Source: an uncultured Arenicella sp. (lineage in GTDB: Bacteria; Pseudomonadota; Gammaproteobacteria; Arenicellales; Arenicellaceae). Taken from it: a stretch of DNA of 64,000 nt. Each line of letters opens with the position of its first letter. Position 1 is the stretch's first letter. The notes beneath the pieces were generated by a model. The model did no database searches. It was not told the origin of the DNA and saw only the letters and a list, made by a program, of their open reading frames with translations. The position numbers were made by a program, and so were the translations under genes. The stretch is from the NCBI GenBank assembly GCA_938045295.1, contig CALINO010000035.1, positions 1-64,000 of the forward strand. The letters run 5' to 3'. Below, piece after piece: positions 1-64,000 of this stretch.

Positions 1-204
1 GGTCATGATGTGACGTTTAACTGGACAAATGCATTGGGCTTTGACGGGTTGGACTTGACCGCTGGGGTACTGAACCTAACGGAAGAAGAGCCATCTATCG
101 ATCCAAACCCAAATGCAGGTTATAGTGACTCCGTTGTGTTACAGCTTTACGAAGTACGTGGCCGTATCCCATTTGTTAACCTTCAATACAGATTTGGTGA
201 ATAA
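1..204 (+). CDS. C-terminal end of a probable TonB-dependent outer-membrane receptor (partial)
   Basis: The reading frame is open from base 1 and stops at 202-204, so only the last 67 codons are present. The tail has the look of the last beta strands of a TonB-dependent receptor: a 'GVLNLTEEEPSIDP' turn resembling the usual 'G..NLFDE.PP' motif, a Tyr-rich stretch, and the ending VNLQYRFGE, where alternating residues and an aromatic near the C-terminus fit an outer-membrane barrel signal. If so, it would import a siderophore or another large substrate using TonB energy. Another large barrel protein cannot be excluded from this fragment. A strong terminator follows directly. Confidence 0.6.
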   Translation, partial: GHDVTFNWTNALGFDGLDLTAGVLNLTEEEPSIDPNPNAGYSDSVVLQLYEVRGRIPFVNLQYRFGE

Positions 205-235
205 CAACATAAGCACCTAAAATTTGTACATTGGA

Positions 236-266
236 ATGGGCAGCCTAACGTGCTGCCCATTTTTTT
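236..266 (+). terminator. Rho-independent terminator after the receptor gene
   Basis: A perfect 9-bp inverted repeat (ATGGGCAGC at 236-244, GCTGCCCAT at 252-260) encloses a 7-nt loop and is followed by six T residues. It lies 32 bases after the receptor stop codon and ends before the methyltransferase start. Confidence 0.93.
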
Positions 267-290
267 GCCTAACGAATTTAAAGGGTTGCG

Positions 291-1262
291 ATGACGAGTG
301 ATCAAATAAAAGAAAATGCATGGAGCAGTTATTGGCGCAAAGGGTTTCTAACCACCTTTGTGGATCATAACAATGACAATTATTCTGGCATCATCAAAGA
401 TTTTTGGTGGGCTCAGTTTGACGCTTTGGATGAGCACGCCATTGTTGTTGATTTAGGCGCTGGCAATGGCGCATTGTTGGCACTGGCGCTCGACTACATG
501 AGCAGTAAAAATCGCCACCTTGAATTGGTTGCCGTAGACAGCGCTAATATCGGTGAAAACAGTGAGTTTTATCAATCAAACACTTCAATAAACGTGCGCG
601 CTAATACGCCGATTGAGGCTACCGGTTTGGCCTCAAGCAGCGTTGATTTATGCATTAGTCAATTCGGTTTTGAGTACGCCGATATCGCCAAATCAATACC
701 TGAAGTGGCGCGCATATTAAAGCCTCAGGGTGTGTTTAGTGGGCTTATGCATCATGCTCAATCGCCAGTATCGATAAATTCCAAGATAGCGCTTGAGCAA
801 ATTAACGTGTGCCAAGAGTCTCAGTTAGATCGTATTGCAGCCAAGTTGATTTCTCGCTTAGCTGACCTTAAAGAGCGCGGGCAAGACCCCAAGCCTGACA
901 CTGAAGCGAGTTCATTAAGAATGCAATTTAACGCCAGTGCTGAGCGTTTACTAACCTACGGTAAGCGCTTTGAAAACCGAGATCACATTTCGTATTTCTT
1001 AAATGAAATTGCCAATATCTTTGGTAAGAAAGCGGTTCATTTATCCTCTGGTCAAAAACTAGAACTGATTGAAAAGGTCGCGGTTGACTCTGAGCATTAT
1101 CGATTGAGAATGCAGGCCATGCTTGATGCCAGCCAAAATGATGCGCAAATCATTGAGATGGAGCGTGTGTTTCAAGGCAATGGTTTTCAGGTGTCGAAGC
1201 TTGAGGAAATGCGGGATCAAAGCACCATCATGGCGTGGAAATTCACCGGCACTAAAAAATAG
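291..1262 (+). CDS. Class I SAM-dependent methyltransferase, substrate unknown
   Basis: The 323-residue soluble protein has a Rossmann-type methyltransferase core. The SAM-binding motif I is VVDLGAGNG at about residues 52-60. A following acidic strand end (VAVDSA) fits the residue that contacts the SAM ribose. A motif IV-like DLCISQFGFEY lies near residue 120, and ARILKPQG matches the post-motif helix/strand of the Methyltransf_11/UbiE group. The roughly 150-residue C-terminal helical extension has no motif I recognise, so the acceptor is unknown. No signal peptide is visible. The gene is alone between a terminator and a convergent gene, so it is probably transcribed singly. The ATG at 291 has only a weak upstream AAGGG. 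Confidence 0.8.
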   Translation: MTSDQIKENAWSSYWRKGFLTTFVDHNNDNYSGIIKDFWWAQFDALDEHAIVVDLGAGNGALLALALDYMSSKNRHLELVAVDSANIGENSEFYQSNTSINVRANTPIEATGLASSSVDLCISQFGFEYADIAKSIPEVARILKPQGVFSGLMHHAQSPVSINSKIALEQINVCQESQLDRIAAKLISRLADLKERGQDPKPDTEASSLRMQFNASAERLLTYGKRFENRDHISYFLNEIANIFGKKAVHLSSGQKLELIEKVAVDSEHYRLRMQAMLDASQNDAQIIEMERVFQGNGFQVSKLEEMRDQSTIMAWKFTGTKK

Positions 1263-1302
1263 CGCCGTGGTGTAACTCGATGATATAAAGAGCCGCGTTA
1301 GT

Positions 1303-2577
1303 TTAGTTCTTAGGTTTAAAAATCAATGCTTGGCGTTGGTTGTCAATCACATAAGAATAACGCTGATTTAAACGATTCAAAATATCGGTGCCAAGCAGCC
1401 CAGCAAACCGTTCGGTGCCGCCTAAATCAATGCCAGCCACGGTGTGGTTGGCTAATGTAAAGTTGCCTAATTGCAAACGTTTCACCTGATAAAGCGATGC
1501 TTGGCGCACTCCGTTGGCGGTGCCAAGTTGAATGACTTGCCCTGTGGGTTGAAGGCCTAAGCGTTTAATAAGGCGGTTGTCTAATGCCGTGATCGATGCG
1601 CCTGTGTCGAGTAATAAAGCCAAGGGGCGTTGGTTAATTTTTACGCCGGCAATTAAATTAGTGCCGCTGCGTTGCAAGGGTATGTTTATTTCTCCGCTGC
1701 GCGGTTGGTCAATCGGCGCTTGCGTGCCGCGCTGCGATTTTTGTTCTAACTTGGCTAATACTTGCTGGCTTATTTCACCCAGTTCTAAATCGTACTGAAG
1801 CTGGGTGAGTAATGGCCTGGCTTTATCGGCTTGGTCTAAGCGAAGGTAGGAATAGGCCAATTCCAGTTGATAGCGCGCATAGTTTGGGTGGGCTTGGTGC
1901 AGCGTGGTGTAGAGTTGGTTAATGCCAATTTCATCTTTCTGGCTTTCCAGTTCGGCGCGCAAGTTGGCGGCTATTTTAACCAAATCAAATTGAACCTTTT
2001 CCAGTTTGAGAGTGTCGTTCTCTAGGTGACTGGTTTTCAGTGCGGCATCATATGCAATGGGCCAATCTCGTAATTCAATGCTGACATCCGCTAAGCTTGA
2101 CCAAGCATCTAAGTCATCAAACACGGCAACTTGCGACTGGTGTAGGCGTTGTCGTTCTTTTGCTTTATTGGTGCGCTTTAAATATTGCGCGCGGGTGCTG
2201 TAGTGTTGGCGAATGCGCGCTAAATCTTCAGCTGACAAGGCTGAGTAGTGGCTGTTTATGTATTGAGCCAGAGAGTCGTAATGGCCATTGTCTAAATAGT
2301 GTTGAATTTGTTGTTGCACCTCTAACGAGTCGCTGGCGGTTTGCGATTCGTTCACAATGGTAGGAGTGCTGGTGCCGTGTTTGGCCTGGTTTAATGTGCC
2401 TTGCTGTGAATGCAGTGCCTCAAACTCGCCGAGATCGTTGCTTGTTGAGCCGTTGTTTGTTTGTGTGCCGCCAAATTCAGCGCTTAAAAATGCCCGTGAC
2501 AAACCCCACACACCCAGCATAACCAGGCACGACAATAGTGCATAATAAGTAATTTTTCGGTGTGTTTTTTGGCTCAT
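1303..2577 (-). CDS. Membrane-anchored TPR protein with C-terminal retropepsin-like aspartic protease domain
   Basis: The 424-residue protein starts with a basic N-terminus and one hydrophobic segment (about residues 10-30), so the bulk is probably periplasmic and anchored to the inner membrane. A low-complexity linker and a helical TPR-like region (about 85-280) follow. The C-terminus is a single-lobe aspartic protease of clan AA: the hydrophobic LLLDTGAS at about 321-328 carries catalytic Asp324, and GLLGTDILNRL later corresponds to the second conserved strand. Such single-lobe enzymes act as dimers, as retroviral proteases do. Substrates are unknown. The gene is monocistronic and convergent with the methyltransferase; no transposon or retroelement genes accompany it, so a host function is likely. 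Confidence 0.8.
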   Translation of the reverse strand: MSQKTHRKITYYALLSCLVMLGVWGLSRAFLSAEFGGTQTNNGSTSNDLGEFEALHSQQGTLNQAKHGTSTPTIVNESQTASDSLEVQQQIQHYLDNGHYDSLAQYINSHYSALSAEDLARIRQHYSTRAQYLKRTNKAKERQRLHQSQVAVFDDLDAWSSLADVSIELRDWPIAYDAALKTSHLENDTLKLEKVQFDLVKIAANLRAELESQKDEIGINQLYTTLHQAHPNYARYQLELAYSYLRLDQADKARPLLTQLQYDLELGEISQQVLAKLEQKSQRGTQAPIDQPRSGEINIPLQRSGTNLIAGVKINQRPLALLLDTGASITALDNRLIKRLGLQPTGQVIQLGTANGVRQASLYQVKRLQLGNFTLANHTVAGIDLGGTERFAGLLGTDILNRLNQRYSYVIDNQRQALIFKPKN

Positions 2578-2703
2578 AGCATAACGATAGCACAGTGCTG
2601 ATACACCACACTAATAGTGATCATAGCTTGGCTAAACTAGCCAGCGTAAACGAGGCTTGTTAGTATCTTTAACTATACTAAAGACCAGATCCGAGAGTTA
2701 ATC

Positions 2704-3885
2704 ATGACAAACGATGTATTTATTACCAGTGCCGTTCGAACTGCCATTGGCGGTTTTGGTGGTTCTTTAAAAGGCGTTTCCCCCGCCGACTTAGGAGCTG
2801 CCGTCACGGCTGAAGCGGTCACAAGGTCTGGCGTAGACCCTCAAAGCATCGGCTCTAACGTGGTTGGGCATGTGTTACGTACCGATATTAAAGACGCTTA
2901 CATGGCGCGCCGAGTGGCAAAATACGGTGGCCTGCCAACGCACGTGCAATCACTGACGGTGAATCGATTGTGCGGTTCTGGCCTTGAGGCGGTTACCTTT
3001 GCCACTCAGCAATTGCAGTTAGGTGAAGTGGGCGTTGCGGTGGCGGGTGGCACCGAGTCAATGAGCTCGGCGGCGCATTTGCTAACCACGAATCGCTGGG
3101 GGCAACCCATGGGCGACAGTAAGGTTCAAGATGAACTTACCGGAGGGCTGACCGACCCGTTTGGCGTAGGGCACATGGGCGTCACTGCTGAAAATTTAGC
3201 CAGCAAGTACAGCATCACTCGTGAGCAGCAAGATGAGTTTGCCCTACAAAGCCAGCAGCGTTCACTGAACGCAATAGAAAAAGGCTATTTCAAAGAGCAA
3301 ATATTGCCTTATGAAATGAAAACCCGAAAAGGCGTTACCGTATTCGACACCGACGAACACCCAAGAGCCGGCAGCACCCTAGAAGGGTTGTCCGGTTTAC
3401 GCACGGTATTCAAAGAAGAGGGTACGGTTACCGCTGGAAATGCCTCGGGCATTAATGATGGTGCCAGTATGTTGGTGTTGGCGACGCAAGCCGAAGTGAC
3501 CAAACAAAACTTGGCGCCTATGGTGCGTGTGGTTTCGTATGGGCGTTGTGGAGTGGCTAATGAAATCATGGGTATTGGGCCAGTGGGTGCCAGTACCATA
3601 GCGTTGCAGCGAGCGGGTCTGAATCTTGATCAAATCGATGTTATTGAATCAAACGAAGCCTTTGCTGCGCAAGCCTTGTCGGTGTCTAAAGAGCTGGGTT
3701 TGGACAACGAAAAAACCAACCCGAATGGCGGCGCTATTGCCTTAGGGCACCCGATTGGCGCGAGCGGTGCTATTATTTTGACTAAATTAATTTATGAGCT
3801 AAAGCGTGTGAACGGAAAATACGGCTTAGCCACGTTGTGTATTGGCGGTGGGCAAGGCATTGCCATGATTGTAGAGTCAGTTTAA
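2704..3885 (+). CDS. Acetyl-CoA C-acetyltransferase (thiolase II family)
   Basis: This 393-residue cytoplasmic enzyme condenses or cleaves acyl-CoA units (two acetyl-CoA to acetoacetyl-CoA, or the reverse). All catalytic residues of the family are present: the nucleophile Cys90 in NRLCGSGLEAV, His349 in GGAIALGHPIGASGA and Cys379 in LCIGGGQG. SNEAFAAQ is also typical, and the length equals that of biosynthetic thiolases such as PhaA/AtoB. There is no neighbouring acetoacetyl-CoA reductase, CoA transferase or beta-oxidation gene, so the pathway (storage polymer, ketone body or fatty acid use) cannot be told. The gene stands alone between a divergent gene and a convergent one. Confidence 0.93.
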   Translation: MTNDVFITSAVRTAIGGFGGSLKGVSPADLGAAVTAEAVTRSGVDPQSIGSNVVGHVLRTDIKDAYMARRVAKYGGLPTHVQSLTVNRLCGSGLEAVTFATQQLQLGEVGVAVAGGTESMSSAAHLLTTNRWGQPMGDSKVQDELTGGLTDPFGVGHMGVTAENLASKYSITREQQDEFALQSQQRSLNAIEKGYFKEQILPYEMKTRKGVTVFDTDEHPRAGSTLEGLSGLRTVFKEEGTVTAGNASGINDGASMLVLATQAEVTKQNLAPMVRVVSYGRCGVANEIMGIGPVGASTIALQRAGLNLDQIDVIESNEAFAAQALSVSKELGLDNEKTNPNGGAIALGHPIGASGAIILTKLIYELKRVNGKYGLATLCIGGGQGIAMIVESV

Positions 3886-3939
3886 AAACAATTATGAGCA
3901 CACGCTAACTGTAAATCGCTAACGGTAGAAAAGGCGCAT

Positions 3940-3972
3940 AAAAAAAGCGCTTTGATAATAATCAAAGCGCTT
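3940..3972 (-). terminator. Rho-independent terminator, probably for greB
   Basis: A perfect 12-bp inverted repeat (AAGCGCTTTGAT at 3945-3956, ATCAAAGCGCTT at 3961-3972) has a 4-nt loop. On the minus strand the stem runs into a run of seven T (the A run at 3940-3946). On the plus strand no T run follows, so the orientation favours greB, whose stop lies about 200 bases away. Confidence 0.8.
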
Positions 3973-3975
3973 GAA

Positions 3976-4014
3976 CAAACTAAATAATGTAGGGGTGGGG
4001 TGTTATTTAGTTTG
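3976..4014. repeat. Second perfect inverted repeat with a G-rich loop
   Basis: The arms CAAACTAAATAA (3976-3987) and TTATTTAGTTTG (4003-4014) are exact 12-bp complements. They enclose a 15-nt loop containing GGGGTGGGG. It begins four bases after the terminator stem at 3940-3972. On the plus strand it is followed by ATTTTC, so it may help end thiolase transcripts, but the T run is short. Confidence 0.7.
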
Positions 4015-4174
4015 ATTTTCAAATGAAAAACAACATGTCTTTGTGGCTCGTTCATGCCACGCTAACGCACTATGTATAGCAATGTTTTTTGACACTTGTA
4101 ATGATGTTTCCACGTTTGTAATTAAAAGTTAATGATTGTCATTGTTATGTAGGTAAATCATATATATATGGAAA

Positions 4175-4666
4175 TCATTCATACCGTATTGATATTACTG
4201 CGTAAGTTTCTTCTTTACCGGCGATATTCACCATTACCTCATCGTCAATGAGCTTTTTTAATAATGCTTTAGCAAGCGGCGAATCAATGCTGATATCACC
4301 GGCTTGGGTATTGGTCTCATCAGGCCCAACAATGCGATAAGTCACCACCTCACCATTAGACTTCTCTAGCTCCACCGTGGCGCTGAAAAAAACCTGTTCT
4401 TTATTGCCCACTTGGCTAATTACTTGCAAATCGGGCATGCGTTTTTGTAAATACCGTATGCGTCGATCAATGCCTGCTTGTTCTTTTTTACGGTAAATGT
4501 ACTCAGCATTTTCAGAGCGGTCACCTTCCGCGGCCGCGGCTGCCAAGGCATCATTAACAATTCGGCGTTTCGCCCATAAGTTTTTCACTTCGCGTTCTAA
4601 AGCAGCATAACCGGCAGGGGTTATTATTGCGGTGGATTTTGGAGAGGGGGGGCGCCAACGACTCAT
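4175..4666 (-). CDS. greB: Transcription elongation factor GreB
   Basis: GreB enters the secondary channel of RNA polymerase and stimulates cleavage of backtracked RNA. The 163-residue protein has the N-terminal coiled coil (about 10-80) with the acidic tip GDRSENAEY, in which Asp49 and Glu52 are the Mg-coordinating residues. A C-terminal FKBP-like domain follows, containing GPDETN, ISIDSPLAKALL and a closing NIAGKEETYAVISI. GDRSENA rather than GDLKENA, and the RYLQKR segment, favour GreB over GreA. The gene is divergent from recQ with about 200 bases between the starts. Its transcript probably ends at the minus-strand terminator at 3940-3972. Confidence 0.93.
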   Translation of the reverse strand: MSRWRPPSPKSTAIITPAGYAALEREVKNLWAKRRIVNDALAAAAAEGDRSENAEYIYRKKEQAGIDRRIRYLQKRMPDLQVISQVGNKEQVFFSATVELEKSNGEVVTYRIVGPDETNTQAGDISIDSPLAKALLKKLIDDEVMVNIAGKEETYAVISIRYE

Positions 4667-4741
4667 AAAGTTTTAATTCAGGGTGGTCTTGATTGCAACA
4701 CGCTCGGGGGGCATACTTTGCCACCCACACGCACCGCAAAT

Positions 4742-4773
4742 TCTTAGAAAGTTACGAACTCTTAGAGAGTCAC
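4742..4773. repeat. Imperfect direct repeat in the greB/recQ divergent intergenic region
   Basis: TCTTAGAAAGTTAC (4742-4755) recurs as TCTTAGAGAGTCAC (4760-4773), two mismatches in 14 with an 18-bp period. It sits between the divergent greB and recQ genes. Direct half sites of this kind can bind a regulator on one DNA face, but I recognise no known consensus. Confidence 0.4.
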
Positions 4774-4875
4774 TAAAGAGACATTTGCCGCGATGCTTGT
4801 GCACCGCATTGAACCGTATGTTCAAGTCAAAACAAACCCAGTCAAGAACAGTCCAGCCAAAGGCCTCAAACCTCT

Positions 4876-6666
4876 ATGATAAACCGAGCTGAGCACGTAT
4901 TGAAGCACACCTTTGGGTATGTTTCTTTTCGGGGCGACCAGAAACAAGTGATTCAGACCTTGCTCGATGGGCAAGACGCCTTGGTGCTGATGCCAACCGG
5001 CGGCGGTAAATCGTTGTGCTACCAAATACCGGGCTTGGTACGCGAAGGCTTGGCCATTGTGGTCTCGCCTCTGATTGCTCTAATGCAAGATCAGGTGAAT
5101 GCCTTACAACAATTGGGCTTGAGTGCCTCGTATTTAAACTCAACGCAAAGTCGTGAAGAGCAAAATACGGTGATGCGCTCAATTCATGATGGTTCGTTGG
5201 ACATTTTGTATGTGGCGCCGGAAAGACTGTTACTAGAGAGCACTCTGAATAGGCTGATGGCGGCGCATGTGTCCTTGATTGCCATTGATGAAGCGCACTG
5301 TGTTTCGCAATGGGGGCACGACTTTCGGGTCGACTACTTAGGCTTGCATGTGTTGCGCAGAGCGTTTCCCGGGGTGCCTCGTGTTGCCTTAACGGCTACT
5401 GCGGATGAGCGAACGCGAGTTGAAATAGTAGAACGCTTAGACTTGAGTGAGCCGCAAGTGTTCGTCAGCAGTTTCGACCGGCCGAACATTCGCTACATTG
5501 TGCAAGAAAAGGGCGACGCCAAGGCGCAGCTAATCAAGTTTTTACAAGGCCACCGCAACGAAGCTGGTGTGGTGTACTGCATGACTCGTAACCGAGTGGA
5601 CGGTATGGCCGCGTGGCTGCAAGCGCGCGGGGTTAATGCACTGCCGTATCATGCCGGTATGGGCGCCGAAGAGCGCAGCGAAAATCAGCGCCGCTTCTTG
5701 CATGAAGACGCGGTGGTGATGGTGGCCACGGTGGCGTTTGGCATGGGCATTGATAAGCCCGATGTGCGTTTTGTTGCGCATTTGGATTTACCTAAAAGTA
5801 TGGAAGCGTATTACCAAGAGACGGGTCGTGCGGGTCGTGATGGCCAGCCCAGTGATGCCTGGATGGTGTACGGCCTGCAAGACGTGGTGCGCATTGCCAA
5901 AATGGTGCAAGACTCCAATGCCAACGAAAGCCATAAGCGCGTTGAGCGCGCCAAAATAGACAGCTTACTGGGGTGGTGCGAAACCAACACCTGTCGCCGC
6001 CGCGCCTTGCTTCGGTACTTTGGCGAAGACCAAGAAGACACGTGTGGTAATTGCGATGTGTGCTTAAATCCGCCCAAAACTTGGGATGCCACCGAAGCTT
6101 CGCAAAAGTTGCTGTCTAATATTTACCGCATGGGGCAGCGTTTTGGTTCGGGGCACGTGATTGACGTGTTGCGTGGCAAAGACAATCAAAAAGTGCAGCA
6201 ATTTGGTCATCACAAATTAAGCACCTACGGCATTGGTGCGGAGCGCAGTGATAAACAGTGGCGCTCAATTATTCGCCAGTTGTTGGTGCAAAATTACCTG
6301 CTGGTCAATGAAGAGCTGTATGGTGCGCTGCAACTCACCGAAAAAGCGCGCGGCTTGTTAAAGGGTGAGGTCAAAATCTTTTTGCGTGAAGACGTTGAGT
6401 CAGCCAAACCTGAGCGGGTTAAAAAGCGCCCATTGAATGTCAGTGACAGTGATCAAGAGTTGTGGGAGGCATTGAAACAGTGCCGAAAAGTCTTGGCGGA
6501 TGAACAAGGCGTGCCGCCGTTTCATATTTTTCACGACGCCACGTTAATGGAAATGATGCAATATCGCCCGCAAGACAATGCTGAGCTATTAACCATTAAT
6601 GGCGTGGGCGAAGTGAAGTTAGAAAAATACGGCGATGAATTTTTGCAGGTGTTATCTAACTTTTAA
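4876..6666 (+). CDS. recQ: ATP-dependent DNA helicase RecQ
   Basis: RecQ unwinds DNA 3' to 5' and acts in RecF-type recombination and fork repair. The 596-residue protein has every family module in order. The Walker A box PTGGGKS is at 40-46 and the DEAH box at 138-141, followed by the aromatic-rich loop CVSQWGHDFR. Motif VI is TGRAGRDG at 316-323. The zinc site uses Cys373, Cys390, Cys393 and Cys396. The RQC winged helix covers roughly 400-510, and a C-terminal HRDC domain covers about 520-596. Length and zinc spacing match E. coli RecQ. No recombination genes are adjacent. No LexA-type CTGT-N8-ACAG site is visible upstream. Confidence 0.97.
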   Translation: MINRAEHVLKHTFGYVSFRGDQKQVIQTLLDGQDALVLMPTGGGKSLCYQIPGLVREGLAIVVSPLIALMQDQVNALQQLGLSASYLNSTQSREEQNTVMRSIHDGSLDILYVAPERLLLESTLNRLMAAHVSLIAIDEAHCVSQWGHDFRVDYLGLHVLRRAFPGVPRVALTATADERTRVEIVERLDLSEPQVFVSSFDRPNIRYIVQEKGDAKAQLIKFLQGHRNEAGVVYCMTRNRVDGMAAWLQARGVNALPYHAGMGAEERSENQRRFLHEDAVVMVATVAFGMGIDKPDVRFVAHLDLPKSMEAYYQETGRAGRDGQPSDAWMVYGLQDVVRIAKMVQDSNANESHKRVERAKIDSLLGWCETNTCRRRALLRYFGEDQEDTCGNCDVCLNPPKTWDATEASQKLLSNIYRMGQRFGSGHVIDVLRGKDNQKVQQFGHHKLSTYGIGAERSDKQWRSIIRQLLVQNYLLVNEELYGALQLTEKARGLLKGEVKIFLREDVESAKPERVKKRPLNVSDSDQELWEALKQCRKVLADEQGVPPFHIFHDATLMEMMQYRPQDNAELLTINGVGEVKLEKYGDEFLQVLSNF

Positions 6667-6926
6667 GCATCCTCATACTAAACCATGGATTGGTTTATGT
6701 AGAGTTCTTATAAAGCTGGCACGTTATATGCTAGACAAAGAGTAAGTTGGGGAACTTTCTCTGTTAATTCTGTGTATTTACTGAGCGCGATGTGAGTTAT
6801 TGCATTATTTTCGTGCGATCTTGGTTTGTGGTTTGCACCAAAACAATGCATTTTCGCGCAACAGGTAGACAAGCAGTCTTATAGGACGAAAAGGGTTGAT
6901 GTTTTATATTTGAGGAGACTCTTTTT

Positions 6927-9074
6927 ATGTTGAATTTTTTGGGTAGGTATACAGCCATCATTACTACAACCATTGTGTTTGTGGTGTTGGTTGTTGGTGT
7001 TTTGGGTGTGAATTTTAATTTGTCGTTTCAGACTGAAGCTAACGCTGAAGTGGTGAATATCGCTGGTCGTCAGCGTATGTTGTCGCAACGGGTGGCTAAG
7101 TCGCTTGCCAATGTTAAAGCAAAAGCACTGAGTGATGAGCCTTACAGTAAGCCGCTGGATGAGTTACAAACCGCGGCTCAGCTTTTTAATCGTACATTGC
7201 TTGCCTTTAAACAAGGCGGGCCAACGCTTAGCACTAAGTCTGGGCAGACGTATCTAGAGCCTGTCTCCGGGTCGCAAGGCGAGAAGGCGGTTTATACCGC
7301 ATTGCAAATTTGGCAGCCCATGAATGGGCTGATTGAGCAGGTTATTAACCAGCTGGGTGAGAGTAATGAACAAGCCAGCCTAGAAAGCGCGATTGGCAGC
7401 CTCACTCAGGCGCAAGAGTATGCGGATAGCAACATTAATCGGCTGCTCAAAGTGATGAACGATTTAACCAATCACACCGAGAGCTTGGCTAATGATGCGG
7501 CGGATAAATCTCGCCTTATTCAGTCGGCGGGTATTCTTGCCAGCTTGCTTTGCTTTGCAATCATTATGTATCTGATCTTGGGCCAGTTGCGGGCCTCGGA
7601 TATGCGTGCGTCGATGGCGCGAAGGGAAACCAAGCAAATCTTTGAGACGGTTGACCAAGGCTTGTTTCTTGTTGATAAAGATCTGCGCATGGGCAGTGAG
7701 CATTCAAAGGCCCTTGAATCCATATTCTTCACAGATAAATTTGAGAATAAGAGTTTTACTCAGTTTATTGGTGGGCTGGTCAGTGCCAGTGATCTCGATA
7801 AAGTAAAACGATATCTCGATTTGTTGTTTGACCCGCATAAAAAACAACGTTTGTTGACCGATTTGAACCCGCTTAAAAAGCTGGCAATTCAGGTGGAAGA
7901 GTTTGGTCAGCCGCGAACCAAGTTCTTAAATTTCTCATTTTCGCGAGTGTTTAAAGACAATCAAATCGTCAGTGTTTTGTCATCGGTGTCTGATATTACT
8001 AAGGAAGTCACTCTTGCCAATGAGTTGGAGCTGGAAACGCGACGCAATCAACAGCAGTTAGAGATGATGTTGGCTTTGATGGGAGCTGATTCCGATATGT
8101 TGCCTGAATTTTTAGCCAGCAGTCATGGTGCGTATGCAAACGTAAACGAGTTATTAAAAGGCCGCGCAAATAGCGCGCTGGAATTCAGAGAAAAAGCGGA
8201 TGCGATGATGCCCTTGATTCATAAAGTTAAAGGAGACAGCGCGGCTTTAGGTTTGGAGTTTATTAGCCAGCTTTGTCATCAGTTTGAAGACAAGGTGCAA
8301 ATTGTAATGAATAAGCGCGACCCGTCAGGCGATGACTTTTTATCGTTAACGGTAACGTTAGAGCAGCTTATATCCACCAATCAGCAAATTTCATCAATCT
8401 TCGACGCGATTGCCGGCTCTGGCATAAGTGGTGGCAGTGCTGGCGCTAGTGAAGCCGAGACCGGTGACAGCCGTATGAAGTTGATGCAGCTTGCTGAAAC
8501 GGTTTCTCAGCGCCAGGGCAAAAAAGTTAATTTGAGCATAGCTGGGTTTGATGAAGCTTGGGTGCCGGCAAAGGTGAAGTTAGATGTTGTGTCGCTGGCA
8601 AGTCAGTTGCTACGTAATGCAATCAGTCACGGCATTGAAACGCCAGCGGAACGAGTGGGCGCCGGAAAATCAGAGTTGGGCCAAGTTACTTTGGCCTTGT
8701 ACAGCCAGGGTGCTCAAGGCTTTCGTTTGGTGTGTGAAGATGATGGCGGCGGGGTTGATTTTGATCTGCTCGAAGAAAAAGCCATTGCTCAAGGTTTACT
8801 CAACCCTGAGGCCGGTGGAAAAATCACACCGAACCGATTGGTTAATTTAATGCTCACGAATGCGCTTTCCAGTAAAAGTGAGGCCGATGAAGATGCCGGC
8901 AGAGGTGTTGGTTTAAGTGTGGCTGGCGAATTGGTGTCTAAGCTCAATGGCAAATTAGCCTTAAGTACTAAGCCGTCGATCGGCACACGTTTTAGTGTCA
9001 GGTTTACCAATTTTGATAAAGGCAGTAATGCACAAGAGCCAATGATAGAACAAAAAATGAAGGGGGTTGCTTAA
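6927..9074 (+). CDS. Membrane-bound CheA-like histidine kinase with PilJ-type sensor, PAS-like and HPt domains
   Basis: The 715-residue protein has a first membrane segment (about 7-30) and a periplasmic region starting with VVNIAGRQRMLSQRVAKS, the signature of PilJ-N/NarX-like sensor domains. A second membrane segment lies at about 198-217. A cytoplasmic PAS-like region spans about 236-355 and a short coiled coil about 360-380. An HPt module carries His432 in HKVKGDSAALGL. A CheA-type ATPase follows: N box RNAISHGIE (Asn564, His568), G1 DDGGGVD and G2 GRGVGLS. Unlike CheA there is no C-terminal CheW-like domain, so it should not dock on chemoreceptor arrays; it senses and phosphorylates by itself. 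The receiver starts 1 base after its stop, and that gene overlaps a CheX gene. The partners are inferred from this layout. Confidence 0.85.
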   Translation: MLNFLGRYTAIITTTIVFVVLVVGVLGVNFNLSFQTEANAEVVNIAGRQRMLSQRVAKSLANVKAKALSDEPYSKPLDELQTAAQLFNRTLLAFKQGGPTLSTKSGQTYLEPVSGSQGEKAVYTALQIWQPMNGLIEQVINQLGESNEQASLESAIGSLTQAQEYADSNINRLLKVMNDLTNHTESLANDAADKSRLIQSAGILASLLCFAIIMYLILGQLRASDMRASMARRETKQIFETVDQGLFLVDKDLRMGSEHSKALESIFFTDKFENKSFTQFIGGLVSASDLDKVKRYLDLLFDPHKKQRLLTDLNPLKKLAIQVEEFGQPRTKFLNFSFSRVFKDNQIVSVLSSVSDITKEVTLANELELETRRNQQQLEMMLALMGADSDMLPEFLASSHGAYANVNELLKGRANSALEFREKADAMMPLIHKVKGDSAALGLEFISQLCHQFEDKVQIVMNKRDPSGDDFLSLTVTLEQLISTNQQISSIFDAIAGSGISGGSAGASEAETGDSRMKLMQLAETVSQRQGKKVNLSIAGFDEAWVPAKVKLDVVSLASQLLRNAISHGIETPAERVGAGKSELGQVTLALYSQGAQGFRLVCEDDGGGVDFDLLEEKAIAQGLLNPEAGGKITPNRLVNLMLTNALSSKSEADEDAGRGVGLSVAGELVSKLNGKLALSTKPSIGTRFSVRFTNFDKGSNAQEPMIEQKMKGVA

Positions 9075-9075
9075 A

Positions 9076-9456
9076 ATGTATAGATTATTAATTGTGGATG
9101 ACTCAAAGCTGATTCGACAAAAAATTGAGCGTGAGTGCGATCAAAATTTATTTCATATAGTGGGCAGCGCTATCGACGGTTCTCAAGCGCTATCTCTATT
9201 TTTTCAGCAGGCCATTGATGTGGTCACCATGGACTTGACCATGCCAGAGCTGGACGGAATTGAATGCATTGAATCGTTGGTACGCTTGGATCCAGATGTC
9301 AAAATTTTAGTCATATCGGCACTCAATGATGTGGCTACTGGCATGGAAGCACTTGAGAAAGGGGCAATGGGGTTTGTAACCAAACCGTTTTCTGGAAGTG
9401 AGTTACAGTCAGCGCTTTGTGAGTTAGTTGAAGATGAATTGCAGGTAAGGTTATGA
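9076..9456 (+). CDS. Single-domain CheY-like response regulator
   Basis: This 126-residue protein is a receiver domain with no output domain. It has the acidic pair Asp8-Asp9 (VDDSK), phosphoacceptor Asp53 in TMDLTMPELDG, a Ser in VISALN and Lys103 in VTKPFSG. I use the ATG at 9076, one base after the kinase stop. The frame is open back to a TTG at 9067, but that start would add only three residues inside the kinase end. By its position it is the likely target of the CheA-like kinase upstream, and its downstream partner CheX would dephosphorylate it. Lacking a DNA-binding or enzymatic domain, it must act by protein-protein contact. Confidence 0.92.
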   Translation: MYRLLIVDDSKLIRQKIERECDQNLFHIVGSAIDGSQALSLFFQQAIDVVTMDLTMPELDGIECIESLVRLDPDVKILVISALNDVATGMEALEKGAMGFVTKPFSGSELQSALCELVEDELQVRL

Positions 9457-9899
9457 AGGAAGAAAAGTTAAAAATATTTATCGACAGTATCGTCAAGTAC
9501 TTTCATTATGCCGGTCAGACTTCAGTGAAAATAGGCAGCCCATTTTTAATTAAAGATATTAAAGAGGTAACGGCTGACTACACGGGGACTATTTCTATTT
9601 CAGGCGATTATCAAGGGGCGTGTTACTTTACCGCACCTTCGGCGCTATTAAAGCATTTGATTTTGTCGATAGGCGAAGTGGATACATCGGACTCAATGAT
9701 GCAGGATGCGGTGGGTGAAGTGGCCAATACCATGTCGGGTAATGCAAGGCGGCGGCTTGGGAAGAAATTCATTATCTCAACGCCCAAAGTCTCTAAAGGG
9801 GCTCCTTTTGTTGTTGATAAAAAGAGTGATGCACACATTTATGCCATTCCTATTAATTGGAAATCGTATAAAGCAACCTTAGGTATTCATTTAAATTAG
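9453..9899 (+). CDS. CheX-type phosphatase of a CheY-like regulator
   Basis: The 148-residue protein fits the CheC/CheX/FliY phosphatase fold. The key signature is DAVGEVANTMSGNARR, in which Glu89 and Asn92 are the catalytic pair that positions water to hydrolyse aspartyl phosphate. One such E-x2-N motif is visible, as in CheX (CheC carries two). The start ATG overlaps the stop of the receiver gene (ATGA), implying translational coupling. Together with the kinase and receiver it forms a complete on/off phosphorylation circuit. The physiological output is unknown. Confidence 0.87.
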   Translation: MKEEKLKIFIDSIVKYFHYAGQTSVKIGSPFLIKDIKEVTADYTGTISISGDYQGACYFTAPSALLKHLILSIGEVDTSDSMMQDAVGEVANTMSGNARRRLGKKFIISTPKVSKGAPFVVDKKSDAHIYAIPINWKSYKATLGIHLN

Positions 9900-9988
9900 T
9901 TAGCTGGCTTACAAATTAAGCAGAGCTATTGCGTAGAAGAAGCGCTTTATGGCCTGTCAGCATAGGTAAAGCAAACAATTTTAAGCAT

Positions 9989-10007
9989 AATGATATTAAT
10001 TCGCATT
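9989..10007. promoter_or_regulatory. Fur-box-like sequence upstream of bfd
   Basis: The 19-mer AATGATATTAATTCGCATT matches the AATGATAATNATTATCATT form of the Fur consensus at 15 of 18 defined positions. It lies about 73 bases before the bfd start. bfd is a known Fur-repressed gene in other Gammaproteobacteria, which supports the call. Confidence 0.6.
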
Positions 10008-10080
10008 TACATGTAAGTTGTTTTGATGATAGCCTTAGCTTGTTACTCATTAAAAACACCGTGTTTGGGTGTAAACGTTT

Positions 10081-10308
10081 ATGTTTGTTTGCCTCTGTAA
10101 GTCAGTTACTGATCATGAAATCCGTGCCGCTGTGGATGCGGGTGTGGACTCTTTTGCGGCCATGCAACAGCGCTTGGGTGTGAGCTCGGTATGCGGTGCT
10201 TGCACGTGCGAGGTGAAGCAAATAATGAAAAAAAGGCTCAACAATGAAATTGAATTGATTGAGCCTAAGCTCGGGCTTGGTTTTTCAGATTTGGTGCCGA
10301 ACGCGTAA
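10081..10308 (+). CDS. bfd: Bacterioferritin-associated ferredoxin
   Basis: Bfd is a small [2Fe-2S] protein that reduces the ferric core of bacterioferritin so that stored iron can be released. All four ligands are present in the 75-residue protein: Cys4 and Cys6 (VCLCKSVTD) and Cys38 and Cys41 (CGACTC), the CxC plus Cx2C pattern of the BFD domain. The C-terminal about 20 residues extend past the minimal domain. No bacterioferritin gene is adjacent. A Fur-like box upstream and a near-perfect one 150 bases downstream place it in an iron-starvation patch. Confidence 0.93.
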   Translation: MFVCLCKSVTDHEIRAAVDAGVDSFAAMQQRLGVSSVCGACTCEVKQIMKKRLNNEIELIEPKLGLGFSDLVPNA

Positions 10309-10440
10309 CTTGTTGAGTTACAGGCCTTGATTTAAAGGCAATAGGGAGAGGCTTAAGTAACATCGCTCGTCAAGGAAGAGTCGCAAACGGTAAGGGCGCA
10401 TTGTTCGCCAATTAATCTAAATAAATTACGAATGATTGGG

Positions 10441-10469
10441 TTGACAATGTACATTCAATAAATGAGAAT
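10441..10469 (+). promoter_or_regulatory. Sigma-70-like promoter overlapped by the Fur box
   Basis: A consensus -35 TTGACA (10441-10446) is followed after 17 bases by GAGAAT (10464-10469), a 4/6 match to TATAAT. The -10 lies inside the Fur palindrome, the classic arrangement for iron-dependent repression. The predicted transcript would start about 25 bases before the ATG at 10501. Confidence 0.55.
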
Positions 10470-10479
10470 AATTCTCATT
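10461..10479. promoter_or_regulatory. Near-consensus Fur box
   Basis: AATGAGAATAATTCTCATT is a perfect 9-1-9 palindrome. It matches AATGATAATNATTATCATT at 16 of 18 defined positions, the two differences being symmetric. It lies 21 bases before the start of the 81-codon gene and overlaps the best -10 candidate. Confidence 0.88.
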
Positions 10480-10500
10480 AGCGTTTAACTTGATTCTGCT

Positions 10501-10746
10501 ATGCCGCAACTGATTATAAAAACCCGTGAGAATTGTTGGGTAATACCAGAGCACTTTGAATTTGTGAAGATGATGATTTTGCAAAAGCAATTGCGTGCAT
10601 CTGAGTTGTATTTTAATTCGGATGCGGAGTGTCAATGCTTTGCAAAAAGATTGTCGCTCATGGCCTTAGAGGATGAATGCAAATACCAGAAGCCATCAAT
10701 CATTGCGGAGTTGTCTCGCCGTTTGGTGGCGCAAAGTTCAACATAA
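10501..10746 (+). CDS. Small protein of unknown function under a Fur box
   Basis: I do not recognise this 81-residue protein. It is predicted soluble, with no signal peptide or membrane segment, mixed charge and three Cys (one near residue 12, two in the middle). The start ATG lacks a clear Shine-Dalgarno, and the predicted leader is about 25 nt. The Fur palindrome and promoter directly upstream imply expression in low iron. A second small gene follows after 29 bases and bfd precedes, so a role in iron sparing or release is an inference from context only. Confidence 0.7.
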   Translation: MPQLIIKTRENCWVIPEHFEFVKMMILQKQLRASELYFNSDAECQCFAKRLSLMALEDECKYQKPSIIAELSRRLVAQSST

Positions 10747-10775
10747 ACTATCAAACATAATTAGTAAGCCTAACG

Positions 10776-11042
10776 ATGAATCAAGTGCAATTATCAACCC
10801 ACGAATCTGAGGTTGAAGAGCCAGCCTTTGATCGCCCCATGTCTGACTTGTTGGTACTAATAACGCACCACAGTTTAACCTGTTGTGAGAATGCGCTGCC
10901 AAACATCATTGACCGCATAGATTGCCTGACTCAACATATTGATATTGAGTGCTACCCTGAGCAGTTAAGCGTGTTGTTGAAAATGCAGCGCTTGTGGCAG
11001 ACAAAGTTGTTTCGCAATGAGGTGAGTGTCTTAAGGCACTGA
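10776..11042 (+). CDS. Small protein of unknown function, probably co-transcribed with the preceding gene
   Basis: The 88-residue protein is not one I recognise. It has an acidic N-terminus and then a helical-looking middle with a CC pair (about residues 36-37) and two more single Cys residues in DCLTQ and ECYPE. No signal peptide or membrane segment is seen. It begins 29 bases after the previous gene, with no terminator between them, so it probably belongs to the same Fur-controlled unit. Four Cys in 88 residues is high for a cytoplasmic protein and could bind metal, but the spacing matches no motif I know. Confidence 0.65.
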   Translation: MNQVQLSTHESEVEEPAFDRPMSDLLVLITHHSLTCCENALPNIIDRIDCLTQHIDIECYPEQLSVLLKMQRLWQTKLFRNEVSVLRH

Positions 11043-11048
11043 ATGCTG

Positions 11049-11489
11049 TTAACTGGCGCTTGGCGTAAAATTGAATTCACTGGCGGCATTGGCGAATAAC
11101 GTGCGCAACTGAGCTAATCGCTGCTGGCTTGTTATTTTTGTGTACGGTTTAGCGGGCAGGTTGCCCCACACCGGTTGCGGCCAAGCAGGGTCGTGTTGGT
11201 AGCGAATAACGTGGTGCCAATGCAGTTGGGGCACTAGGTTGCCAATAATTCCGGTATTGAGCTTGTCGCCTTTAAATTCAGCCATCAGGGTTTGGCTAAC
11301 CAGCAGTGATTCGGCCAAGGCCTGCTGTTGCTGTTCGCTCGTCAGTTCATAAAGTTCACGCATGCCCGCGCGTTTGGGAACCAAAAGAACCCAAGGCAGG
11401 TGGCTGTTGTTAAGCAATAAAGCCAAACAGCAAGGAAAGTGACCTATTTCGAAGGTGTTGGCTTTTAAGGTGGGGTGCAATTCAAACAT
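11049..11489 (-). CDS. HIT (histidine triad) family protein
   Basis: The 146-residue protein belongs to the HIT superfamily of nucleotide hydrolases/transferases. Typical are VLLVPKR near residue 38, NTGIIGNLVPQLHWHHVIRY near 78-97 and the subgroup tail DPAWPQPVWG. The triad region reads His90-Trp-His92-His93, so the alternating HxHxH pattern is incomplete. The bacterial DPAWP subgroup generally shows only two alternating His here, so this looks like the subgroup form rather than damage. The substrate is unknown. It is divergent from the DUF1285 gene and convergent with the small iron-linked gene. Confidence 0.85.
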   Translation of the reverse strand: MFELHPTLKANTFEIGHFPCCLALLLNNSHLPWVLLVPKRAGMRELYELTSEQQQQALAESLLVSQTLMAEFKGDKLNTGIIGNLVPQLHWHHVIRYQHDPAWPQPVWGNLPAKPYTKITSQQRLAQLRTLFANAASEFNFTPSAS

Positions 11490-11552
11490 GTGGGAAGCAA
11501 AAATGGGCTTATACTGGTGTTATGACAGAATCGGTAATAATAACAGAGCAGC

Positions 11553-12071
11553 ATGACTAGGCTTGACCAAATTGCGCAGCAAATTAAAAACAATTCACAG
11601 CCGCCGGTGCACTTATGGAGCCCGGCCGAGTGCGGTGAGATAGACATACGTATCGATGCTCAAGGGCAGTGGTTTCATGAAGGTGAGCTCATTTCACGCG
11701 ACGCGCTGGTGGCGTTGTTTGCCAGCATTTTGTGGGCCGAAGACGGCCAATATTACTTGGTGACACCGGCTGAAAAATTGCTGATTACGGTGGCCGATGT
11801 ACCTTACGTTATCCACCAGGCACAGTACCTAGAAGGAGCGTGGGTGGCGGTCACGAACACTCATGAGCAAGTGATAATCAGTGCCGATAATCCGGTGCAA
11901 TTACGCCAATATGAGGGTAATTGGTTGCCTTACGTAAGGCTGCGTTATGACTTGTGGGCGCGCGTTAATCGCAGTATCTATTATCAGTGGGTGGATATGG
12001 CCCTGGACAGTGGTGATGAGGCCTTGTGCTTAAACAGTAATGGCTATCAGTTTGCTGTGGCAAAAATGTAG
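11553..12071 (+). CDS. DUF1285 family protein
   Basis: The 172-residue cytoplasmic protein shows the DUF1285 pattern: PVHLWSPAECGEIDIRI near the N-terminus, then QWFHEGELISRDALVALFASIL and YYLVTPAEKLLI. The family is widespread in Proteobacteria, and its function is not established as far as I know. It is divergent from the HIT gene (64 bases between starts) and convergent with rsgA, so it is transcribed alone. Confidence 0.88.
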   Translation: MTRLDQIAQQIKNNSQPPVHLWSPAECGEIDIRIDAQGQWFHEGELISRDALVALFASILWAEDGQYYLVTPAEKLLITVADVPYVIHQAQYLEGAWVAVTNTHEQVIISADNPVQLRQYEGNWLPYVRLRYDLWARVNRSIYYQWVDMALDSGDEALCLNSNGYQFAVAKM

Positions 12072-12100
12072 CTTGTAAATTGAAGTTGCCTCAGGTGGTC

Positions 12101-13153
12101 TTAGGTGCTGAGGCCGCGTGCTTGTTGGTCTAAAATGGCGGCTTTAATGCGCTCGTAGCTGTCAAAGCGCACCTCGTCAATGTCGCCAGAATCGACGGCT
12201 GCTTGAATGGCGCAGCCCGGTTCTTGCTCGTGTTTGCAATCTCGAAAGCGGCAGCGGCCAAGCTGCTGGGCGATTTCGATAAAGCCGTGTTGCAGCTGTT
12301 CAATGTCAATGTGCCAAAGGCTGAAATCTCGAATACCGGGTGAATCGATCAGCTTTCCGCCGGTCGGTAAGTGAAACAGCTTGGCTTGCGTGGTGGTGTG
12401 AGTGCCTTCGCCGGTTGCCATCGATAAGTCACCCACCGCCAGCTTGGCGTCTGGCAACAGGGTGTTAATAAGTGATGACTTGCCCACGCCCGATTGCCCA
12501 ACCACAATGCTGGTGTGTTCATTAATCAGCTCTGGCAGTTGATTAAGTAACGGCGTTTGGTGTCGAGAACTGATGACGTGCACGGTGGCATAGCCGAGCT
12601 GTTGGTAGAGCTCAAGCAGCTCAGCAATCAGCTCTTCATTATATTGGTCTAATAAATCCGCTTTGTTGAGCACCAGTATGGGGCGAATGTTCATCAACTC
12701 GGCGGCGACTAGGTAGCGATCAATCAAATTAGGCTGCGGACTTGGTGATGGTGAAATCACGATCAACATTTGATCAATGTTTGCAGCAACCGCTTTTAAG
12801 CGGCCAAAGTTGTCGGGTCGCTCTAACAGGCTGTTGCGTGCCAGCTTGCTCTCAATAACGCCAGTCTGGTCTGGGCCGGCGCGCCATATCACGTTATCCC
12901 CAGCCACAATGCTGCCTAGATTGGTGCGGCAAACGCAGCGGTGTATTTGCCCTTCATCGGCGCCTTCCAGCGCCTGCACTTCAAAATGTTTGCTGTATCG
13001 GCAGATGATTAAGCCGTGTTGTTCACTGCTCAGTTCGCCGGATTGGTGTTGGCGGCTTAGGTTGCGTTCCTTCTTTAATGCTCTGGCATTACGTTCTTGT
13101 TGTATTTTTTCGGCTCGCCACGCTTGCCGTCGATTTAGTTTGCGATTACTCAT
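12101..13153 (-). CDS. rsgA: Small ribosomal subunit biogenesis GTPase RsgA
   Basis: RsgA checks late maturation of the 30S subunit. The 350-residue protein has the family order: a basic N-terminus, an OB-fold (about 60-120), then a circularly permuted GTPase with G4 (NKAD) before G1 (GQSGVGKSS from 219) and G3 (DSPG). The C-terminal zinc site has Cys301, Cys306, His308 and Cys314 in CRFRDCKHEQEPGC. The N-terminal Arg/Lys-rich tail is typical of the gammaproteobacterial form. The upstream GIY-YIG gene overlaps its start by four bases, so the two are translationally coupled. Confidence 0.96.
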   Translation of the reverse strand: MSNRKLNRRQAWRAEKIQQERNARALKKERNLSRQHQSGELSSEQHGLIICRYSKHFEVQALEGADEGQIHRCVCRTNLGSIVAGDNVIWRAGPDQTGVIESKLARNSLLERPDNFGRLKAVAANIDQMLIVISPSPSPQPNLIDRYLVAAELMNIRPILVLNKADLLDQYNEELIAELLELYQQLGYATVHVISSRHQTPLLNQLPELINEHTSIVVGQSGVGKSSLINTLLPDAKLAVGDLSMATGEGTHTTTQAKLFHLPTGGKLIDSPGIRDFSLWHIDIEQLQHGFIEIAQQLGRCRFRDCKHEQEPGCAIQAAVDSGDIDEVRFDSYERIKAAILDQQARGLST

Positions 13154-13398
13154 GAGTCAATGATGGCGATTTTTTGCTGGCGAGATAATTTTTTCAGTGC
13201 TGACTCGCGTTGGCAAGCCGAGGAACGATCACGGTGTTGTTCGCTGTATACCAAGGCAACTGGGCGTCGAGTTCGGGTGTACTTTGCCCCTTTTCGATCG
13301 CAGCAATTGTGCTCATGTAAACGTCGATCAACATCCGTAGTCACCCCAGTGTAGAGGCTGTTGTCGGCGCATTTAACGATGTAAACAGCCCAATTCAA
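13150..13398 (-). CDS. GIY-YIG domain protein (UPF0213/YhbQ-like)
   Basis: The 82-residue protein is a single GIY-YIG nuclease fold: VYIVKCADNSLYTGVT supplies the two strand motifs (YIV and YTG), followed by Arg in DVDRRLHEHN and the Glu/Lys helix QRESALKKLSR. These small stand-alone members resemble the UvrC/SLX1 catalytic domain, and some act as DNA endo/exonucleases. Its stop overlaps the start of rsgA by four bases. Confidence 0.9.
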   Translation of the reverse strand: MNWAVYIVKCADNSLYTGVTTDVDRRLHEHNCCDRKGAKYTRTRRPVALVYSEQHRDRSSACQRESALKKLSRQQKIAIIDS

Positions 13399-13886
13399 TG
13401 TTTCAACTCGGCGGTGTTGGTGGTTGCTGTGGTTATCGAAATCATTGAAAAGAAGAGGGTTTTTTTAAAGTTTAAGGCGATTTGCATATTTTGCAGCCCT
13501 TTTTGTTAACAAAAACGATTACATGATGTATGTTATACAATCTAAAGAATATTAATAACAATAATTTAAGAGAACTACTTATTATTTTGCCAGATGTTTG
13601 CTGATATCGCGTATTAGCCCATTTCTGGCGATGAACACGGGGCGGCCTTTATATCTAATTTCACCACAGTGTGCGCAAATAAATCATCCAACTGATGAGC
13701 GTTGCTGGTGTCAATATTAGTGCTGTTTTTAGCAAAGGCTATCGAATTTAATTTAAGGTTGGTAATAGTGTTGGCTTAAAATGCCAAGCAAATCTTTTTT
13801 AGTGATCAGTGCCCCAAAGTAGTGAAACGAGAGGTTTTCTCTAAATGTTAAGTATGAAGTTTGTGCTTGGAGGCAAGTAGTAATAT
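13399..13886. other. 488-base gene-free stretch upstream of pilG
   Basis: No convincing gene is seen on either strand. The stretch is AT-rich in its first half and carries a perfect 16-bp palindrome at 13500-13515. On the minus strand a stop-to-stop frame of 53 codons (13614-13775) has no ATG. Close to pilG there is a GGAGG at 13869-13873, about 13 bases before the ATG, longer than the usual Shine-Dalgarno spacing. The stretch must hold the promoter of the chp cluster, but I cannot point to a confident -35/-10 pair. Confidence 0.6.
13500..13515. promoter_or_regulatory. Perfect 16-bp palindrome, possible operator
   Basis: TTTTTGTTAACAAAAA is an exact palindrome centred on GTTAAC. It lies between the divergent GIY-YIG/rsgA unit and the chp cluster, followed by AT-rich DNA with TTATACAAT. 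I recognise no regulator for it. Confidence 0.35.
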
Positions 13887-14285
13887 ATGTCAGATAATAC
13901 TCAAACCGCGCAGGCGGCTAAATCGAGTGCGAAAGTGATGGTGATTGATGACAGCAACACCATACGCATGACAGCCGAAACCATTCTAAAAAAGGAAGGA
14001 TACGAGGTGTTTACCGCCACCAATGGTTTTGAAGCAATGTCTGTGATCACCGATACTCGGCCTGATATTATCTTTGTTGATATTATGATGCCTCGTCTAG
14101 ACGGTTATCAAACTTGTAAGTTGATTAAAAATAACAGCTACTTTAGAAACACTCCGGTCATTATGTTGTCGAGCAAAGACAGCCTGTTTGATCGCGCTCG
14201 CGGGCGGGTTGCGGGTTCAGAGCAGCACATTAATAAGCCGTTTACCAAAAGCGAGTTATTGGAGGCGATTCATCGCTATGTCTAA
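13887..14285 (+). CDS. pilG: Type IV pilus response regulator PilG
   Basis: PilG is the CheY-like regulator of the Chp system that promotes pilus extension; in Pseudomonas it also acts with FimV and adenylate cyclase. The 132-residue single receiver domain has Asp21-Asp22 (VIDDSNTIR), phosphoacceptor Asp65 in FVDIMMPRLDGYQTC and Lys117 in INKPFTKSELL. The stretch DIMMPRLDGYQTCKLIKNNS is characteristic of PilG rather than generic CheY. It is the first gene of the cluster, 90 bases before pilH. Confidence 0.95.
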   Translation: MSDNTQTAQAAKSSAKVMVIDDSNTIRMTAETILKKEGYEVFTATNGFEAMSVITDTRPDIIFVDIMMPRLDGYQTCKLIKNNSYFRNTPVIMLSSKDSLFDRARGRVAGSEQHINKPFTKSELLEAIHRYV

Positions 14286-14375
14286 ACTGACTGCTGTTGA
14301 AAAATTTCACGTGTTGGCTCGTTATACGATGCTGGCGCAAAACCCTACTAAGTTATACTGCTTCGAATATTAAAT

Positions 14376-14744
14376 ATGTCGGATAAAACCATTCTCGTCG
14401 TAGACGATTCAAAGACAGACTTTCTGTACGTTAAAAACATTCTTGATCATGGTGGCTATCAGGTTGAATATGCTGCATCGGGTAAAGACGGTATTGAAGC
14501 GGCTAAGCGCATCAAACCAGATTGCATTTTGATGGATGTGGTGATGCCAGAAATGAACGGCTTTCAAGCCACAAGAGCCATTTCTCGAGAGCCGGAAACG
14601 GCCACCATTCCAGTGCTTATGCTCAGTTCTAAGTCCCAAGAAACCGATAAGGTGTGGGCGGAGCGCCAAGGCGCCATTGGTTATGTGGTTAAACCAGCCA
14701 ATCCTAAGTTGTTGCTGAGTAAACTACGGCTACTGTTTAAGTAG
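14376..14744 (+). CDS. pilH: Type IV pilus response regulator PilH
   Basis: PilH is the second CheY-like protein of the Chp pathway, associated with pilus retraction or with draining phosphate from the kinase. The 122-residue receiver has Asp10-Asp11, phosphoacceptor Asp54 in LMDVVMPEMNGFQATR and Lys in VVKPANPKLLL. MNGFQATR with the RQGA.GYVVKP end is the PilH form. It lies 38 bases before pilI. Confidence 0.94.
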   Translation: MSDKTILVVDDSKTDFLYVKNILDHGGYQVEYAASGKDGIEAAKRIKPDCILMDVVMPEMNGFQATRAISREPETATIPVLMLSSKSQETDKVWAERQGAIGYVVKPANPKLLLSKLRLLFK

Positions 14745-14782
14745 CTTTGAGATCATGTTAACCGTATTGGAGACCAATCTGT

Positions 14783-15325
14783 ATGACCAGTAATGCGCCA
14801 TTTGAGTTGTTGAAAGACATGCGTGACGCTGCTCGCGATTTGGCGGCTCAAGAGATTACGTATTCAACCCAATCCGCCGGGGTGAAAAACATTGCTTACG
14901 TTGTGAATGGCGTTAATTTTTATTGCGATGCTCGCGATGTAAAAGAAGTGTCTACTTGCGAAAATTTAATGGTTATTCCGCAAACCAAAAATTGGGTGCG
15001 CGGTTTGATTAACTCTAAGGGCGTGTTGTATTCGGTGGCTGATTTGTCATTGTTTGCGGGTTATGGCCGTCCAGTACAGGCCAATAAAGGGCATCTGTTG
15101 TTGTTGAACGATGCTGACGCTCAAAGCTCGTTGTTGGTGAGTCGTGTCATTGGCTTTCGTTATTTTGAAGAGCAAAACAAAATCGAGGATATCGAACGCG
15201 TTCTTGACGACACGGATGGCTTGGCGCCGTTCGTTGAAGAAGGTTACCAAGTTGATGGTGAAAACTGGTATCGCCTTGATGTGCAAAAACTGCTCGCTGC
15301 TGAGCAGTTCAGAGAAGTTCAATAA
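14783..15325 (+). CDS. pilI: CheW-like adaptor PilI
   Basis: PilI couples the PilJ receptor to the ChpA kinase. The 180-residue protein is a single CheW domain: AYVVNGVNFYCDARDVKEV (first subdomain), VPQ-like VIPQTKNWVRGLINSKGVLYSVADLSLF (typical 'W..GL.N.RG....V.DL'), and LLVSRVIGFRYFEEQ in the second subdomain. The order pilG-pilH-pilI-pilJ is that of Pseudomonas. A hairpin with a short T run follows before pilJ. Confidence 0.93.
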   Translation: MTSNAPFELLKDMRDAARDLAAQEITYSTQSAGVKNIAYVVNGVNFYCDARDVKEVSTCENLMVIPQTKNWVRGLINSKGVLYSVADLSLFAGYGRPVQANKGHLLLLNDADAQSSLLVSRVIGFRYFEEQNKIEDIERVLDDTDGLAPFVEEGYQVDGENWYRLDVQKLLAAEQFREVQ

Positions 15326-15333
15326 AAATTAGG

Positions 15334-15372
15334 AAAAGCCAACAACAATGTCGCTAAGACGGGTTGGCTTTT
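15334..15372 (+). terminator. Terminator-like hairpin between pilI and pilJ
   Basis: The arms AAAAGCCAAC (15334-15343) and GTTGGCTTTT (15363-15372) are exact 10-bp complements around a 19-nt loop. The T run is only the four bases that end the stem. It begins eight bases after the pilI stop. It could partly terminate the pilGHI message or protect its 3' end, while pilJ has 120 bases of further leader. Confidence 0.5.
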
Positions 15373-15494
15373 AATGGGTATGAAACGTAGTGTGTTGGGT
15401 TTGCTGGTAGGGCAAACAGTGCATTAAATTTATAGTGTTTATAAACAGGTCGCCGGTTGAATTAGAGCGACTAAACTGAGGTAAAGGTGAAAGC

Positions 15495-17687
15495 ATGAGT
15501 GATCCTAAACAGCAAGCAGAAAACGAATTGCTTGACTTAGACAGTGTTTCCGATGAGTCGTTAGAAGAGCTTGAGGCTCTGTACGAAGCGGCCGAAAAAG
15601 AAGCGCAAGAAGCCGCTCAAGAAGCTGAAGAACTAGAGCAACTAGAAGAGGCTGGCTTTGCAGAAGAGGCCGCAGTAGCCTCGGTAGCCGGTTCTGGCTC
15701 TGGTCGAGTTTGGTTGATTCTTAGCGTGCTTGCCTTTTTATTGGCGTTAGCGGCTGCCTTGTTGATTACGCCTGCAGTTACGGCACAAAAAGACAGAACA
15801 GCTAAGGCGATTGACGTTATTAATAAGGCTAATTTGGCCACGGCGGTAACCTCTAGGGCACTAACACAAAACGGTTCGTATGCTCCTATTGAGGGCAGCA
15901 TGCAAGAGGTTGAGGCGGCGGTGAATCAGTTTGTTGCCGCCGATGGGTTTACTGGCAAAGTAGCCACGGCTGTGTTTGGTAATGGCTCTTACAATGCTGA
16001 TGTGTTGGAAAAATTCGCCGCCTACAAAGCCGACAAAGAACAATTTATGTTGACCCAAGAAGAGGTCAGTGCAGCTAAGTCTGAAATCAACGGCACCTCA
16101 GAGCAATTGGCTCAAACCTTGGGCGATTCCATCAACTTTGTGAACGCGGTGGCCATTGAAGGCCGAAAGAAAGTATCGGGCGAAGCGAAGAACCGTTATT
16201 TGTACTTAACGTCTGAAGCGTCAAACCTAAACGGCGTACTTGGCACCATGATTGGCGACATGCCAAAATTTTACCGCACCAGTGAAACCCCACAAAGAAA
16301 CCTTGATCGTATCAATGGATTTATGGGGCGTTTGCAAGAATCATTGGGCCGTATTGTCAGCAACTCGGCTGATGTTGTTGGTACGGCGGCTGAGCCTTTG
16401 CGAGAGCAATACTCTGACATCGAATCGCGGCTGGCTAATTTGGGTGACCGCATTGGGGCTATTAGTGAAGCACGTTCAAGTCTAAGCAAGCTCGCCGAAA
16501 GCAATATTAACTTGGCGACGTCGGTGGATGCCGCGCGTAACCAAGGCGGCAGTTATGGCTTGCTGAGTAAGCTATCAAAAGCATTGCCAATTATCTTGTC
16601 ATTGTTGGGTATTTTCTTTTTGTGGCGTTACGCACAGACGCGCGCCAGTAATACAACGGTTCGCGACGCAGGCTTAGAAGAAACGCTGGCTGACCAACAA
16701 GAATCGATTCTAAAACTGCTGGACGAAATGAGCGCGCTGGCGGATGGAGACCTTACCGTTGAGGCTGAGGTAACCGACCAAATTACAGGCGCGATTGCTG
16801 ACTCGGTCAACTTTGCGGTAATCGAAATGCGTGAACTGGTGTCGCAAATTAACCGAGCGTCGTTGCAAGTGGCGAAAGAATCGGAACAGGCGGTGTCCAG
16901 TGCGCAACAAGTATCGCAGTCTAACGCCAGTCAGGCGACCGAAATATCCAGCGCGGCAGAATTAATGCAGCAAGTTTCTGCCAACATGCGAGAAATGTCG
17001 GAACAAGCGAACTCGTCGTCGTCAATGGCGAATGAGTCAATGCAAGTGGCTGAGCGTGGTGCGCAAGCGGTACGTGACACTATTTCAGGCATGGAAGACA
17101 TGCGTGAACAAATTCAAGAAACATCAAAACGAATTAAGCGTCTAGGTGAATCATCCCAGCGCATTGGTGACATTGTGGCCTTGATTGATGACATTGCTGA
17201 ACAAACGAATATCTTGTCGTTAAACGCGGCGATTCAAGCGTCTATGGCCGGGGAAGCCGGTCGCGGTTTTGCGGTGGTATCGGATGAGGTGCAAAGCTTG
17301 GCCGAACGTTCAACCGAAGCGACCAAGAAAATTGCCGAACTGGTATCGACTATTCAAAACGACACCAATGACGCGGTATTGTCGATGGAAAAAGCAACGC
17401 AGCAGGTGGTCAGTGGTACTCGAGTTGCGGATACCGCCGGTAACGCACTGGCTGAAATTGAAACCGCGTCGAGACAGTTGTCAACGTTGGTAGAAGGTAT
17501 TTCAAAAGGTTCTAATGAGCACGCTGAAACAGTGACCAAGGTATCAGAGCAAGTAACCCAGGTGAGTGACTCATCGACCGAAACATCGCAAAAAGCGCAA
17601 GACTCAGCGAACTCGATCGCGAAGTTATTAGAACTTGCGAAAGACTTAGAAACCTCGGTTTCTCGGTTCAAGCTACCAACGAATTAA
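15495..17687 (+). CDS. pilJ: Type IV pilus methyl-accepting chemoreceptor PilJ
   Basis: PilJ is the receptor of the Chp system. The 730-residue protein has membrane segments at about 70-92 and 364-382, a periplasmic helical region between them, a HAMP-like region, and a long coiled-coil signalling domain. The conserved hairpin tip [22 protein letters not shown] starts near residue 570. Oddities: a roughly 70-residue Glu/Ala-rich cytoplasmic N-terminus precedes the first membrane segment (Pseudomonas PilJ begins almost directly with it), and the periplasmic part lacks the LSQR motif typical of PilJ-N. Identity rests on the tip and on position between pilI and chpA. No methyltransferase gene follows, unlike pilK in Pseudomonas. 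Confidence 0.9.
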
Positions 17688-17760
17688 TCGCTTGTGTGGT
17701 TGGATGCGCGTTGGCATAAGGCCAATTAATTAGAACTTAGAACGAACACCGAGACCCTGT

Positions 17761-20700
17761 ATGGCTGTCTATTCAAATATAGATATAGAGACATTTAAGT
17801 GGGTAAGCCGCGAAGTTGAGTCCACACTCAACTCCGCTGAGAAAGACCTGCAAAACTATGTCAGCACTGAAGATAAGTCGATCTTATTTGGTTTAAGCAC
17901 GCAGTTGCACCAAGTAGTTGGCTCACTGCAAATGCTGGAAATGAAGTCCGTCTCTGCATTGATGATGGAAAGCGAGTTGTTGGTGGAAGACATGTCTTCG
18001 GCCGACAGTACTATTGGTAAGTCGAGTTTTGTGGTGTTAGTCGAAAGCGCGTTTCAAGCGTTAAGAGGCACTTTTTCTCGAATTGAAAAAGGCTTGCCTG
18101 AAAACCCCATTGACGTGGTTGAGCTGATCAACCAAGTGCGTTCATTGCGTGGGCTTGATGACATAGAGATATCGTCATTGTTCTCGCCAATGATCGAAGT
18201 TTTTCCTGAAGTCGATTCCAGCAAAGCCCTCAAAGACGAAGAGTACATGCGTCGTGTGGTTGCACTTCGCGCGCATTATCAATCATTTTTATTAGGTTGG
18301 TTGCGTAACAGTGATAAAACAGCCATCGATAAGATGATCATGATCTTTGAGAAGCTGCATCACATGAGTGCCTTCGGTGTGGTGGCCAGGTTGTGGTGGG
18401 TGGCAACCGCCTATTCAGATTATGTAAAGCATAACGACCCTGATAATCGGTCGGTACACAGCAAGATATTCAGGCAACTGGATGACCGTTTTCGCGATTT
18501 AGAAAAGCAGGGTGAGTCGGCATTAGTGCGTGACCCGGGTGATGAGCTGGTAAAAATCATGCTGTTTTACACCGGAGTTGGCGAAAAGCGCACCGAGCGC
18601 ATGGACCAAATTGTCGACTCGTTTAAGCTCTATGAATACTTCCCAGCATTGAAGCTGGAAACCAGCGCGGTTGACTTCGACGTGATCGAAGAAAATTTAG
18701 TGCGCCTGAAAGAAGAGCAAGAGCTACCGTTGTCGTTAATTCGCCAACTGGTGACCAACTTTTTTGAGCAAGAACAAAAAGATTCAAGCGGTTTAAAAGA
18801 AATTTCCACGCAGGTAGCTCTGTTGCACACACAAACGCAAGGCCGCAGTTTAGGGGTTGTGAGTGATGTGGTTTCTGAAGTGAAAAACGTGGTTGATGGC
18901 TTGGAAAAAGGCGTGGTGCAACGTGATGAAGACACAGCATTTCACCTTGCATCGGCGCTGATCTTTGTGGAAAACAGCGTTAACCGCCCGGCAGACTGCG
19001 ACGTTGATTGGTTGCAAAATGGTCAGTTAAAGCACCGAGCCTTGGCGGCGCTGAGCAGCCAAGAAGCCTTGACTGAAGACATGGATGGGGCGCATTTGAC
19101 TGGCGGCGAACGTCAAGCATTGTTAGATGTGGTTGGCAGTGAAGTCGAAGAAAATTTAAAAGAAATAGAAGAAAAACTAGAGCAGTTCTCAAAAGACAGA
19201 AGCAAGCGAGAGCTGCTGGCTGGTATTGATGGCAAAGTCCGTCAAATTCGTGGTGCCTTACAAGTCCTTGGTGAGCAAAAGGTTGGTCTTTTACTTAAGA
19301 TGGCCGAAGAGCAATTTACCGCCATTGAAGCCGGAGAAACCGAAGCCTCTCCAGCAATGGTTGAAGCGCTCGCCATTGCCATAGGAACCATGGAAGAGTA
19401 TGTCCGTGGTTTGCAGAACAACCGTTCTGGCATGGATTATTTGCTTGATCGCAGTATCACCGATCTGGAAGTTGCCATTGGCAAAAAAGTGTCCAGAGAC
19501 GACGTTGAGCAACTGTTGGATGAAGCAACCGGCTCGCTGTTTTCTTGGCTTGGTAATCAGTCAGACTTTGAGTTGTTCAATAAGCTCAAGTCTACATTGC
19601 GAGACTTAAACATTTTAGCCAAAAAGACAGGCCTAATTGATGTTGAAAATTTGGTGCGTGAGCAAGATCGTTTGATTGACGTTATCTCACAAGAGCCGGC
19701 ATTTTTGACTGACAATATTACCGCTAATCTGCAAAACAATATGGTGAGCATCACCGAGCAGATTATTACTTTGTACGGTACCGAAGAATCTGAGGCTGAG
19801 CGCTTAATTGATGCGCAAGCGGCGCTTGAGCGCTCAGCAATTAAAGCCGACGATGATGACGATCAACGGTTTTACGACGACATGGACATCAGTGAGCTTG
19901 GCGAAGATTTGGCCGAGCCAGATGAAAACCTAAATGTCACTGAAATCGCCAAACAACATGCGGCTGCAGAGCCTGATGTGCCTGAGGTGGATGAAGCCAT
20001 CTTGGAAGTTTTCTTAGAAGAAAGTGTTGAGGTATTAGAAGAAGCTAATATCCAGCATAAAATTTGTTCTAAAGACGTGGCTGACCGCGAGGCAAGCCGT
20101 GAACTGCGCCGTGCTTTTCATACGCTAAAAGGCAGTGCGCGCATGGTCGGTTTGACTAATGCGGGTGAAGTCGCTTGGTTTGCGGAGTCGTTGTTCAATT
20201 ATGTGTTGGACACTGAAAAGCCGCTCACTAATGGTATTTTGGGTTTTGCTCGAGACGCTCTGGATGAGTTTGAAGTTCAGGTTGATAACAATTACCAATC
20301 TCAGCACTTGATTGATGTTGATGCCTGGGGTGCAAAAACCGAGGCAGTAGACTTAGATCAAGATGTCGCGGTTGTTGAGTCTGGGCGCCCGGCTTCTATT
20401 GATGTTGAGCCAAAAGCAGAAAAAGACGTTGATGTTGTCGAGCAAGTCGAAGAGACAAAAGAAGAAGAGCCAGAAGCAGAGGCAGAATATCAAGAGCATG
20501 AATCCATTTCTTTAGTTGGCGATGAGATCAGTGAAGGCATTGAAGAGGCTGCTGATTCAGAGCCACCACTATCAGAAGAAACCATTCAGATGCTTGACGA
20601 TGGTTATACTGAAGAGCCGTCGGTGCGTATTGACGATGTGGATTTTGATGAGTTGGTTGATAGTGCCGATGAAACAGAGACGTTGACGCTTGAGGGCGAC

Positions 20701-23700
20701 GACTTTTCTGTGCAAGAGCTGGATGATGACTTGGTTGAGACTGAGACTGAGACTGAGACTGAGCTAAGCGAAGTTGATCTAGACGAAGTTGATTTGGATG
20801 ACATTGAGTTAAGTGTCTCTGAAGAACAGGATAGCGACCCATTAGAGTTAATAGAGCTTGATGATGATGGCGTTGAGCTGGAAGCGGTCAGCGAAATTAT
20901 TATTGAAGAAGATTCAAGCTTTGAATTTGATGGTTTTTCAGATCGATTAGATTCACAAAGCATTGTTGAACAGGCGTCATCGAGTGAGGCTAATGAGCTT
21001 GATGACATTTATGAGCATGGCATAGAAGAGCAGTCATTTTCTATTATTCACAACCCTGAAATGCGTGAAGTCTTCGCCAATGAAGCCATGCAGAATCTGG
21101 AAAAGCTGGATGCTGAATTAAAGCAAGACAGCTTGGTTGTTGTTCCTGATGATGTGGTGTCGATTTCCATTCACACGCTTCTTGGTAATGCCCGAACCTT
21201 AGGCATCACTGATATTGCCGATGCTTACGATGCTGCCGAAAACTTATGCATGCTTAAGCAGCAAAGTGGTTTGCCTTTGGATGAGCAGGCTAAATTGAGT
21301 TTGGCCACGCTAATTGAAATTAGTCGGCGTGCGATTTACGAAGAAGTTCAGCAAGAGCCTTATTATAAAACCGATTCTGATGAATGGGCGTTTATCACTA
21401 AAGAGCTGCAGAAATGCTGTGATCAAGAAAGCGAACTTATCGGTTTGCCAAATATTGAATCTGATGCTGCTGATGTCTCTCTGAATGACGAAATATTGCT
21501 CGATCTGCAAGACATTGACTTGGACTTAGGCGTGCAGTCGCTTGACTTGGATGATGAGCTTGATCTGAGCATTGGCACAGACGGCGCTGATGATTTAATT
21601 GAGCTAGAGCTGACCGACGACGCTGAGGATTTAATTACAACGCCAGACGTTGACGTTGAAAAAGAAGGCGCAGACAGCCCCGCCGAACGTGTGGCTTCGG
21701 TCATTGATGGTATTGAGCCGATTGATGACTTGGTTGCGCCTGCCGATGATGCTGTTACTGAAGCCAGCACGGATAGTGACGAGCTTGATGAACTGGAATT
21801 ATCGTTACAGGCGTTTAAAGAAGACCAAGCGGAAGAAGACACTGTCAGTGATGTTGATGACTCTGAGTCTTTGCAGGCGGCGGAAAGCATTGAAGTGTCG
21901 GAAATAGATGACATTAGCATTGATGATTTGCTGATCGGCGATGATGAGCACGATGTCGGTGAAGCCGTTAGCGAAGTAATAGATGACGCTGGTGTGGACG
22001 ATGCTCAGTTAAATGAGCCGCTTGAAGAGATTGTAGCGACTGATGAGCCCGAAGAGCTCGTTCTTGAAGAGGAACTTGTTGAGGATGTTACCGCTGAAGA
22101 GCCGTCCGTCGAAGAGCCGCTCATTGAAGAGACGTCAATGGTTGAAGAGGAGTCAGTGCAAGAGCAAGGTGATGAGGTTCGTGAGAGTCTCATTCCTGAC
22201 GAACTTACTGATTTGCTCGAAGACGATGTGTTAGAACCCAGCGCCTTACTTGATATTACGGATGACTCGTCAGACTTTGAGCAAGAGCAAGAGCAAGAGC
22301 AAGATACAAGTGATGATCTTGATGAACAGCCTGACGTTGCAGAGTTGGTGCAGTCCGATGACGCTGATCAGCAAGATGATGAAGATGATGAGCTGGCCGT
22401 TGAGTTGCGAGGTGTTTTCATTGAAGAAATGCGCGGCTTGCAGCACGAGCTTGATGATGAGGTGGCAAATTTAACCAGCTTGGGCGAGATGGCGCCGGTA
22501 ATGGCTAATGTTATGCGTCATTTGCACACCATTAAGGGCAGTGCATTAATGGCCGAAGCCAGTGCCTTAGGTAATTTAACGCATCAGACTGAAACCTACT
22601 TAGAAACCAATTTTATTCGCAATGAAGAAGACCTTCGTGGGGTAAGAACAACATTAGAGCTTTTTGTTGATGCGCTGGATACAGCGACTGGCAATTACCA
22701 AGCACGACAAGAATTCACGCCTCCGCAAGCTTTACTGTCTGCTCTGGGTGCGTCTGAAGCAGAAGATTCGGCGGTGCCAATGAGTGTCGAGCCAGTTGAG
22801 GTTGAGGCTGTAGCGCCAGAACCCAACCTTGGCGTGCTTGAGATTATTGAAAACACCACGGAAATTAATGAGGCGATCAACAAGATTCAAGTGAGTTGGA
22901 AGTCGGCTCGAGGCTGGAAAAAAGTACAGCCGCAGCTGCAACAGCAATTGGCAAAGCTCAATGACTTAGTGTCGGAAGCTGAATTGGATGATGCGGCCTT
23001 AACCTCTTCGTTAACGGCGGCTGGGTCGTATATTGACGGCCTTTCTTTAAAGAAAGTAAAAGAATTTAAAGCGTCTAAAGCCTTGCTTGAAGAAGCCTTT
23101 GACGTCATTGTTTCGGGTATTAACAGTGCCGCTCAAGGCGATAATGTTGACGTGCCGACCGCATTGTTGGCTAAGCTTAATAATGAAGAGAAGGAGCCCG
23201 AGGCACTTGATGACGATGCATCAGAAAATGAATCGGGTGTATTAAGCTCGGCTAAAAAAGTGGACGCGGCGATTTTTGTGCCGGGTTCTACTGAGTTAAC
23301 GGAAACCGAACAAAAAGATCTGGATCGTCAGAAAAAAGCGGCTCTTGATCGTGCTGCTGCGTTGCGGATCAATACCGATACGTTGGACAGTCTTACTAAC
23401 TTTGTGGGTGATGCAAGTATGAATCGCTCACAAATGCGTGAAGACGTGCTATCCATTAAGTCTGTGATTGACGACCTTTACAGCAATGTACAGCGCTTTA
23501 ACACTCAGCTTCGAGAGCTAGAGATAGAAGCCGACAGTAAAATTACCTCACGAACAAACGAGGCGTTTAAAGCCGACAGTGGCGAATTTGATCCATTGGA
23601 AATGGATCGATACACCAAGTTGCAGCAATTGTCGCGAGGCCTGGCTGAGAACTTGGATGAACTGGGCGGCATTCAAAATACCTTAAATGGCTTTGTGTAT

Positions 23701-25176
23701 AAGGCGGAAACAAACCTGCAAAAGCAAGAGCGTTTGAACCGTGAGTTGCAAGACGAGATCATGCAAGTGCGCTTGGTTTCTTTCGGCGGTGTTGGCCCGC
23801 AGTTGCGCCAAGTTGTGCGTCGCACTGCGCGTGAACTTGATAAAGACGTTGAGTTGGAAATTATTGGTGCTGATGTGCGCCTCGACAAAACCATTCTTGA
23901 TGGTGTTGTGCCTGCGCTGGAACACATGCTGCGAAATGCGGTAGACCACGGCATTGAGAGCTCACAAGAGCGCAGTAAAACAAAGAAACCGAAGGTTGGC
24001 AAAGTCACGATTGAATGCCGTCAAGTGGCGCGTGAAATTGTTATTTCAGTGGCGGATGACGGTAAAGGCTTAGACGTAGAAAGAATTCGTGAAAAGGCCA
24101 TTGCTGATAATTTGTTGGCTGAAGATCAGCCGCTAAACCCAGAAGATATCATGATGTATATCTCGCAAAGTGGCTTTAGTACGGCGTCAAAACTAACGCA
24201 AATATCCGGCCGCGGTGTGGGCATGGATGTGGTGCAAACCACGTTGCGACGAATGTCTGGCAGTATCGCTTATGATCTTGAAAATGATAAGCCAGGGTCG
24301 CAATTCGTTATTCGCTTGCCTATTTCATTGGCGGTTTCAAGCGCCATGTTTATTCGTTCTGGTGGCGAAATATTTGCCATTGCCGCTCGAACCATTGAGC
24401 GCGTTGTAAATATAGATGCTGAAGAATTGATTGGTTACTTGAAAGTTGATAAGCCGCGCATTGACGTGGCCGGCCAAACGTATTCGCTGATTGATTTGGC
24501 TGACTACCTTGGTTACAGCTCACAACTTGCCATGTTGTCTGGAAAGATCTCGGTGGTGCTGGTGAACTCAGGTGTTCAGAACATTGCCGTGATTGTGGAA
24601 GAATTGTTAGACACGCAAGAGATTGTGGTGAAAAACTTAGGTGAGCATTTAGGTCGTATTCCGATTTATGCCGGCGCCACCATTCGAGCAAACGGTGCTG
24701 TGGTGCTGTTGTTGGATTTGGTGGGCATTTCTTATTACGAATCCTTTGTCAGTATTCCAGAGCAGAGCGCCAGCTTGTCGCAAGCCATTCCGATGGTTAT
24801 GGTTGTGGATGATTCTTTGACAGTGCGCAAATCAGCAGAACGAGATATCAATGGCTTGGGTATTAACTCAGTGCTCGCCAAAGATGGGCTGGATGCGCAG
24901 GTGCAGCTAAGACAAGAAGCCCCTGACATGATTTTGCTCGACATCGAAATGCCTCGCATGGATGGCTTTGAGTTGCTTGAGTGGGTTAAGTCGCAGGACG
25001 ATTTAAAGCACATTCCGGTGGTGATGATTTCGTCGCGGGCAACTGAAAAGTATGTGGATAAAGCGTCCAAGCTTGGGTGCGCCGCGTTCTTAGGAAAGCC
25101 CTATCTAATTGACAGTTTGGTTGAACTATTTAATCAATACTTAGAGCTTGATGCGCCCATTGAAGTGGGCGAGTAA
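17761..25176 (+). CDS. chpA: Hybrid chemotaxis kinase ChpA (PilL-type)
   Basis: ChpA is the histidine kinase of the twitching-motility pathway. At 2471 residues it is about the size of Pseudomonas ChpA. HPt-type helical modules carry candidate His at 50 (LHQVVGSLQM), 787 (FHTLKGSARMVGL), 1138 (IHTLLGNARTLGI, degenerate) and 1589 (LHTIKGSALMAEA). Between about 860 and 1560 the chain is dominated by Asp/Glu linkers. The kinase core has the N box RNAVDHGIE (Asn2059, His2063), ADDGKGLD and GRGVGMDVV, then a CheW-like domain. The C-terminal receiver has Asp2350-Asp2351, phosphoacceptor Asp2394 (LLDIEMPRMDG) and Lys2446. It should phosphorylate PilG and PilH. Two hexanucleotide tracts lie in the acidic part. 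Confidence 0.96.
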   Translation: MAVYSNIDIETFKWVSREVESTLNSAEKDLQNYVSTEDKSILFGLSTQLHQVVGSLQMLEMKSVSALMMESELLVEDMSSADSTIGKSSFVVLVESAFQALRGTFSRIEKGLPENPIDVVELINQVRSLRGLDDIEISSLFSPMIEVFPEVDSSKALKDEEYMRRVVALRAHYQSFLLGWLRNSDKTAIDKMIMIFEKLHHMSAFGVVARLWWVATAYSDYVKHNDPDNRSVHSKIFRQLDDRFRDLEKQGESALVRDPGDELVKIMLFYTGVGEKRTERMDQIVDSFKLYEYFPALKLETSAVDFDVIEENLVRLKEEQELPLSLIRQLVTNFFEQEQKDSSGLKEISTQVALLHTQTQGRSLGVVSDVVSEVKNVVDGLEKGVVQRDEDTAFHLASALIFVENSVNRPADCDVDWLQNGQLKHRALAALSSQEALTEDMDGAHLTGGERQALLDVVGSEVEENLKEIEEKLEQFSKDRSKRELLAGIDGKVRQIRGALQVLGEQKVGLLLKMAEEQFTAIEAGETEASPAMVEALAIAIGTMEEYVRGLQNNRSGMDYLLDRSITDLEVAIGKKVSRDDVEQLLDEATGSLFSWLGNQSDFELFNKLKSTLRDLNILAKKTGLIDVENLVREQDRLIDVISQEPAFLTDNITANLQNNMVSITEQIITLYGTEESEAERLIDAQAALERSAIKADDDDDQRFYDDMDISELGEDLAEPDENLNVTEIAKQHAAAEPDVPEVDEAILEVFLEESVEVLEEANIQHKICSKDVADREASRELRRAFHTLKGSARMVGLTNAGEVAWFAESLFNYVLDTEKPLTNGILGFARDALDEFEVQVDNNYQSQHLIDVDAWGAKTEAVDLDQDVAVVESGRPASIDVEPKAEKDVDVVEQVEETKEEEPEAEAEYQEHESISLVGDEISEGIEEAADSEPPLSEETIQMLDDGYTEEPSVRIDDVDFDELVDSADETETLTLEGDDFSVQELDDDLVETETETETELSEVDLDEVDLDDIELSVSEEQDSDPLELIELDDDGVELEAVSEIIIEEDSSFEFDGFSDRLDSQSIVEQASSSEANELDDIYEHGIEEQSFSIIHNPEMREVFANEAMQNLEKLDAELKQDSLVVVPDDVVSISIHTLLGNARTLGITDIADAYDAAENLCMLKQQSGLPLDEQAKLSLATLIEISRRAIYEEVQQEPYYKTDSDEWAFITKELQKCCDQESELIGLPNIESDAADVSLNDEILLDLQDIDLDLGVQSLDLDDELDLSIGTDGADDLIELELTDDAEDLITTPDVDVEKEGADSPAERVASVIDGIEPIDDLVAPADDAVTEASTDSDELDELELSLQAFKEDQAEEDTVSDVDDSESLQAAESIEVSEIDDISIDDLLIGDDEHDVGEAVSEVIDDAGVDDAQLNEPLEEIVATDEPEELVLEEELVEDVTAEEPSVEEPLIEETSMVEEESVQEQGDEVRESLIPDELTDLLEDDVLEPSALLDITDDSSDFEQEQEQEQDTSDDLDEQPDVAELVQSDDADQQDDEDDELAVELRGVFIEEMRGLQHELDDEVANLTSLGEMAPVMANVMRHLHTIKGSALMAEASALGNLTHQTETYLETNFIRNEEDLRGVRTTLELFVDALDTATGNYQARQEFTPPQALLSALGASEAEDSAVPMSVEPVEVEAVAPEPNLGVLEIIENTTEINEAINKIQVSWKSARGWKKVQPQLQQQLAKLNDLVSEAELDDAALTSSLTAAGSYIDGLSLKKVKEFKASKALLEEAFDVIVSGINSAAQGDNVDVPTALLAKLNNEEKEPEALDDDASENESGVLSSAKKVDAAIFVPGSTELTETEQKDLDRQKKAALDRAAALRINTDTLDSLTNFVGDASMNRSQMREDVLSIKSVIDDLYSNVQRFNTQLRELEIEADSKITSRTNEAFKADSGEFDPLEMDRYTKLQQLSRGLAENLDELGGIQNTLNGFVYKAETNLQKQERLNRELQDEIMQVRLVSFGGVGPQLRQVVRRTARELDKDVELEIIGADVRLDKTILDGVVPALEHMLRNAVDHGIESSQERSKTKKPKVGKVTIECRQVAREIVISVADDGKGLDVERIREKAIADNLLAEDQPLNPEDIMMYISQSGFSTASKLTQISGRGVGMDVVQTTLRRMSGSIAYDLENDKPGSQFVIRLPISLAVSSAMFIRSGGEIFAIAARTIERVVNIDAEELIGYLKVDKPRIDVAGQTYSLIDLADYLGYSSQLAMLSGKISVVLVNSGVQNIAVIVEELLDTQEIVVKNLGEHLGRIPIYAGATIRANGAVVLLLDLVGISYYESFVSIPEQSASLSQAIPMVMVVDDSLTVRKSAERDINGLGINSVLAKDGLDAQVQLRQEAPDMILLDIEMPRMDGFELLEWVKSQDDLKHIPVVMISSRATEKYVDKASKLGCAAFLGKPYLIDSLVELFNQYLELDAPIEVGE
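20737..20763 (+). repeat. Hexanucleotide tandem repeat (GAGACT)4.5 inside chpA
   Basis: Four exact GAGACT units plus GAG encode an alternating Glu-Thr run in the acidic linker of ChpA. Being a multiple of three, gain or loss of a unit keeps the frame and only changes linker length. Confidence 0.9.
22279..22302 (+). repeat. Hexanucleotide tandem repeat (GAGCAA)4 inside chpA
   Basis: Four exact GAGCAA units encode (Glu-Gln)4 in the acidic linker before the HPt module with His1589. As with the other tract, copy-number change would be in frame. Confidence 0.9.
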
Positions 25177-25210
25177 GTAATAACGTAGACACACGATCGA
25201 TACAAATAAA

Positions 25211-25693
25211 ATGATGAGCTCGCAAACATTAGACTGTTATATCTTGCCCACCCAGCCGCACCCGCTTTTGCTGCCAATTGAATGCGTTGCCGAGGTGGTG
25301 GCCAAGCCAATTATTGAATCATTAGAAACGGCGCCTGCTCAATGGATGCAAGGGCACGTGAATTGGCGCAATCAACGTTTGCCAGTAATGAAATTTTCTG
25401 GGTTGCATACGTTTGCTAGCACAGATAAGCAAGCAGCAAGCGCCGAAGATGATTCAGGCAAAGATCAAATTTTAGTGGTTCTTAACCCCATACCCGGCGC
25501 TGCCCGAAAAGCGTATTCAGCCTTGTTGTGTGAAGGCGATGTGCAGCAAATATCCGTTGAGCCTAATCTGAATTTTATCGAGCTGCCTGACGGGCTGGAT
25601 AAGCGTTACGTTGACGGTATTATTGAAATTGAAGGTCGGCCGTTTGTGGTGCCTAAGCTCACCGCAATTGCCGTTGCGTTTACCTACTTTTAG
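25211..25693 (+). CDS. chpC: CheW-like adaptor ChpC
   Basis: The 160-residue protein is a second CheW-like adaptor, 34 bases after chpA. It has the first-subdomain strand LDCYILPTQPHPLLLPIECVAEV, then WMQGHVNWRNQRLPVMKFSGL (matching 'W..G...WR...VPV...'), and a second half with RKAYSALLCEGDVQQI. This agrees with ChpC of Pseudomonas, which feeds signals from other receptors to ChpA. The chpB methylesterase gene that lies between chpA and chpC in Pseudomonas is absent. An alternative ATG lies one codon later. Confidence 0.87.
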   Translation: MMSSQTLDCYILPTQPHPLLLPIECVAEVVAKPIIESLETAPAQWMQGHVNWRNQRLPVMKFSGLHTFASTDKQAASAEDDSGKDQILVVLNPIPGAARKAYSALLCEGDVQQISVEPNLNFIELPDGLDKRYVDGIIEIEGRPFVVPKLTAIAVAFTYF

Positions 25694-25763
25694 GCACAAT
25701 TTTTAGGTAGCAAAAGTCATTTGATAAGGAGTTTGGCGAATAAAGCCAAAATATCGACATATT

Positions 25764-25792
25764 TCTCTAGAAACGTATTTTGTTTCTAGAGA
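25764..25792. promoter_or_regulatory. Perfect 11-bp inverted repeat upstream of tkt, possible operator
   Basis: The arms TCTCTAGAAAC (25764-25774) and GTTTCTAGAGA (25782-25792) are exact complements around a 7-nt spacer. No T run follows on the plus strand, so it is not an obvious terminator for the chp genes. A -10-like TATATT lies at 25811-25816, placing the repeat at or above the -35 region of a likely tkt promoter, where a repressor or activator could bind. I recognise no consensus. Confidence 0.55.
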
Positions 25793-25949
25793 CTTGAAAA
25801 ATAAATTTGTTATATTACGGACACACCAAAGCTGCGTATTAAATTAGTGGTTAATGTGTGAAGTAACCTCAGGTTACTTTAAGCACAATGGCCTTGCTAA
25901 TCATGTACGCGGTGCACATCAAACTTGTATTTCTATCGGAGCCTTTTCG

Positions 25950-27950
25950 ATGTCATCGACAAATCGCCAATCTCTCGCTAACGCCATTCGCATACTCAGT
26001 GCTGACGCTGTTCAACAAGCCAACTCAGGTCATCCAGGTGCCCCAATGGGAATGGCTGATATTGCAGAAGTTCTGTGGAATGATTTTCTAGTACACAACC
26101 CGCGCAACCCTAATTGGCCAAACCGTGATCGCTTTATTTTGTCGAACGGGCACGGCTCAATGTTGATATACAGCCTGTTACATCTCTCAGGCTACGATGT
26201 CAGTATTGATGACATTAAAAATTTTCGTCAACTGCACTCAAAAACCCCAGGCCACCCCGAATACGGTTACACCCCAGGGGTTGAAACCACCACTGGCCCA
26301 TTAGGGCAAGGTATTGCTAATGCTGTGGGCATGGCTATTGCTGAAAAAACCTTGGCTGCTCAATTCAACACCGCCAAACATGCGATCGTTGATCACCACA
26401 CCTACGCGTTTATGGGTGACGGCTGCATGATGGAAGGTATATCGCATGAGGCGTGTTCTTTGGCTGGAACCTTAGGTCTTGGTAAATTAATTGCGTTCTG
26501 GGACGACAATGGCATTTCAATCGATGGTGAAGTTGAAGGCTGGTTTACTGACGACACAGTAAAGCGCTTTGAATCTTATGGTTGGCATGTGGTAGCGGGT
26601 GTGGATGGTCATAATCCTGAGGCACTCATTAGCGCAATCACACAAGCCAAAGCTCAATCAGATAAGCCGACCTTGATCTGTTGTAAGACCGTGATTGGCA
26701 AAGGTTCGCCCAATAAAGAGGGCACAGAAAGTTGTCATGGCGCTCCGTTAGGGGTGGATGAAATTTCCTTGGTTCGTGAGCAATTAGGGTGGAGTGCCGA
26801 ACCTTTTGAGGTGCCGCAAGAAGTCAGCGGTGCGTGGAGTGCGGTTGATAAAGGTGCTCAAGCCGAACAAAGCTGGCAGCAATTGTTTGATGACTACCGT
26901 GCTGAAAACCCAGAAAAAGCGGCCGAGTTTACGCGTCGTTTAAATGGCGATTTACCGGAGAATTGGGCGCAAGAAACGGCCAAGCTTATTGCTCAGGCTG
27001 ACAGCGCTGGCGCAACCATGGCAACGCGAAAAGCGAGTTTGCAATCGCTCAATCAACTTGGGCCATTGTTGCCTGAAATTTTAGGCGGTTCGGCTGACCT
27101 AGCAGGCTCTAACTACACTATTTGGGACGATTCAAAAGGCATCAGTGCCGATGATGCGGCTGGTAACTACTTGTATTTTGGTGTGCGTGAATTCGCTATG
27201 GCGGCCATTTGTAATGGCATTTCATTGTACGGTGGTTTTAAGACTTACGGCGGCACGTTCTTAGTGTTTGCTGATTACATGCGTAATGGCATGCGAATGT
27301 CAGCGCTGATGAAGCAGCCAGTGGTGTACGTATTAACCCATGATTCAATTGGCCTGGGTGAAGACGGCCCCACACATCAGCCGATTGAACACACCGCCAG
27401 TTTACGTTTAATTCCGAACATGTCTGTATGGCGACCGTGCGATGCGGTTGAGTCGTTAGTGGCATGGAAGATGGCCATAGAAGCCAATGACCGCCCCAGC
27501 AGTTTGGTGTTCTCACGTCAAAATTTGGCGCACCAAACTCGCAATGCAGAGCAATTGGCCAACATCGAAAAAGGCGGCTATGTTCTAAAAGACTGCGACG
27601 GAACCCCTGAGGTTATTTTGATTGCCACCGGTTCAGAAGTGGCATTGGCGGTTGAAGCCAGTGAATCATTGGCGGCGGCGGGCACGGCAGTGCGTGTGGT
27701 CTCCATGCCATCAACCGATTTATTTGATGCGCAAACAGCGCAATACAAAGAGTCGGTATTGCCGAGTAAAGTGACTAAGCGCGTGGCGTTAGAAGCGGGC
27801 ATCAGTGACTATTGGTACAAATACGTTGGCTTGCAGGGTGCCATCATAGGGATGAATTCATTTGGTGAATCAGCGCCGGCGGATAAGCTGTTTGAGCTTT
27901 ATGGCTTTAGCGTAGAGAACGTAGTAAATACCGTCAATCAATTAGGCTAA
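25950..27950 (+). CDS. tkt: Transketolase
   Basis: Transketolase moves two-carbon units between sugar phosphates in the pentose phosphate pathway, using thiamine diphosphate. I start at the ATG at 25950, which follows GGAG (25938-25941) and gives a 666-residue protein of normal family length. The frame is open upstream to an ATG at 25854, but that would add 32 residues with no family match. Conserved segments: [14 protein letters not shown] near the N-terminus, [14 protein letters not shown], the ThDP motif [13 protein letters not shown], and in the pyrimidine domain the [17 protein letters not shown] loop. pgk follows after 33 bases, suggesting an operon of central carbon genes. Confidence 0.97.
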
Positions 27951-27983
27951 TTCGGCCGAAAACACACTAAACACAGAGTAAAA

Positions 27984-29159
27984 ATGGCAGTAAATCGCAT
28001 GCAAGACCAGACCTTGTCTGGCAAGAAAGTATTAATTCGCTTAGACCTTAATGTGCCGCTCAATAATGGTGTTATCAGTAATGATGCGCGTATTAAAGCA
28101 TCGCTGCCAAGCATCAAGCTGGCGGTGCAGGCAGGCGCTAAAGTTATGCTGATGTCGCATTTGGGGCGCCCCACTGAAGGTGTTTATGAGCAAGAATTTT
28201 CATTGGCTCCGGTTGCTGATCATTTAACCCAATTGTTAGGGCAGTCTGTGCGGTTAGAGAAGGATTGGCTGCAAGGCGTTGAGCTTAACGATGGCGAAGT
28301 TGTGTTGTGTGAAAACGTCCGTTTCAATGTTGGCGAAAAAGCCAATGACGATGCCTTGGCGAAAACCATGGCCTCGTTGTGCGATGTGTTCGTAATGGAC
28401 GCTTTTGGAACAGCGCATCGAGCCCAAGCATCCACTCATGGTGTGGCTAAGTACGCACCAGTGGCCTGTGCAGGCCCATTATTGGCCAATGAGTTGGATG
28501 CGCTGGCAAAAGCGTTAGACAACCCAGCGCGGCCGATCGTCGCCATTGTTGGTGGCTCTAAAGTCTCAACAAAGCTGACAGTGTTGGAAACCTTGTCGGA
28601 AAAAGTAGATCAGTTGATTGTTGGTGGTGGTATTGCCAATACGTTTATAGCGGCGGCTGGCCACGGTGTTGGTAAGTCTTTGTATGAAGCTGACTTGATC
28701 GACGAGGCCAATCGTTTAAGCGCGCAAGCGAAAGCCACCGACGGTGACATTCCAGTTCCGGTAGACGTGGTGTGTGGCAAAGAGTTTTCGCCAGAAGCAG
28801 AGGCTGAAACCAAGTCTGTGGCTTCTGTGCAAGAGGGCGACATGGTGTTTGATATTGGCCCTAAAACGGCTGAGCAGTTCGCTGACTTGCTTAAAGGCGC
28901 TGGCACGATTTTATGGAATGGCCCCGTTGGCGTGTTTGAGTTTGATCAATTTGGTGAAGGAACGAAATCGTTAGCGTTAGCCATTGCTGACTCTGAGGCA
29001 TTTTCAGTGGCTGGCGGTGGTGACACTGTTGCGGCGATTGAAAAGTACGGTGTTGCTGACCAGGTGTCTTACATTTCAACTGGCGGCGGTGCTTTTTTGG
29101 AGTTCTTAGAGGGCAAAAAGTTGCCGGCTGTTGAGATCCTAGAGCAGCGAGCAAAATAA
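27984..29159 (+). CDS. pgk: Phosphoglycerate kinase
   Basis: Pgk transfers phosphate between 1,3-bisphosphoglycerate and ADP in glycolysis and gluconeogenesis. The 391-residue protein has the N-domain signature [21 protein letters not shown], the [10 protein letters not shown] segment and [12 protein letters not shown]. The C-domain nucleotide site includes [25 protein letters not shown] and [13 protein letters not shown]. It follows tkt by 33 bases. The erythrose-4-phosphate dehydrogenase gene (epd) found between tkt and pgk in many Gammaproteobacteria is missing here. Confidence 0.97.
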
Positions 29160-29444
29160 GCGCAATTTTTACAGTTATTTTGTGTCCGGTTGGTGCGATT
29201 TGTGTCATCTATGTTATATTTATTTGATATTGTTTGTATAAAAACCAATAATTTACATTAATCAAATGAAGTAATACATTATGTCAAACAGTGTATTGCT
29301 GTTTGCTTATGTGATTAAATGCTGACAAATAAAGCCGACAGAGCTGCGAAAATAAATAATAAATCCTCATTTCCGTGTGGGAACTTGAGAGGTGAAAGAG
29401 TGGATGCAAGAATGAAACAGGGTGGGATACAAAAAAGGTCGAAG

Positions 29445-31298
29445 ATGCATATGGCGCGTAGCCTATCCTGTGCGCTGCTCGCGCTGTCCGCAGCTTTGCC
29501 TGTTACTCAGGCAATAGCGCTTGGCCTCGGCGGTGTGAAAACACAATCGTATATTGGCCAACCATTGCGAGTTGAGATACCACTTTATAACGTTGAAGCA
29601 CCTGATTCATTAGAAATTGACTTTGAACGACTTGATGGCAGCAGTGCGGAAGGCTTGTCGGCGGTGTTGAGTCGTGCCGATTCACAGCTGTCTATTGTGA
29701 TTCAATCCGAAGGCGTAGTAAACGAGCCTTATTTTAACTTTGCGTTGAACTTAGATGATCAAGGCAATGCGTTCAGAAAGCAGTTTACGGTCTTGTTGGA
29801 TCTGTCGCCATCTGCTGAGCGCGAAGTTATTACTGGGTCAGTGCAAGAGCGCAGTCAGCCATACAATGATGGCGGTGCCCAACTGTCCGTACAGAGTGTT
29901 GAAAATTCTACTGCGCCGGGTTCTGTCATGGGGCCTTATGATTGGGCTGAAGCCGGTTCCATACCTGAAAAATTTGGTGCGGTGTTAGACGGTCAATCAC
30001 TGTGGCGTGTTGCTAGGCGTATTAGCCCTGCGATGAATGTCACCAATAATCAAATGATGTGGGCGCTGTACAAGGCAAATCCTGAAGCTTTTTCCACGGA
30101 TAAGATAGAAAGCTTGCAAGCGGGTACGTATTTATCCATACCGCAAGCAGCTCAAGTGGCGTCGGTTTCAGACAGCGAAGCTAAGAGATTTTTAGACAGT
30201 TTGTCAAGAGGCACTGTGGCGCCGGTGGCGGCCAATGCTGAGGGTGAACAACAAGCAGTTTCATCTGATCAAACGTTGTTAGACGAGTTTGAAGATCCAT
30301 TGGCGGCGGTTGATGATCTGGGTGATGAGGCTCTTGATGCCGCATCTTCAGATGCTGAGGTTGCGCAAGCCGGAAATCAAAATTTTCAACTGACCGGGCT
30401 CGGCACCTCAGTAAATGAAGACGGTGAACTTGTTTCAGTGGATGGTCAATCGGGGGAAATTATTGCCTCCTTGTCCGACACCATTGCCAGTATGACTGAG
30501 CAATTAGGGCGAAAAGACAAACAGATAGAAGTGTTAGAAGGGCAGGTTGCGGAGCTTCAAGAATATATTGAAAGCGATTCAGCACTGTCGTTGGATGCCG
30601 TTGGTGGTGGTTCTCAAGAGTCTGCCCAAGTGGTTGAGGATACGTCGGCCGTGCAAAGCGATGTGGCGAAACTAGAATCAGTCACTGCTCAAAGTGATGA
30701 CTCAGAAAGTACGGCGTCAAAATTGGCGAAATCACCGTATGTGTGGCTGCTTGGCTTATTAGGTTTATTGGTTTTAGCTGCGTTACTGTTTAGGGAGCGA
30801 TTGGCCAGTTTGTGGCGCTCATTGAATATAGGCGGTGAAAAAGAGCCCATTGAATTTGCGCCAGCGTCATACGATGTGAGCGAAATTAATCAACCTTCAG
30901 TGGCTGTTTTAGAACCTCAAGAGCGAAGCGCGGTATCAACGAGTAGTGTTAATGAGGCGCCAAGTCTGGATGAGCTGACGTCAGAGTTAGACTTTGATGA
31001 GCCATATTCAGAGCCTCAAGTCTTTGAAGTTGAAGAAGACTTAGATTTTGATGAGCGTTTTGCAAAGTTGTTAGAAGAAGGTGAGTTTGAGTTCGCTCGT
31101 CAGTTGTTAGACATTGCGCATGGCCGTGAAGTGGAACATGAGAAATATCACTTTTATCGTTTGCAGTTGCTTGCTAAATCAAACGACGAAGACGCTTTCT
31201 ACGACTATTACTATTCAATTGAAAACGATATCTCAGGGTTTGAAAGCACTGTGCAAACTGATATTTCTAAATTGGTGGTTCAATTAGCTCAGCATTAA
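29445..31298 (+). CDS. fimV: Type IV pilus assembly/regulatory protein FimV
   Basis: FimV is an inner-membrane peptidoglycan-binding hub needed for twitching, secretin assembly and polar placement; in Pseudomonas it works with PilG and adenylate cyclase. I start at the ATG at 29445, preceded by AAAAAAGG and giving a clean signal peptide cut near residue 25; the frame is open to 29319. Domains: the FimV N-terminal motif GLGGVKTQSYIGQPLRVEIPLYN, a LysM-like region (about 176-232), an acidic linker, a coiled coil (about 342-375), a membrane helix (432-450) and the C-terminal FimV domain (535-617, DFDERFAKLLEEGEFEFARQ). At about 617 residues it is shorter than Pseudomonas FimV (over 900), mainly in the acidic cytoplasmic part. 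Confidence 0.9.
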   Translation: MHMARSLSCALLALSAALPVTQAIALGLGGVKTQSYIGQPLRVEIPLYNVEAPDSLEIDFERLDGSSAEGLSAVLSRADSQLSIVIQSEGVVNEPYFNFALNLDDQGNAFRKQFTVLLDLSPSAEREVITGSVQERSQPYNDGGAQLSVQSVENSTAPGSVMGPYDWAEAGSIPEKFGAVLDGQSLWRVARRISPAMNVTNNQMMWALYKANPEAFSTDKIESLQAGTYLSIPQAAQVASVSDSEAKRFLDSLSRGTVAPVAANAEGEQQAVSSDQTLLDEFEDPLAAVDDLGDEALDAASSDAEVAQAGNQNFQLTGLGTSVNEDGELVSVDGQSGEIIASLSDTIASMTEQLGRKDKQIEVLEGQVAELQEYIESDSALSLDAVGGGSQESAQVVEDTSAVQSDVAKLESVTAQSDDSESTASKLAKSPYVWLLGLLGLLVLAALLFRERLASLWRSLNIGGEKEPIEFAPASYDVSEINQPSVAVLEPQERSAVSTSSVNEAPSLDELTSELDFDEPYSEPQVFEVEEDLDFDERFAKLLEEGEFEFARQLLDIAHGREVEHEKYHFYRLQLLAKSNDEDAFYDYYYSIENDISGFESTVQTDISKLVVQLAQH

Positions 31299-31324
31299 AT
31301 TGATGCTGGGTCTGCTTTTTATTT

Positions 31325-31834
31325 ATGCCGGCATTTCCTCCAATTGTTGGCAGTAGTCCTAAAATTGTGATTCTAGGTTCGATGCCTAGCGTTAAATCAT
31401 TGCAAGCGCAGCAATATTATGCGCATCCAAGAAATGCCTTTTGGCCGATCATGTCGTCGCTGTTTAATGTCGCTGGTGACTACGCCTGCAGAGCTGCGCA
31501 GCTCACGAATAATCGAGTGGCGGTTTGGGATGTGCTTTACAGCTGTGAGCGAGATGGTAGTTTAGACAGCAATATTGTTGCAGCCAGTGAGCAAGTCAAT
31601 GACTTCAAACTGTTTTTTAGTAAACATCGTAGCGTAACGTTGGTTGGGTTTAATGGCCTTTCAGCACGCAAAATTTTTAATCGGCATTGCCGCTTTGTCT
31701 ATGATCTGTTTCCCGACATTGCATGGGTGGATTTGCCCTCTTCTAGCCCTGCGTATGCGGCCATGAGCGTGCAACAGAAATGCCAAATTTGGGGTGATCG
31801 GCTTGCCCTTAAAGAAAGTGAGCTAGGTAAATAA
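31325..31834 (+). CDS. DNA-deoxyinosine (hypoxanthine) glycosylase, UDG superfamily family 6
   Basis: The 169-residue enzyme should remove deaminated adenine (hypoxanthine) from DNA. It has the family motif LGSMPSVKSLQAQQYYAHPRNAFW, in which Asn37 matches the catalytic Asn of the archaeal HDG, and the C-terminal LPSSSPAYAAMSVQQK segment that replaces the usual UDG HPSPLS loop. The start ATG follows fimV by 26 bases and ycgN begins one base after the stop, so it sits within a short run. No link to pilus function is implied. Confidence 0.88.
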   Translation: MPAFPPIVGSSPKIVILGSMPSVKSLQAQQYYAHPRNAFWPIMSSLFNVAGDYACRAAQLTNNRVAVWDVLYSCERDGSLDSNIVAASEQVNDFKLFFSKHRSVTLVGFNGLSARKIFNRHCRFVYDLFPDIAWVDLPSSSPAYAAMSVQQKCQIWGDRLALKESELGK

Positions 31835-31835
31835 C

Positions 31836-32318
31836 GTGACCAAGAAGACGCTACCGCTTGACTCTGGCGACCAACAGTCGCAACAACGCTTTTGGGAGCA
31901 CAAATCGTTGCATGAGATGTCGCACTCTGAGTGGGAGTCTGTGTGTGATGGGTGTGCGAAGTGTTGTTTAACCCAGCTTGAAGATGAAGACACGCAACAA
32001 TTGGTTTTTACCAATGTGGCCTGCGATTTGTTGAATGACGGTACTTGCCTTTGCTTGGATTATGACAATCGCAGTGACCGTGTTCCAAGTTGCATTACTA
32101 TGGACGCCGGTAATGTTGATCAGGCGGTTGAGTTTGCACCGCCTACCTGTGCGTATCGTTTGCTTTTTCTTGGTGAACCGTTGCCGTCGTGGCATCATTT
32201 AATTAGTGGCGATAAAGCACTGATTCATGAGCGCGACAAATCAGTGCAAGGGCGAGTCATTTTTCAGCGTGACATCGTGCCGGAACAAATAGAAGACTAC
32301 GTGGTTGAGTGGGTGTAA
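31836..32318 (+). CDS. ycgN: YcgN/UPF0260 cysteine-cluster protein
   Basis: The 160-residue protein begins with GTG one base after the previous stop codon; no ATG is near. It shows the UPF0260 pattern: FWEHKSLHEMSHSEWESVCDGCAKCC with Cys37, Cys40, Cys43 and Cys44, then VACDLLNDGTCLCLDY and PTCAYRLL, and a late RVIFQRDIVPEQIEDYVVEWV tail. The cysteine set suggests a metal or Fe-S site, but the biochemical role is not established. Closely coupled to the glycosylase gene. Confidence 0.9.
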   Translation: MTKKTLPLDSGDQQSQQRFWEHKSLHEMSHSEWESVCDGCAKCCLTQLEDEDTQQLVFTNVACDLLNDGTCLCLDYDNRSDRVPSCITMDAGNVDQAVEFAPPTCAYRLLFLGEPLPSWHHLISGDKALIHERDKSVQGRVIFQRDIVPEQIEDYVVEWV

Positions 32319-32461
32319 TGGCGTGAGTCAATGCGCAAACAAATGTCAATTGCGTGGCGATCGCTGTAGGGCGAGTTTGCCAGTAACAACATGGTGTATA
32401 CTGGCCGTCAATTCCGCGATAAGTCGCAACCCATGAATATGAAAAGCATCTGGAGAGAAAA

Positions 32462-32977
32462 TTGATTGCAAAAGGGTGGTATTGGTTAGGTTTGATCGGC
32501 AGTCTGTTATTGCTCGCTGTGGCGTACTTTTATTTTCAGCGCCAGTTAGGCTTAGATCCTTGCCCTTTGTGCATGTTTCAGCGCGCCGCATTGGTGGGTG
32601 TTGCTTTCTTTTGCTTGATTGGTTTGTTGACTCGCCCCAAAAAGGTGGGTGCCAAATTGGTTGCGTTTGGCGCAACGATTTTTTCACTGTTAGGGTTGTT
32701 GGTGGCTGGTAGGCAAGTGTGGTTACAGCATTTGCCAGAAGACAGGGTGCCTGAGTGTGGTCCAGGTTTGGACTTTATGTTGGATGCCTTTCCGCTCTCG
32801 CAAGTCATTACGCAAGTGTTTCAAGGTAGTGGCGAATGTGCCGAAGTACAGTGGACGTGGTTAAGCTTCAGCATGCCTGAGTGGATGTTATTTATTTTTC
32901 TGGTGATGTCGATCATCTGCTTGCGCATATTGTTCAGCCGAGAGAGGAACTATTTTTCAGGCGCTTTAGGCCGATAG
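32462..32977 (+). CDS. dsbB: Disulfide bond formation protein DsbB
   Basis: DsbB reoxidises periplasmic DsbA and passes electrons to quinone. The 171-residue protein has four predicted membrane helices and both redox pairs: Cys34/Cys37 in LDPCPLCMFQR, with Arg41 placed for quinone binding, and Cys99/Cys126 in PECGPGL and GECAEVQW. The start is a TTG at 32462, chosen because GGAG (32452-32455) lies six bases upstream and the two nearby ATGs are out of frame. It is transcribed with space on both sides; no dsbA is adjacent. Confidence 0.95.
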   Translation: MIAKGWYWLGLIGSLLLLAVAYFYFQRQLGLDPCPLCMFQRAALVGVAFFCLIGLLTRPKKVGAKLVAFGATIFSLLGLLVAGRQVWLQHLPEDRVPECGPGLDFMLDAFPLSQVITQVFQGSGECAEVQWTWLSFSMPEWMLFIFLVMSIICLRILFSRERNYFSGALGR

Positions 32978-33120
32978 AAAGGTGCTTTTGGCTGATGTCG
33001 TTCAGCCGATATATCAATACATAGGCTGAGTTAGTTGTTGATTTTTTATCGGCACGCTGTTGTATAGGCGCCTACTATTGCCCAGGTCTTCTTCTTAAAT
33101 CCGAGCTAAGTCGCTAAAAT

Positions 33121-33149
33121 TTGGCCACGTATGGTGAATAAACTATAAT
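33121..33149 (+). promoter_or_regulatory. Probable sigma-70 promoter of the subtilase gene
   Basis: TTGGCC (33121-33126) and a perfect -10 TATAAT (33144-33149) are separated by 17 bases. The ATG of the subtilase gene lies about 97 bases downstream. Confidence 0.6.
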
Positions 33150-33245
33150 AATTTTGTTTGCTGTAATAAAGTATCCTGTTATTGGCTTTCCTATCGTTGC
33201 GGGTGAGTCTTGCGAAACAACCTTTATGCAAAAGTAGAAGTAGAT

Positions 33246-35456
33246 ATGACCAACGTTAAACAATCGAAGAGCTTGGGCTCTATTTCAACAGGTGCGCGCG
33301 CAGTAAATGCAAAAGCCAAGCTCGCAAAAAGCATTCTTATGGCTTTGGGTGTTAGTGCAATAACAGTGGCTGGAGGTATTGGCAGTGTGCATGCGCAACA
33401 AGTGGCGTATTTAGACAGCGGTGTAGACCCGTCTCGTGGGTTTAATATTGTCGGTGGCTTCAATTATATAACTAACTCGGATGACACCAGTGACGTGTCT
33501 GATCGCGAAGGCGAAGGTCACGGAACGATATCGGCTCGGTTAATTACAGAATCCTTTTCAGGCGACATAGTGCCGTATGTGATTACCGATGGCTCGCTTG
33601 ATCGCAGTAATGAAGACGCGGTTCGGCGCGCCAGAGATCTGGCCATTAATGACATCATCGGTCGTGATTCTATTCGAGTGGTCGGGATTACATGGGGCAC
33701 GTCAGGCATTACGGGTGATGCCACTTCATTAATTCCTGACTTAGTGTCTGATAATAAAGTAGTGGCAATTATGGCGGGCAATAATGTTGCCAGTCAGCCC
33801 AACACATTGGCCACCGCGCACTTTGATTTGGATGGCGTGATTATTGTCGGCGCTACCGACGGCGATGGCGTATTGTTGCCAGAATCAAATCGTGCCGGCA
33901 CCACACAAAATAAATATGTGGCGGCCATTGGTTTGCCGTCTGAAGATGCAACGTTAGGCGGCACTTCTTGGGCAGCCGCCCGCATTAGCGGTATTGCCGG
34001 TGCCGTGTTGTTACAAAACCCTAATTTAACCGCTGCAGAAGTGGTGGATGTTATCTTGCAATCGGCGGAAGACCGCGGTGCGGTTGGTACCGATGCTGAA
34101 TACGGGCGTGGCGTTATTTTGAACGCCCAGCAGGTGTTGAATAATGTAATTGGGCCGGTGGTTGTGCCCACACCAGAAACCCCCACTACGCCTACGCAAC
34201 CTGAATCGTCTGGCGGTGGTGGTGGCGGTGGCGCTGGTGCGTTATTGATTGGCGGTGCGTTAGCGGGTGCTTTGGTTCTGTTGCGTAAGCCTTCTGATAA
34301 GCTGGAAAAAACATTGGTGCTTGATTCTTATGGGCGTTCATTTGGTTTGGATTTGAATGATCATATTGAAGTTAAAGACCAAGTATTGCATTTGGATCAA
34401 TTCTTTCATGCGTTGAACCAAACCACCGTCAGCGATGGCGCATACCTGCCAGGTTTGAAAACGCAAGTGGCGTTTTCAGCGGCAACCAGTGTTGACCCGC
34501 GCGATGACATGATTAAGTATTTTGCTGCCCCGGGTGATAAAGCGTTTGCCGATGAGCAAGCCAATTTGTCTGTGGTGTCGCAAAGCCAGTTGAGTAAAGG
34601 GGTGTTACTTACCGCTGGTTATAAAGTAAACCCTGAACAAGAATTTTCTGGCTCAGGCTCTCTGACCGCGTCGCAAGACTTTGGGCGATCTTCGTTTCTC
34701 AGCGGCCAGTCCTTTGGTTCCGCTCTTTCTGGTTTTAACTCGCAGGCGCAAACCTTGAGCGTCGGCTTTCAGCCAACCAAATTAAATAAATCATCGTTTA
34801 AGTTAGGCTTGGTGTCTGGAAGTAAGAGCGGTCGTTATCAAGAAGAGTCGCTGTCATCGATTTTCCAAGGCAGTTATGTGTTTGATGACAACGTTAATTT
34901 ACGATTACAGGTAGGCCAATTAGAAGAAAAAGGCAGTGTGTTGGGCAGCGCTTCAGGCGGTATTTTTGGTGTTGAGCAAGCCACAACGTACGCAATGAAT
35001 TTGACCGGCAATATCAAGCTGAGCAATCGTTTCGATTTGATTGCTAATTACGGTATTGGCCGTACTAAGGTAGAAGCAAGCAAAGACAGCTTATTGAGTG
35101 AGTTCTCCACTCTCCGAAGCGATTGGTATAGCGCCGGGGTTGTTGGCAATAATATTTTTCGCAGTAAAGACCAATTGGGTTTTGCTGTCTCGCAACCACT
35201 CAAAATTCAAGAAGGCTCTTTGGATTACTCGATACCCGTAGGCCGATTTGCCAATGGCGATGTTCGTTTTGATACCGAGCGGGTGAACCTGGCTGAAACC
35301 AATGCCAGCGAGCGCAGCGTTGAAGCGTACTATCGCACTTTGCTCAGCGATCGTTTGGAATTGGGTGGTTTTGTGCAATACCGCATCAACCCCAATCATG
35401 TGAAAGATCTGGGTGATGAAGCGATTGTGATGGCCACATTACGGTGGTGGCGATAA
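33246..35456 (+). CDS. Exported S8 (subtilisin-like) serine protease with a C-terminal barrel-like domain
   Basis: The 736-residue protein starts at the ATG at 33246 (a TTG at 33210 is less likely). A long basic signal sequence ends near SVHA-QQ at about residue 49. The protease domain (about 50-310) has an intact triad: Asp57 (LDSGVD), His92 (GEGHGT) and Ser241 (GGTSWAAA), with the oxyanion Asn in AGNN near 179-180. A Pro/Thr linker, seven Gly (about 323-329), a hydrophobic stretch and LRK follow. The last 385 residues are beta-rich, with SQPLKIQEGSL and a WW-R ending, resembling barrel domains of autotransporter-like S8 proteases. It may thus be surface-displayed or self-secreted, but the Gly-hydrophobic-basic segment in mid-chain is unusual. 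Confidence 0.83.
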   Translation: MTNVKQSKSLGSISTGARAVNAKAKLAKSILMALGVSAITVAGGIGSVHAQQVAYLDSGVDPSRGFNIVGGFNYITNSDDTSDVSDREGEGHGTISARLITESFSGDIVPYVITDGSLDRSNEDAVRRARDLAINDIIGRDSIRVVGITWGTSGITGDATSLIPDLVSDNKVVAIMAGNNVASQPNTLATAHFDLDGVIIVGATDGDGVLLPESNRAGTTQNKYVAAIGLPSEDATLGGTSWAAARISGIAGAVLLQNPNLTAAEVVDVILQSAEDRGAVGTDAEYGRGVILNAQQVLNNVIGPVVVPTPETPTTPTQPESSGGGGGGGAGALLIGGALAGALVLLRKPSDKLEKTLVLDSYGRSFGLDLNDHIEVKDQVLHLDQFFHALNQTTVSDGAYLPGLKTQVAFSAATSVDPRDDMIKYFAAPGDKAFADEQANLSVVSQSQLSKGVLLTAGYKVNPEQEFSGSGSLTASQDFGRSSFLSGQSFGSALSGFNSQAQTLSVGFQPTKLNKSSFKLGLVSGSKSGRYQEESLSSIFQGSYVFDDNVNLRLQVGQLEEKGSVLGSASGGIFGVEQATTYAMNLTGNIKLSNRFDLIANYGIGRTKVEASKDSLLSEFSTLRSDWYSAGVVGNNIFRSKDQLGFAVSQPLKIQEGSLDYSIPVGRFANGDVRFDTERVNLAETNASERSVEAYYRTLLSDRLELGGFVQYRINPNHVKDLGDEAIVMATLRWWR

Positions 35457-35594
35457 TCGTCATTAGGCAGAGCTGTTTATATTATTGAGCCGCTTTCTCT
35501 TAGTGTCGGCTAGCGGCAGGGGCACTGTCAAAGAGCAAATCCAAGGCATCACACAACAAATGCCGCTTTAACAGGCGTAAACCCAGCCAAAGCT

Positions 35595-35603
35595 TGGTAC
35601 AAT
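35595..35603 (+). promoter_or_regulatory. Extended -10 element upstream of cysS
   Basis: TGGTACAAT is a TG-N-TACAAT extended -10. Transcription would begin near 35610, giving a leader of only some 15-30 nt before the candidate cysS starts. It argues against the TTG at 35594, which lies inside this element. Confidence 0.6.
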
Positions 35604-35638
35604 CGCGCGTTGATATTTTGCAATATGTGCGTTTTCCT

Positions 35639-37021
35639 GTGAAGTTATACAACACCGAAACTAAAACCAAAGCAGACTTTATTCCGATTGACCCAAATCA
35701 CGTCACTATGTATGTGTGTGGACCAACGGTTTATAACTACTGTCACATTGGAAATTTCCGCCCACCGGTGGTGTTTGATGTGCTGGCTCGTGTATTGCGC
35801 GCTAAATACCCAAAGCTCACGTATGTGCGAAACATTACCGACATTGACGATAAAATTAATGCGGCGGCGGCAGAGCAAGGGGTGGAAATTTCTCACATCA
35901 CTGAAAAGTTTACCCAAGCCTATCATGACGATCTTGCGGTCTTAGATGTCTTACCTACCGATGTAGAACCGAAGGTAACAGAGCACGTTGCCGACATACA
36001 CGCAGAAATTCAATCCTTAATTGACCAAGGTCATGCTTATGAAGCGCAAGGGCATGTGCTATTCAGTGTTGCGTCTTATCCAGGGTACGGAGAATTATCG
36101 AAACGAGACCCTGACGAATTGTTGGCCGGTGCTCGCGTAGACGTTGCCGCGTATAAACGAGATCCGGGTGACTTTGTGTTATGGAAGCCATCGGCAAGTG
36201 ATCAGCCTGGCTGGGACAGCCCGTGGGGGCGAGGTCGGCCTGGGTGGCACATTGAGTGCACCGCAATGGCGGCAAAACATTTGGGCGATACCATTGATAT
36301 TCACGGTGGTGGTAACGATTTGGTGTTTCCTCATCATGAAAATGAACGCGCTCAGTCGACCTGTTCGCATGGCGCCAAGTTTGTTAATTACTGGTTGCAC
36401 AACGGCCTAATTAATATGAATCAAGAGAAAATGTCTAAGTCTCTTGGTAACGTTTTGCTGCTTAAAGACTTGGCGACTCAAATGCCCGGCGAAGTCATTC
36501 GTTATATTTTGTTGTCAGCACACTATCGCGCCCCGCTGGACTGGAGTGATGACGTTGTGCAACAAGCCAAAAACAGTTTGGATCGCCTTTATGGTGTGCT
36601 GCGAAAAATGCAAGACGTGGACGTGCCGAATGATATTGCTAATCACATTCCCGCCGCTTTTGATGCTGCTATCTCTGACGATTTGAATACGCCCAAAGCC
36701 TTGGCGGAGTTATTCGCCTTAGCCAAGCAAGCTAATGCCTCGCAAGCGGATATGACGCATGAAGAGAAGGTCAATATTAAGGCTGCATTATTGCAAAGTG
36801 GTTATTGGTTAGGCTTATTGCAAGCCGACCCGCAGGCGTGGTTTGAAGGCGACAGTAATGACGATCAAGCTGCAGACATTGAGCGCCTCATTGCCGAGCG
36901 AGCGCAAGCTAAAGCCGATAAAAACTGGCAAAGAGCAGATGAAATTCGAGATGAGTTGGCGGCAAAAAAAGTCGTGTTAGAAGACGGCCCAAGTGGCACC
37001 ATTTGGCGTATAGAGAATTAA
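35639..37021 (+). CDS. cysS: Cysteinyl-tRNA synthetase
   Basis: CysRS charges tRNA-Cys. I start at the GTG at 35639, because the alignable N-terminus (KLYNTETKTK) begins there and the length (460) matches E. coli. The GTG at 35627 or TTG at 35618 would add a few residues, and no ATG or clear Shine-Dalgarno exists. Zinc-ligand Cys27 lies in YVCGPTVYN. The class I signature reads HIGN at 36-39, not HIGH; KMSKS is at 264-268, and the zinc region has WHIECTAM and HGGGNDLVFPHHENE. HIGN with CGPTVYN is the form of Bacillus and many Alphaproteobacteria and Xanthomonads, not the CGITVYDLCHIGH of enteric bacteria. sufE follows after four bases. Confidence 0.95.
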   Translation: MKLYNTETKTKADFIPIDPNHVTMYVCGPTVYNYCHIGNFRPPVVFDVLARVLRAKYPKLTYVRNITDIDDKINAAAAEQGVEISHITEKFTQAYHDDLAVLDVLPTDVEPKVTEHVADIHAEIQSLIDQGHAYEAQGHVLFSVASYPGYGELSKRDPDELLAGARVDVAAYKRDPGDFVLWKPSASDQPGWDSPWGRGRPGWHIECTAMAAKHLGDTIDIHGGGNDLVFPHHENERAQSTCSHGAKFVNYWLHNGLINMNQEKMSKSLGNVLLLKDLATQMPGEVIRYILLSAHYRAPLDWSDDVVQQAKNSLDRLYGVLRKMQDVDVPNDIANHIPAAFDAAISDDLNTPKALAELFALAKQANASQADMTHEEKVNIKAALLQSGYWLGLLQADPQAWFEGDSNDDQAADIERLIAERAQAKADKNWQRADEIRDELAAKKVVLEDGPSGTIWRIEN

Positions 37022-37025
37022 CCTT

Positions 37026-37442
37026 ATGAACAGTATTGAACAAATTCAAGCCGAGTTGGTAGACGAGTTTGACATCTTTGATGACTGGATGTCGCGCTAT
37101 GAGTACGTTATTGATCTTGGTAAGCAGCTGCCCGATTTCCCCGAACAATGGAAAACTCAAGAAAACAAAATTCAAGGTTGCCAATCGCAAGTGTGGTTGA
37201 ACATGCGACTCAATAACGGAAAAATGGACATTGATGGCATCAGTGATGCTGCCATTGTTTCTGGTCTGGTGGCAATTGTACTAAGAGTGTATTCAGGTCA
37301 GACACCTAACGACATTCTCAATGCCAAGCCAGACTTTATTAAAGACATTGGTTTCACTGATCATTTAAGCCCCACTCGAAGCAACGGGCTGCACTCTATG
37401 TTGAGAGCCATTTATCAAAAAGCCGGTGCGTTAAGTCAATAA
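37026..37442 (+). CDS. sufE: SufE-family sulfur acceptor
   Basis: SufE proteins accept persulfide sulfur from a cysteine desulfurase and hand it to an Fe-S scaffold. The 138-residue protein has the family N-terminal DDWMSRYEYVIDLGKQLP, the acceptor Cys52 in NKIQGCQSQVWL, and the C-terminal IGFTDHLSPTRSNGLHSML. No sufS, sufB or csd gene is adjacent; it begins four bases after cysS, so both cysteine-using genes are co-transcribed. Which desulfurase it serves (SufS or CsdA) cannot be told. Confidence 0.93.
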   Translation: MNSIEQIQAELVDEFDIFDDWMSRYEYVIDLGKQLPDFPEQWKTQENKIQGCQSQVWLNMRLNNGKMDIDGISDAAIVSGLVAIVLRVYSGQTPNDILNAKPDFIKDIGFTDHLSPTRSNGLHSMLRAIYQKAGALSQ

Positions 37443-37511
37443 GCACACTGTGAGGCACTTTAGCGGCCATTCACAATTTATTTAGAAAGTAGAAAGACCA
37501 AATTTAGCGAA

Positions 37512-40103
37512 ATGCAAAAAGAATACAGCCCCAAAGATATTGAAACCCAAGTCCAGAAGCATTGGGAAGACAGCGGTGCCTTTAACGTTACCGAGACCAG
37601 CGATAAAGAAAAATTTTATTGTCTGGAAATGTTTCCCTACCCCTCTGGTAAATTGCATATGGGGCACGTTAGAAATTACACATTGGGCGATGTTATTAGT
37701 CGTTACCAACGTTTGCTGGGTAAGAATGTGTTGCACCCAATGGGGTGGGATGCCTTTGGTCTGCCTGCTGAAAATGCCGCAATTCAAAATAAAACCGCGC
37801 CGGCGTTGTGGACACAAGCGAACATTGAAAACATGCGCGGGCAGTTAAAACGACTGGGTTTTAGTTATGACTGGAGCCGCGAGTTGGCCACCTGCAAGCC
37901 CGATTATTACAAATGGGAGCAATGGTTTTTCACTCAGTTGTACGAGCGTGGTTTGGTGTACCGAAAAGAAGCTGAAGTTAATTGGGACCCGGTTGATCAG
38001 ACGGTATTGGCGAATGAGCAAGTGGTTGATGGCCGCGGCTGGCGCTCTGGGGCGCTGGTAGAAAAAAAGAAAATTCCGCAATGGTTTATCAAAATCACCG
38101 ATTACGCCGAAGAACTGCTTAACGGTTTGGATGAACTGGAAGGTTGGCCTGACGCGGTTAAAACCATGCAGCGCAACTGGATTGGAAAATCAGTGGGTGC
38201 TGAGGTTGAGTTCAAGGTTGATGGCGAAGCGCCGCTGCGCGTATTCACCACACGACCAGACACTATTTTTGGCGTTACCTATCTTGCGGTGGCAGCCGAT
38301 CACCCATTAGCCTTGAAGGCGGCCGAATCGAGCCCCGCGGTTGCCGAGTTTAGGCAGCAATGCGCGCAAACCTCCACTGCCGAAGCGGACATGGAAACCA
38401 TGGAAAAGCTGGGCATGGATTTAGGCATTTCCGCCATCCATCCGTTAACCGGTGAGGCGGTGCCGGTGTGGTGCGCTAATTTTGTGTTAATGACATACGG
38501 AACCGGCGCGGTCATGGCCGTGCCAGCGCACGATGAGCGTGATTTTGAATTCGCTGGAAAATACGGCATTGAAATCAAGCCGGTGATTTACCCCGCCGAC
38601 GGCGAGCTGGACATGAGCGAATCGGCCTACACCGATTACGGTGTGCTTAAAAATTCAGGTGAGTTTGACGGTTTAACATCAGAGCAAGCGAAAACGGCCA
38701 TTACTCAATGGCTTGCCGAGCATGAAAAAGGCCAGCAACAAATTAATTACCGATTGCGTGACTGGGGCGTGTCGCGCCAGCGTTATTGGGGTTGCCCAAT
38801 TCCCTTTGTGTACGATGACCAAGGCGATGCCGCACCGGCCGATCAATTTCCTGTGGAGTTGCCAACCGACGTAGTGATGGATGGCGTGGGCTCTCCAATC
38901 AAAAAAATGGACTCGTTCATCGACACCGTTCACCCGGTAAGCGGCCAACCAGCGCAACGTGAAACTGATACGTTTGATACCTTTTTTGAAAGCTCTTGGT
39001 ATTACGCACGTTATTGCTGCCCTAATTTAGACACCGCCATGCTGGATGAGCGTGCCGATCATTGGCTGCCGGCAGACCAATATATTGGCGGTATTGAACA
39101 CGCGGTGTTGCACCTGTTGTACGCCCGCTTTTTCCATAAGTTGATGCGCGACGTGGGTTTAATTAACTCAGACGAACCATTCACCCGTTTGCTAACGCAA
39201 GGCATGGTGACTGCTGAAACCTATTATCGTGACAGCGCTGGGGGTAAAAAAGAGTTCTTTAATGCCACTGAAGTGGAATTGGCGTTTGACGATAAAGGCC
39301 ACGTTAGTGCGGCGACACTGAAGGCCGATGGCGAGCCAGTAGTGGTTGGCGGCGTGGAAAAAATGTCTAAGTCAAAGAATAATGGCGTTGATCCGCAAAG
39401 CATGATTGACAAATATGGCGCGGATACGGTGCGCTTATTTACTATGTTTGCTGCACCGCCAGAGCAATCGTTGGAATGGAATGATGACGCCATTGCCGGC
39501 GGTGCCCGATTTTTACGCCGGGTGTGGAACTTGTTCTCTAATCATGGCGAACGCTTAAATGCGGTTCGCCTACAACCCTTAAATGATGCGAGCGAATTAA
39601 ACGGCAGTGCTAAAGCGTTACGTTTAACTGTGCACACAATATTGCAGCGCGCGTTGTTTGATTACGAGCGTCAGCAGTTCAATACGGTGGTCGCTGCCGC
39701 GATGGAATTGACGAATGCCATTGAAAAAGCCGATTTTAGTAACATGGGCGATGCCGGCGATGCGGTGTTGTCAGAAGCTTGTCACGTGCTGTTGAAAATT
39801 TTGGCGCCGGTGACGCCGCACTTAGCTGAGCACTTGTGGAATGAGTATGGCACCGCCGGTTCATTGGTCGACAGTGGTTGGTTGTCTGTGGATGACAATG
39901 CGTTAGTTAAAGATGAGATCACTTACGTTGTGCAAGTGAACGGCAAATTACGCGCTAAATTAGATATCCCAGCGTCGGCTAATAATGATGAAATTCAAGC
40001 TCTGGCGCTGGCTGAGGAAAATGTGCAACGCTTTTTGCAAGACATTAGTGTGCGCAAAGTAATTGTAGTGCCTAATAAACTGGTGAACATTGTCGCGAAT
40101 TAA
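37512..40103 (+). CDS. leuS: Leucyl-tRNA synthetase
   Basis: LeuRS charges tRNA-Leu. The 863-residue length is typical of the bacterial enzyme. The class I HMGH signature is at 49-52 and KMSKS at 617-621. Between them lies the editing CP1 domain, with [20 protein letters not shown] and the [16 protein letters not shown] segment that shapes the editing pocket. A C-terminal domain ends [13 protein letters not shown]...[15 protein letters not shown]. It begins 69 bases after sufE and is followed by lptE, as in most Gammaproteobacteria. Confidence 0.98.
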
Positions 40104-40184
40104 CGGCAATGCATGAGTGCTTAAGATAGAATTTTCAGCCATAATCTAATATTAGAATGCGCTAAATAATAAGAGGTAGAAACC

Positions 40185-40763
40185 ATGTTGGTAACACATT
40201 TAACCAAACCCAAATCAGCACGAGCATTAGCCTGGGTGTTGATGCTGTCAGTAGCCTCTTTGCTGAGTGCTTGCGGTTTTCATTTGCGTGGCAATATTCC
40301 ATTGTCTGATGGTTTGAAAAATATGTACGTCAGCGCACCAGAAGGCTCATTCAAAGATGAGTTGGTGGATAGGCTTGAAAAATTAGACGTTACCATTGTT
40401 GAGTCACCGACCGCGGCGGATGCTGTTTTAAATGTGGAAAAAGCAAGCTCTAAGCGGACTGTGGGTACGCTTGATGAGCGAGGTAAGGCCAACAGCTACA
40501 ATGTTTTATTTCAAGTTAAATACACTTTGTTGGATATTGCCAACCAGCCTATTCGGCCTTCTAAATCGTTGATCGAGTCTCGTCGTTATGATTTCGACCC
40601 AGAAGAAGTGGTTGAATCTGAGTCGGAAGAAGCTGAATTGTTGGAAGACATGGAGCAAGAGATGGTATTAAAAGTTATTCGTCAGTTAGCGGCGATTACC
40701 GATTACGACCCCAGTGCCGTTAAGCGAGTGCCGCTTGAGCAAAAAGCCTCAGAACAAAATTAA
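40185..40763 (+). CDS. lptE: LPS-assembly lipoprotein LptE
   Basis: LptE plugs the LptD barrel that inserts lipopolysaccharide into the outer leaflet. The 192-residue precursor has a signal peptide with the lipobox LLSAC, so Cys30 would be lipidated. The mature start is the family-typical CGFHLRGNIPLSDGLKNMYV. Sequence conservation later is low, as usual for LptE. It lies 81 bases after leuS and 36 bases before holA, the standard gammaproteobacterial arrangement. Confidence 0.93.
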   Translation: MLVTHLTKPKSARALAWVLMLSVASLLSACGFHLRGNIPLSDGLKNMYVSAPEGSFKDELVDRLEKLDVTIVESPTAADAVLNVEKASSKRTVGTLDERGKANSYNVLFQVKYTLLDIANQPIRPSKSLIESRRYDFDPEEVVESESEEAELLEDMEQEMVLKVIRQLAAITDYDPSAVKRVPLEQKASEQN

Positions 40764-40799
40764 TAGTGCGCATGGCGTGCGAGCTATTCACGTTTTGTA

Positions 40800-41846
40800 A
40801 TGAAAGTTAGTATTGATGATCTTGGGCAACGGCTAAATGCATGCGATGCAGGCTCGCTGCCCAAAATCATACTGCTGAACGGCAGTGAGCCCTTGTTGGT
40901 GGAAGAAGCGCTGGATCAAACCAGGCGCACGCTTAATAAGCTAGGTTACACTGAACGCATTAAATATCAGGCTGAAGCGGGCTTCGATTGGTCTGCATTG
41001 TCTGGCGTTGGGCAAGCCATGTCGTTGTTTGCTGAACGGCGAATTTTAGAATTGAGGGTGCCAAAAAGTTTAGGGACAGCCGGCACTAAAGCCATTGTCG
41101 AGTATTGCAATAATCTGCCGCAAGATGACATACTGGTCATTATTATGCCGTTGTTAGATAAACGGCAGCGTTCGGCAAAATGGTTTAAAACGCTGGATGC
41201 CATTTCTTGGGTGGTGGACGGTTATGAAATTAGTGCACAGCATTTTCCTCGTTGGGTAAAACAGCGTTTTCAAAGTCGTGCTTTACGTTTGGAGTCTGGT
41301 GTGGCTGAATTGCTGGCTGAGCAAACTGAAGGTAATGTGTTGGCCGCGGCTCAAGAAATTGACAAGTTACAGGTATTGGCCACAGACGGTGCGGTAACGC
41401 TTGAATTGCTGCAACACAGTTTGGCCGATCAAGCTCGGTTTGATGTGTATGCATTGACCGACGCTGCCTTATTAGGCGACTTTAACCGAGTGCTGCGTAT
41501 TAAAGGTCGTTTGCAAAGCGAGGGCGTAGAGCCGGTGATATTGGTGTGGTCTTTAGTGCGTGAAATTCGCACACTGGCCGCCATTTCAGCAAGCGAACAA
41601 ATGGGGCAGGCACGTGGCCAATTATTTAAACAGTATCGAGTGTGGAGCAAACGCGAATCTTTAGTGAGCGCGGCTTTGAATCGACTCAATGCTCAGCAAT
41701 GGGCGATGGCGTTAGAACGCGTTGCCCATTTGGATCAAACGGTCAAAGGCCAACGCTATGATGGTGTGGGCGATGTTTGGTTTCAAATAGAGCAGTTGTG
41801 TGCCCAGATGTGTGCGGTAACAGCATGCCATACCGCTGCTCAGTGA
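40800..41846 (+). CDS. holA: DNA polymerase III delta subunit
   Basis: HolA opens the beta clamp within the clamp loader. The 348-residue protein has the family N-terminal PKIILLNGSEPLLVEEALDQTR, a first RecA-like fold without Walker motif, VIIMPLLDKRQRSAKWFK, and the helical C-terminal part with ALTDAALLGDFNRVLRI and LVWSLVREIRTLA. It follows lptE by 36 bases and precedes proA by 29 bases. Confidence 0.95.
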   Translation: MKVSIDDLGQRLNACDAGSLPKIILLNGSEPLLVEEALDQTRRTLNKLGYTERIKYQAEAGFDWSALSGVGQAMSLFAERRILELRVPKSLGTAGTKAIVEYCNNLPQDDILVIIMPLLDKRQRSAKWFKTLDAISWVVDGYEISAQHFPRWVKQRFQSRALRLESGVAELLAEQTEGNVLAAAQEIDKLQVLATDGAVTLELLQHSLADQARFDVYALTDAALLGDFNRVLRIKGRLQSEGVEPVILVWSLVREIRTLAAISASEQMGQARGQLFKQYRVWSKRESLVSAALNRLNAQQWAMALERVAHLDQTVKGQRYDGVGDVWFQIEQLCAQMCAVTACHTAAQ

Positions 41847-41875
41847 ATGTGATAATAAAAGACAGAGAATAATCC

Positions 41876-43129
41876 GTGAACGTTACAGAATATATGCAAC
41901 AAATTGGCCGTCAAGCGCGCGCCGCTTCTCGAATCATTGCAACCGCTAATCGAGGGCAAAAAGATCGTGCTTTAGAGGCCATTGCACAGCAACTGGAAAG
42001 CAATGTTGCGGCGCTGGTTAGTGCCAACGCCAAAGATTTAGCCGCAGGCAAAGAAAAAGGGCTTGAGGCGGCATTGTTGGATCGTTTGGCATTAACCGAA
42101 AGCGGTGTTGCTGCGATGGCCGAAGGCTGTCGTCAAGTCGCGTCATTGGCAGACCCGGTTGGCGAAATATCCGACATGAGCTACCGACCCAGCGGCATTC
42201 AGTTGGGAAAAATGCGTGTGCCACTCGGCGTGATTGGTATTGTTTATGAGTCGCGCCCGAATGTGACCGTTGACGCCGCAATCTTATGCTTGAAATCAGG
42301 CAATGCGACAATTTTACGAGGCGGCTCTGAGGCCATTCATTCCAATCAAGCCATTGCATCGTGCATAGCGGCTGGTTTGAGTGACGTGGGCCTGCCTGAG
42401 CACGTTGTGCAAGTGATTGATACCACAGACCGTCAAGCGGTGGGCGAACTCATTACTATGCCAGAGTACGTTGACGTAATTGTGCCGCGTGGTGGCAAAG
42501 GTTTGATTGAGCGTATTAGCCGTGATGCTTCAGTGCCCGTGATCAAACATTTGGATGGCATTTGTCATGTCTACATTGATAAAGAGGCCGAATTTGATAA
42601 GGCCATGGCCATTGCAATCAATTCAAAAACGCATCGCTATGGGGTGTGTAATGCAATGGAAACCTTATTAGTGCATGAGTCACGCGCTCAAGAAATATTG
42701 CCACCGTTGTGCGAGCAATACCGAGAGCATGGCGTGGAGTTGCGTGGTTGCGAGAAAACCGCGGCGATTACTGATGTGGTGCCTGCCACAGAAGACGATT
42801 GGAGCACTGAGTACTTAGCGCCTATCCTGTCAATTCGGGTGGTGGATGATTTTAATCACGCCTTGGATCACATTGCTCAATACAGCTCAGGCCACACTGA
42901 AAGTATTGTGTCTGAAAATTACACCACCAACCGTGCGTTTATTCAGCGAGTGGATTCCAGTTCAGTGATGGTCAACGCATCCACTCGCTTTGCCGATGGT
43001 TTCGAGTATGGCTTAGGCGCTGAAATTGGCATCAGTACTGACAAATTGCACGCCCGAGGGCCGGTGGGCTTGGAAGGCCTGACCTCTCAGAAATACGTGG
43101 TGTATGGTAATGGCCATATTCGCAAATAG
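41876..43129 (+). CDS. proA: Gamma-glutamyl phosphate reductase
   Basis: ProA reduces gamma-glutamyl phosphate to the semialdehyde in proline synthesis. The 417-residue protein starts at a GTG at 41876 (upstream ACAGAGAA). It shows the aldehyde dehydrogenase-like core: [46 protein letters not shown], and catalytic Cys230 in [11 protein letters not shown]. The C-terminal [27 protein letters not shown] completes the family match. No proB is adjacent; holA-proA-nadD is a common gammaproteobacterial order. Confidence 0.97.
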
Positions 43130-43148
43130 GCCACAATAACGCTCGCCC

Positions 43149-44174
43149 ATGTTGATAGGCATTTTTGGTGGTACTTTCGATCCGGTTCATCTAGGGCATA
43201 AAAGAGCGCTTGATGCCTTACATCAAACACTGCCTGTCGGCCGAGTGCATTGGGTTTTAAGTGCCAGGCCACCGCATAAAGAGTCGGTTTCAGCCAGCAT
43301 TGAGCACCGTTTTGCTATGTTGGAGTTGGCACTTAAGGACGCACCGCACTACGTGGCTGATGCCAGTGAGATCGAGCGACAAGCAAAATCGTACACCATT
43401 GATACCGTTGAGCTGTTTCGCCAACGCTATCCGCAGGCCGATTTGTGCGTCATTATTGGTGCTGACAGCCTACTCACATTACCCACTTGGCATCGTTATC
43501 AAGCCTTAATGGCGTCGGTTAACTGGGTAATTATGCATCGCCCAGGTTATCCGCTTGAAGTGCCTAGTGAAATAAAGCCTCGTCTGGTAGAGTCCCCCGC
43601 CGAGCTGTTGCAATATAAGCATGGCAAGGTGTGGGTGTTTGATGCCAGTGATTTTAATATTTCATCAACCCAGTTGCGGCACGCCATAAGTACAGAGCAA
43701 ACGCAGCCAGCCAGCTTGGTCAACGAATTTTTAGCACCCCAAGTGCTAAGCTATATTCAAACGCATAAGCTGTATAAAATAAGTCAAAATTCAGTCGTAG
43801 AAAAAAGTATGAACTCAGAACAAATTAAAGACCAAGTTGTGGACGCCTTAGACGACGTTAAAGGGCAAGACATTAACGTCATTGATATTGCCGATATCTC
43901 CGATTTTGCTGATTATATGGTGGTCGCCAGCGGCACATCAGACACCCATGTGAAAGCACTCGCCAGGTCTGCGTCTGATAAATTACGCGTTCAAGGCGTT
44001 AAACCTTTGAATGAAGACGGTTCTGACGTGGGTGAATGGGTGCTGGTGGATTTTGGTGATGTTGTCTTGCATGTCATGCGCCCTGAAGTTCGAGATTATT
44101 ATGACTTGGAAAAACTGTGGGACGAAGACGTGCGTAAAATGGTTGAACAGCACCGCGAAGAGCGTGGCGAATAA
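43149..44174 (+). CDS. nadD-rsfS: In-frame fusion of nicotinate-nucleotide adenylyltransferase (NadD) and ribosomal silencing factor (RsfS)
   Basis: One uninterrupted frame of 341 codons contains two usually separate proteins. Residues 1-210 are NadD, which makes deamido-NAD: GIFGGTFDPVHLGH holds the adenylyltransferase HxGH, and ISSTQLR is the second signature. Residues from about 221 are RsfS, which blocks subunit joining at uL14: DFADYMVVASGTSDTHVKAL, WVLVDFGDVVLHVM and DYYDLEKLW. A Ser/Val-rich linker of about 12 residues joins them without a stop. The in-frame ATG at 43809 (Met221), after GTAGAAAAAAGT, could also start free RsfS. In related bacteria the genes are adjacent but separate, so fusion, internal initiation, or a sequencing error are the options. 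Confidence 0.9.
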   Translation: MLIGIFGGTFDPVHLGHKRALDALHQTLPVGRVHWVLSARPPHKESVSASIEHRFAMLELALKDAPHYVADASEIERQAKSYTIDTVELFRQRYPQADLCVIIGADSLLTLPTWHRYQALMASVNWVIMHRPGYPLEVPSEIKPRLVESPAELLQYKHGKVWVFDASDFNISSTQLRHAISTEQTQPASLVNEFLAPQVLSYIQTHKLYKISQNSVVEKSMNSEQIKDQVVDALDDVKGQDINVIDIADISDFADYMVVASGTSDTHVKALARSASDKLRVQGVKPLNEDGSDVGEWVLVDFGDVVLHVMRPEVRDYYDLEKLWDEDVRKMVEQHREERGE

Positions 44175-44206
44175 GCCAACAGCCTAACGGTCATTGTCGT
44201 TTTAGG

Positions 44207-44680
44207 ATGCAAATAACATTATTGGCGGTAGGCACAAAAATGCCTCAATGGGTGGAGCAAGGGTTTCGAGAGTATGCACAACGCATGCCGAAACTGTGCC
44301 AGCTACAGCTGATTGAGATTGCCGCAAAAAAACGCGGTAAAAATGCCGACACCGCTCGAATCTTGCGTGACGAAGCTGCCGCTCTGCAAGAGTCAGTGCC
44401 CAAGGGCGCGTTAGTCGTCGCTTTAGATCGTCGAGGCAAGCACATCGATACACAAGCGTTAGCCTCAAAGTTGCAAACCTGGGTTGATGATAGCCAAGAC
44501 ATTGCCATTATGATTGGTGGGCCAGAGGGCATAGCCCCTCACTATTTATCACAGATTCAAACCAAATGGTCGTTGTCGGCCATGACATTTGCGCACCCGG
44601 TGGTGCGCGTTATGCTGGCAGAGCAGTTGTATCGTGCGTGGAGCATCAATGCTAACTTGCCATACCACCGAGGTGATTAA
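44207..44680 (+). CDS. rlmH: 23S rRNA pseudouridine-1915 N3-methyltransferase RlmH
   Basis: RlmH is a small SPOUT methyltransferase acting on helix 69 of 23S rRNA in assembled ribosomes. The 157-residue protein has the N-terminal MQITLLAVGTKMPQWVEQGF, the SAM knot motif MIGGPEGIAPHY, and the C-terminal HPVVRVMLAEQLYRAW.INANLPYHRGD. It lies 32 bases after the nadD-rsfS frame; RsfS and RlmH are co-located in many bacteria. yhdE begins one base after the stop. Confidence 0.96.
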   Translation: MQITLLAVGTKMPQWVEQGFREYAQRMPKLCQLQLIEIAAKKRGKNADTARILRDEAAALQESVPKGALVVALDRRGKHIDTQALASKLQTWVDDSQDIAIMIGGPEGIAPHYLSQIQTKWSLSAMTFAHPVVRVMLAEQLYRAWSINANLPYHRGD

Positions 44681-44681
44681 C

Positions 44682-45278
44682 ATGAGCACTGACACGCAAC
44701 TGGTTTTAGCCTCGGCCTCGCCGCGTCGTAAACAATTATTAGCCGACATGGGGGTGAACTTCACCGTCCATGCTACGCAAACCGATGAAAGCCGCCGCGA
44801 AGCGGAAGCTCCCGAAGACTTTGTGGTGCGTTTGGCCAGAGATAAAGCTAAGCAAGCCTCGGCTGACTTAGGTGTGGATGCTGGCGCTAACAATACGGCC
44901 ATTCTGGCGGCCGATACCATTGTGGTGCAAGGCGAGAAAGTGTTTGGTAAACCCTCCGACTATGACCATGCCCAGCGCATTTGGAATGCCTTGGCGGCCA
45001 ACACACACCACGTAATGACGGCGGTATGCCTGCTTGTGGGCGATAAACCGCAGGTTCGATTAAGCACAACTCAAGTTGAATTTGGCGCCATTACAGAAGC
45101 GCAAATGCAGCGTTATTGGCAGTCTGGTGAGCCGCAAGATAAAGCCGGTGCGTATGGAATTCAAGGGCTTGCTTCAGCTTGGGTTAAGCAAATTAATGGT
45201 AGTTATAGCAATGTAGTGGGGTTACCGTTGCGTGATGTAAACCAATTGTTGACCGACGTGCACTTAAACTGGCTGTAA
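44682..45278 (+). CDS. yhdE: Maf-family nucleotide pyrophosphatase (YhdE type)
   Basis: The enzyme hydrolyses dTTP/UTP and some modified nucleotides, limiting their incorporation. I use the ATG at 44682, with AGGTGA 6 bases upstream; a frame open to 44589 overlaps rlmH. The 198-residue product has LASASPRRKQLLADMGVNF, the acidic TDESRREAEAPEDFVVRLARDKA, ILAADTIVV and the GKPSDYDHA and DKAGAYGIQGLAS segments of the Maf fold. The next genes, rng and yhdP, match the E. coli yhdE-rng-yhdP order, which supports the YhdE subgroup. Confidence 0.93.
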   Translation: MSTDTQLVLASASPRRKQLLADMGVNFTVHATQTDESRREAEAPEDFVVRLARDKAKQASADLGVDAGANNTAILAADTIVVQGEKVFGKPSDYDHAQRIWNALAANTHHVMTAVCLLVGDKPQVRLSTTQVEFGAITEAQMQRYWQSGEPQDKAGAYGIQGLASAWVKQINGSYSNVVGLPLRDVNQLLTDVHLNWL

Positions 45279-45345
45279 AACAGATCTTCATAACGAGCGG
45301 TATTGGGCTGCGCAGTTGAGTCTGTTTTACTTAACGGATGAATAA

Positions 45346-46824
45346 ATGGCGACGAAAGAAGAAATACTGATCAATGTAACCCCGCGTGAAACACGCGTGG
45401 CCGTCATTGAGAATGGCGTGTTGCAAGAATTACACTTGGAGCGCACCTTGTCTCGTGGCATCGTCGGTAACATTTATAAAGGCAAAGTGGTGCGCGTATT
45501 GCCCGGTATGCAAGCGGCCTTTGTTGACATTGGTTTAGAGAAAAATGGTTTTCTACACGCCGCTGACATTGCCCGAAATGACCCTGCTTTTAGTGGCGAG
45601 CCAATACGCAAAATACCCCCAATTCAAGAGCTGGTGCACGAAGGCAAATCGGTATTCGTGCAAGCCTTGAAAGACCCTATTGGCTCAAAAGGCGCACGTT
45701 TAACCACCGAACTGAGCATGCCGTCACGAAACTTGGTGTATTTGCCGCGCGGTGACGACATTGGCATTTCGCAAAAAATTGAGAGCGAAAAAGAACGAGA
45801 GCGTTTGCGCGACATTGTGCAGAAAGTGATCGACCAGCACGACTTAAACGGTGGGTTTATTATCCGCACGTTGGCTGAATCGGCTAACGCCGAAGACATT
45901 GAGCACGATATTCAATTTCAACAGCGCCTGTGGGATTACGTTAGTGCTGCCATGAAATCGGCCAAACCCGCCACCTTAGTGCATGAAGACGTGCCCTTGT
46001 CGTTACGAACCATGCGAGATTTGGTGCACGACAATCTGGAAAAAATCAGAGTTGATTCGCGAGAAACATTCGAAAAAGCCACAGCGTTTGCGCACGAATT
46101 TGTGCCCGAGGCGGTAGCGTTATTAGAATACTATCCCGGCGAGCAACCGTTATTTGGCCTGTATTCGGTTGAGCAAGAAATCGAAAACGCCATGCAGCGT
46201 AAAGTCATGCTTAAGTCCGGTGGTGATTTAATCATTGATCAAACAGAAGCAATGACCACCATTGATGTGAATACCGGCAGTTACGTAGGGCGGCGAAACC
46301 TAGAAGAAACGCTGTTGAAAACCAACCTAGAAGCGGCCACTGAAATTGCACATCAAATGCGGTTACGCAATTTGGGTGGCATAATTATTGTCGATTTTAT
46401 CGATATGCAAAGTGCCAAGCATAAGAAGCAAGTGTTGGCGGCATTAGAATTGGCCATTGCCAAAGATCGAGTGAAAATTAACATTACCGACATTTCGCCA
46501 TTAGGCTTAGTTGAAATCACTCGTAAGCGAACCCGTGAAAGCCTTGAGCACGTAATGTGTGAAACATGCCCGGTGTGCCAAGGCCGAGGAACGGTAAAAA
46601 CAGTGCAAACCGTGTGTTATGAAATTTTACGAGAAGTGCTCAGAGAAGATCGTCAATTTAAAGCCCAGTCGTACACCATTGTTGGCTCGCAAGACGTGAT
46701 CGATATGTTGCTCGACGAAGAAGCCAGCAGCTTGGCCGACTTGCAAGACTTTATTGATCGCCCGATCAGTTTGCAAGCAGACACGCATTTCTTGCAACAC
46801 GATTACGAAATCGTGTTGGTGTAA
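45346..46824 (+). CDS. rng: Ribonuclease G
   Basis: RNase G matures the 5' end of 16S rRNA and cuts some mRNAs. The 492-residue length fits RNase G and lacks the long C-terminal scaffold of RNase E. It has an S1 domain (NIYKGKVVRVLPGMQAAFVDIG), DNase-like catalytic residues Asp307 (TTIDVNTG) and Asp350 (IIIVDFIDM), and the zinc-link Cys408-x2-Cys411 (CPVCQGRG) that joins protomers. It lies 67 bases after yhdE and 14 before yhdP. Confidence 0.96.
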   Translation: MATKEEILINVTPRETRVAVIENGVLQELHLERTLSRGIVGNIYKGKVVRVLPGMQAAFVDIGLEKNGFLHAADIARNDPAFSGEPIRKIPPIQELVHEGKSVFVQALKDPIGSKGARLTTELSMPSRNLVYLPRGDDIGISQKIESEKERERLRDIVQKVIDQHDLNGGFIIRTLAESANAEDIEHDIQFQQRLWDYVSAAMKSAKPATLVHEDVPLSLRTMRDLVHDNLEKIRVDSRETFEKATAFAHEFVPEAVALLEYYPGEQPLFGLYSVEQEIENAMQRKVMLKSGGDLIIDQTEAMTTIDVNTGSYVGRRNLEETLLKTNLEAATEIAHQMRLRNLGGIIIVDFIDMQSAKHKKQVLAALELAIAKDRVKINITDISPLGLVEITRKRTRESLEHVMCETCPVCQGRGTVKTVQTVCYEILREVLREDRQFKAQSYTIVGSQDVIDMLLDEEASSLADLQDFIDRPISLQADTHFLQHDYEIVLV

Positions 46825-46838
46825 GGCGAATATTAAGC

Positions 46839-49800
46839 ATGAAACTCATAATCAAAATCATTGCTGTTCTGATTGCCCTGTATTGCTTATGTTGGGTGGC
46901 GTTGGCGGTGTATTTTGGTTATGCCGAGCGTCATAAAGGAATGCTTGAAGACAACCTGAGTGGGGTTTTTGGTCGAACTGTTAGCATCGATGAGTTGCAA
47001 ACCTCATGGGTAGGTTGGTCCCCAAGTTTACGAATACAAGGTTTGAAGGTACAAGGCGACATACCCAACCAGCCTGCACTGGCCTTTGACAGTGCTTCCG
47101 TGGTTGTTAGCCCAAGTTCGTTGTTGTCGTTTTGGCCGCGCTTCACTGAATTTGCCGTTGAAAAGCCCAGCCTTGAAGTGGTCACATTGGCTAACAATCA
47201 ACTGCAAGTTGCAGGTTTCACTTTATCGCAAAGTAAGCGGCCCGGAATTAATCGTGAGAAATTGTTTTCTTGGCTATTAAGTCAACACAGTGCGGCTTGG
47301 CATGACGGTGAGATACGTTGGCGTAAATCCGATGGTTCCATTAAGCGCTACACCGACATTTCCTTTTTGTATCAAAGGCAACAACAAAGCCGTTCTGCTC
47401 GCGTCACAATTAATGCCCCTAAAGGCAAAGTAACCGCCATTGCCACCACTCAAGGCGACCTGATGTCATCCGATGACTGGGATGCGTCGATTGAATTACT
47501 CGGTGGCCGTGAAGGGCAGCTTTTGCAACCGGGTGATTTGTCGTTTGATGTCGAACAAGGCATGGGGCAAATTCGTTTGGCTCGTTTGCAAGTAGAGCGC
47601 ATTAGAGAGTTTTTATCGCTCAGTGGGTTGGCCGACAAAGCACGTTGGATTTTAGACGCCGAGCTCACCGGTGTGTTGCATGACCTTGAATTTACGTTTA
47701 ATGGTGCGTTGCTTAACCTGAAAGACTGGTCATTAAAAGCGTCGGCCACCGATGTTGGTTTTAAGTCATTGGAATCTTTGCCGGCGCTGAATAATTTAAG
47801 CGGTACCTTGCAAGCCAATGCGGAGCGTGGCAATTTTAATTTTGCCGCAGAAAACGCAACCTTTATCTGGAGTCGCTTTTATCAGCAAGCATTCCCGATA
47901 GATTCCGCAAAGGGGTGGTTTACGTGGTCTAAAAATTCAACCGGTGGTTTCCAAGTTGCGTTAAACAATGGCGAACTTACCGACCCTAATTTATCTATTT
48001 ACGATTTAAACGCGACCCTGAACTTTTCTCGTACTGGGGCCAAGGTTTCTAGCTTTGGCGATTTATTCAAAGTTGAATCAATCAATGAATTAAGTTACCA
48101 AGATGGCGATATTGTAGTCGCCGATCCTGATCTAGGGCGCAAGCCGTTGAACTTAGACGCAAACGCTAAATTTAATGTGCAAAATGTGAATGCGTTGTCC
48201 GGCTATGTGCCCAAACTGGATAAAATTAAATTGTTCAATGAGTGGCTAACGCAAGCGTTTAAGCAAGGAGTAATGACCAATGGGCGTGCCAGCTATGTTG
48301 GCCAGTTGTCGCCTAAAGCCATTCTTGAAGACCAAGCGAAACTGGTAGTAGCAGCCGATTTTGATTCAGTGATATTAGATTATGCCCCCAAGTATGGTTG
48401 GCCTGAATTTACCGGTGGTAAAGGGTTTGCCGAACTTGTGAACGGTTATTTAACCATCACTCCGCAACACGTGGAATTCGATGGTGACCCGATTACCAAC
48501 AGTGTTATCACTATTGAAGACATATTTTCAAAACAGGCCATGCTCAAAGCCACGGGCAAAACCAGCGTGAGTTTAGACAAGGGCTTGAAGTTCTTGTTTC
48601 AAGGCCCCTTGGTGCCTAAAGATAAGCGCCCTGAAAGCTTGCCTATGCAACCGTTGGCAGGTCGAGTTGATGTCGATTTAGCCCTTGATTTACCCATCAC
48701 TGACGTGAATAACATTGCGGTCAATGGGGCTGCCACGGTTATCGATGGTTCGGTTATCTTGCCAGAAGGGGTGCCGCTTAGTAAGGTAAATGGCCGGGTT
48801 GATTTTACTGAACGCAGTGTGGAGTCAGAAAAAATAACCGCGCAGTTTTTAGGTGGTGCCACCCAAGCCACGTTGGTCACCACTGAGCGGACGCAGCCAC
48901 CAAAGATGCAGCTTAAAGGCCGAGGCATTGCTAACGTAGAAACCTTAAAGCCCTGGGTGGGTGAGCACTTATTGAGCTTGTTTGATGGCCAGGCACCTTG
49001 GCGTGGCACTTTAGATATTGATGGCTCAAACCTGCAGGTGGCCGGTGTGTCTAATTTGCAAGGGGTGACCGTGATGGCACCACCACCGCTCGCTAAGACC
49101 GCGTCAGAGTCTGCAACATTAAATCTTGCCATCAACTTAGGCGGCGTTGCGTTAGATAAAACCCGGCGTCAACAATCAATACAGCTGACGTACAACGATG
49201 TGTTGAAAGTGCAGTTGCAAGCTGAGCCAGCAACAAACGTCAATAAATCCAGTTTGTTCAATCGTGGGCTTATTCAAATTGGTTCGGTGCTTGATAAACC
49301 GGTACCCACTGGGGTGAATTTTGCAATTCAACACCCCCAGCTGGATGTTGATAAGCTGTTAGAGTCGGTGATTGATTTGGCCGGTATCGAAACCCAAGCC
49401 AAAGTTCAAGATACTGAATTTCTAGACGCACTGCGGCGCGTGGATGTTCGAACTCAAAACGCCACGCTTTTGGGTCGCCCGGCGGGCGCATTAAATGCCA
49501 GCATTACTACCCGCGATGGCTTTGATTGGCGTGGCCAAATTAACGGCGATAATATTCAAGGCAAAATCACCATGTTGCCCAGGCGGCCAGTTGGCAAATA
49601 TACGCTTGATCTAGACAAGTTAGTAATAAGCCCTTATGAGGGCAAACGCCCAGAGCCTGAGCCGGTTGATAACGATTTACGGCCTCAAGACTACCCCGAT
49701 TTAGCCGTAACCATTGCCAGTTTAAATATGGACGGCCGTCAATTAGGCGCGCTTGATTTTCAAGCTCAACCTAATGAGAGTGAGTGGAAAATCAATAAGT

Positions 49801-50612
49801 TTGTTTTAGTGCACAATGGTGTTCGCACCGCTGCTGACGGGGCATGGACGAATAAAAAAGGCGAGGGGTCGCTGTCTTCGTTTGACGTTAAAACCAGTGT
49901 TGAAGAAGCCGAAGGCGTACTCAATGACATGGACTTTAATGGCTATATTCGTAAGGGGCGAGGTTCCATCGATGGCACCTTGTCATGGCCCGGTGCGCCC
50001 GATGAGTTTGATTATTCACGCTTGAACGGTAAGTTTGACTTGTTTATGAAAGACGGCGAGTTGGTGCAAGTGGAGCCCGGCAGCGGAAAATTATTGGGGC
50101 TGCTCAACTTTAATGCCATTGCGCGCCGTTTGGTGTTCGATTTTCGCGATGTCTTTGCCTCAGGCTTGCAATTTGATCGCATGCGTTACCGAGGCTTAAT
50201 TGCCAATGGCGAAGCCATTTTTCAAGATGCTTACATTTTAACGCCTGCGGTATTTGTGCGCATGGAAGGTAAGCTTGATGTGGATAAAGAGCTGATTGAT
50301 ATGGACGTGCACATTTCGCCAGAACTGGGCGGCAATTTGACATTGTTAAGTGCGTTGGCGAACCCCACAGCGGGTGCGGTGGTGTTTATTACCTCGCAGC
50401 TATTTAAAGACGACATGCGGCGTGCCAGTTTTAAAAGCTATCAAGCCAAAGGCACGTGGAAAGATTTTGAGATGATTGAGATAGACTCCGAAGGCGTTCC
50501 TGTTAAGAGCTCAAAGGCGAAAAACGGTGAGTCAACGGCGCCTAAGGAAGGTGCTGACCCTGAGCTTAATCTTGATCTCAAGCCTGAATCAGAACTCCAA
50601 CCCCAACCTTAA
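46839..50612 (+). CDS. yhdP: YhdP family AsmA-like envelope protein
   Basis: YhdP belongs to the bridge-like AsmA-type proteins that move phospholipid between the membranes. The 1257-residue protein has an N-terminal membrane anchor (about residues 5-27) and then a long, beta-rich periplasmic chain with repeated strand-turn patterns (for example LQVAGVSNLQGVTV). It ends in the conserved TIGR02099-type C-terminal part (GELVQVEPGSGKLLGLLNFNAI, then INKF-like and LTLLSALANPTAGAVVFI). The rng-yhdP-nit-tldD order is standard. The downstream amidase starts four bases after its stop. Confidence 0.94.
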   Translation: MKLIIKIIAVLIALYCLCWVALAVYFGYAERHKGMLEDNLSGVFGRTVSIDELQTSWVGWSPSLRIQGLKVQGDIPNQPALAFDSASVVVSPSSLLSFWPRFTEFAVEKPSLEVVTLANNQLQVAGFTLSQSKRPGINREKLFSWLLSQHSAAWHDGEIRWRKSDGSIKRYTDISFLYQRQQQSRSARVTINAPKGKVTAIATTQGDLMSSDDWDASIELLGGREGQLLQPGDLSFDVEQGMGQIRLARLQVERIREFLSLSGLADKARWILDAELTGVLHDLEFTFNGALLNLKDWSLKASATDVGFKSLESLPALNNLSGTLQANAERGNFNFAAENATFIWSRFYQQAFPIDSAKGWFTWSKNSTGGFQVALNNGELTDPNLSIYDLNATLNFSRTGAKVSSFGDLFKVESINELSYQDGDIVVADPDLGRKPLNLDANAKFNVQNVNALSGYVPKLDKIKLFNEWLTQAFKQGVMTNGRASYVGQLSPKAILEDQAKLVVAADFDSVILDYAPKYGWPEFTGGKGFAELVNGYLTITPQHVEFDGDPITNSVITIEDIFSKQAMLKATGKTSVSLDKGLKFLFQGPLVPKDKRPESLPMQPLAGRVDVDLALDLPITDVNNIAVNGAATVIDGSVILPEGVPLSKVNGRVDFTERSVESEKITAQFLGGATQATLVTTERTQPPKMQLKGRGIANVETLKPWVGEHLLSLFDGQAPWRGTLDIDGSNLQVAGVSNLQGVTVMAPPPLAKTASESATLNLAINLGGVALDKTRRQQSIQLTYNDVLKVQLQAEPATNVNKSSLFNRGLIQIGSVLDKPVPTGVNFAIQHPQLDVDKLLESVIDLAGIETQAKVQDTEFLDALRRVDVRTQNATLLGRPAGALNASITTRDGFDWRGQINGDNIQGKITMLPRRPVGKYTLDLDKLVISPYEGKRPEPEPVDNDLRPQDYPDLAVTIASLNMDGRQLGALDFQAQPNESEWKINKFVLVHNGVRTAADGAWTNKKGEGSLSSFDVKTSVEEAEGVLNDMDFNGYIRKGRGSIDGTLSWPGAPDEFDYSRLNGKFDLFMKDGELVQVEPGSGKLLGLLNFNAIARRLVFDFRDVFASGLQFDRMRYRGLIANGEAIFQDAYILTPAVFVRMEGKLDVDKELIDMDVHISPELGGNLTLLSALANPTAGAVVFITSQLFKDDMRRASFKSYQAKGTWKDFEMIEIDSEGVPVKSSKAKNGESTAPKEGADPELNLDLKPESELQPQP

Positions 50613-50616
50613 CGTA

Positions 50617-51474
50617 ATGAGCCATCACACTATTAAAGCCGCCTGCTTGCAAATGAACAGCAGCGCTGACGTGGCGGACAACTTATCGTTTATTGAGCGC
50701 TCATTGGCGGGCGCACAGCCGATCGATTTACTGGTGCTGCCAGAGAACTTTGCGCAAATGCCGGCCAATCGCAGGCAGCAGTACAGTGAGCGTGCTGGGC
50801 AAGGCGAGGTGCAAGACTTTTTGCAACAGCTCACGCTGACGCACTCATTTACTGTTGTGGCTGGCTCGTTGCCCATTAAAGAAGCTGAGAATGATAAGCC
50901 TTATGCACGTTGTTTGATCGTTAAGGGTGGCAAAGTCATACATCAGTACGACAAGCTTCATTTGTTTGATGTTGATACGAGTGTTGAGAGCAAGCCGGGC
51001 AGTGCAGCAAGTAAGCGCCAACGCTACCGCGAATCAGACACTTATCAATTCGGTGTCCAGAGTGAAAAAATAGCGCCGGCACACATACAAATAGGCTCAA
51101 ACTCAGTAATATTGGGGCCAAGCATTTGTTATGATCTGCGCTTTCCAGAGCTTTACCGCAGCTATGCCGTGCAAGGAGCTGACATCGTGACAGTGCCTTC
51201 TGCCTTTACCTACGAGACCGGTAAATTGCACTGGGACTGCTTGCTGCGAGCACGGGCAATTGAAAATCAGGCCTTTGTGCTAGCGGCAGGCCAAGTGGGG
51301 CAGCATGCCAATGGCCGTCAAACGTGGGGCCACAGCATGATGATTGACCCATTGGGCGCTGTTTTGGCTCAACACCCCACAAAAACCGGCTTGCTTTATG
51401 CTGATTTGGACTTACATCTTAGAGCAGAACTGATACGAACATTTCCTGTGCTGTCGCATCGTCGTTTGCGATAG
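50617..51474 (+). CDS. Carbon-nitrogen hydrolase (nitrilase superfamily, Nit-like amidase)
   Basis: The 285-residue protein starts at ATG 50617, four bases after yhdP; the longer open frame lies within the yhdP end. The Glu-Lys-Cys triad is complete: Glu43 (VLPENFAQMP), Lys113 (YDKLHLFDV) and Cys171 (SICYDLRFPELYR). The sequence is closest to Nit1/Nit2-type amidases that clear deaminated glutathione or omega-amides rather than to nitrilases, but substrate is inferred from family only. It recurs between yhdP and tldD in many Gammaproteobacteria. Confidence 0.92.
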   Translation: MSHHTIKAACLQMNSSADVADNLSFIERSLAGAQPIDLLVLPENFAQMPANRRQQYSERAGQGEVQDFLQQLTLTHSFTVVAGSLPIKEAENDKPYARCLIVKGGKVIHQYDKLHLFDVDTSVESKPGSAASKRQRYRESDTYQFGVQSEKIAPAHIQIGSNSVILGPSICYDLRFPELYRSYAVQGADIVTVPSAFTYETGKLHWDCLLRARAIENQAFVLAAGQVGQHANGRQTWGHSMMIDPLGAVLAQHPTKTGLLYADLDLHLRAELIRTFPVLSHRRLR

Positions 51475-51522
51475 TGCCTTTTATTACCGATCTCGTCATT
51501 ATTTAACCTGTTGGTATAATCA

Positions 51523-52971
51523 ATGAACCAAGAACAATTATCGGTTGCCCAGGCAACCTTGCTCGAGCCCACCAGCCTGAGCAACGATAACCTTAATGCG
51601 TTAATGCATAAACTCAGCAATGTCGACGGTTGTGACTTTGCTGACATGTACTTTCAATATTCCAAACATGAATCTTGGTCGTTGGACGAAGGTGTGGTTA
51701 AGACCGGCAGCTTCAATATAGACCAAGGCGTTGGTTTGCGTTCAGTATTGGGTGAAAAAACCGCCTTTGCTTACAGTGAAGATTTGAATTTTGCCGCTAT
51801 TAATACCGCGGCCGACGTGGTTAGCGCCATCGGCCGTCAAGGGCAATCGGTGCAGCCTGAACAAACCTTTCGCCCACAAAAGGTATCCCCTTTATACACC
51901 CATCTTGACCCGGTGGCGGCAATGCCAGACATCGAAAAGGTGGCGATTTTAGAGTTGGCCGACAAATTGGCGCGCGCGCGCGACTCTCGAGTTAAAGAGG
52001 TCATGGCTAATTTGGCCGCAGTGTACGAAGTGGTGCTCATCTTAACCAGTGATGGCCGACAAATTCCCGACATTAGACCGTTAGTGCGGCTTAATATTTC
52101 GGTGATTGTTGAACAAGACGGCAAGCGTGAGCGAGGCTCTATGGGCGGCGGTGGCCGTCATGGTTTAGATTATTTCTCACAAGACACCATTCAGCATTAC
52201 GCAGACGAAGCGGTGCGCCAAGCTTTGGTAAGTCTAGAAGCCGTTGATTCACCCGCCGGCACCATGGAAGTGGTGTTAGGTGCGGGCTGGCCGGGCATTT
52301 TATTGCACGAAGCGGTTGGCCATGGCCTAGAAGGCGATTTTAATCGCAAAGGTACGTCGGCATTTTCCGGTCGTATTGGTGAAAAGGTGGCGTCTGATCA
52401 GTGCACCGTGGTGGACGATGGCACTCTTGCTAATCGGCGCGGTTCCTTGTCTGTAGATGACGAAGGCAACCAGCCCCAAGACACGGTGTTGATTGAAAAC
52501 GGTATCTTAAAAAATTATATGCAAGATGAACAAAACGCGCGCTTGATGAACATGGGCGTAACGGGCAATGGGCGTCGAGAGTCGTTTGCGCACCTGCCAA
52601 TGCCGCGCATGACCAACACTTATATGCACAATGGTAAATACGAGCCTGAAGAGATTATTAAATCGGTGAAGAACGGCATTTATGCAGTGAACTTTGGCGG
52701 TGGTCAGGTGGACATTACTTCTGGAAAATTTGTGTTTTCATCCAGTGAAGCGTATTTAATTGAAAACGGTAAAGTGACGCGCCCAGTCAAAGGCGCCACT
52801 TTAATTGGCAATGGGCCTCAAGCCATGCAAACCATTAGCATGGTTGGTAATGACATGAGTTTAGATTCGGGCGTGGGCGTGTGTGGTAAAGATGGCCAAA
52901 GTGTGCCGGTGGGTGTTGGCCAGCCGACGCTTAAAATGGACTCGTTGACCGTGGGTGGGGTGAGCTTATGA
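51523..52971 (+). CDS. tldD: Metalloprotease subunit TldD
   Basis: TldD is the zinc-bearing half of the TldD/TldE protease that processes microcin B17 and CcdA in E. coli. The 482-residue protein has the HExxxH zinc motif, His262-Glu263-x3-His267 ([14 protein letters not shown]). Family segments flank it ([18 protein letters not shown] and [17 protein letters not shown]), and the C-terminal [32 protein letters not shown] is typical. Its partner gene pmbA overlaps its stop by four bases. The yjgA gene often inserted between the two elsewhere is absent. Confidence 0.97.
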
Positions 52972-54290
52972 GCAACATAGATTTAGTCAAAGCGGCCGAA
53001 ATTGCCATCGACTATGCCAAGCAACAAGGCATGCATCAGGCTGAAGCTGAACTTCACCAAGGCGTTGGCGTTTCCATTACAGCCCGCCAACAAGAATTGG
53101 AAACCGTTGAAAAACACAATGACGCGCAGCTGGTTGTCAGCGTGTATAAAGATCATAAAACCGGTTCGGCCAGCAGCGCTGATATGAGCGAGGCGGGCAT
53201 TCGATCAACCGTTGATGCGGCAATGTCTATTGCCCGTTTCACCGGGGCTGATGACTGCCTAGGTTTGGCTGATGCGCAGTTAATGGCCACCGAACACAAA
53301 GACCTTGATTTGTATCATCCGTGGCATGCGCAGATGAACGAAATGGTTGATATTGCGTTGGCCTGTGAAGCCACGGCACTGAACGCCGATTCGCGCATTA
53401 GCAATTCAGAAGGTGCGTCGGTCAGCAGTTACAGTGGCAATGCGGTGTACGCCAATTCACACGGTTTTTTAAGTGAAAAGAAAGGCAGCCAACACAGTTT
53501 GTCATGCTCGGTTATTGGCGCTACCGATCAGGGCATGCAGCGTGATTACTGGTACGACAGTAATCGTAATGCCGCCAAACTCGAATCGCCGCAAGCCATT
53601 GGTCAGCGTGCTGCACAACGAGTGCTAAGGCGCTTAGATGCGCGGCAAATTGACAGCACCCAAGCCAGTGTGATGTTTGACCCAATGATGGCCAAAAGCT
53701 TGATTGGCCACTTGGTGGGCGCCATTAAAGGCGGTGCTATTTATAAAAAAGCCAGCTTCATGTTAGACAAAGTGGGCGAATCGGTGTTGCCCGAGTTTGT
53801 CACCATTGCTGAAAACCCGCATCTCTTGGGTGGCTCAGGCAGTGCCACGCATGACGGTGAAGGGGTGGCCACCCCTGAGTACCGAGCCTTGGTTGACGGC
53901 GGTGTGTTGCAAAGCTACGTGCTCGGTTCATACACGGCGCGCAAATTAGGCTTACAATCAACCGCCAATGCCGGTGGTGTGCGTAATGTGTCGGTGTCCG
54001 ATACTGGTCACGGTTATGACGAATTACTCAGTCAAATGGGCACCGGTTTGTTGGTGACAGAGTTGATTGGTTCGGGCATTAATATGGTGACCGGTGATTA
54101 TTCGCGTGGAGCCGCTGGGTTCTGGGTGGAGAATGGTGAATTGCAGTATCCGGTGGAAGAAATCACCATTGCGGGCAACTTAAATGACATGTATCGCAAT
54201 ATTGCTGCCATTGGTAACGATTATGATGCGCGTGGAAACACCAAATGTGGCTCTATCGTCGTTGAAAATATGACGATTGCGGGCCGATAA
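52968..54290 (+). CDS. pmbA: PmbA/TldE protease subunit
   Basis: PmbA (TldE) pairs with TldD in a heterodimer. The 440-residue protein shares the fold but lacks the HExxxH motif, as expected of TldE. Family segments include [21 protein letters not shown] near the N-terminus, [19 protein letters not shown] and [25 protein letters not shown], and the ending [46 protein letters not shown]. The ATG overlaps the tldD stop (ATGA), so translation is coupled and subunit stoichiometry can be kept. Confidence 0.97.
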
Positions 54291-54394
54291 CGTATAATCA
54301 CGCGCCAGTTTGACTGGCACGGCGCCTGTATTACTTAATTTTCAGGACGGCTCGTGTTAATTCGATAGGTTTGATAGAAAAAACTGTACTAAAA

Positions 54395-54673
54395 ATGCCA
54401 ATATACCAGTATCAATGCGCCGACTGTGGCCACCAAATGGAAGCTCTGCAAAAAATGAGCGACCCCAAGCTTACTGATTGCCCGCAGTGCGGAGGCTCAG
54501 GCCTGCGTAAGCAGGTGACGGCGGCGGCGTTCAAGTTAAAAGGAACCGGTTGGTACGAGACTGATTTTAAAAACTCAGGCAAAGGCAACGCCGATAAAGG
54601 CAAAAAAGACGCAAAAGCGTCAACCGCGTCGGCCGGAAATGGCTCCGACTCTGGGGCATCGGCGCCCAGCTAA
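54395..54673 (+). CDS. FmdB-type zinc ribbon protein
   Basis: The 92-residue protein begins with MPIYQYQCADCGHQMEALQKM, the FmdB N-terminus, and carries a zinc ribbon of Cys8-x2-Cys11 and Cys29-x2-Cys32. A conserved FKLKGTGWYETDF stretch follows, then a low-complexity Lys/Ser/Ala/Gly tail. The start is ATG 54395; a TTG at 54371 would add eight unmatched residues. The family has no settled function; it is frequently next to DUF502 and aspS, as here (27 bases to the next gene). Confidence 0.93.
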   Translation: MPIYQYQCADCGHQMEALQKMSDPKLTDCPQCGGSGLRKQVTAAAFKLKGTGWYETDFKNSGKGNADKGKKDAKASTASAGNGSDSGASAPS

Positions 54674-54700
54674 CGCCGGTATTAACGCGCATACGTCACT

Positions 54701-55369
54701 ATGAATAAAATACGAAAATATTTTGTTGCAGGCCTGCTGGTTTGGTTGCCATTGGTAGCCACGTATGTCGTATTGTCGTTCGCCATTAATTTGATTGACC
54801 GCAGTTTATTACTATTGCCAGTCGCCTATCGGCCAGAAACCTTGATCGGTTTCAAAATCCCCGGTTTAGGGGTGATTCTAACCGTCATTCTGGTGATGAT
54901 TACTGGCCTTATTGCGGCCAACTTTTTTGGCCGCCGGCTCGTGTCTGCCTGGGAATCTGTATTGTCTCGCATCCCCTTAGTGAGAACCGTGTATGGCGCG
55001 GTCAAGCAGATTACCCAGAGCTTATTTGCGGACGCCAGCCAGTCGTTTCGCGAAGTGGTGTTAGTGGAATACCCGCGCCGCGACTTATGGATGCTGGCGT
55101 TTGTCACCGGCGACACACCAAAAACGTTTAAAAACGTCGTGGGTAAAGAGTTGATTAACATCTACGTGCCCACCACGCCCAACCCAACTTCCGGGTTTTA
55201 TTTAATGGTGCCACCTGAAGACATCAGGCGCTTGGATATTCCGGTTGAGGTTGGTTTGAAAATGATTTTATCTGCGGGGGTAGTTAACCCTCTGGATGAC
55301 CCAGTTGAAGCCGAAAAAATAGCGGCTGAAATTCGAGAAAAAGAAAAGCGAAACGCTAAAAAGAGTTAA
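54701..55369 (+). CDS. DUF502 family membrane protein
   Basis: The 222-residue protein has two N-terminal membrane helices (about 8-32 and 50-72) and a soluble remainder. DUF502 landmarks are the start KIRKYFVAGLLVWLPLVATYVV, then IPGLGVILTVILVMITGLIAANFFGRRL, RIPLVRTVYGAVKQ and FYLMVPPEDIRRLDIPVEVGLKMILSAGVV. The function is unknown in bacteria. It lies three bases before aspS, so the two are probably coupled. Confidence 0.94.
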   Translation: MNKIRKYFVAGLLVWLPLVATYVVLSFAINLIDRSLLLLPVAYRPETLIGFKIPGLGVILTVILVMITGLIAANFFGRRLVSAWESVLSRIPLVRTVYGAVKQITQSLFADASQSFREVVLVEYPRRDLWMLAFVTGDTPKTFKNVVGKELINIYVPTTPNPTSGFYLMVPPEDIRRLDIPVEVGLKMILSAGVVNPLDDPVEAEKIAAEIREKEKRNAKKS

Positions 55370-55372
55370 CAA

Positions 55373-57196
55373 ATGAATGCAATGCGTAGCCATAATTGTG
55401 GCCAAGTAAATGAAAGTCTAATCGATCAAGTTGTTACCGTCGCCGGTTGGGCGCACCGTCGTCGTGATCACGGTGGGGTTATTTTTATTGATCTTCGAGA
55501 CGCCTCAGGGTTGTTGCAAGTGGTGATTGACCCAGATGCAGTAGAAGCCTTTGCGTTAGCAGAAACAGTGCGTAATGAGCACGTGTTGCAAATTACGGCT
55601 CGGGTACGTCCACGCCCTGAAGGCACCACTAATTCAGATCTGCCTACCGGTATGGTTGAAGTCTATGCCACCAACATAGAAGTGTTAAATCGTGCAGACC
55701 CTATCCCGTTTCAATTGGATGAAGAAGACGTCAGTGAAGCGGTACGCTTGCGCTATCGTTATTTGGATTTGCGTCGCGAGCAAATGCAAAAAATCTTTCG
55801 ATTACGCAGCGGTGTTACTAAATACTTTCGAGACTTTCTCGAAGCGCAAAACTTCGTTGATATCGAAACTCCCATCTTAACTAAGTCTACCCCAGAGGGC
55901 GCACGCGATTACTTGGTGCCGAGTCGTGTGCACGCCGGTGACTTTTTTGCGTTGCCGCAATCACCGCAATTATTTAAGCAATTACTGATGGTGGCCGGTT
56001 TTGAGCGTTACTATCAAATCGCGCGTTGCTTTCGTGATGAAGATTTGCGTGCCGATCGTCAGCCTGAGTTCACTCAGCTTGATATCGAAACTTCGTTCAT
56101 GAACGAAGAAGAAATCATGAATATGATGGAAACCATGATTCGCGGTTTGTTTAAAGCCAAGTTAGACGTTGATTTGGTGGCTGAATTCCCACGCATGACT
56201 TACGCCGATGCAATTGAGCAATACGGCATTGACCGCCCAGACTTACGCATACCGCTTACGTTAGTGTCGGTCACTGATTTAATGCAAGACTCAAGCTTTA
56301 AAGTGTTTTCTGCCCCGGCGAACGCGGACGATGGCCGTGTGGCAGCACTTAAAGTACCTGCGGGCTGTGAAAAGTTAAGCCGTAAAGAAATTGACTCTTA
56401 CACCGATTATGTTGGTAACTACGGCGCGCGCGGTTTGGCGTATATCAAAGTTAACGACGTGAGCGCCGGGCGTGATGGCTTGCAATCTCCGATTGTTAAA
56501 AACTTGTCTGACGAAGCGCTGGCTGGCGTGATTGAGCGCACCGGTGCGCAAAGTGGCGACTTAATTTTCTTTGGTGCGGATTCGGCTAAAGTGGTGAATG
56601 ACTCATTAGCGGCATTGCGAGTGAAGTTGGGTCACGACCTTGATTTAATCGAAGGTGAATGGGCGCCAATGTGGGTGGTCGACTTCCCGATGTTTGAGCG
56701 TGATGAAGATAACGGGCGATGGTCTTCGTTGCACCACCCGTTCACGGCACCGAAAGTGGATCAGCTTGAGAAAATGAAAACCAACCCTGGTGACGTGTTA
56801 TCGCGCGCTTATGACTTGGTGTTAAATGGTACTGAAATGGGTGGCGGCTCAATTCGTATTCACCAATTAGACGTACAAAAATCAGCCTTTGAAGCGCTGG
56901 GTATTGACGATGAAGAAGCTGAAGAAAAATTTGGCTTCTTGCTTGATGCATTGCGCTTTGGCGCGCCTCCGCACGGCGGAATTGCGTTCGGCATTGACCG
57001 TATTATTGCCATGATGTCGAAGGTCGACTCTATTCGTGAGGTTATTGCCTTCCCTAAAACGCAAAAAGCATCGTGCTTGTTGACCGACGCGCCAAGCGAC
57101 GTTGATAAAACTCAGCTGCGTGATTTGCACATTCGTCTAAGCCCAGCTGCGCAAGCGGCTAAAGCTGAGCAAAGCGCTGAGGCTGTTGCTGAGTAA
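55373..57196 (+). CDS. aspS: Aspartyl-tRNA synthetase
   Basis: AspRS charges tRNA-Asp. The 607-residue length is that of the bacterial type with an inserted GAD domain. The N-terminal OB-fold shows [21 protein letters not shown]. Class II motif 2 is [21 protein letters not shown], and motif 3 is [12 protein letters not shown]. The start at 55373 follows AAGAG; the second ATG at 55382 fits family N-termini (MRSHNCG) equally well. The DUF502 gene ends three bases before. Confidence 0.98.
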
Positions 57197-57207
57197 TCAT
57201 GCGGTTT

Positions 57208-57263
57208 AAGGCTGTACTAGTATTGATTCAACCACCATTGACTCAAAAAACGAGTACAGCCTT
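57208..57263. repeat. Long-loop inverted repeat between aspS and murB
   Basis: The arms AAGGCTGTACT (57208-57218) and AGTACAGCCTT (57253-57263) are exact 11-bp complements separated by 34 bases. No T run follows. It occupies most of the 88-base aspS-murB gap and could stabilise the upstream mRNA or bind a dimeric regulator. Confidence 0.55.
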
Positions 57264-57284
57264 TGCTCAAGCTGATGTTGCGTA

Positions 57285-58355
57285 ATGACGAAGTCAACGT
57301 CAGACACCATGTCGGGTGAAACGCCAGGCAAAACATCAGATAAAGCCATATCGTCGTGGGTGGACTTGTCTGCTTACAACACCTTAGCAATACCGGCGCT
57401 GGCGAAAGAACTGTGTGTTGTGCGCCATGTTGAAGAGCTGCAGACTTGCATTGCTCGTGTTAAGCAAGAGAACTTACCTTTTCTAATCTTAGGTGAAGGC
57501 AGCAATACGGTTTTCTTGCAAGACTATGATGGCGTTGTGGTGCTCAACCGCTTAACAGGCATTGAGCTTGTTTCACAAACTCAAAGCACGGTCACGGTTA
57601 AAGTGGCGGCCGGTGAAAATTGGCACGACTTTGTTGCTTATTGCGTTTCTCGGCAATGGTATGGCATTGAAAATTTAGCGCTGATTCCCGGCACGGTTGG
57701 TGCCGCGCCGATTCAAAATATTGGTGCTTACGGCATGGAAGTCAAAGACACCATCTCTGAACTTGAGGCGTTTGATGTCAGCTCTGAAGAGGTCCTTAGC
57801 ATCAGTAATGACGCGTGTGAATTTGGCTATCGAGAGAGCCGCTTTAAGCGCGATTGGGTTGGCAATAAAATCATAACCAGCGTGCACTTTACTCTGAGCA
57901 AGGAAAAGGCTCTGAAGCTTGACTACCCGGCGTTAGCTCAAAACCTCACTCATGATTCAAGCTTAAAGCAGGTGTTCGATGAGGTGGTTAGCATTCGCAC
58001 GCAAAAGCTACCCGATCCGAAACAAATACCCAACGCGGGCAGCTTTTTTAAAAATCCCGTGGTGAGTGTAAGCGACTATCAAGCATTGCAGCAGCGTTAC
58101 CCCGACATTGTGGCATTTGAGCACGGCCAGAAAATGAAGTTGGCGGCAGCGTGGTTGATAGAGCAAGCGGGTTGGAAGCAAAAGCAAGTGGATGGGGTTC
58201 GGGTGCATCAGCATCAAGCCTTGGTAGTGATTAATCCCGAACGTCGACCCGGCGAGGCCATACAAGGATTTGCGCAGGCGCTCAAAGACGATATCCAGCA
58301 GCGTTATGGCGTGATGTTGGAAGTTGAGCCAAGGCTTATTCGCCTTACTAAATAG
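57285..58355 (+). CDS. murB: UDP-N-acetylenolpyruvoylglucosamine reductase
   Basis: MurB makes UDP-N-acetylmuramic acid for peptidoglycan. The 356-residue protein is close to the E. coli type I enzyme in length, with about 20 extra N-terminal residues. The FAD-binding segment LGEGSNTVFLQDYDGVVVLNRL and GIENLALIPGTVGAAPIQNIGAYG are present, with YRESRFKR and catalytic Ser253 in NAGSFFKNPVV. The C-terminal HQHQALVVIN and RYGVMLEVEPRLI complete the match. No mur neighbours; a 210-base gap follows. Confidence 0.96.
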   Translation: MTKSTSDTMSGETPGKTSDKAISSWVDLSAYNTLAIPALAKELCVVRHVEELQTCIARVKQENLPFLILGEGSNTVFLQDYDGVVVLNRLTGIELVSQTQSTVTVKVAAGENWHDFVAYCVSRQWYGIENLALIPGTVGAAPIQNIGAYGMEVKDTISELEAFDVSSEEVLSISNDACEFGYRESRFKRDWVGNKIITSVHFTLSKEKALKLDYPALAQNLTHDSSLKQVFDEVVSIRTQKLPDPKQIPNAGSFFKNPVVSVSDYQALQQRYPDIVAFEHGQKMKLAAAWLIEQAGWKQKQVDGVRVHQHQALVVINPERRPGEAIQGFAQALKDDIQQRYGVMLEVEPRLIRLTK

Positions 58356-58565
58356 CTTGGCTTGCGAGAACGGTGAGCTGGCCCCGCAGCCGCTAAAGAG
58401 AGTGGTTTAGATATTATTGTGTAAAAGCATTTTGTTGAAAATGCAGGTTGTGTGTAAAAAAATGCAACAACCACAGTCGAATCATTAACATTTTGTAATG
58501 CTGAATCTTATGCTGACACGGTCAGTACTAAGGTAGAGGTAACCACAAAAAAACACGGCTGACTT

Positions 58566-59993
58566 ATGATATGTAAAATCAACGAAATAAACACAGATAA
58601 CGTTTTTAACTATAATTTCGGGCGCCTGCCGTCTGGGGTTGCTTTCGGCCTGTGCTTTTTGTTGATTATGATTGTATCGAGCCCCGCGCTTTCTCAAGAA
58701 GAGTCGGTCGCTCAAACGCAAGACGCCACCACCTCTCAAGAACAAATCACTGCTCAAGAAGCGGGTGCTTCTGAAACCGACACACAGTCGTTCGTTGAGC
58801 AAGCCAACACCATCAAGGCCGTTCCTGTTATCGACTTAAGCGCCGAAATGCGTGCAACCTTGGAACGTCAATTTGAACAAATAAAATCATTGGAAGAGCA
58901 AGAAGACGCATTCAGTGAAAACTTAGGTGAAGCTTATTTAGGGTACGGAAAGCTATTGACTCAGGTTGGCCGCCTTGACGAAGCGCGTGAAATGTACGCA
59001 AAGTCCCTTCATTTGGCCAAAATCAATCATGGTGTGTATGCGATTGAGCAACGCCCTGTATTAAAAGCCATGTTTGAAATGCACGAAGCGAAAGCCGAGT
59101 CGCAAGAAATGGAACGCTATTTGCGGCAACTAATATGGTTAGAAAAAAAGCACCCAGATATTGATGATAATTACAGTTATGACTTGGTGCTCAAGATGGG
59201 CAACTTGTTTATTGACCAATATTTAGCGTCACCCAGAAGAACGGAAGCGGGTTTAGAGAAGATTAATAAAGGCATTACCTTTATGAATTATGCGGTGAAT
59301 CGCTATGGCGATCGGCCGCTTTCTGAAGTGTTAATGCCTTATGGTGAATTGGCTTTGTTGTATTACATACGCAGTCAAGTAAACCAAGAGTTGCTTCGAT
59401 CTCAAAATGAATCTTCTCGGTTTCGAACGCAGCGTGATAAAGATCAGTTTCCAAAATTTAGGTTAGCCGATCAAGGGGCTACCGCTCAAGGTTTCGCGCG
59501 TTTGGAAGAATATTTGTACAAAGCGCAAAACGAAAATCAGCTGGAACATCAGGTGCGTGCGCTGCGAGACATTGGCGACTTATATCTGTTGTTTGGCAAC
59601 ACAAGTTTGGCCGAACGGCACTATAACAAAGCGTGGTTGCAAGCCGCGCAACTCAGTGAAGATAATGAGTTGGTGAAAAGTTTTGAAAACCCAGTGAAAA
59701 TTCCAGATTTTAACTACGCCGGGGAGCGACGCAACTTAGTGCAAGGTGCTGCCAAAGTGAGTGTGCCCTTGAGTATGAGAATAAGTAAATACGGCAAAGT
59801 AAGAAACATTGTTGCTCAACAAGACGGTTCGTTGGAAACTAAATACATTCAGCGGGCAAAAAGAACATTGCGGCGGTTTAAGTTTCGGCCGGCTATTGAA
59901 AATGGAAAAATGGTGGCGACTGAGAACTTTTCACATTCCACGGATTTGATTTTAAAACAGAGTGAAATAGAAAAAGCGTCTCAAGTTAATTAG
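58566..59993 (+). CDS. Exported TPR protein with TonB-C-like C-terminal domain
   Basis: I do not recognise a named family for the whole 475-residue protein. A signal peptide (about 1-43, cut near ALS-QE) implies periplasmic location. The region to about 200 shows a TPR-like segment (YLGYGKLLTQVGRLDEAREMYAKSL). A further helical part with a second TPR-like segment (LYLLFGNTSLAERHYNKAW) leads into a C-terminal domain (about 384-465). Its pattern, KVSVPLSMRISKYGKVRNI followed by AKRTLRRFKFRPAIENGKMV, is that of TonB/energy-transducer C-terminal domains. There is no N-terminal TonB anchor with ExbB contact, so it is not itself a TonB. It starts a run of four closely spaced envelope genes. Confidence 0.75.
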   Translation: MICKINEINTDNVFNYNFGRLPSGVAFGLCFLLIMIVSSPALSQEESVAQTQDATTSQEQITAQEAGASETDTQSFVEQANTIKAVPVIDLSAEMRATLERQFEQIKSLEEQEDAFSENLGEAYLGYGKLLTQVGRLDEAREMYAKSLHLAKINHGVYAIEQRPVLKAMFEMHEAKAESQEMERYLRQLIWLEKKHPDIDDNYSYDLVLKMGNLFIDQYLASPRRTEAGLEKINKGITFMNYAVNRYGDRPLSEVLMPYGELALLYYIRSQVNQELLRSQNESSRFRTQRDKDQFPKFRLADQGATAQGFARLEEYLYKAQNENQLEHQVRALRDIGDLYLLFGNTSLAERHYNKAWLQAAQLSEDNELVKSFENPVKIPDFNYAGERRNLVQGAAKVSVPLSMRISKYGKVRNIVAQQDGSLETKYIQRAKRTLRRFKFRPAIENGKMVATENFSHSTDLILKQSEIEKASQVN

Positions 59994-60017
59994 TCAGCGC
60001 TTATTTGGGTTTAGTTA

Positions 60018-61040
60018 ATGCGTATATCGAAATATCAATTACGAATGGTTCGCCGTGCTTCACGCACGGCGACTGTGTTACGACTGTCACTAGTGGCGTT
60101 ATCCGTCTCTTTGGTGGTGGGTTGTGCCACGCCTATTAGTCCTGGTGGGCCACAAAACCCGAAAACCAGCGGCCCTTCTTTGCCTACGCCACTGCCTAGC
60201 GGTGGTTCCAGCGGTGGTGCTGGCCTGCCTTCGCCATTGCCGGCCCCGCCTTCAGCGCCGAGTGCGTCTAAGCCGTCCACTCCTTCTACCCCGTCGCCGC
60301 CTTCTGCGAGTAAGCCGTCTGATGGTAAGAGTGGCTCTGAATCTGAAAGCGGTGAGGCAAAAGACGGTGAGTCAAAATCAAAATCTGAGTCCGAAAGTGA
60401 CTCAGGCGCCGATGACGCTCCTGACGGTTGGGAGGATGAACAAGAAGGTTCTGACGAGCAGTCACAAGAAGGCGACGCCACGTTTGAAGAGCCTGAGGCA
60501 AAAGAACAACAAGGCAAAGGCGATGACTTTGAGCAACCTGACTTTAAAGAACAAGGTGGCCTTAGCCAAGAAGAGCTCGAAGAGTTAGAAAAAGAGTTAG
60601 AAGAAACGCTGGGTGATTTTGATGAAGAAATCGAGCGTGAAAAAACCTATTCAGAAGAACGTGCAAACGACAACGCAAATGAAGATGGCTTAGGCGGTGC
60701 GGTGGCATTTGAAGAATACGACGAAGAAGACGACGGCAATGCCAAAGGGCGAAACAAGCCCAGTCAATCCAGTGGTGAATCCGATTCAGACAGCGACGGC
60801 GGCAGTGGTGGTGCAACCGGTGCTGGCGGCGCCTCAGCAGAAGGTGGGGAAGAGCGTAAAGGCAATGATCCGCAATCGGATGCAGAGCAAGATCAAGACA
60901 AAGATCGCCCTGACGTTGAAGACTTACGTAAGAACGATGACATTGTCGCCAGGCAAATTCGTGAAGCCGCGGAGGCGGAAACTGATCCGGAGTTGAAGAA
61001 AAAGCTGTGGGAGGAGTACTATAGTTACAAAGGGTACTAA
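60018..61040 (+). CDS. Acidic low-complexity lipoprotein with conserved C-terminal motif
   Basis: The 340-residue precursor has an Arg-rich N-terminus, a hydrophobic stretch and a lipobox (LVVGC, Cys36), so it is a lipoprotein. The mature chain begins with a Pro/Ser/Gly-rich linker (to about 110), then a Ser/Asp/Glu-rich acidic region with a Glu/Leu helix (EELEELEKELEETL) and Gly-rich stretches. The final segment, DDIVARQIREAAEAETDPELKKKLWEEY, is well structured and looks conserved; I have the impression of similar endings in other marine Gammaproteobacteria but cannot check it here. The function is unknown. It begins 24 bases after the previous gene. Confidence 0.8.
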   Translation: MRISKYQLRMVRRASRTATVLRLSLVALSVSLVVGCATPISPGGPQNPKTSGPSLPTPLPSGGSSGGAGLPSPLPAPPSAPSASKPSTPSTPSPPSASKPSDGKSGSESESGEAKDGESKSKSESESDSGADDAPDGWEDEQEGSDEQSQEGDATFEEPEAKEQQGKGDDFEQPDFKEQGGLSQEELEELEKELEETLGDFDEEIEREKTYSEERANDNANEDGLGGAVAFEEYDEEDDGNAKGRNKPSQSSGESDSDSDGGSGGATGAGGASAEGGEERKGNDPQSDAEQDQDKDRPDVEDLRKNDDIVARQIREAAEAETDPELKKKLWEEYYSYKGY

Positions 61041-61092
61041 TGGGTTAAATACTTTTTAGTCATGGGGGCAATAAATAAAACAAGGTGGGTGT

Positions 61093-62391
61093 ATGTTGAA
61101 TGAAAATACGGCTAATGACGGTCTAATGGTGAGTAAAGAAAAAACTCCTATCCCTATGGTTGGTAAATTATTCAGTTTAATTTTGTTATTTTTCGTGAGT
61201 GCTTGTACTACGTATGAGTATCACGAAACCATTAATGTGCCTATTTCTAAAGTCTCCGAGGCGCAAGAAGCGCTGCTTGATGAAGAGCTTATTTTAGATG
61301 TGGGCGTGGTGTTGTTTGATCATGGCGTGGATGTGTCTGACGACGAAGCGGCCGCTTACGCCAATGTTCGTAAGAGCGAAGCCGTGTGGTTTTCATCACA
61401 ACTTAAACAGACCTTAGATACAAGCAATGCGTGGGGTCTGGTACGGGCATTACCAAATGACAAAAGCATCATGGATGTCACGGTTAATGGTCGACTGATT
61501 GATTCTAACGGTGAACGCGTTACTATTTTTATTCGCGCACAAGACGCCACCGGCAAGCTTTGGTTTGAAAAAGAGTATCACCAAACCGCCAGCCAATATG
61601 CCTACAACCCCGAAGTGAATTTGCCAGGCGACCCGTTTCAGGCCATGTTTAACCGCATTGCTAATGACTTGTTTGATCACCGCGCATTGCTCTCTGAGCA
61701 GCAGTTACGCAATGTGCGCAGTACCGCCAAAGTATTGTTTGCACAAGATTTTGTGCCCGCCGCGTTCACTGGTTACACGACCACAAATGAGTTGGGTGAA
61801 GTGTCGCTATTGCGCGTTCCTTCCAGCGATGACCCGCTAATGAAAAAAGTGGATCGAATTCGTTCTCGTAATGACTTATTTTTAGACGTCATACAAGACT
61901 ACTACCGTGCCTTTAATAACAACATGTCCGCTTCGTATCAAGAGTGGCGCAAAGTGAGTTATAAAGAAGTGCTGTACGCACGGCAATTAAAAGAACAAGC
62001 ACGAAAAGAAAAAATTGCCGGCATAGCCATCATTGCCAGTGGCGTGGTGGCGGCCAATACCAGTAAAAGCGGCACTGCCCGAACGGCCGGATGGTTGGGT
62101 GGAATTTACGGCGCTCAAGTTTTTGGTAATAGTTTTCGAAAGTACAACCAAGCGCTTCAACACAGCGAAACCTTGCGCGAGCTTGGGCTGTCATTAGAAT
62201 CCGACCTTGAACCCAGTGTGGTTGACTTGCAAGACCGCAGTGTCACATTAACCGGCACTGTCGAAGATCAATACGAAGAATGGCGCCGCATTTTATCCAG
62301 AATGTTTGAAATAGAAGACGGCGAACTAGAACAAGATACAACCAGTGGTGCAGAATTATTGGACGATAACAGTCAGGCACGACGTAACTAA
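61093..62391 (+). CDS. Lipoprotein of unknown function
   Basis: The 432-residue precursor starts at ATG 61093, with AAGGTGGG just upstream. A hydrophobic stretch ends in FVSAC, making Cys38 the lipidated residue. The mature protein begins CTTYEYHE and has a region (about 100-210) of mixed strands and helices, a coiled/helical part, a small Gly/Ala hydrophobic stretch (IAGIAIIASGVVAAN near 305-320), and a GGIYGAQVFGNSF segment. I recognise no domain with confidence. It sits 52 bases after the acidic lipoprotein and 13 before the next gene, so it is probably co-expressed with both. Confidence 0.8.
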   Translation: MLNENTANDGLMVSKEKTPIPMVGKLFSLILLFFVSACTTYEYHETINVPISKVSEAQEALLDEELILDVGVVLFDHGVDVSDDEAAAYANVRKSEAVWFSSQLKQTLDTSNAWGLVRALPNDKSIMDVTVNGRLIDSNGERVTIFIRAQDATGKLWFEKEYHQTASQYAYNPEVNLPGDPFQAMFNRIANDLFDHRALLSEQQLRNVRSTAKVLFAQDFVPAAFTGYTTTNELGEVSLLRVPSSDDPLMKKVDRIRSRNDLFLDVIQDYYRAFNNNMSASYQEWRKVSYKEVLYARQLKEQARKEKIAGIAIIASGVVAANTSKSGTARTAGWLGGIYGAQVFGNSFRKYNQALQHSETLRELGLSLESDLEPSVVDLQDRSVTLTGTVEDQYEEWRRILSRMFEIEDGELEQDTTSGAELLDDNSQARRN

Positions 62392-62404
62392 TATAATAAA
62401 AATA

Positions 62405-64000
62405 ATGCAGTCAGAGGAATCGAACCAATCTCGACCTAAATCCATAGAGGCCGAAGAATTTCAAGCACCGGGAAGTAGCCCTGCTGTTGGCGTACCGTCA
62501 ACGCAAGGTAATGGTTTTGGGCGTGGCCAAATTAGCAATGCTAGTGACGCGCCTTGGTGGCACTCCCAATTTAATTTAATGCTCTGTGTGTTTGCATTGC
62601 TAGCAATCGCGGCGTTGCTATTTGTTAGTTTGACTCCGGCTCCCACCTTAACCAAGCCCAGCACTATTATTGATGCGCAAGGTAACTCCACACAGGGCGA
62701 TAGCTCTGTAGCAGGGTCATCACAAGAGCCAGTGGCGCCGTACAGTGAATCGGAACGTGAACAAGCGCGCGCCGATTCGCAAGATGTGCTTTCCGAGTTA
62801 TTAGAAACTAAAAAAGCATTAGAAGAAAAAGACGTTAAGTCATGGGCGGCGGACGCGTATGATGCGGCGCTCAGTTTGGCTGAGCAAGGCGATGTGGCTT
62901 ATCAACAACAAGAATACGCCAGTGCCATTGAGCTTTATAAACGCTCAGTGAGCGATTTGGAGTCTATTTACGACTTAATACCCAACGAGTTGAATCGGCG
63001 AGTGGCCGATGGGTTAGTAGCAATACAGCAAGGTAAATCAGAACTGGCTAAATCTCTGTTTCAGTCGGCACTGTCTTTAGATCAAAACCACGTTCCGGCG
63101 TTACAAGGAATGCAGCGGGTAAAAACCTTGGGTGAAGTATTAGCCTTAGTCGCGGCTGCGGCGGTAGACGAGCAGAGCTTTACCAACAGCGATGACCTTA
63201 GTGACATTCAACAAGCCAAGCAAAAATATCAGCAAGCCTTAGACTTAGACGGTGCGGCCAGCTCGGCCAAGAGCGGATTGGCACGTAGTGGAGAATTAGA
63301 AACCGATAAACACTATCGGCTTGCCATGAGCGCAGGGTTTAATGCCTTATTTGCTCGGCGCTATTCGCAAGCCAGGGCGCAATTTAATTCGGCGCTACAA
63401 CACAAGCCCGCCGACCCAACCGCTCGCACGGCATTGCGTCAGGCGTTGGCATCAGACCAGAGAACCTCAATACGTTCATTGCTATCGCAAGCGAAAACGT
63501 TCGAGAAAAGCGAACAATGGGGCAGCGCGCTATCGAACTACCAAACCGTATTACAACGCGACCCTAATCAAGTGAGCGCTAAGGTTGGTCGTATTCGTTC
63601 TCAAGCCCGAGTGGAATTAAATCAACAGATAAATGACGTATTAAGCGACCCCTTGGCATTAAGCAAAACAACCGCACGTGATCATGCGTTAAAGGTCTTA
63701 GGCGATGCCAAAGGCATCAGCAAAAAAGGCACGGTGTTGAATGATCAAATAGCGTCACTTGAAGGGGCGTTAAAGCAAATAGACAGTACCGTAAAAGTCA
63801 CCATAGCCTCAGATTCACTGACGCAAGTCAGCCTAAAAAAAGCCGGGGCAAAGCGCATTAGTTTGGGTAAATTTACCGCTAAAAATTTAGCGCTTAAGCC
63901 TGGGCGGTACACCTTGATTGGTACTCGGCTTGGTTTTCAAGATAAACGCACTGACCTTGAGCTGCGGCCGGTGGGCGATAAAGTACAGTCATTCACCATT
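62405..64000 (+). CDS. Membrane-anchored TPR protein with PEGA-like C-terminal region (runs off the window)
   Basis: The frame is open from ATG 62405 through the last base (532 codons), so the gene is incomplete here. There is no clear Shine-Dalgarno, and the start lies 13 bases after the previous stop. The protein has a polar 55-residue cytoplasmic N-terminus, one membrane helix (about 56-78, LCVFALLAIAALLFVSL), then a long helical TPR-type repeat region in the periplasm (for example YASAIELYKRSVSDLESI and SLFQSALSLDQNHVPALQGM). Near the window end comes a PEGA-like beta region (about 463-532, LALKPGRYTLIGTRLGFQDKR). PEGA domains are linked to envelope surface proteins. The downstream part is unknown. 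Confidence 0.83.
   Translation, partial: MQSEESNQSRPKSIEAEEFQAPGSSPAVGVPSTQGNGFGRGQISNASDAPWWHSQFNLMLCVFALLAIAALLFVSLTPAPTLTKPSTIIDAQGNSTQGDSSVAGSSQEPVAPYSESEREQARADSQDVLSELLETKKALEEKDVKSWAADAYDAALSLAEQGDVAYQQQEYASAIELYKRSVSDLESIYDLIPNELNRRVADGLVAIQQGKSELAKSLFQSALSLDQNHVPALQGMQRVKTLGEVLALVAAAAVDEQSFTNSDDLSDIQQAKQKYQQALDLDGAASSAKSGLARSGELETDKHYRLAMSAGFNALFARRYSQARAQFNSALQHKPADPTARTALRQALASDQRTSIRSLLSQAKTFEKSEQWGSALSNYQTVLQRDPNQVSAKVGRIRSQARVELNQQINDVLSDPLALSKTTARDHALKVLGDAKGISKKGTVLNDQIASLEGALKQIDSTVKVTIASDSLTQVSLKKAGAKRISLGKFTAKNLALKPGRYTLIGTRLGFQDKRTDLELRPVGDKVQSFTI

Follow-up and report, generated by a model that had tools for sequence, protein, structure and literature searches.

Predicted nitrate-sensing receptor-kinase encoded with a lone CheY and a CheX-type protein in an uncultured Arenicella

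CheA and CheX are usually regarded as parts of chemosensory arrays, and CheW and the P3 domain as core to CheA. In Thermotoga and Borrelia, CheX and its dedicated CheY serve flagellar chemotaxis arrays. The Pil-Chp system employs PilJ, the CheW-like PilI and the multi-HPt ChpA, its receptor and kinase being separate and coupled through CheW. McpN, a nitrate chemoreceptor of P. aeruginosa, is a receptor that acts through CheA and CheW; NarX and NarQ, sensor kinases for nitrate and nitrite, are single membrane proteins that join a periplasmic four-helix sensor to a kinase and signal to a DNA-binding regulator. We analyzed a three-gene locus of an uncultured Arenicella sp., within a stretch of 64,000 nucleotides (the window; contig CALINO010000035.1), that resembles each of these systems in part. 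Its kinase shares with CheA an HPt domain with a phospho-accepting histidine and a CheA-type ATPase, and the lone CheY target and CheX-type dephosphorylation predicted here are also alike, but it has neither P3 nor a C-terminal CheW domain and carries its own transmembrane sensor. The PilJ-family four-helix sensor and the exact N-box are common to McpN and to this protein, in which, however, the sensor sits on the kinase. With NarX and NarQ it has in common the periplasmic four-helix sensor, a G47-x-x-R50 pair and the fusion to a kinase, which is here of the HPt and CheA type and is followed by a lone receiver and a separate phosphatase in place of a DNA-binding regulator. The CheX has the E-x-x-N fold of the Thermotoga and Borrelia proteins and a dedicated CheY, as they do, yet belongs to a distinct subfamily tied to a membrane kinase. 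The Chp system, a near neighbor, is CheA-type too, but it has no CheX and no N-box sensor; the triple has both, and its receptor and kinase are fused in one protein without CheW. The kinase would work like a CheA catalytic unit set in the frame of a NarX-like sensor kinase.

The kinase gene (6927–9074, plus strand, as for all features of the triple given below) encodes 715 residues, arranged as a first transmembrane segment (TM1), a periplasmic PilJ-family four-helix sensor, a second transmembrane segment (TM2), a PAS-like domain, an HPt domain and a CheA-type ATPase. Pfam recognized PilJ (PF13675) at residues 33–152 (E = 2.5e-12), Hpt at residues 391–480 (E = 8.1e-8) and HATPase_c at residues 556–693 (E = 7.7e-11). 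The top NCBIfam model for the protein was a CheA (6.9e-28), and the PDB matches to the ATPase were to CheAs only (1.5e-21). In the HPt domain (8097–8417) the motif LIHKVKG, starting at residue 430, places the phospho-accepting histidine at His432 (codon 8220–8222); H432, K435 and G436 were invariant among 23 kinases. N564, H568, G569, D605–G607 and G658/G660/G662 of the ATPase (P4; 8463–9005) were likewise invariant in the alignment. No match to CheW or to H-kinase_dim, the P3 dimerization domain of CheA, was obtained in the kinase with Pfam, even at E = 10, and because the protein ends 22 residues beyond the ATPase there is no space for a CheW domain. These searches, including the one with CheW models that the original prediction had proposed, confirmed its description of a membrane kinase with a PilJ-family sensor, an HPt domain and a CheA-type ATPase but no CheW. 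Since the sensor and the transmembrane segments are on the kinase itself, its idea that receptor and kinase functions are fused in one protein was also supported.

An AlphaFold model of the kinase, computed with 23 family sequences as input (mean pLDDT 81.8, pTM 0.50), had a long TM1 helix, a four-helix sensor, a continuous helix from TM2 to the PAS-like domain with no HAMP domain, and a helical linker before a four-helix HPt. Between the HPt domain and the ATPase, it had a disordered linker (residues 501–512) and no helical hairpin at the position of CheA P3. The region between TM2 and HPt (residues about 230–356; 7614–7995) had no Pfam match and was kept in the alignment of the kinase family; its predicted secondary structure (residues 245–356) follows the strand and helix order of a PAS fold, and it may be called PAS-like.

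P3 and CheW have been found in all CheAs surveyed (PMC10542144). By the criteria of that survey the kinase is, as judged from its sequence, not a CheA, because two of the four core domains are missing. That it is nonetheless a degenerate CheA, a chemotaxis remnant that lost CheW and uses the CheW and MCP proteins of the genome, appears highly improbable. Its P4 is indeed of the CheA type, but P3 and P5 are absent, the catalytic and phospho-acceptor residues are invariant and the kinase has a sensor and transmembrane segments of its own, which already contradicts such an origin. Furthermore, no member of the family reaches far beyond the ATPase, the CheW domains of the host genome are all within the Chp cluster, and three paralogous triples have been retained in this one genome.

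The N-box, [IVL]-[ND]-x-A-G-x-Q-R-M-L-[ST]-Q, is the pattern of McpN-type nitrate-binding domains and was built around the nitrate site (PMC6381276). The sensor matched it exactly, at all 12 positions (VNIAGRQRMLSQ, residues 43–54; 7053–7088), and this was the single occurrence across the six frames of the window. Gly47 and Arg50 are numbered as in NarQ, where G47 and R50 contact nitrate (PMC8199190), and the arginine corresponds to R61 of McpN. Residues 46–55 were invariant in eight N-box kinases, the remaining sensor being 35–62% identical, and the top PDB match of the sensor profile was McpN (6gcv; 3.5e-5). PilJ of P. aeruginosa has no N-box and does not bind nitrate (PMC6381276). Because the sequence of its domain 1 nevertheless retains G-x-x-R, the ligand assignment must rest on the full N-box. 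On these grounds, the kinase sensor is predicted most likely to bind nitrate (or nitrite) via Arg50 and Gly47.

We think it possible but unlikely that the ligand is another small anion or a membrane or redox signal and that the N-box is kept for dimer packing. The PilJ result would fit this, as would the sensor of the paralogue on contig C36, which has lost G47 and R50 (A/S) and retained the architecture of the family. Moreover, narG was found in none of the 18 genomes of the genus and napA in just one, and dissimilatory nitrate respiration was therefore rejected as the reason for the sensor. The match at every N-box position, the invariance of Arg50 and Gly47 among N-box kinases and the derivation of the pattern around a nitrate site all argue, however, for nitrate.

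The second gene (9076–9456) encodes a lone receiver, CheY, of 126 residues with D8, D9, D53, S81 and K103 (Response_reg, E = 5.1e-27). The third (9453–9899) encodes a CheX-type phosphatase of 148 residues, as classified by Pfam (PF13690, E = 2.8e-19), PDB and alignment; its catalytic-type Glu89 and Asn92 (E-x-x-N) were invariant in 14 members, and it would act as a phosphatase of phosphorylated CheY (CheY-P). The Pfam matches agree with the original prediction that a lone receiver (Asp53) and a CheX-type protein (Glu89/Asn92) come after the kinase, and the residue numbers that it gave, including His432, were all right. The three genes are tightly coupled. The kinase stop (9074) and the CheY ATG (9076) are separated by a 1-bp gap, and the CheX ATG overlaps the CheY stop by 4 bp. 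The ATG at 9076 is a likelier CheY start than the TTG at 9067 that had been listed. A scan for promoters gave results at chance level, and terminator-like sites were somewhat above chance.

The survey of gene neighborhoods that had been proposed along with the prediction yielded 26 kinase-CheY-CheX triples. Their gene order was fixed and was repeated in relatives of the genus and of the family. Three of them are in the host genome (in the window and on contigs C13 and C36), the one on C13 representing a branch with a different, non-N-box sensor. In a draw of 369 genomes from the class, the kinase was matched over its full length nine times beyond the genus (G381, G317, G367, G409, G346, G194 twice, G369 and G264, the last with a split kinase frame). 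In all nine, a CheX gene was present about 0.5–0.6 kb downstream on the same strand; CheX occurred in just 46 of the 369 genomes. With a profile made from genus and family members only, triple CheXs from outside the genus scored 173–213 bits versus 34–61 bits for other gammaproteobacterial CheXs, which had no such kinase adjoining. Across the 26 triples, the distance correlations amounted to 0.85 for kinase-CheY, 0.84 for kinase-CheX and 0.73 for CheY-CheX (maximum of 0.30 in 2000 label shuffles), a tree congruence that can be caused by joint inheritance instead of physical coupling. Paralogous triples clustered by subfamily, not by genome, and from this grouping and the distance correlations it follows that the triples move and diverge as units. 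Conserved synteny and tree congruence thus provide strong indirect support for a putative closed kinase-CheY-CheX circuit.

There were exceptions. Three kinases (L018, L019 and L021) had no CheY or CheX in the adjoining sequence, which for L021 ends at the contig end. Those of L019 and L021 were also devoid of the HPt histidine; these orphan family kinases are possibly pseudo-kinases or regulators. An orphan CheX of the triple subfamily was found on contig C18 of the host genome (L042, 6222–6674), with no kinase or CheY within the surrounding 12.5 kb. Contig C10 (L043, 4409–5515) encodes a 368-residue protein with a hydrophobic N-terminus, a CheA-like ATPase and no HPt match, and short ATPase matches resembling it were seen in other members of the genus. 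Outside the genus, one locus (L109, G194:C4, 4846–13431) contains two tandem triples, one of them with an additional CheX, and also proteins of 291 and 312 residues without Pfam matches. At another (L105, G317:C26, 9113–10357), a receiver-Ser/Thr protein kinase fusion comes directly after the triple and is a possible downstream partner.

In a draw of 398 genomes from the phylum, for which the share outside the class is not given, matches were found in the host genome (G000) and G194 only. A single-protein search of genome contigs gave one named relative, an Arenicella MAG, and no named relatives were found on plasmids. Our literature search, limited to open-access papers, returned none describing the kinase-CheY-CheX family. 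Several bacterial families contain the three-gene unit with other sensors, and it therefore looks like a signaling module not yet described and not like part of the adjacent pilus system. The best reading is that the triple belongs, as one branch, to a family in which sensors are swapped and the kinase core, CheY and CheX are retained.

The Chp genes do begin only 4 kb downstream (at 13887), as the original prediction had noted. It had also taken AGRQRMLSQR for the signature of PilJ receptors and had considered cross-talk with Chp possible, which we could not support. This motif belongs to the N-box of McpN-type domains, and the Chp receptor of the window (15495–17687) has an MCP signaling domain but, according to Pfam, no PF13675 match and no recognizable PilJ domain; the kinase is the sole PF13675 protein of the host genome. 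Cross-talk via a shared signature was therefore rejected. The adjacency was rejected as a functional link as well, since it is not conserved: no Chp genes were found around the orthologous loci L113 and L116, and chpA is on other contigs in these genomes. PilG and PilH scored 62 and 51 bits against a profile of triple CheYs built from the triples of the host genome, the members of which reached at least 145 bits. Nothing that we found points to cross-talk between the kinase and Chp.

FliM was detected in none of the 18 genomes of the genus, 11 of which are at least 90% complete. It is therefore very unlikely, as far as gene content tells, that CheY-P acts on a flagellar switch. The same closed circuit might instead have type IV pilus behavior as its output, CheY-P or the kinase feeding the Chp/Pil machinery; we regard this as doubtful. 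The lack of FliM is compatible with it, as are the proximity of a Chp cluster with CheW, MCP and ChpA and the presence of ChpA-like ATPase matches in almost all genomes of the genus. In addition, a motility suppressor of V. cholerae carried a secondary mutation in VC0377, a CheX-family protein, the motility concerned being flagellar (PMC8789113). Yet the N-box triple is present in 6 of 18 genomes of the genus while ChpA is nearly universal, and neither the proximity nor the signature argument survived the comparisons described above.

Genes for nitrogen metabolism were found in the host genome and, in some cases, beside triples. In the host genome, a cluster (L130) contains nirB (1060 bits, cut-off 578), a small protein at the NirD position, a molybdopterin reductase gene placed after nirBD, NarK (above the model cut-off) and a PP2C/Ser-Thr kinase. 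Against the NasC model the reductase scored 434.7 bits (cut-off 1100), less than against the Fdh-alpha model; because it is below the NasC and NasA cut-offs, we infer nitrate assimilation in the host from context. In G346, a distant relative, an N-box triple and the same pair, NarK and a PP2C/Ser-Thr kinase fusion, are arranged tail-to-tail (L108, G346:C9, 2947–9145). This was the only one of six N-box loci with readable flanks to adjoin a nitrate gene, none being found beside the triple in the window, L107, L110, L113 or L116. Among 27 genomes, NarK was only weakly associated with the N-box (4/9 with, 2/18 without) and did not set N-box genomes apart from the others, and nirB was present in all six N-box genomes of the genus versus 6 of its 12 other genomes (p about 0.05). 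A narK-like gene split into two frames lies beside nirB in G013 (L131, G013:C55, 5785–6869), near ABC-transporter genes that by eye resemble a nitrate uptake system and an ANTAR regulator-like gene. In three genomes, a sister triple is followed after 1–9 bp by an ammonium transporter (Amt) gene (L040, G000:C13, 4291–9051; L112, G013:C13, 4207–8981; L115, G016:C21, 3725–8584), after which comes a protein of about 222 residues with no Pfam match, as tested in L040.

Together, the Amt-linked and NarK-linked triples suggest a nitrogen theme, at few loci. The triple could thus directly control the uptake or assimilation of inorganic nitrogen, with transporters or the PP2C/Ser-Thr kinase pair, and not motility, as the target of CheY-P, although we hold this to be improbable. 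The NarK/PP2C-kinase pair shared by G346 and the host and the close spacing of the Amt genes speak for such a role, but the majority of triples have no transporter neighbor and the Amt-linked kinases have another sensor. To our knowledge, no contact between a CheY and a transporter has been described. Quite speculative is the wider proposal that a general, modular non-motility family of gammaproteobacteria, including this FliM-less genus, senses inorganic nitrogen (the N-box branch responding to nitrate and the Amt-linked one to ammonium) and adjusts uptake or assimilation fast, by protein-protein contact rather than by transcription.

The explanation that we favor, and consider probable, is that of a predicted nitrate-sensing receptor-kinase that phosphorylates a dedicated CheY, which is reset by a dedicated CheX. 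The periplasmic domain would bind its ligand, nitrate (or nitrite), on the axis of the dimer, and the signal would travel through TM2, the long helix and the PAS-like domain to the CheA-type ATPase. This would phosphorylate His432 within the same dimer, from which the phosphoryl group would be passed to Asp53 of CheY and finally be stripped off by CheX. Such a circuit would run without CheW, a chemoreceptor array or methylation. Because P3 is missing, the kinase would dimerize through its sensor, transmembrane and PAS-like part. Pilus motors, nitrate uptake or assimilation, or another protein are candidate targets of CheY-P.

The occurrence of a lone CheY in a genus without a flagellar switch raises the question of its role. 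By all genomic signs, a CheA-type core together with CheY and CheX can act as a sensor kinase system complete in itself, with no recourse to arrays or coupling proteins. It would be a compact one, in which ligand recognition, kinase, messenger and reset are accommodated in three proteins, and for which nitrate is the predicted ligand.
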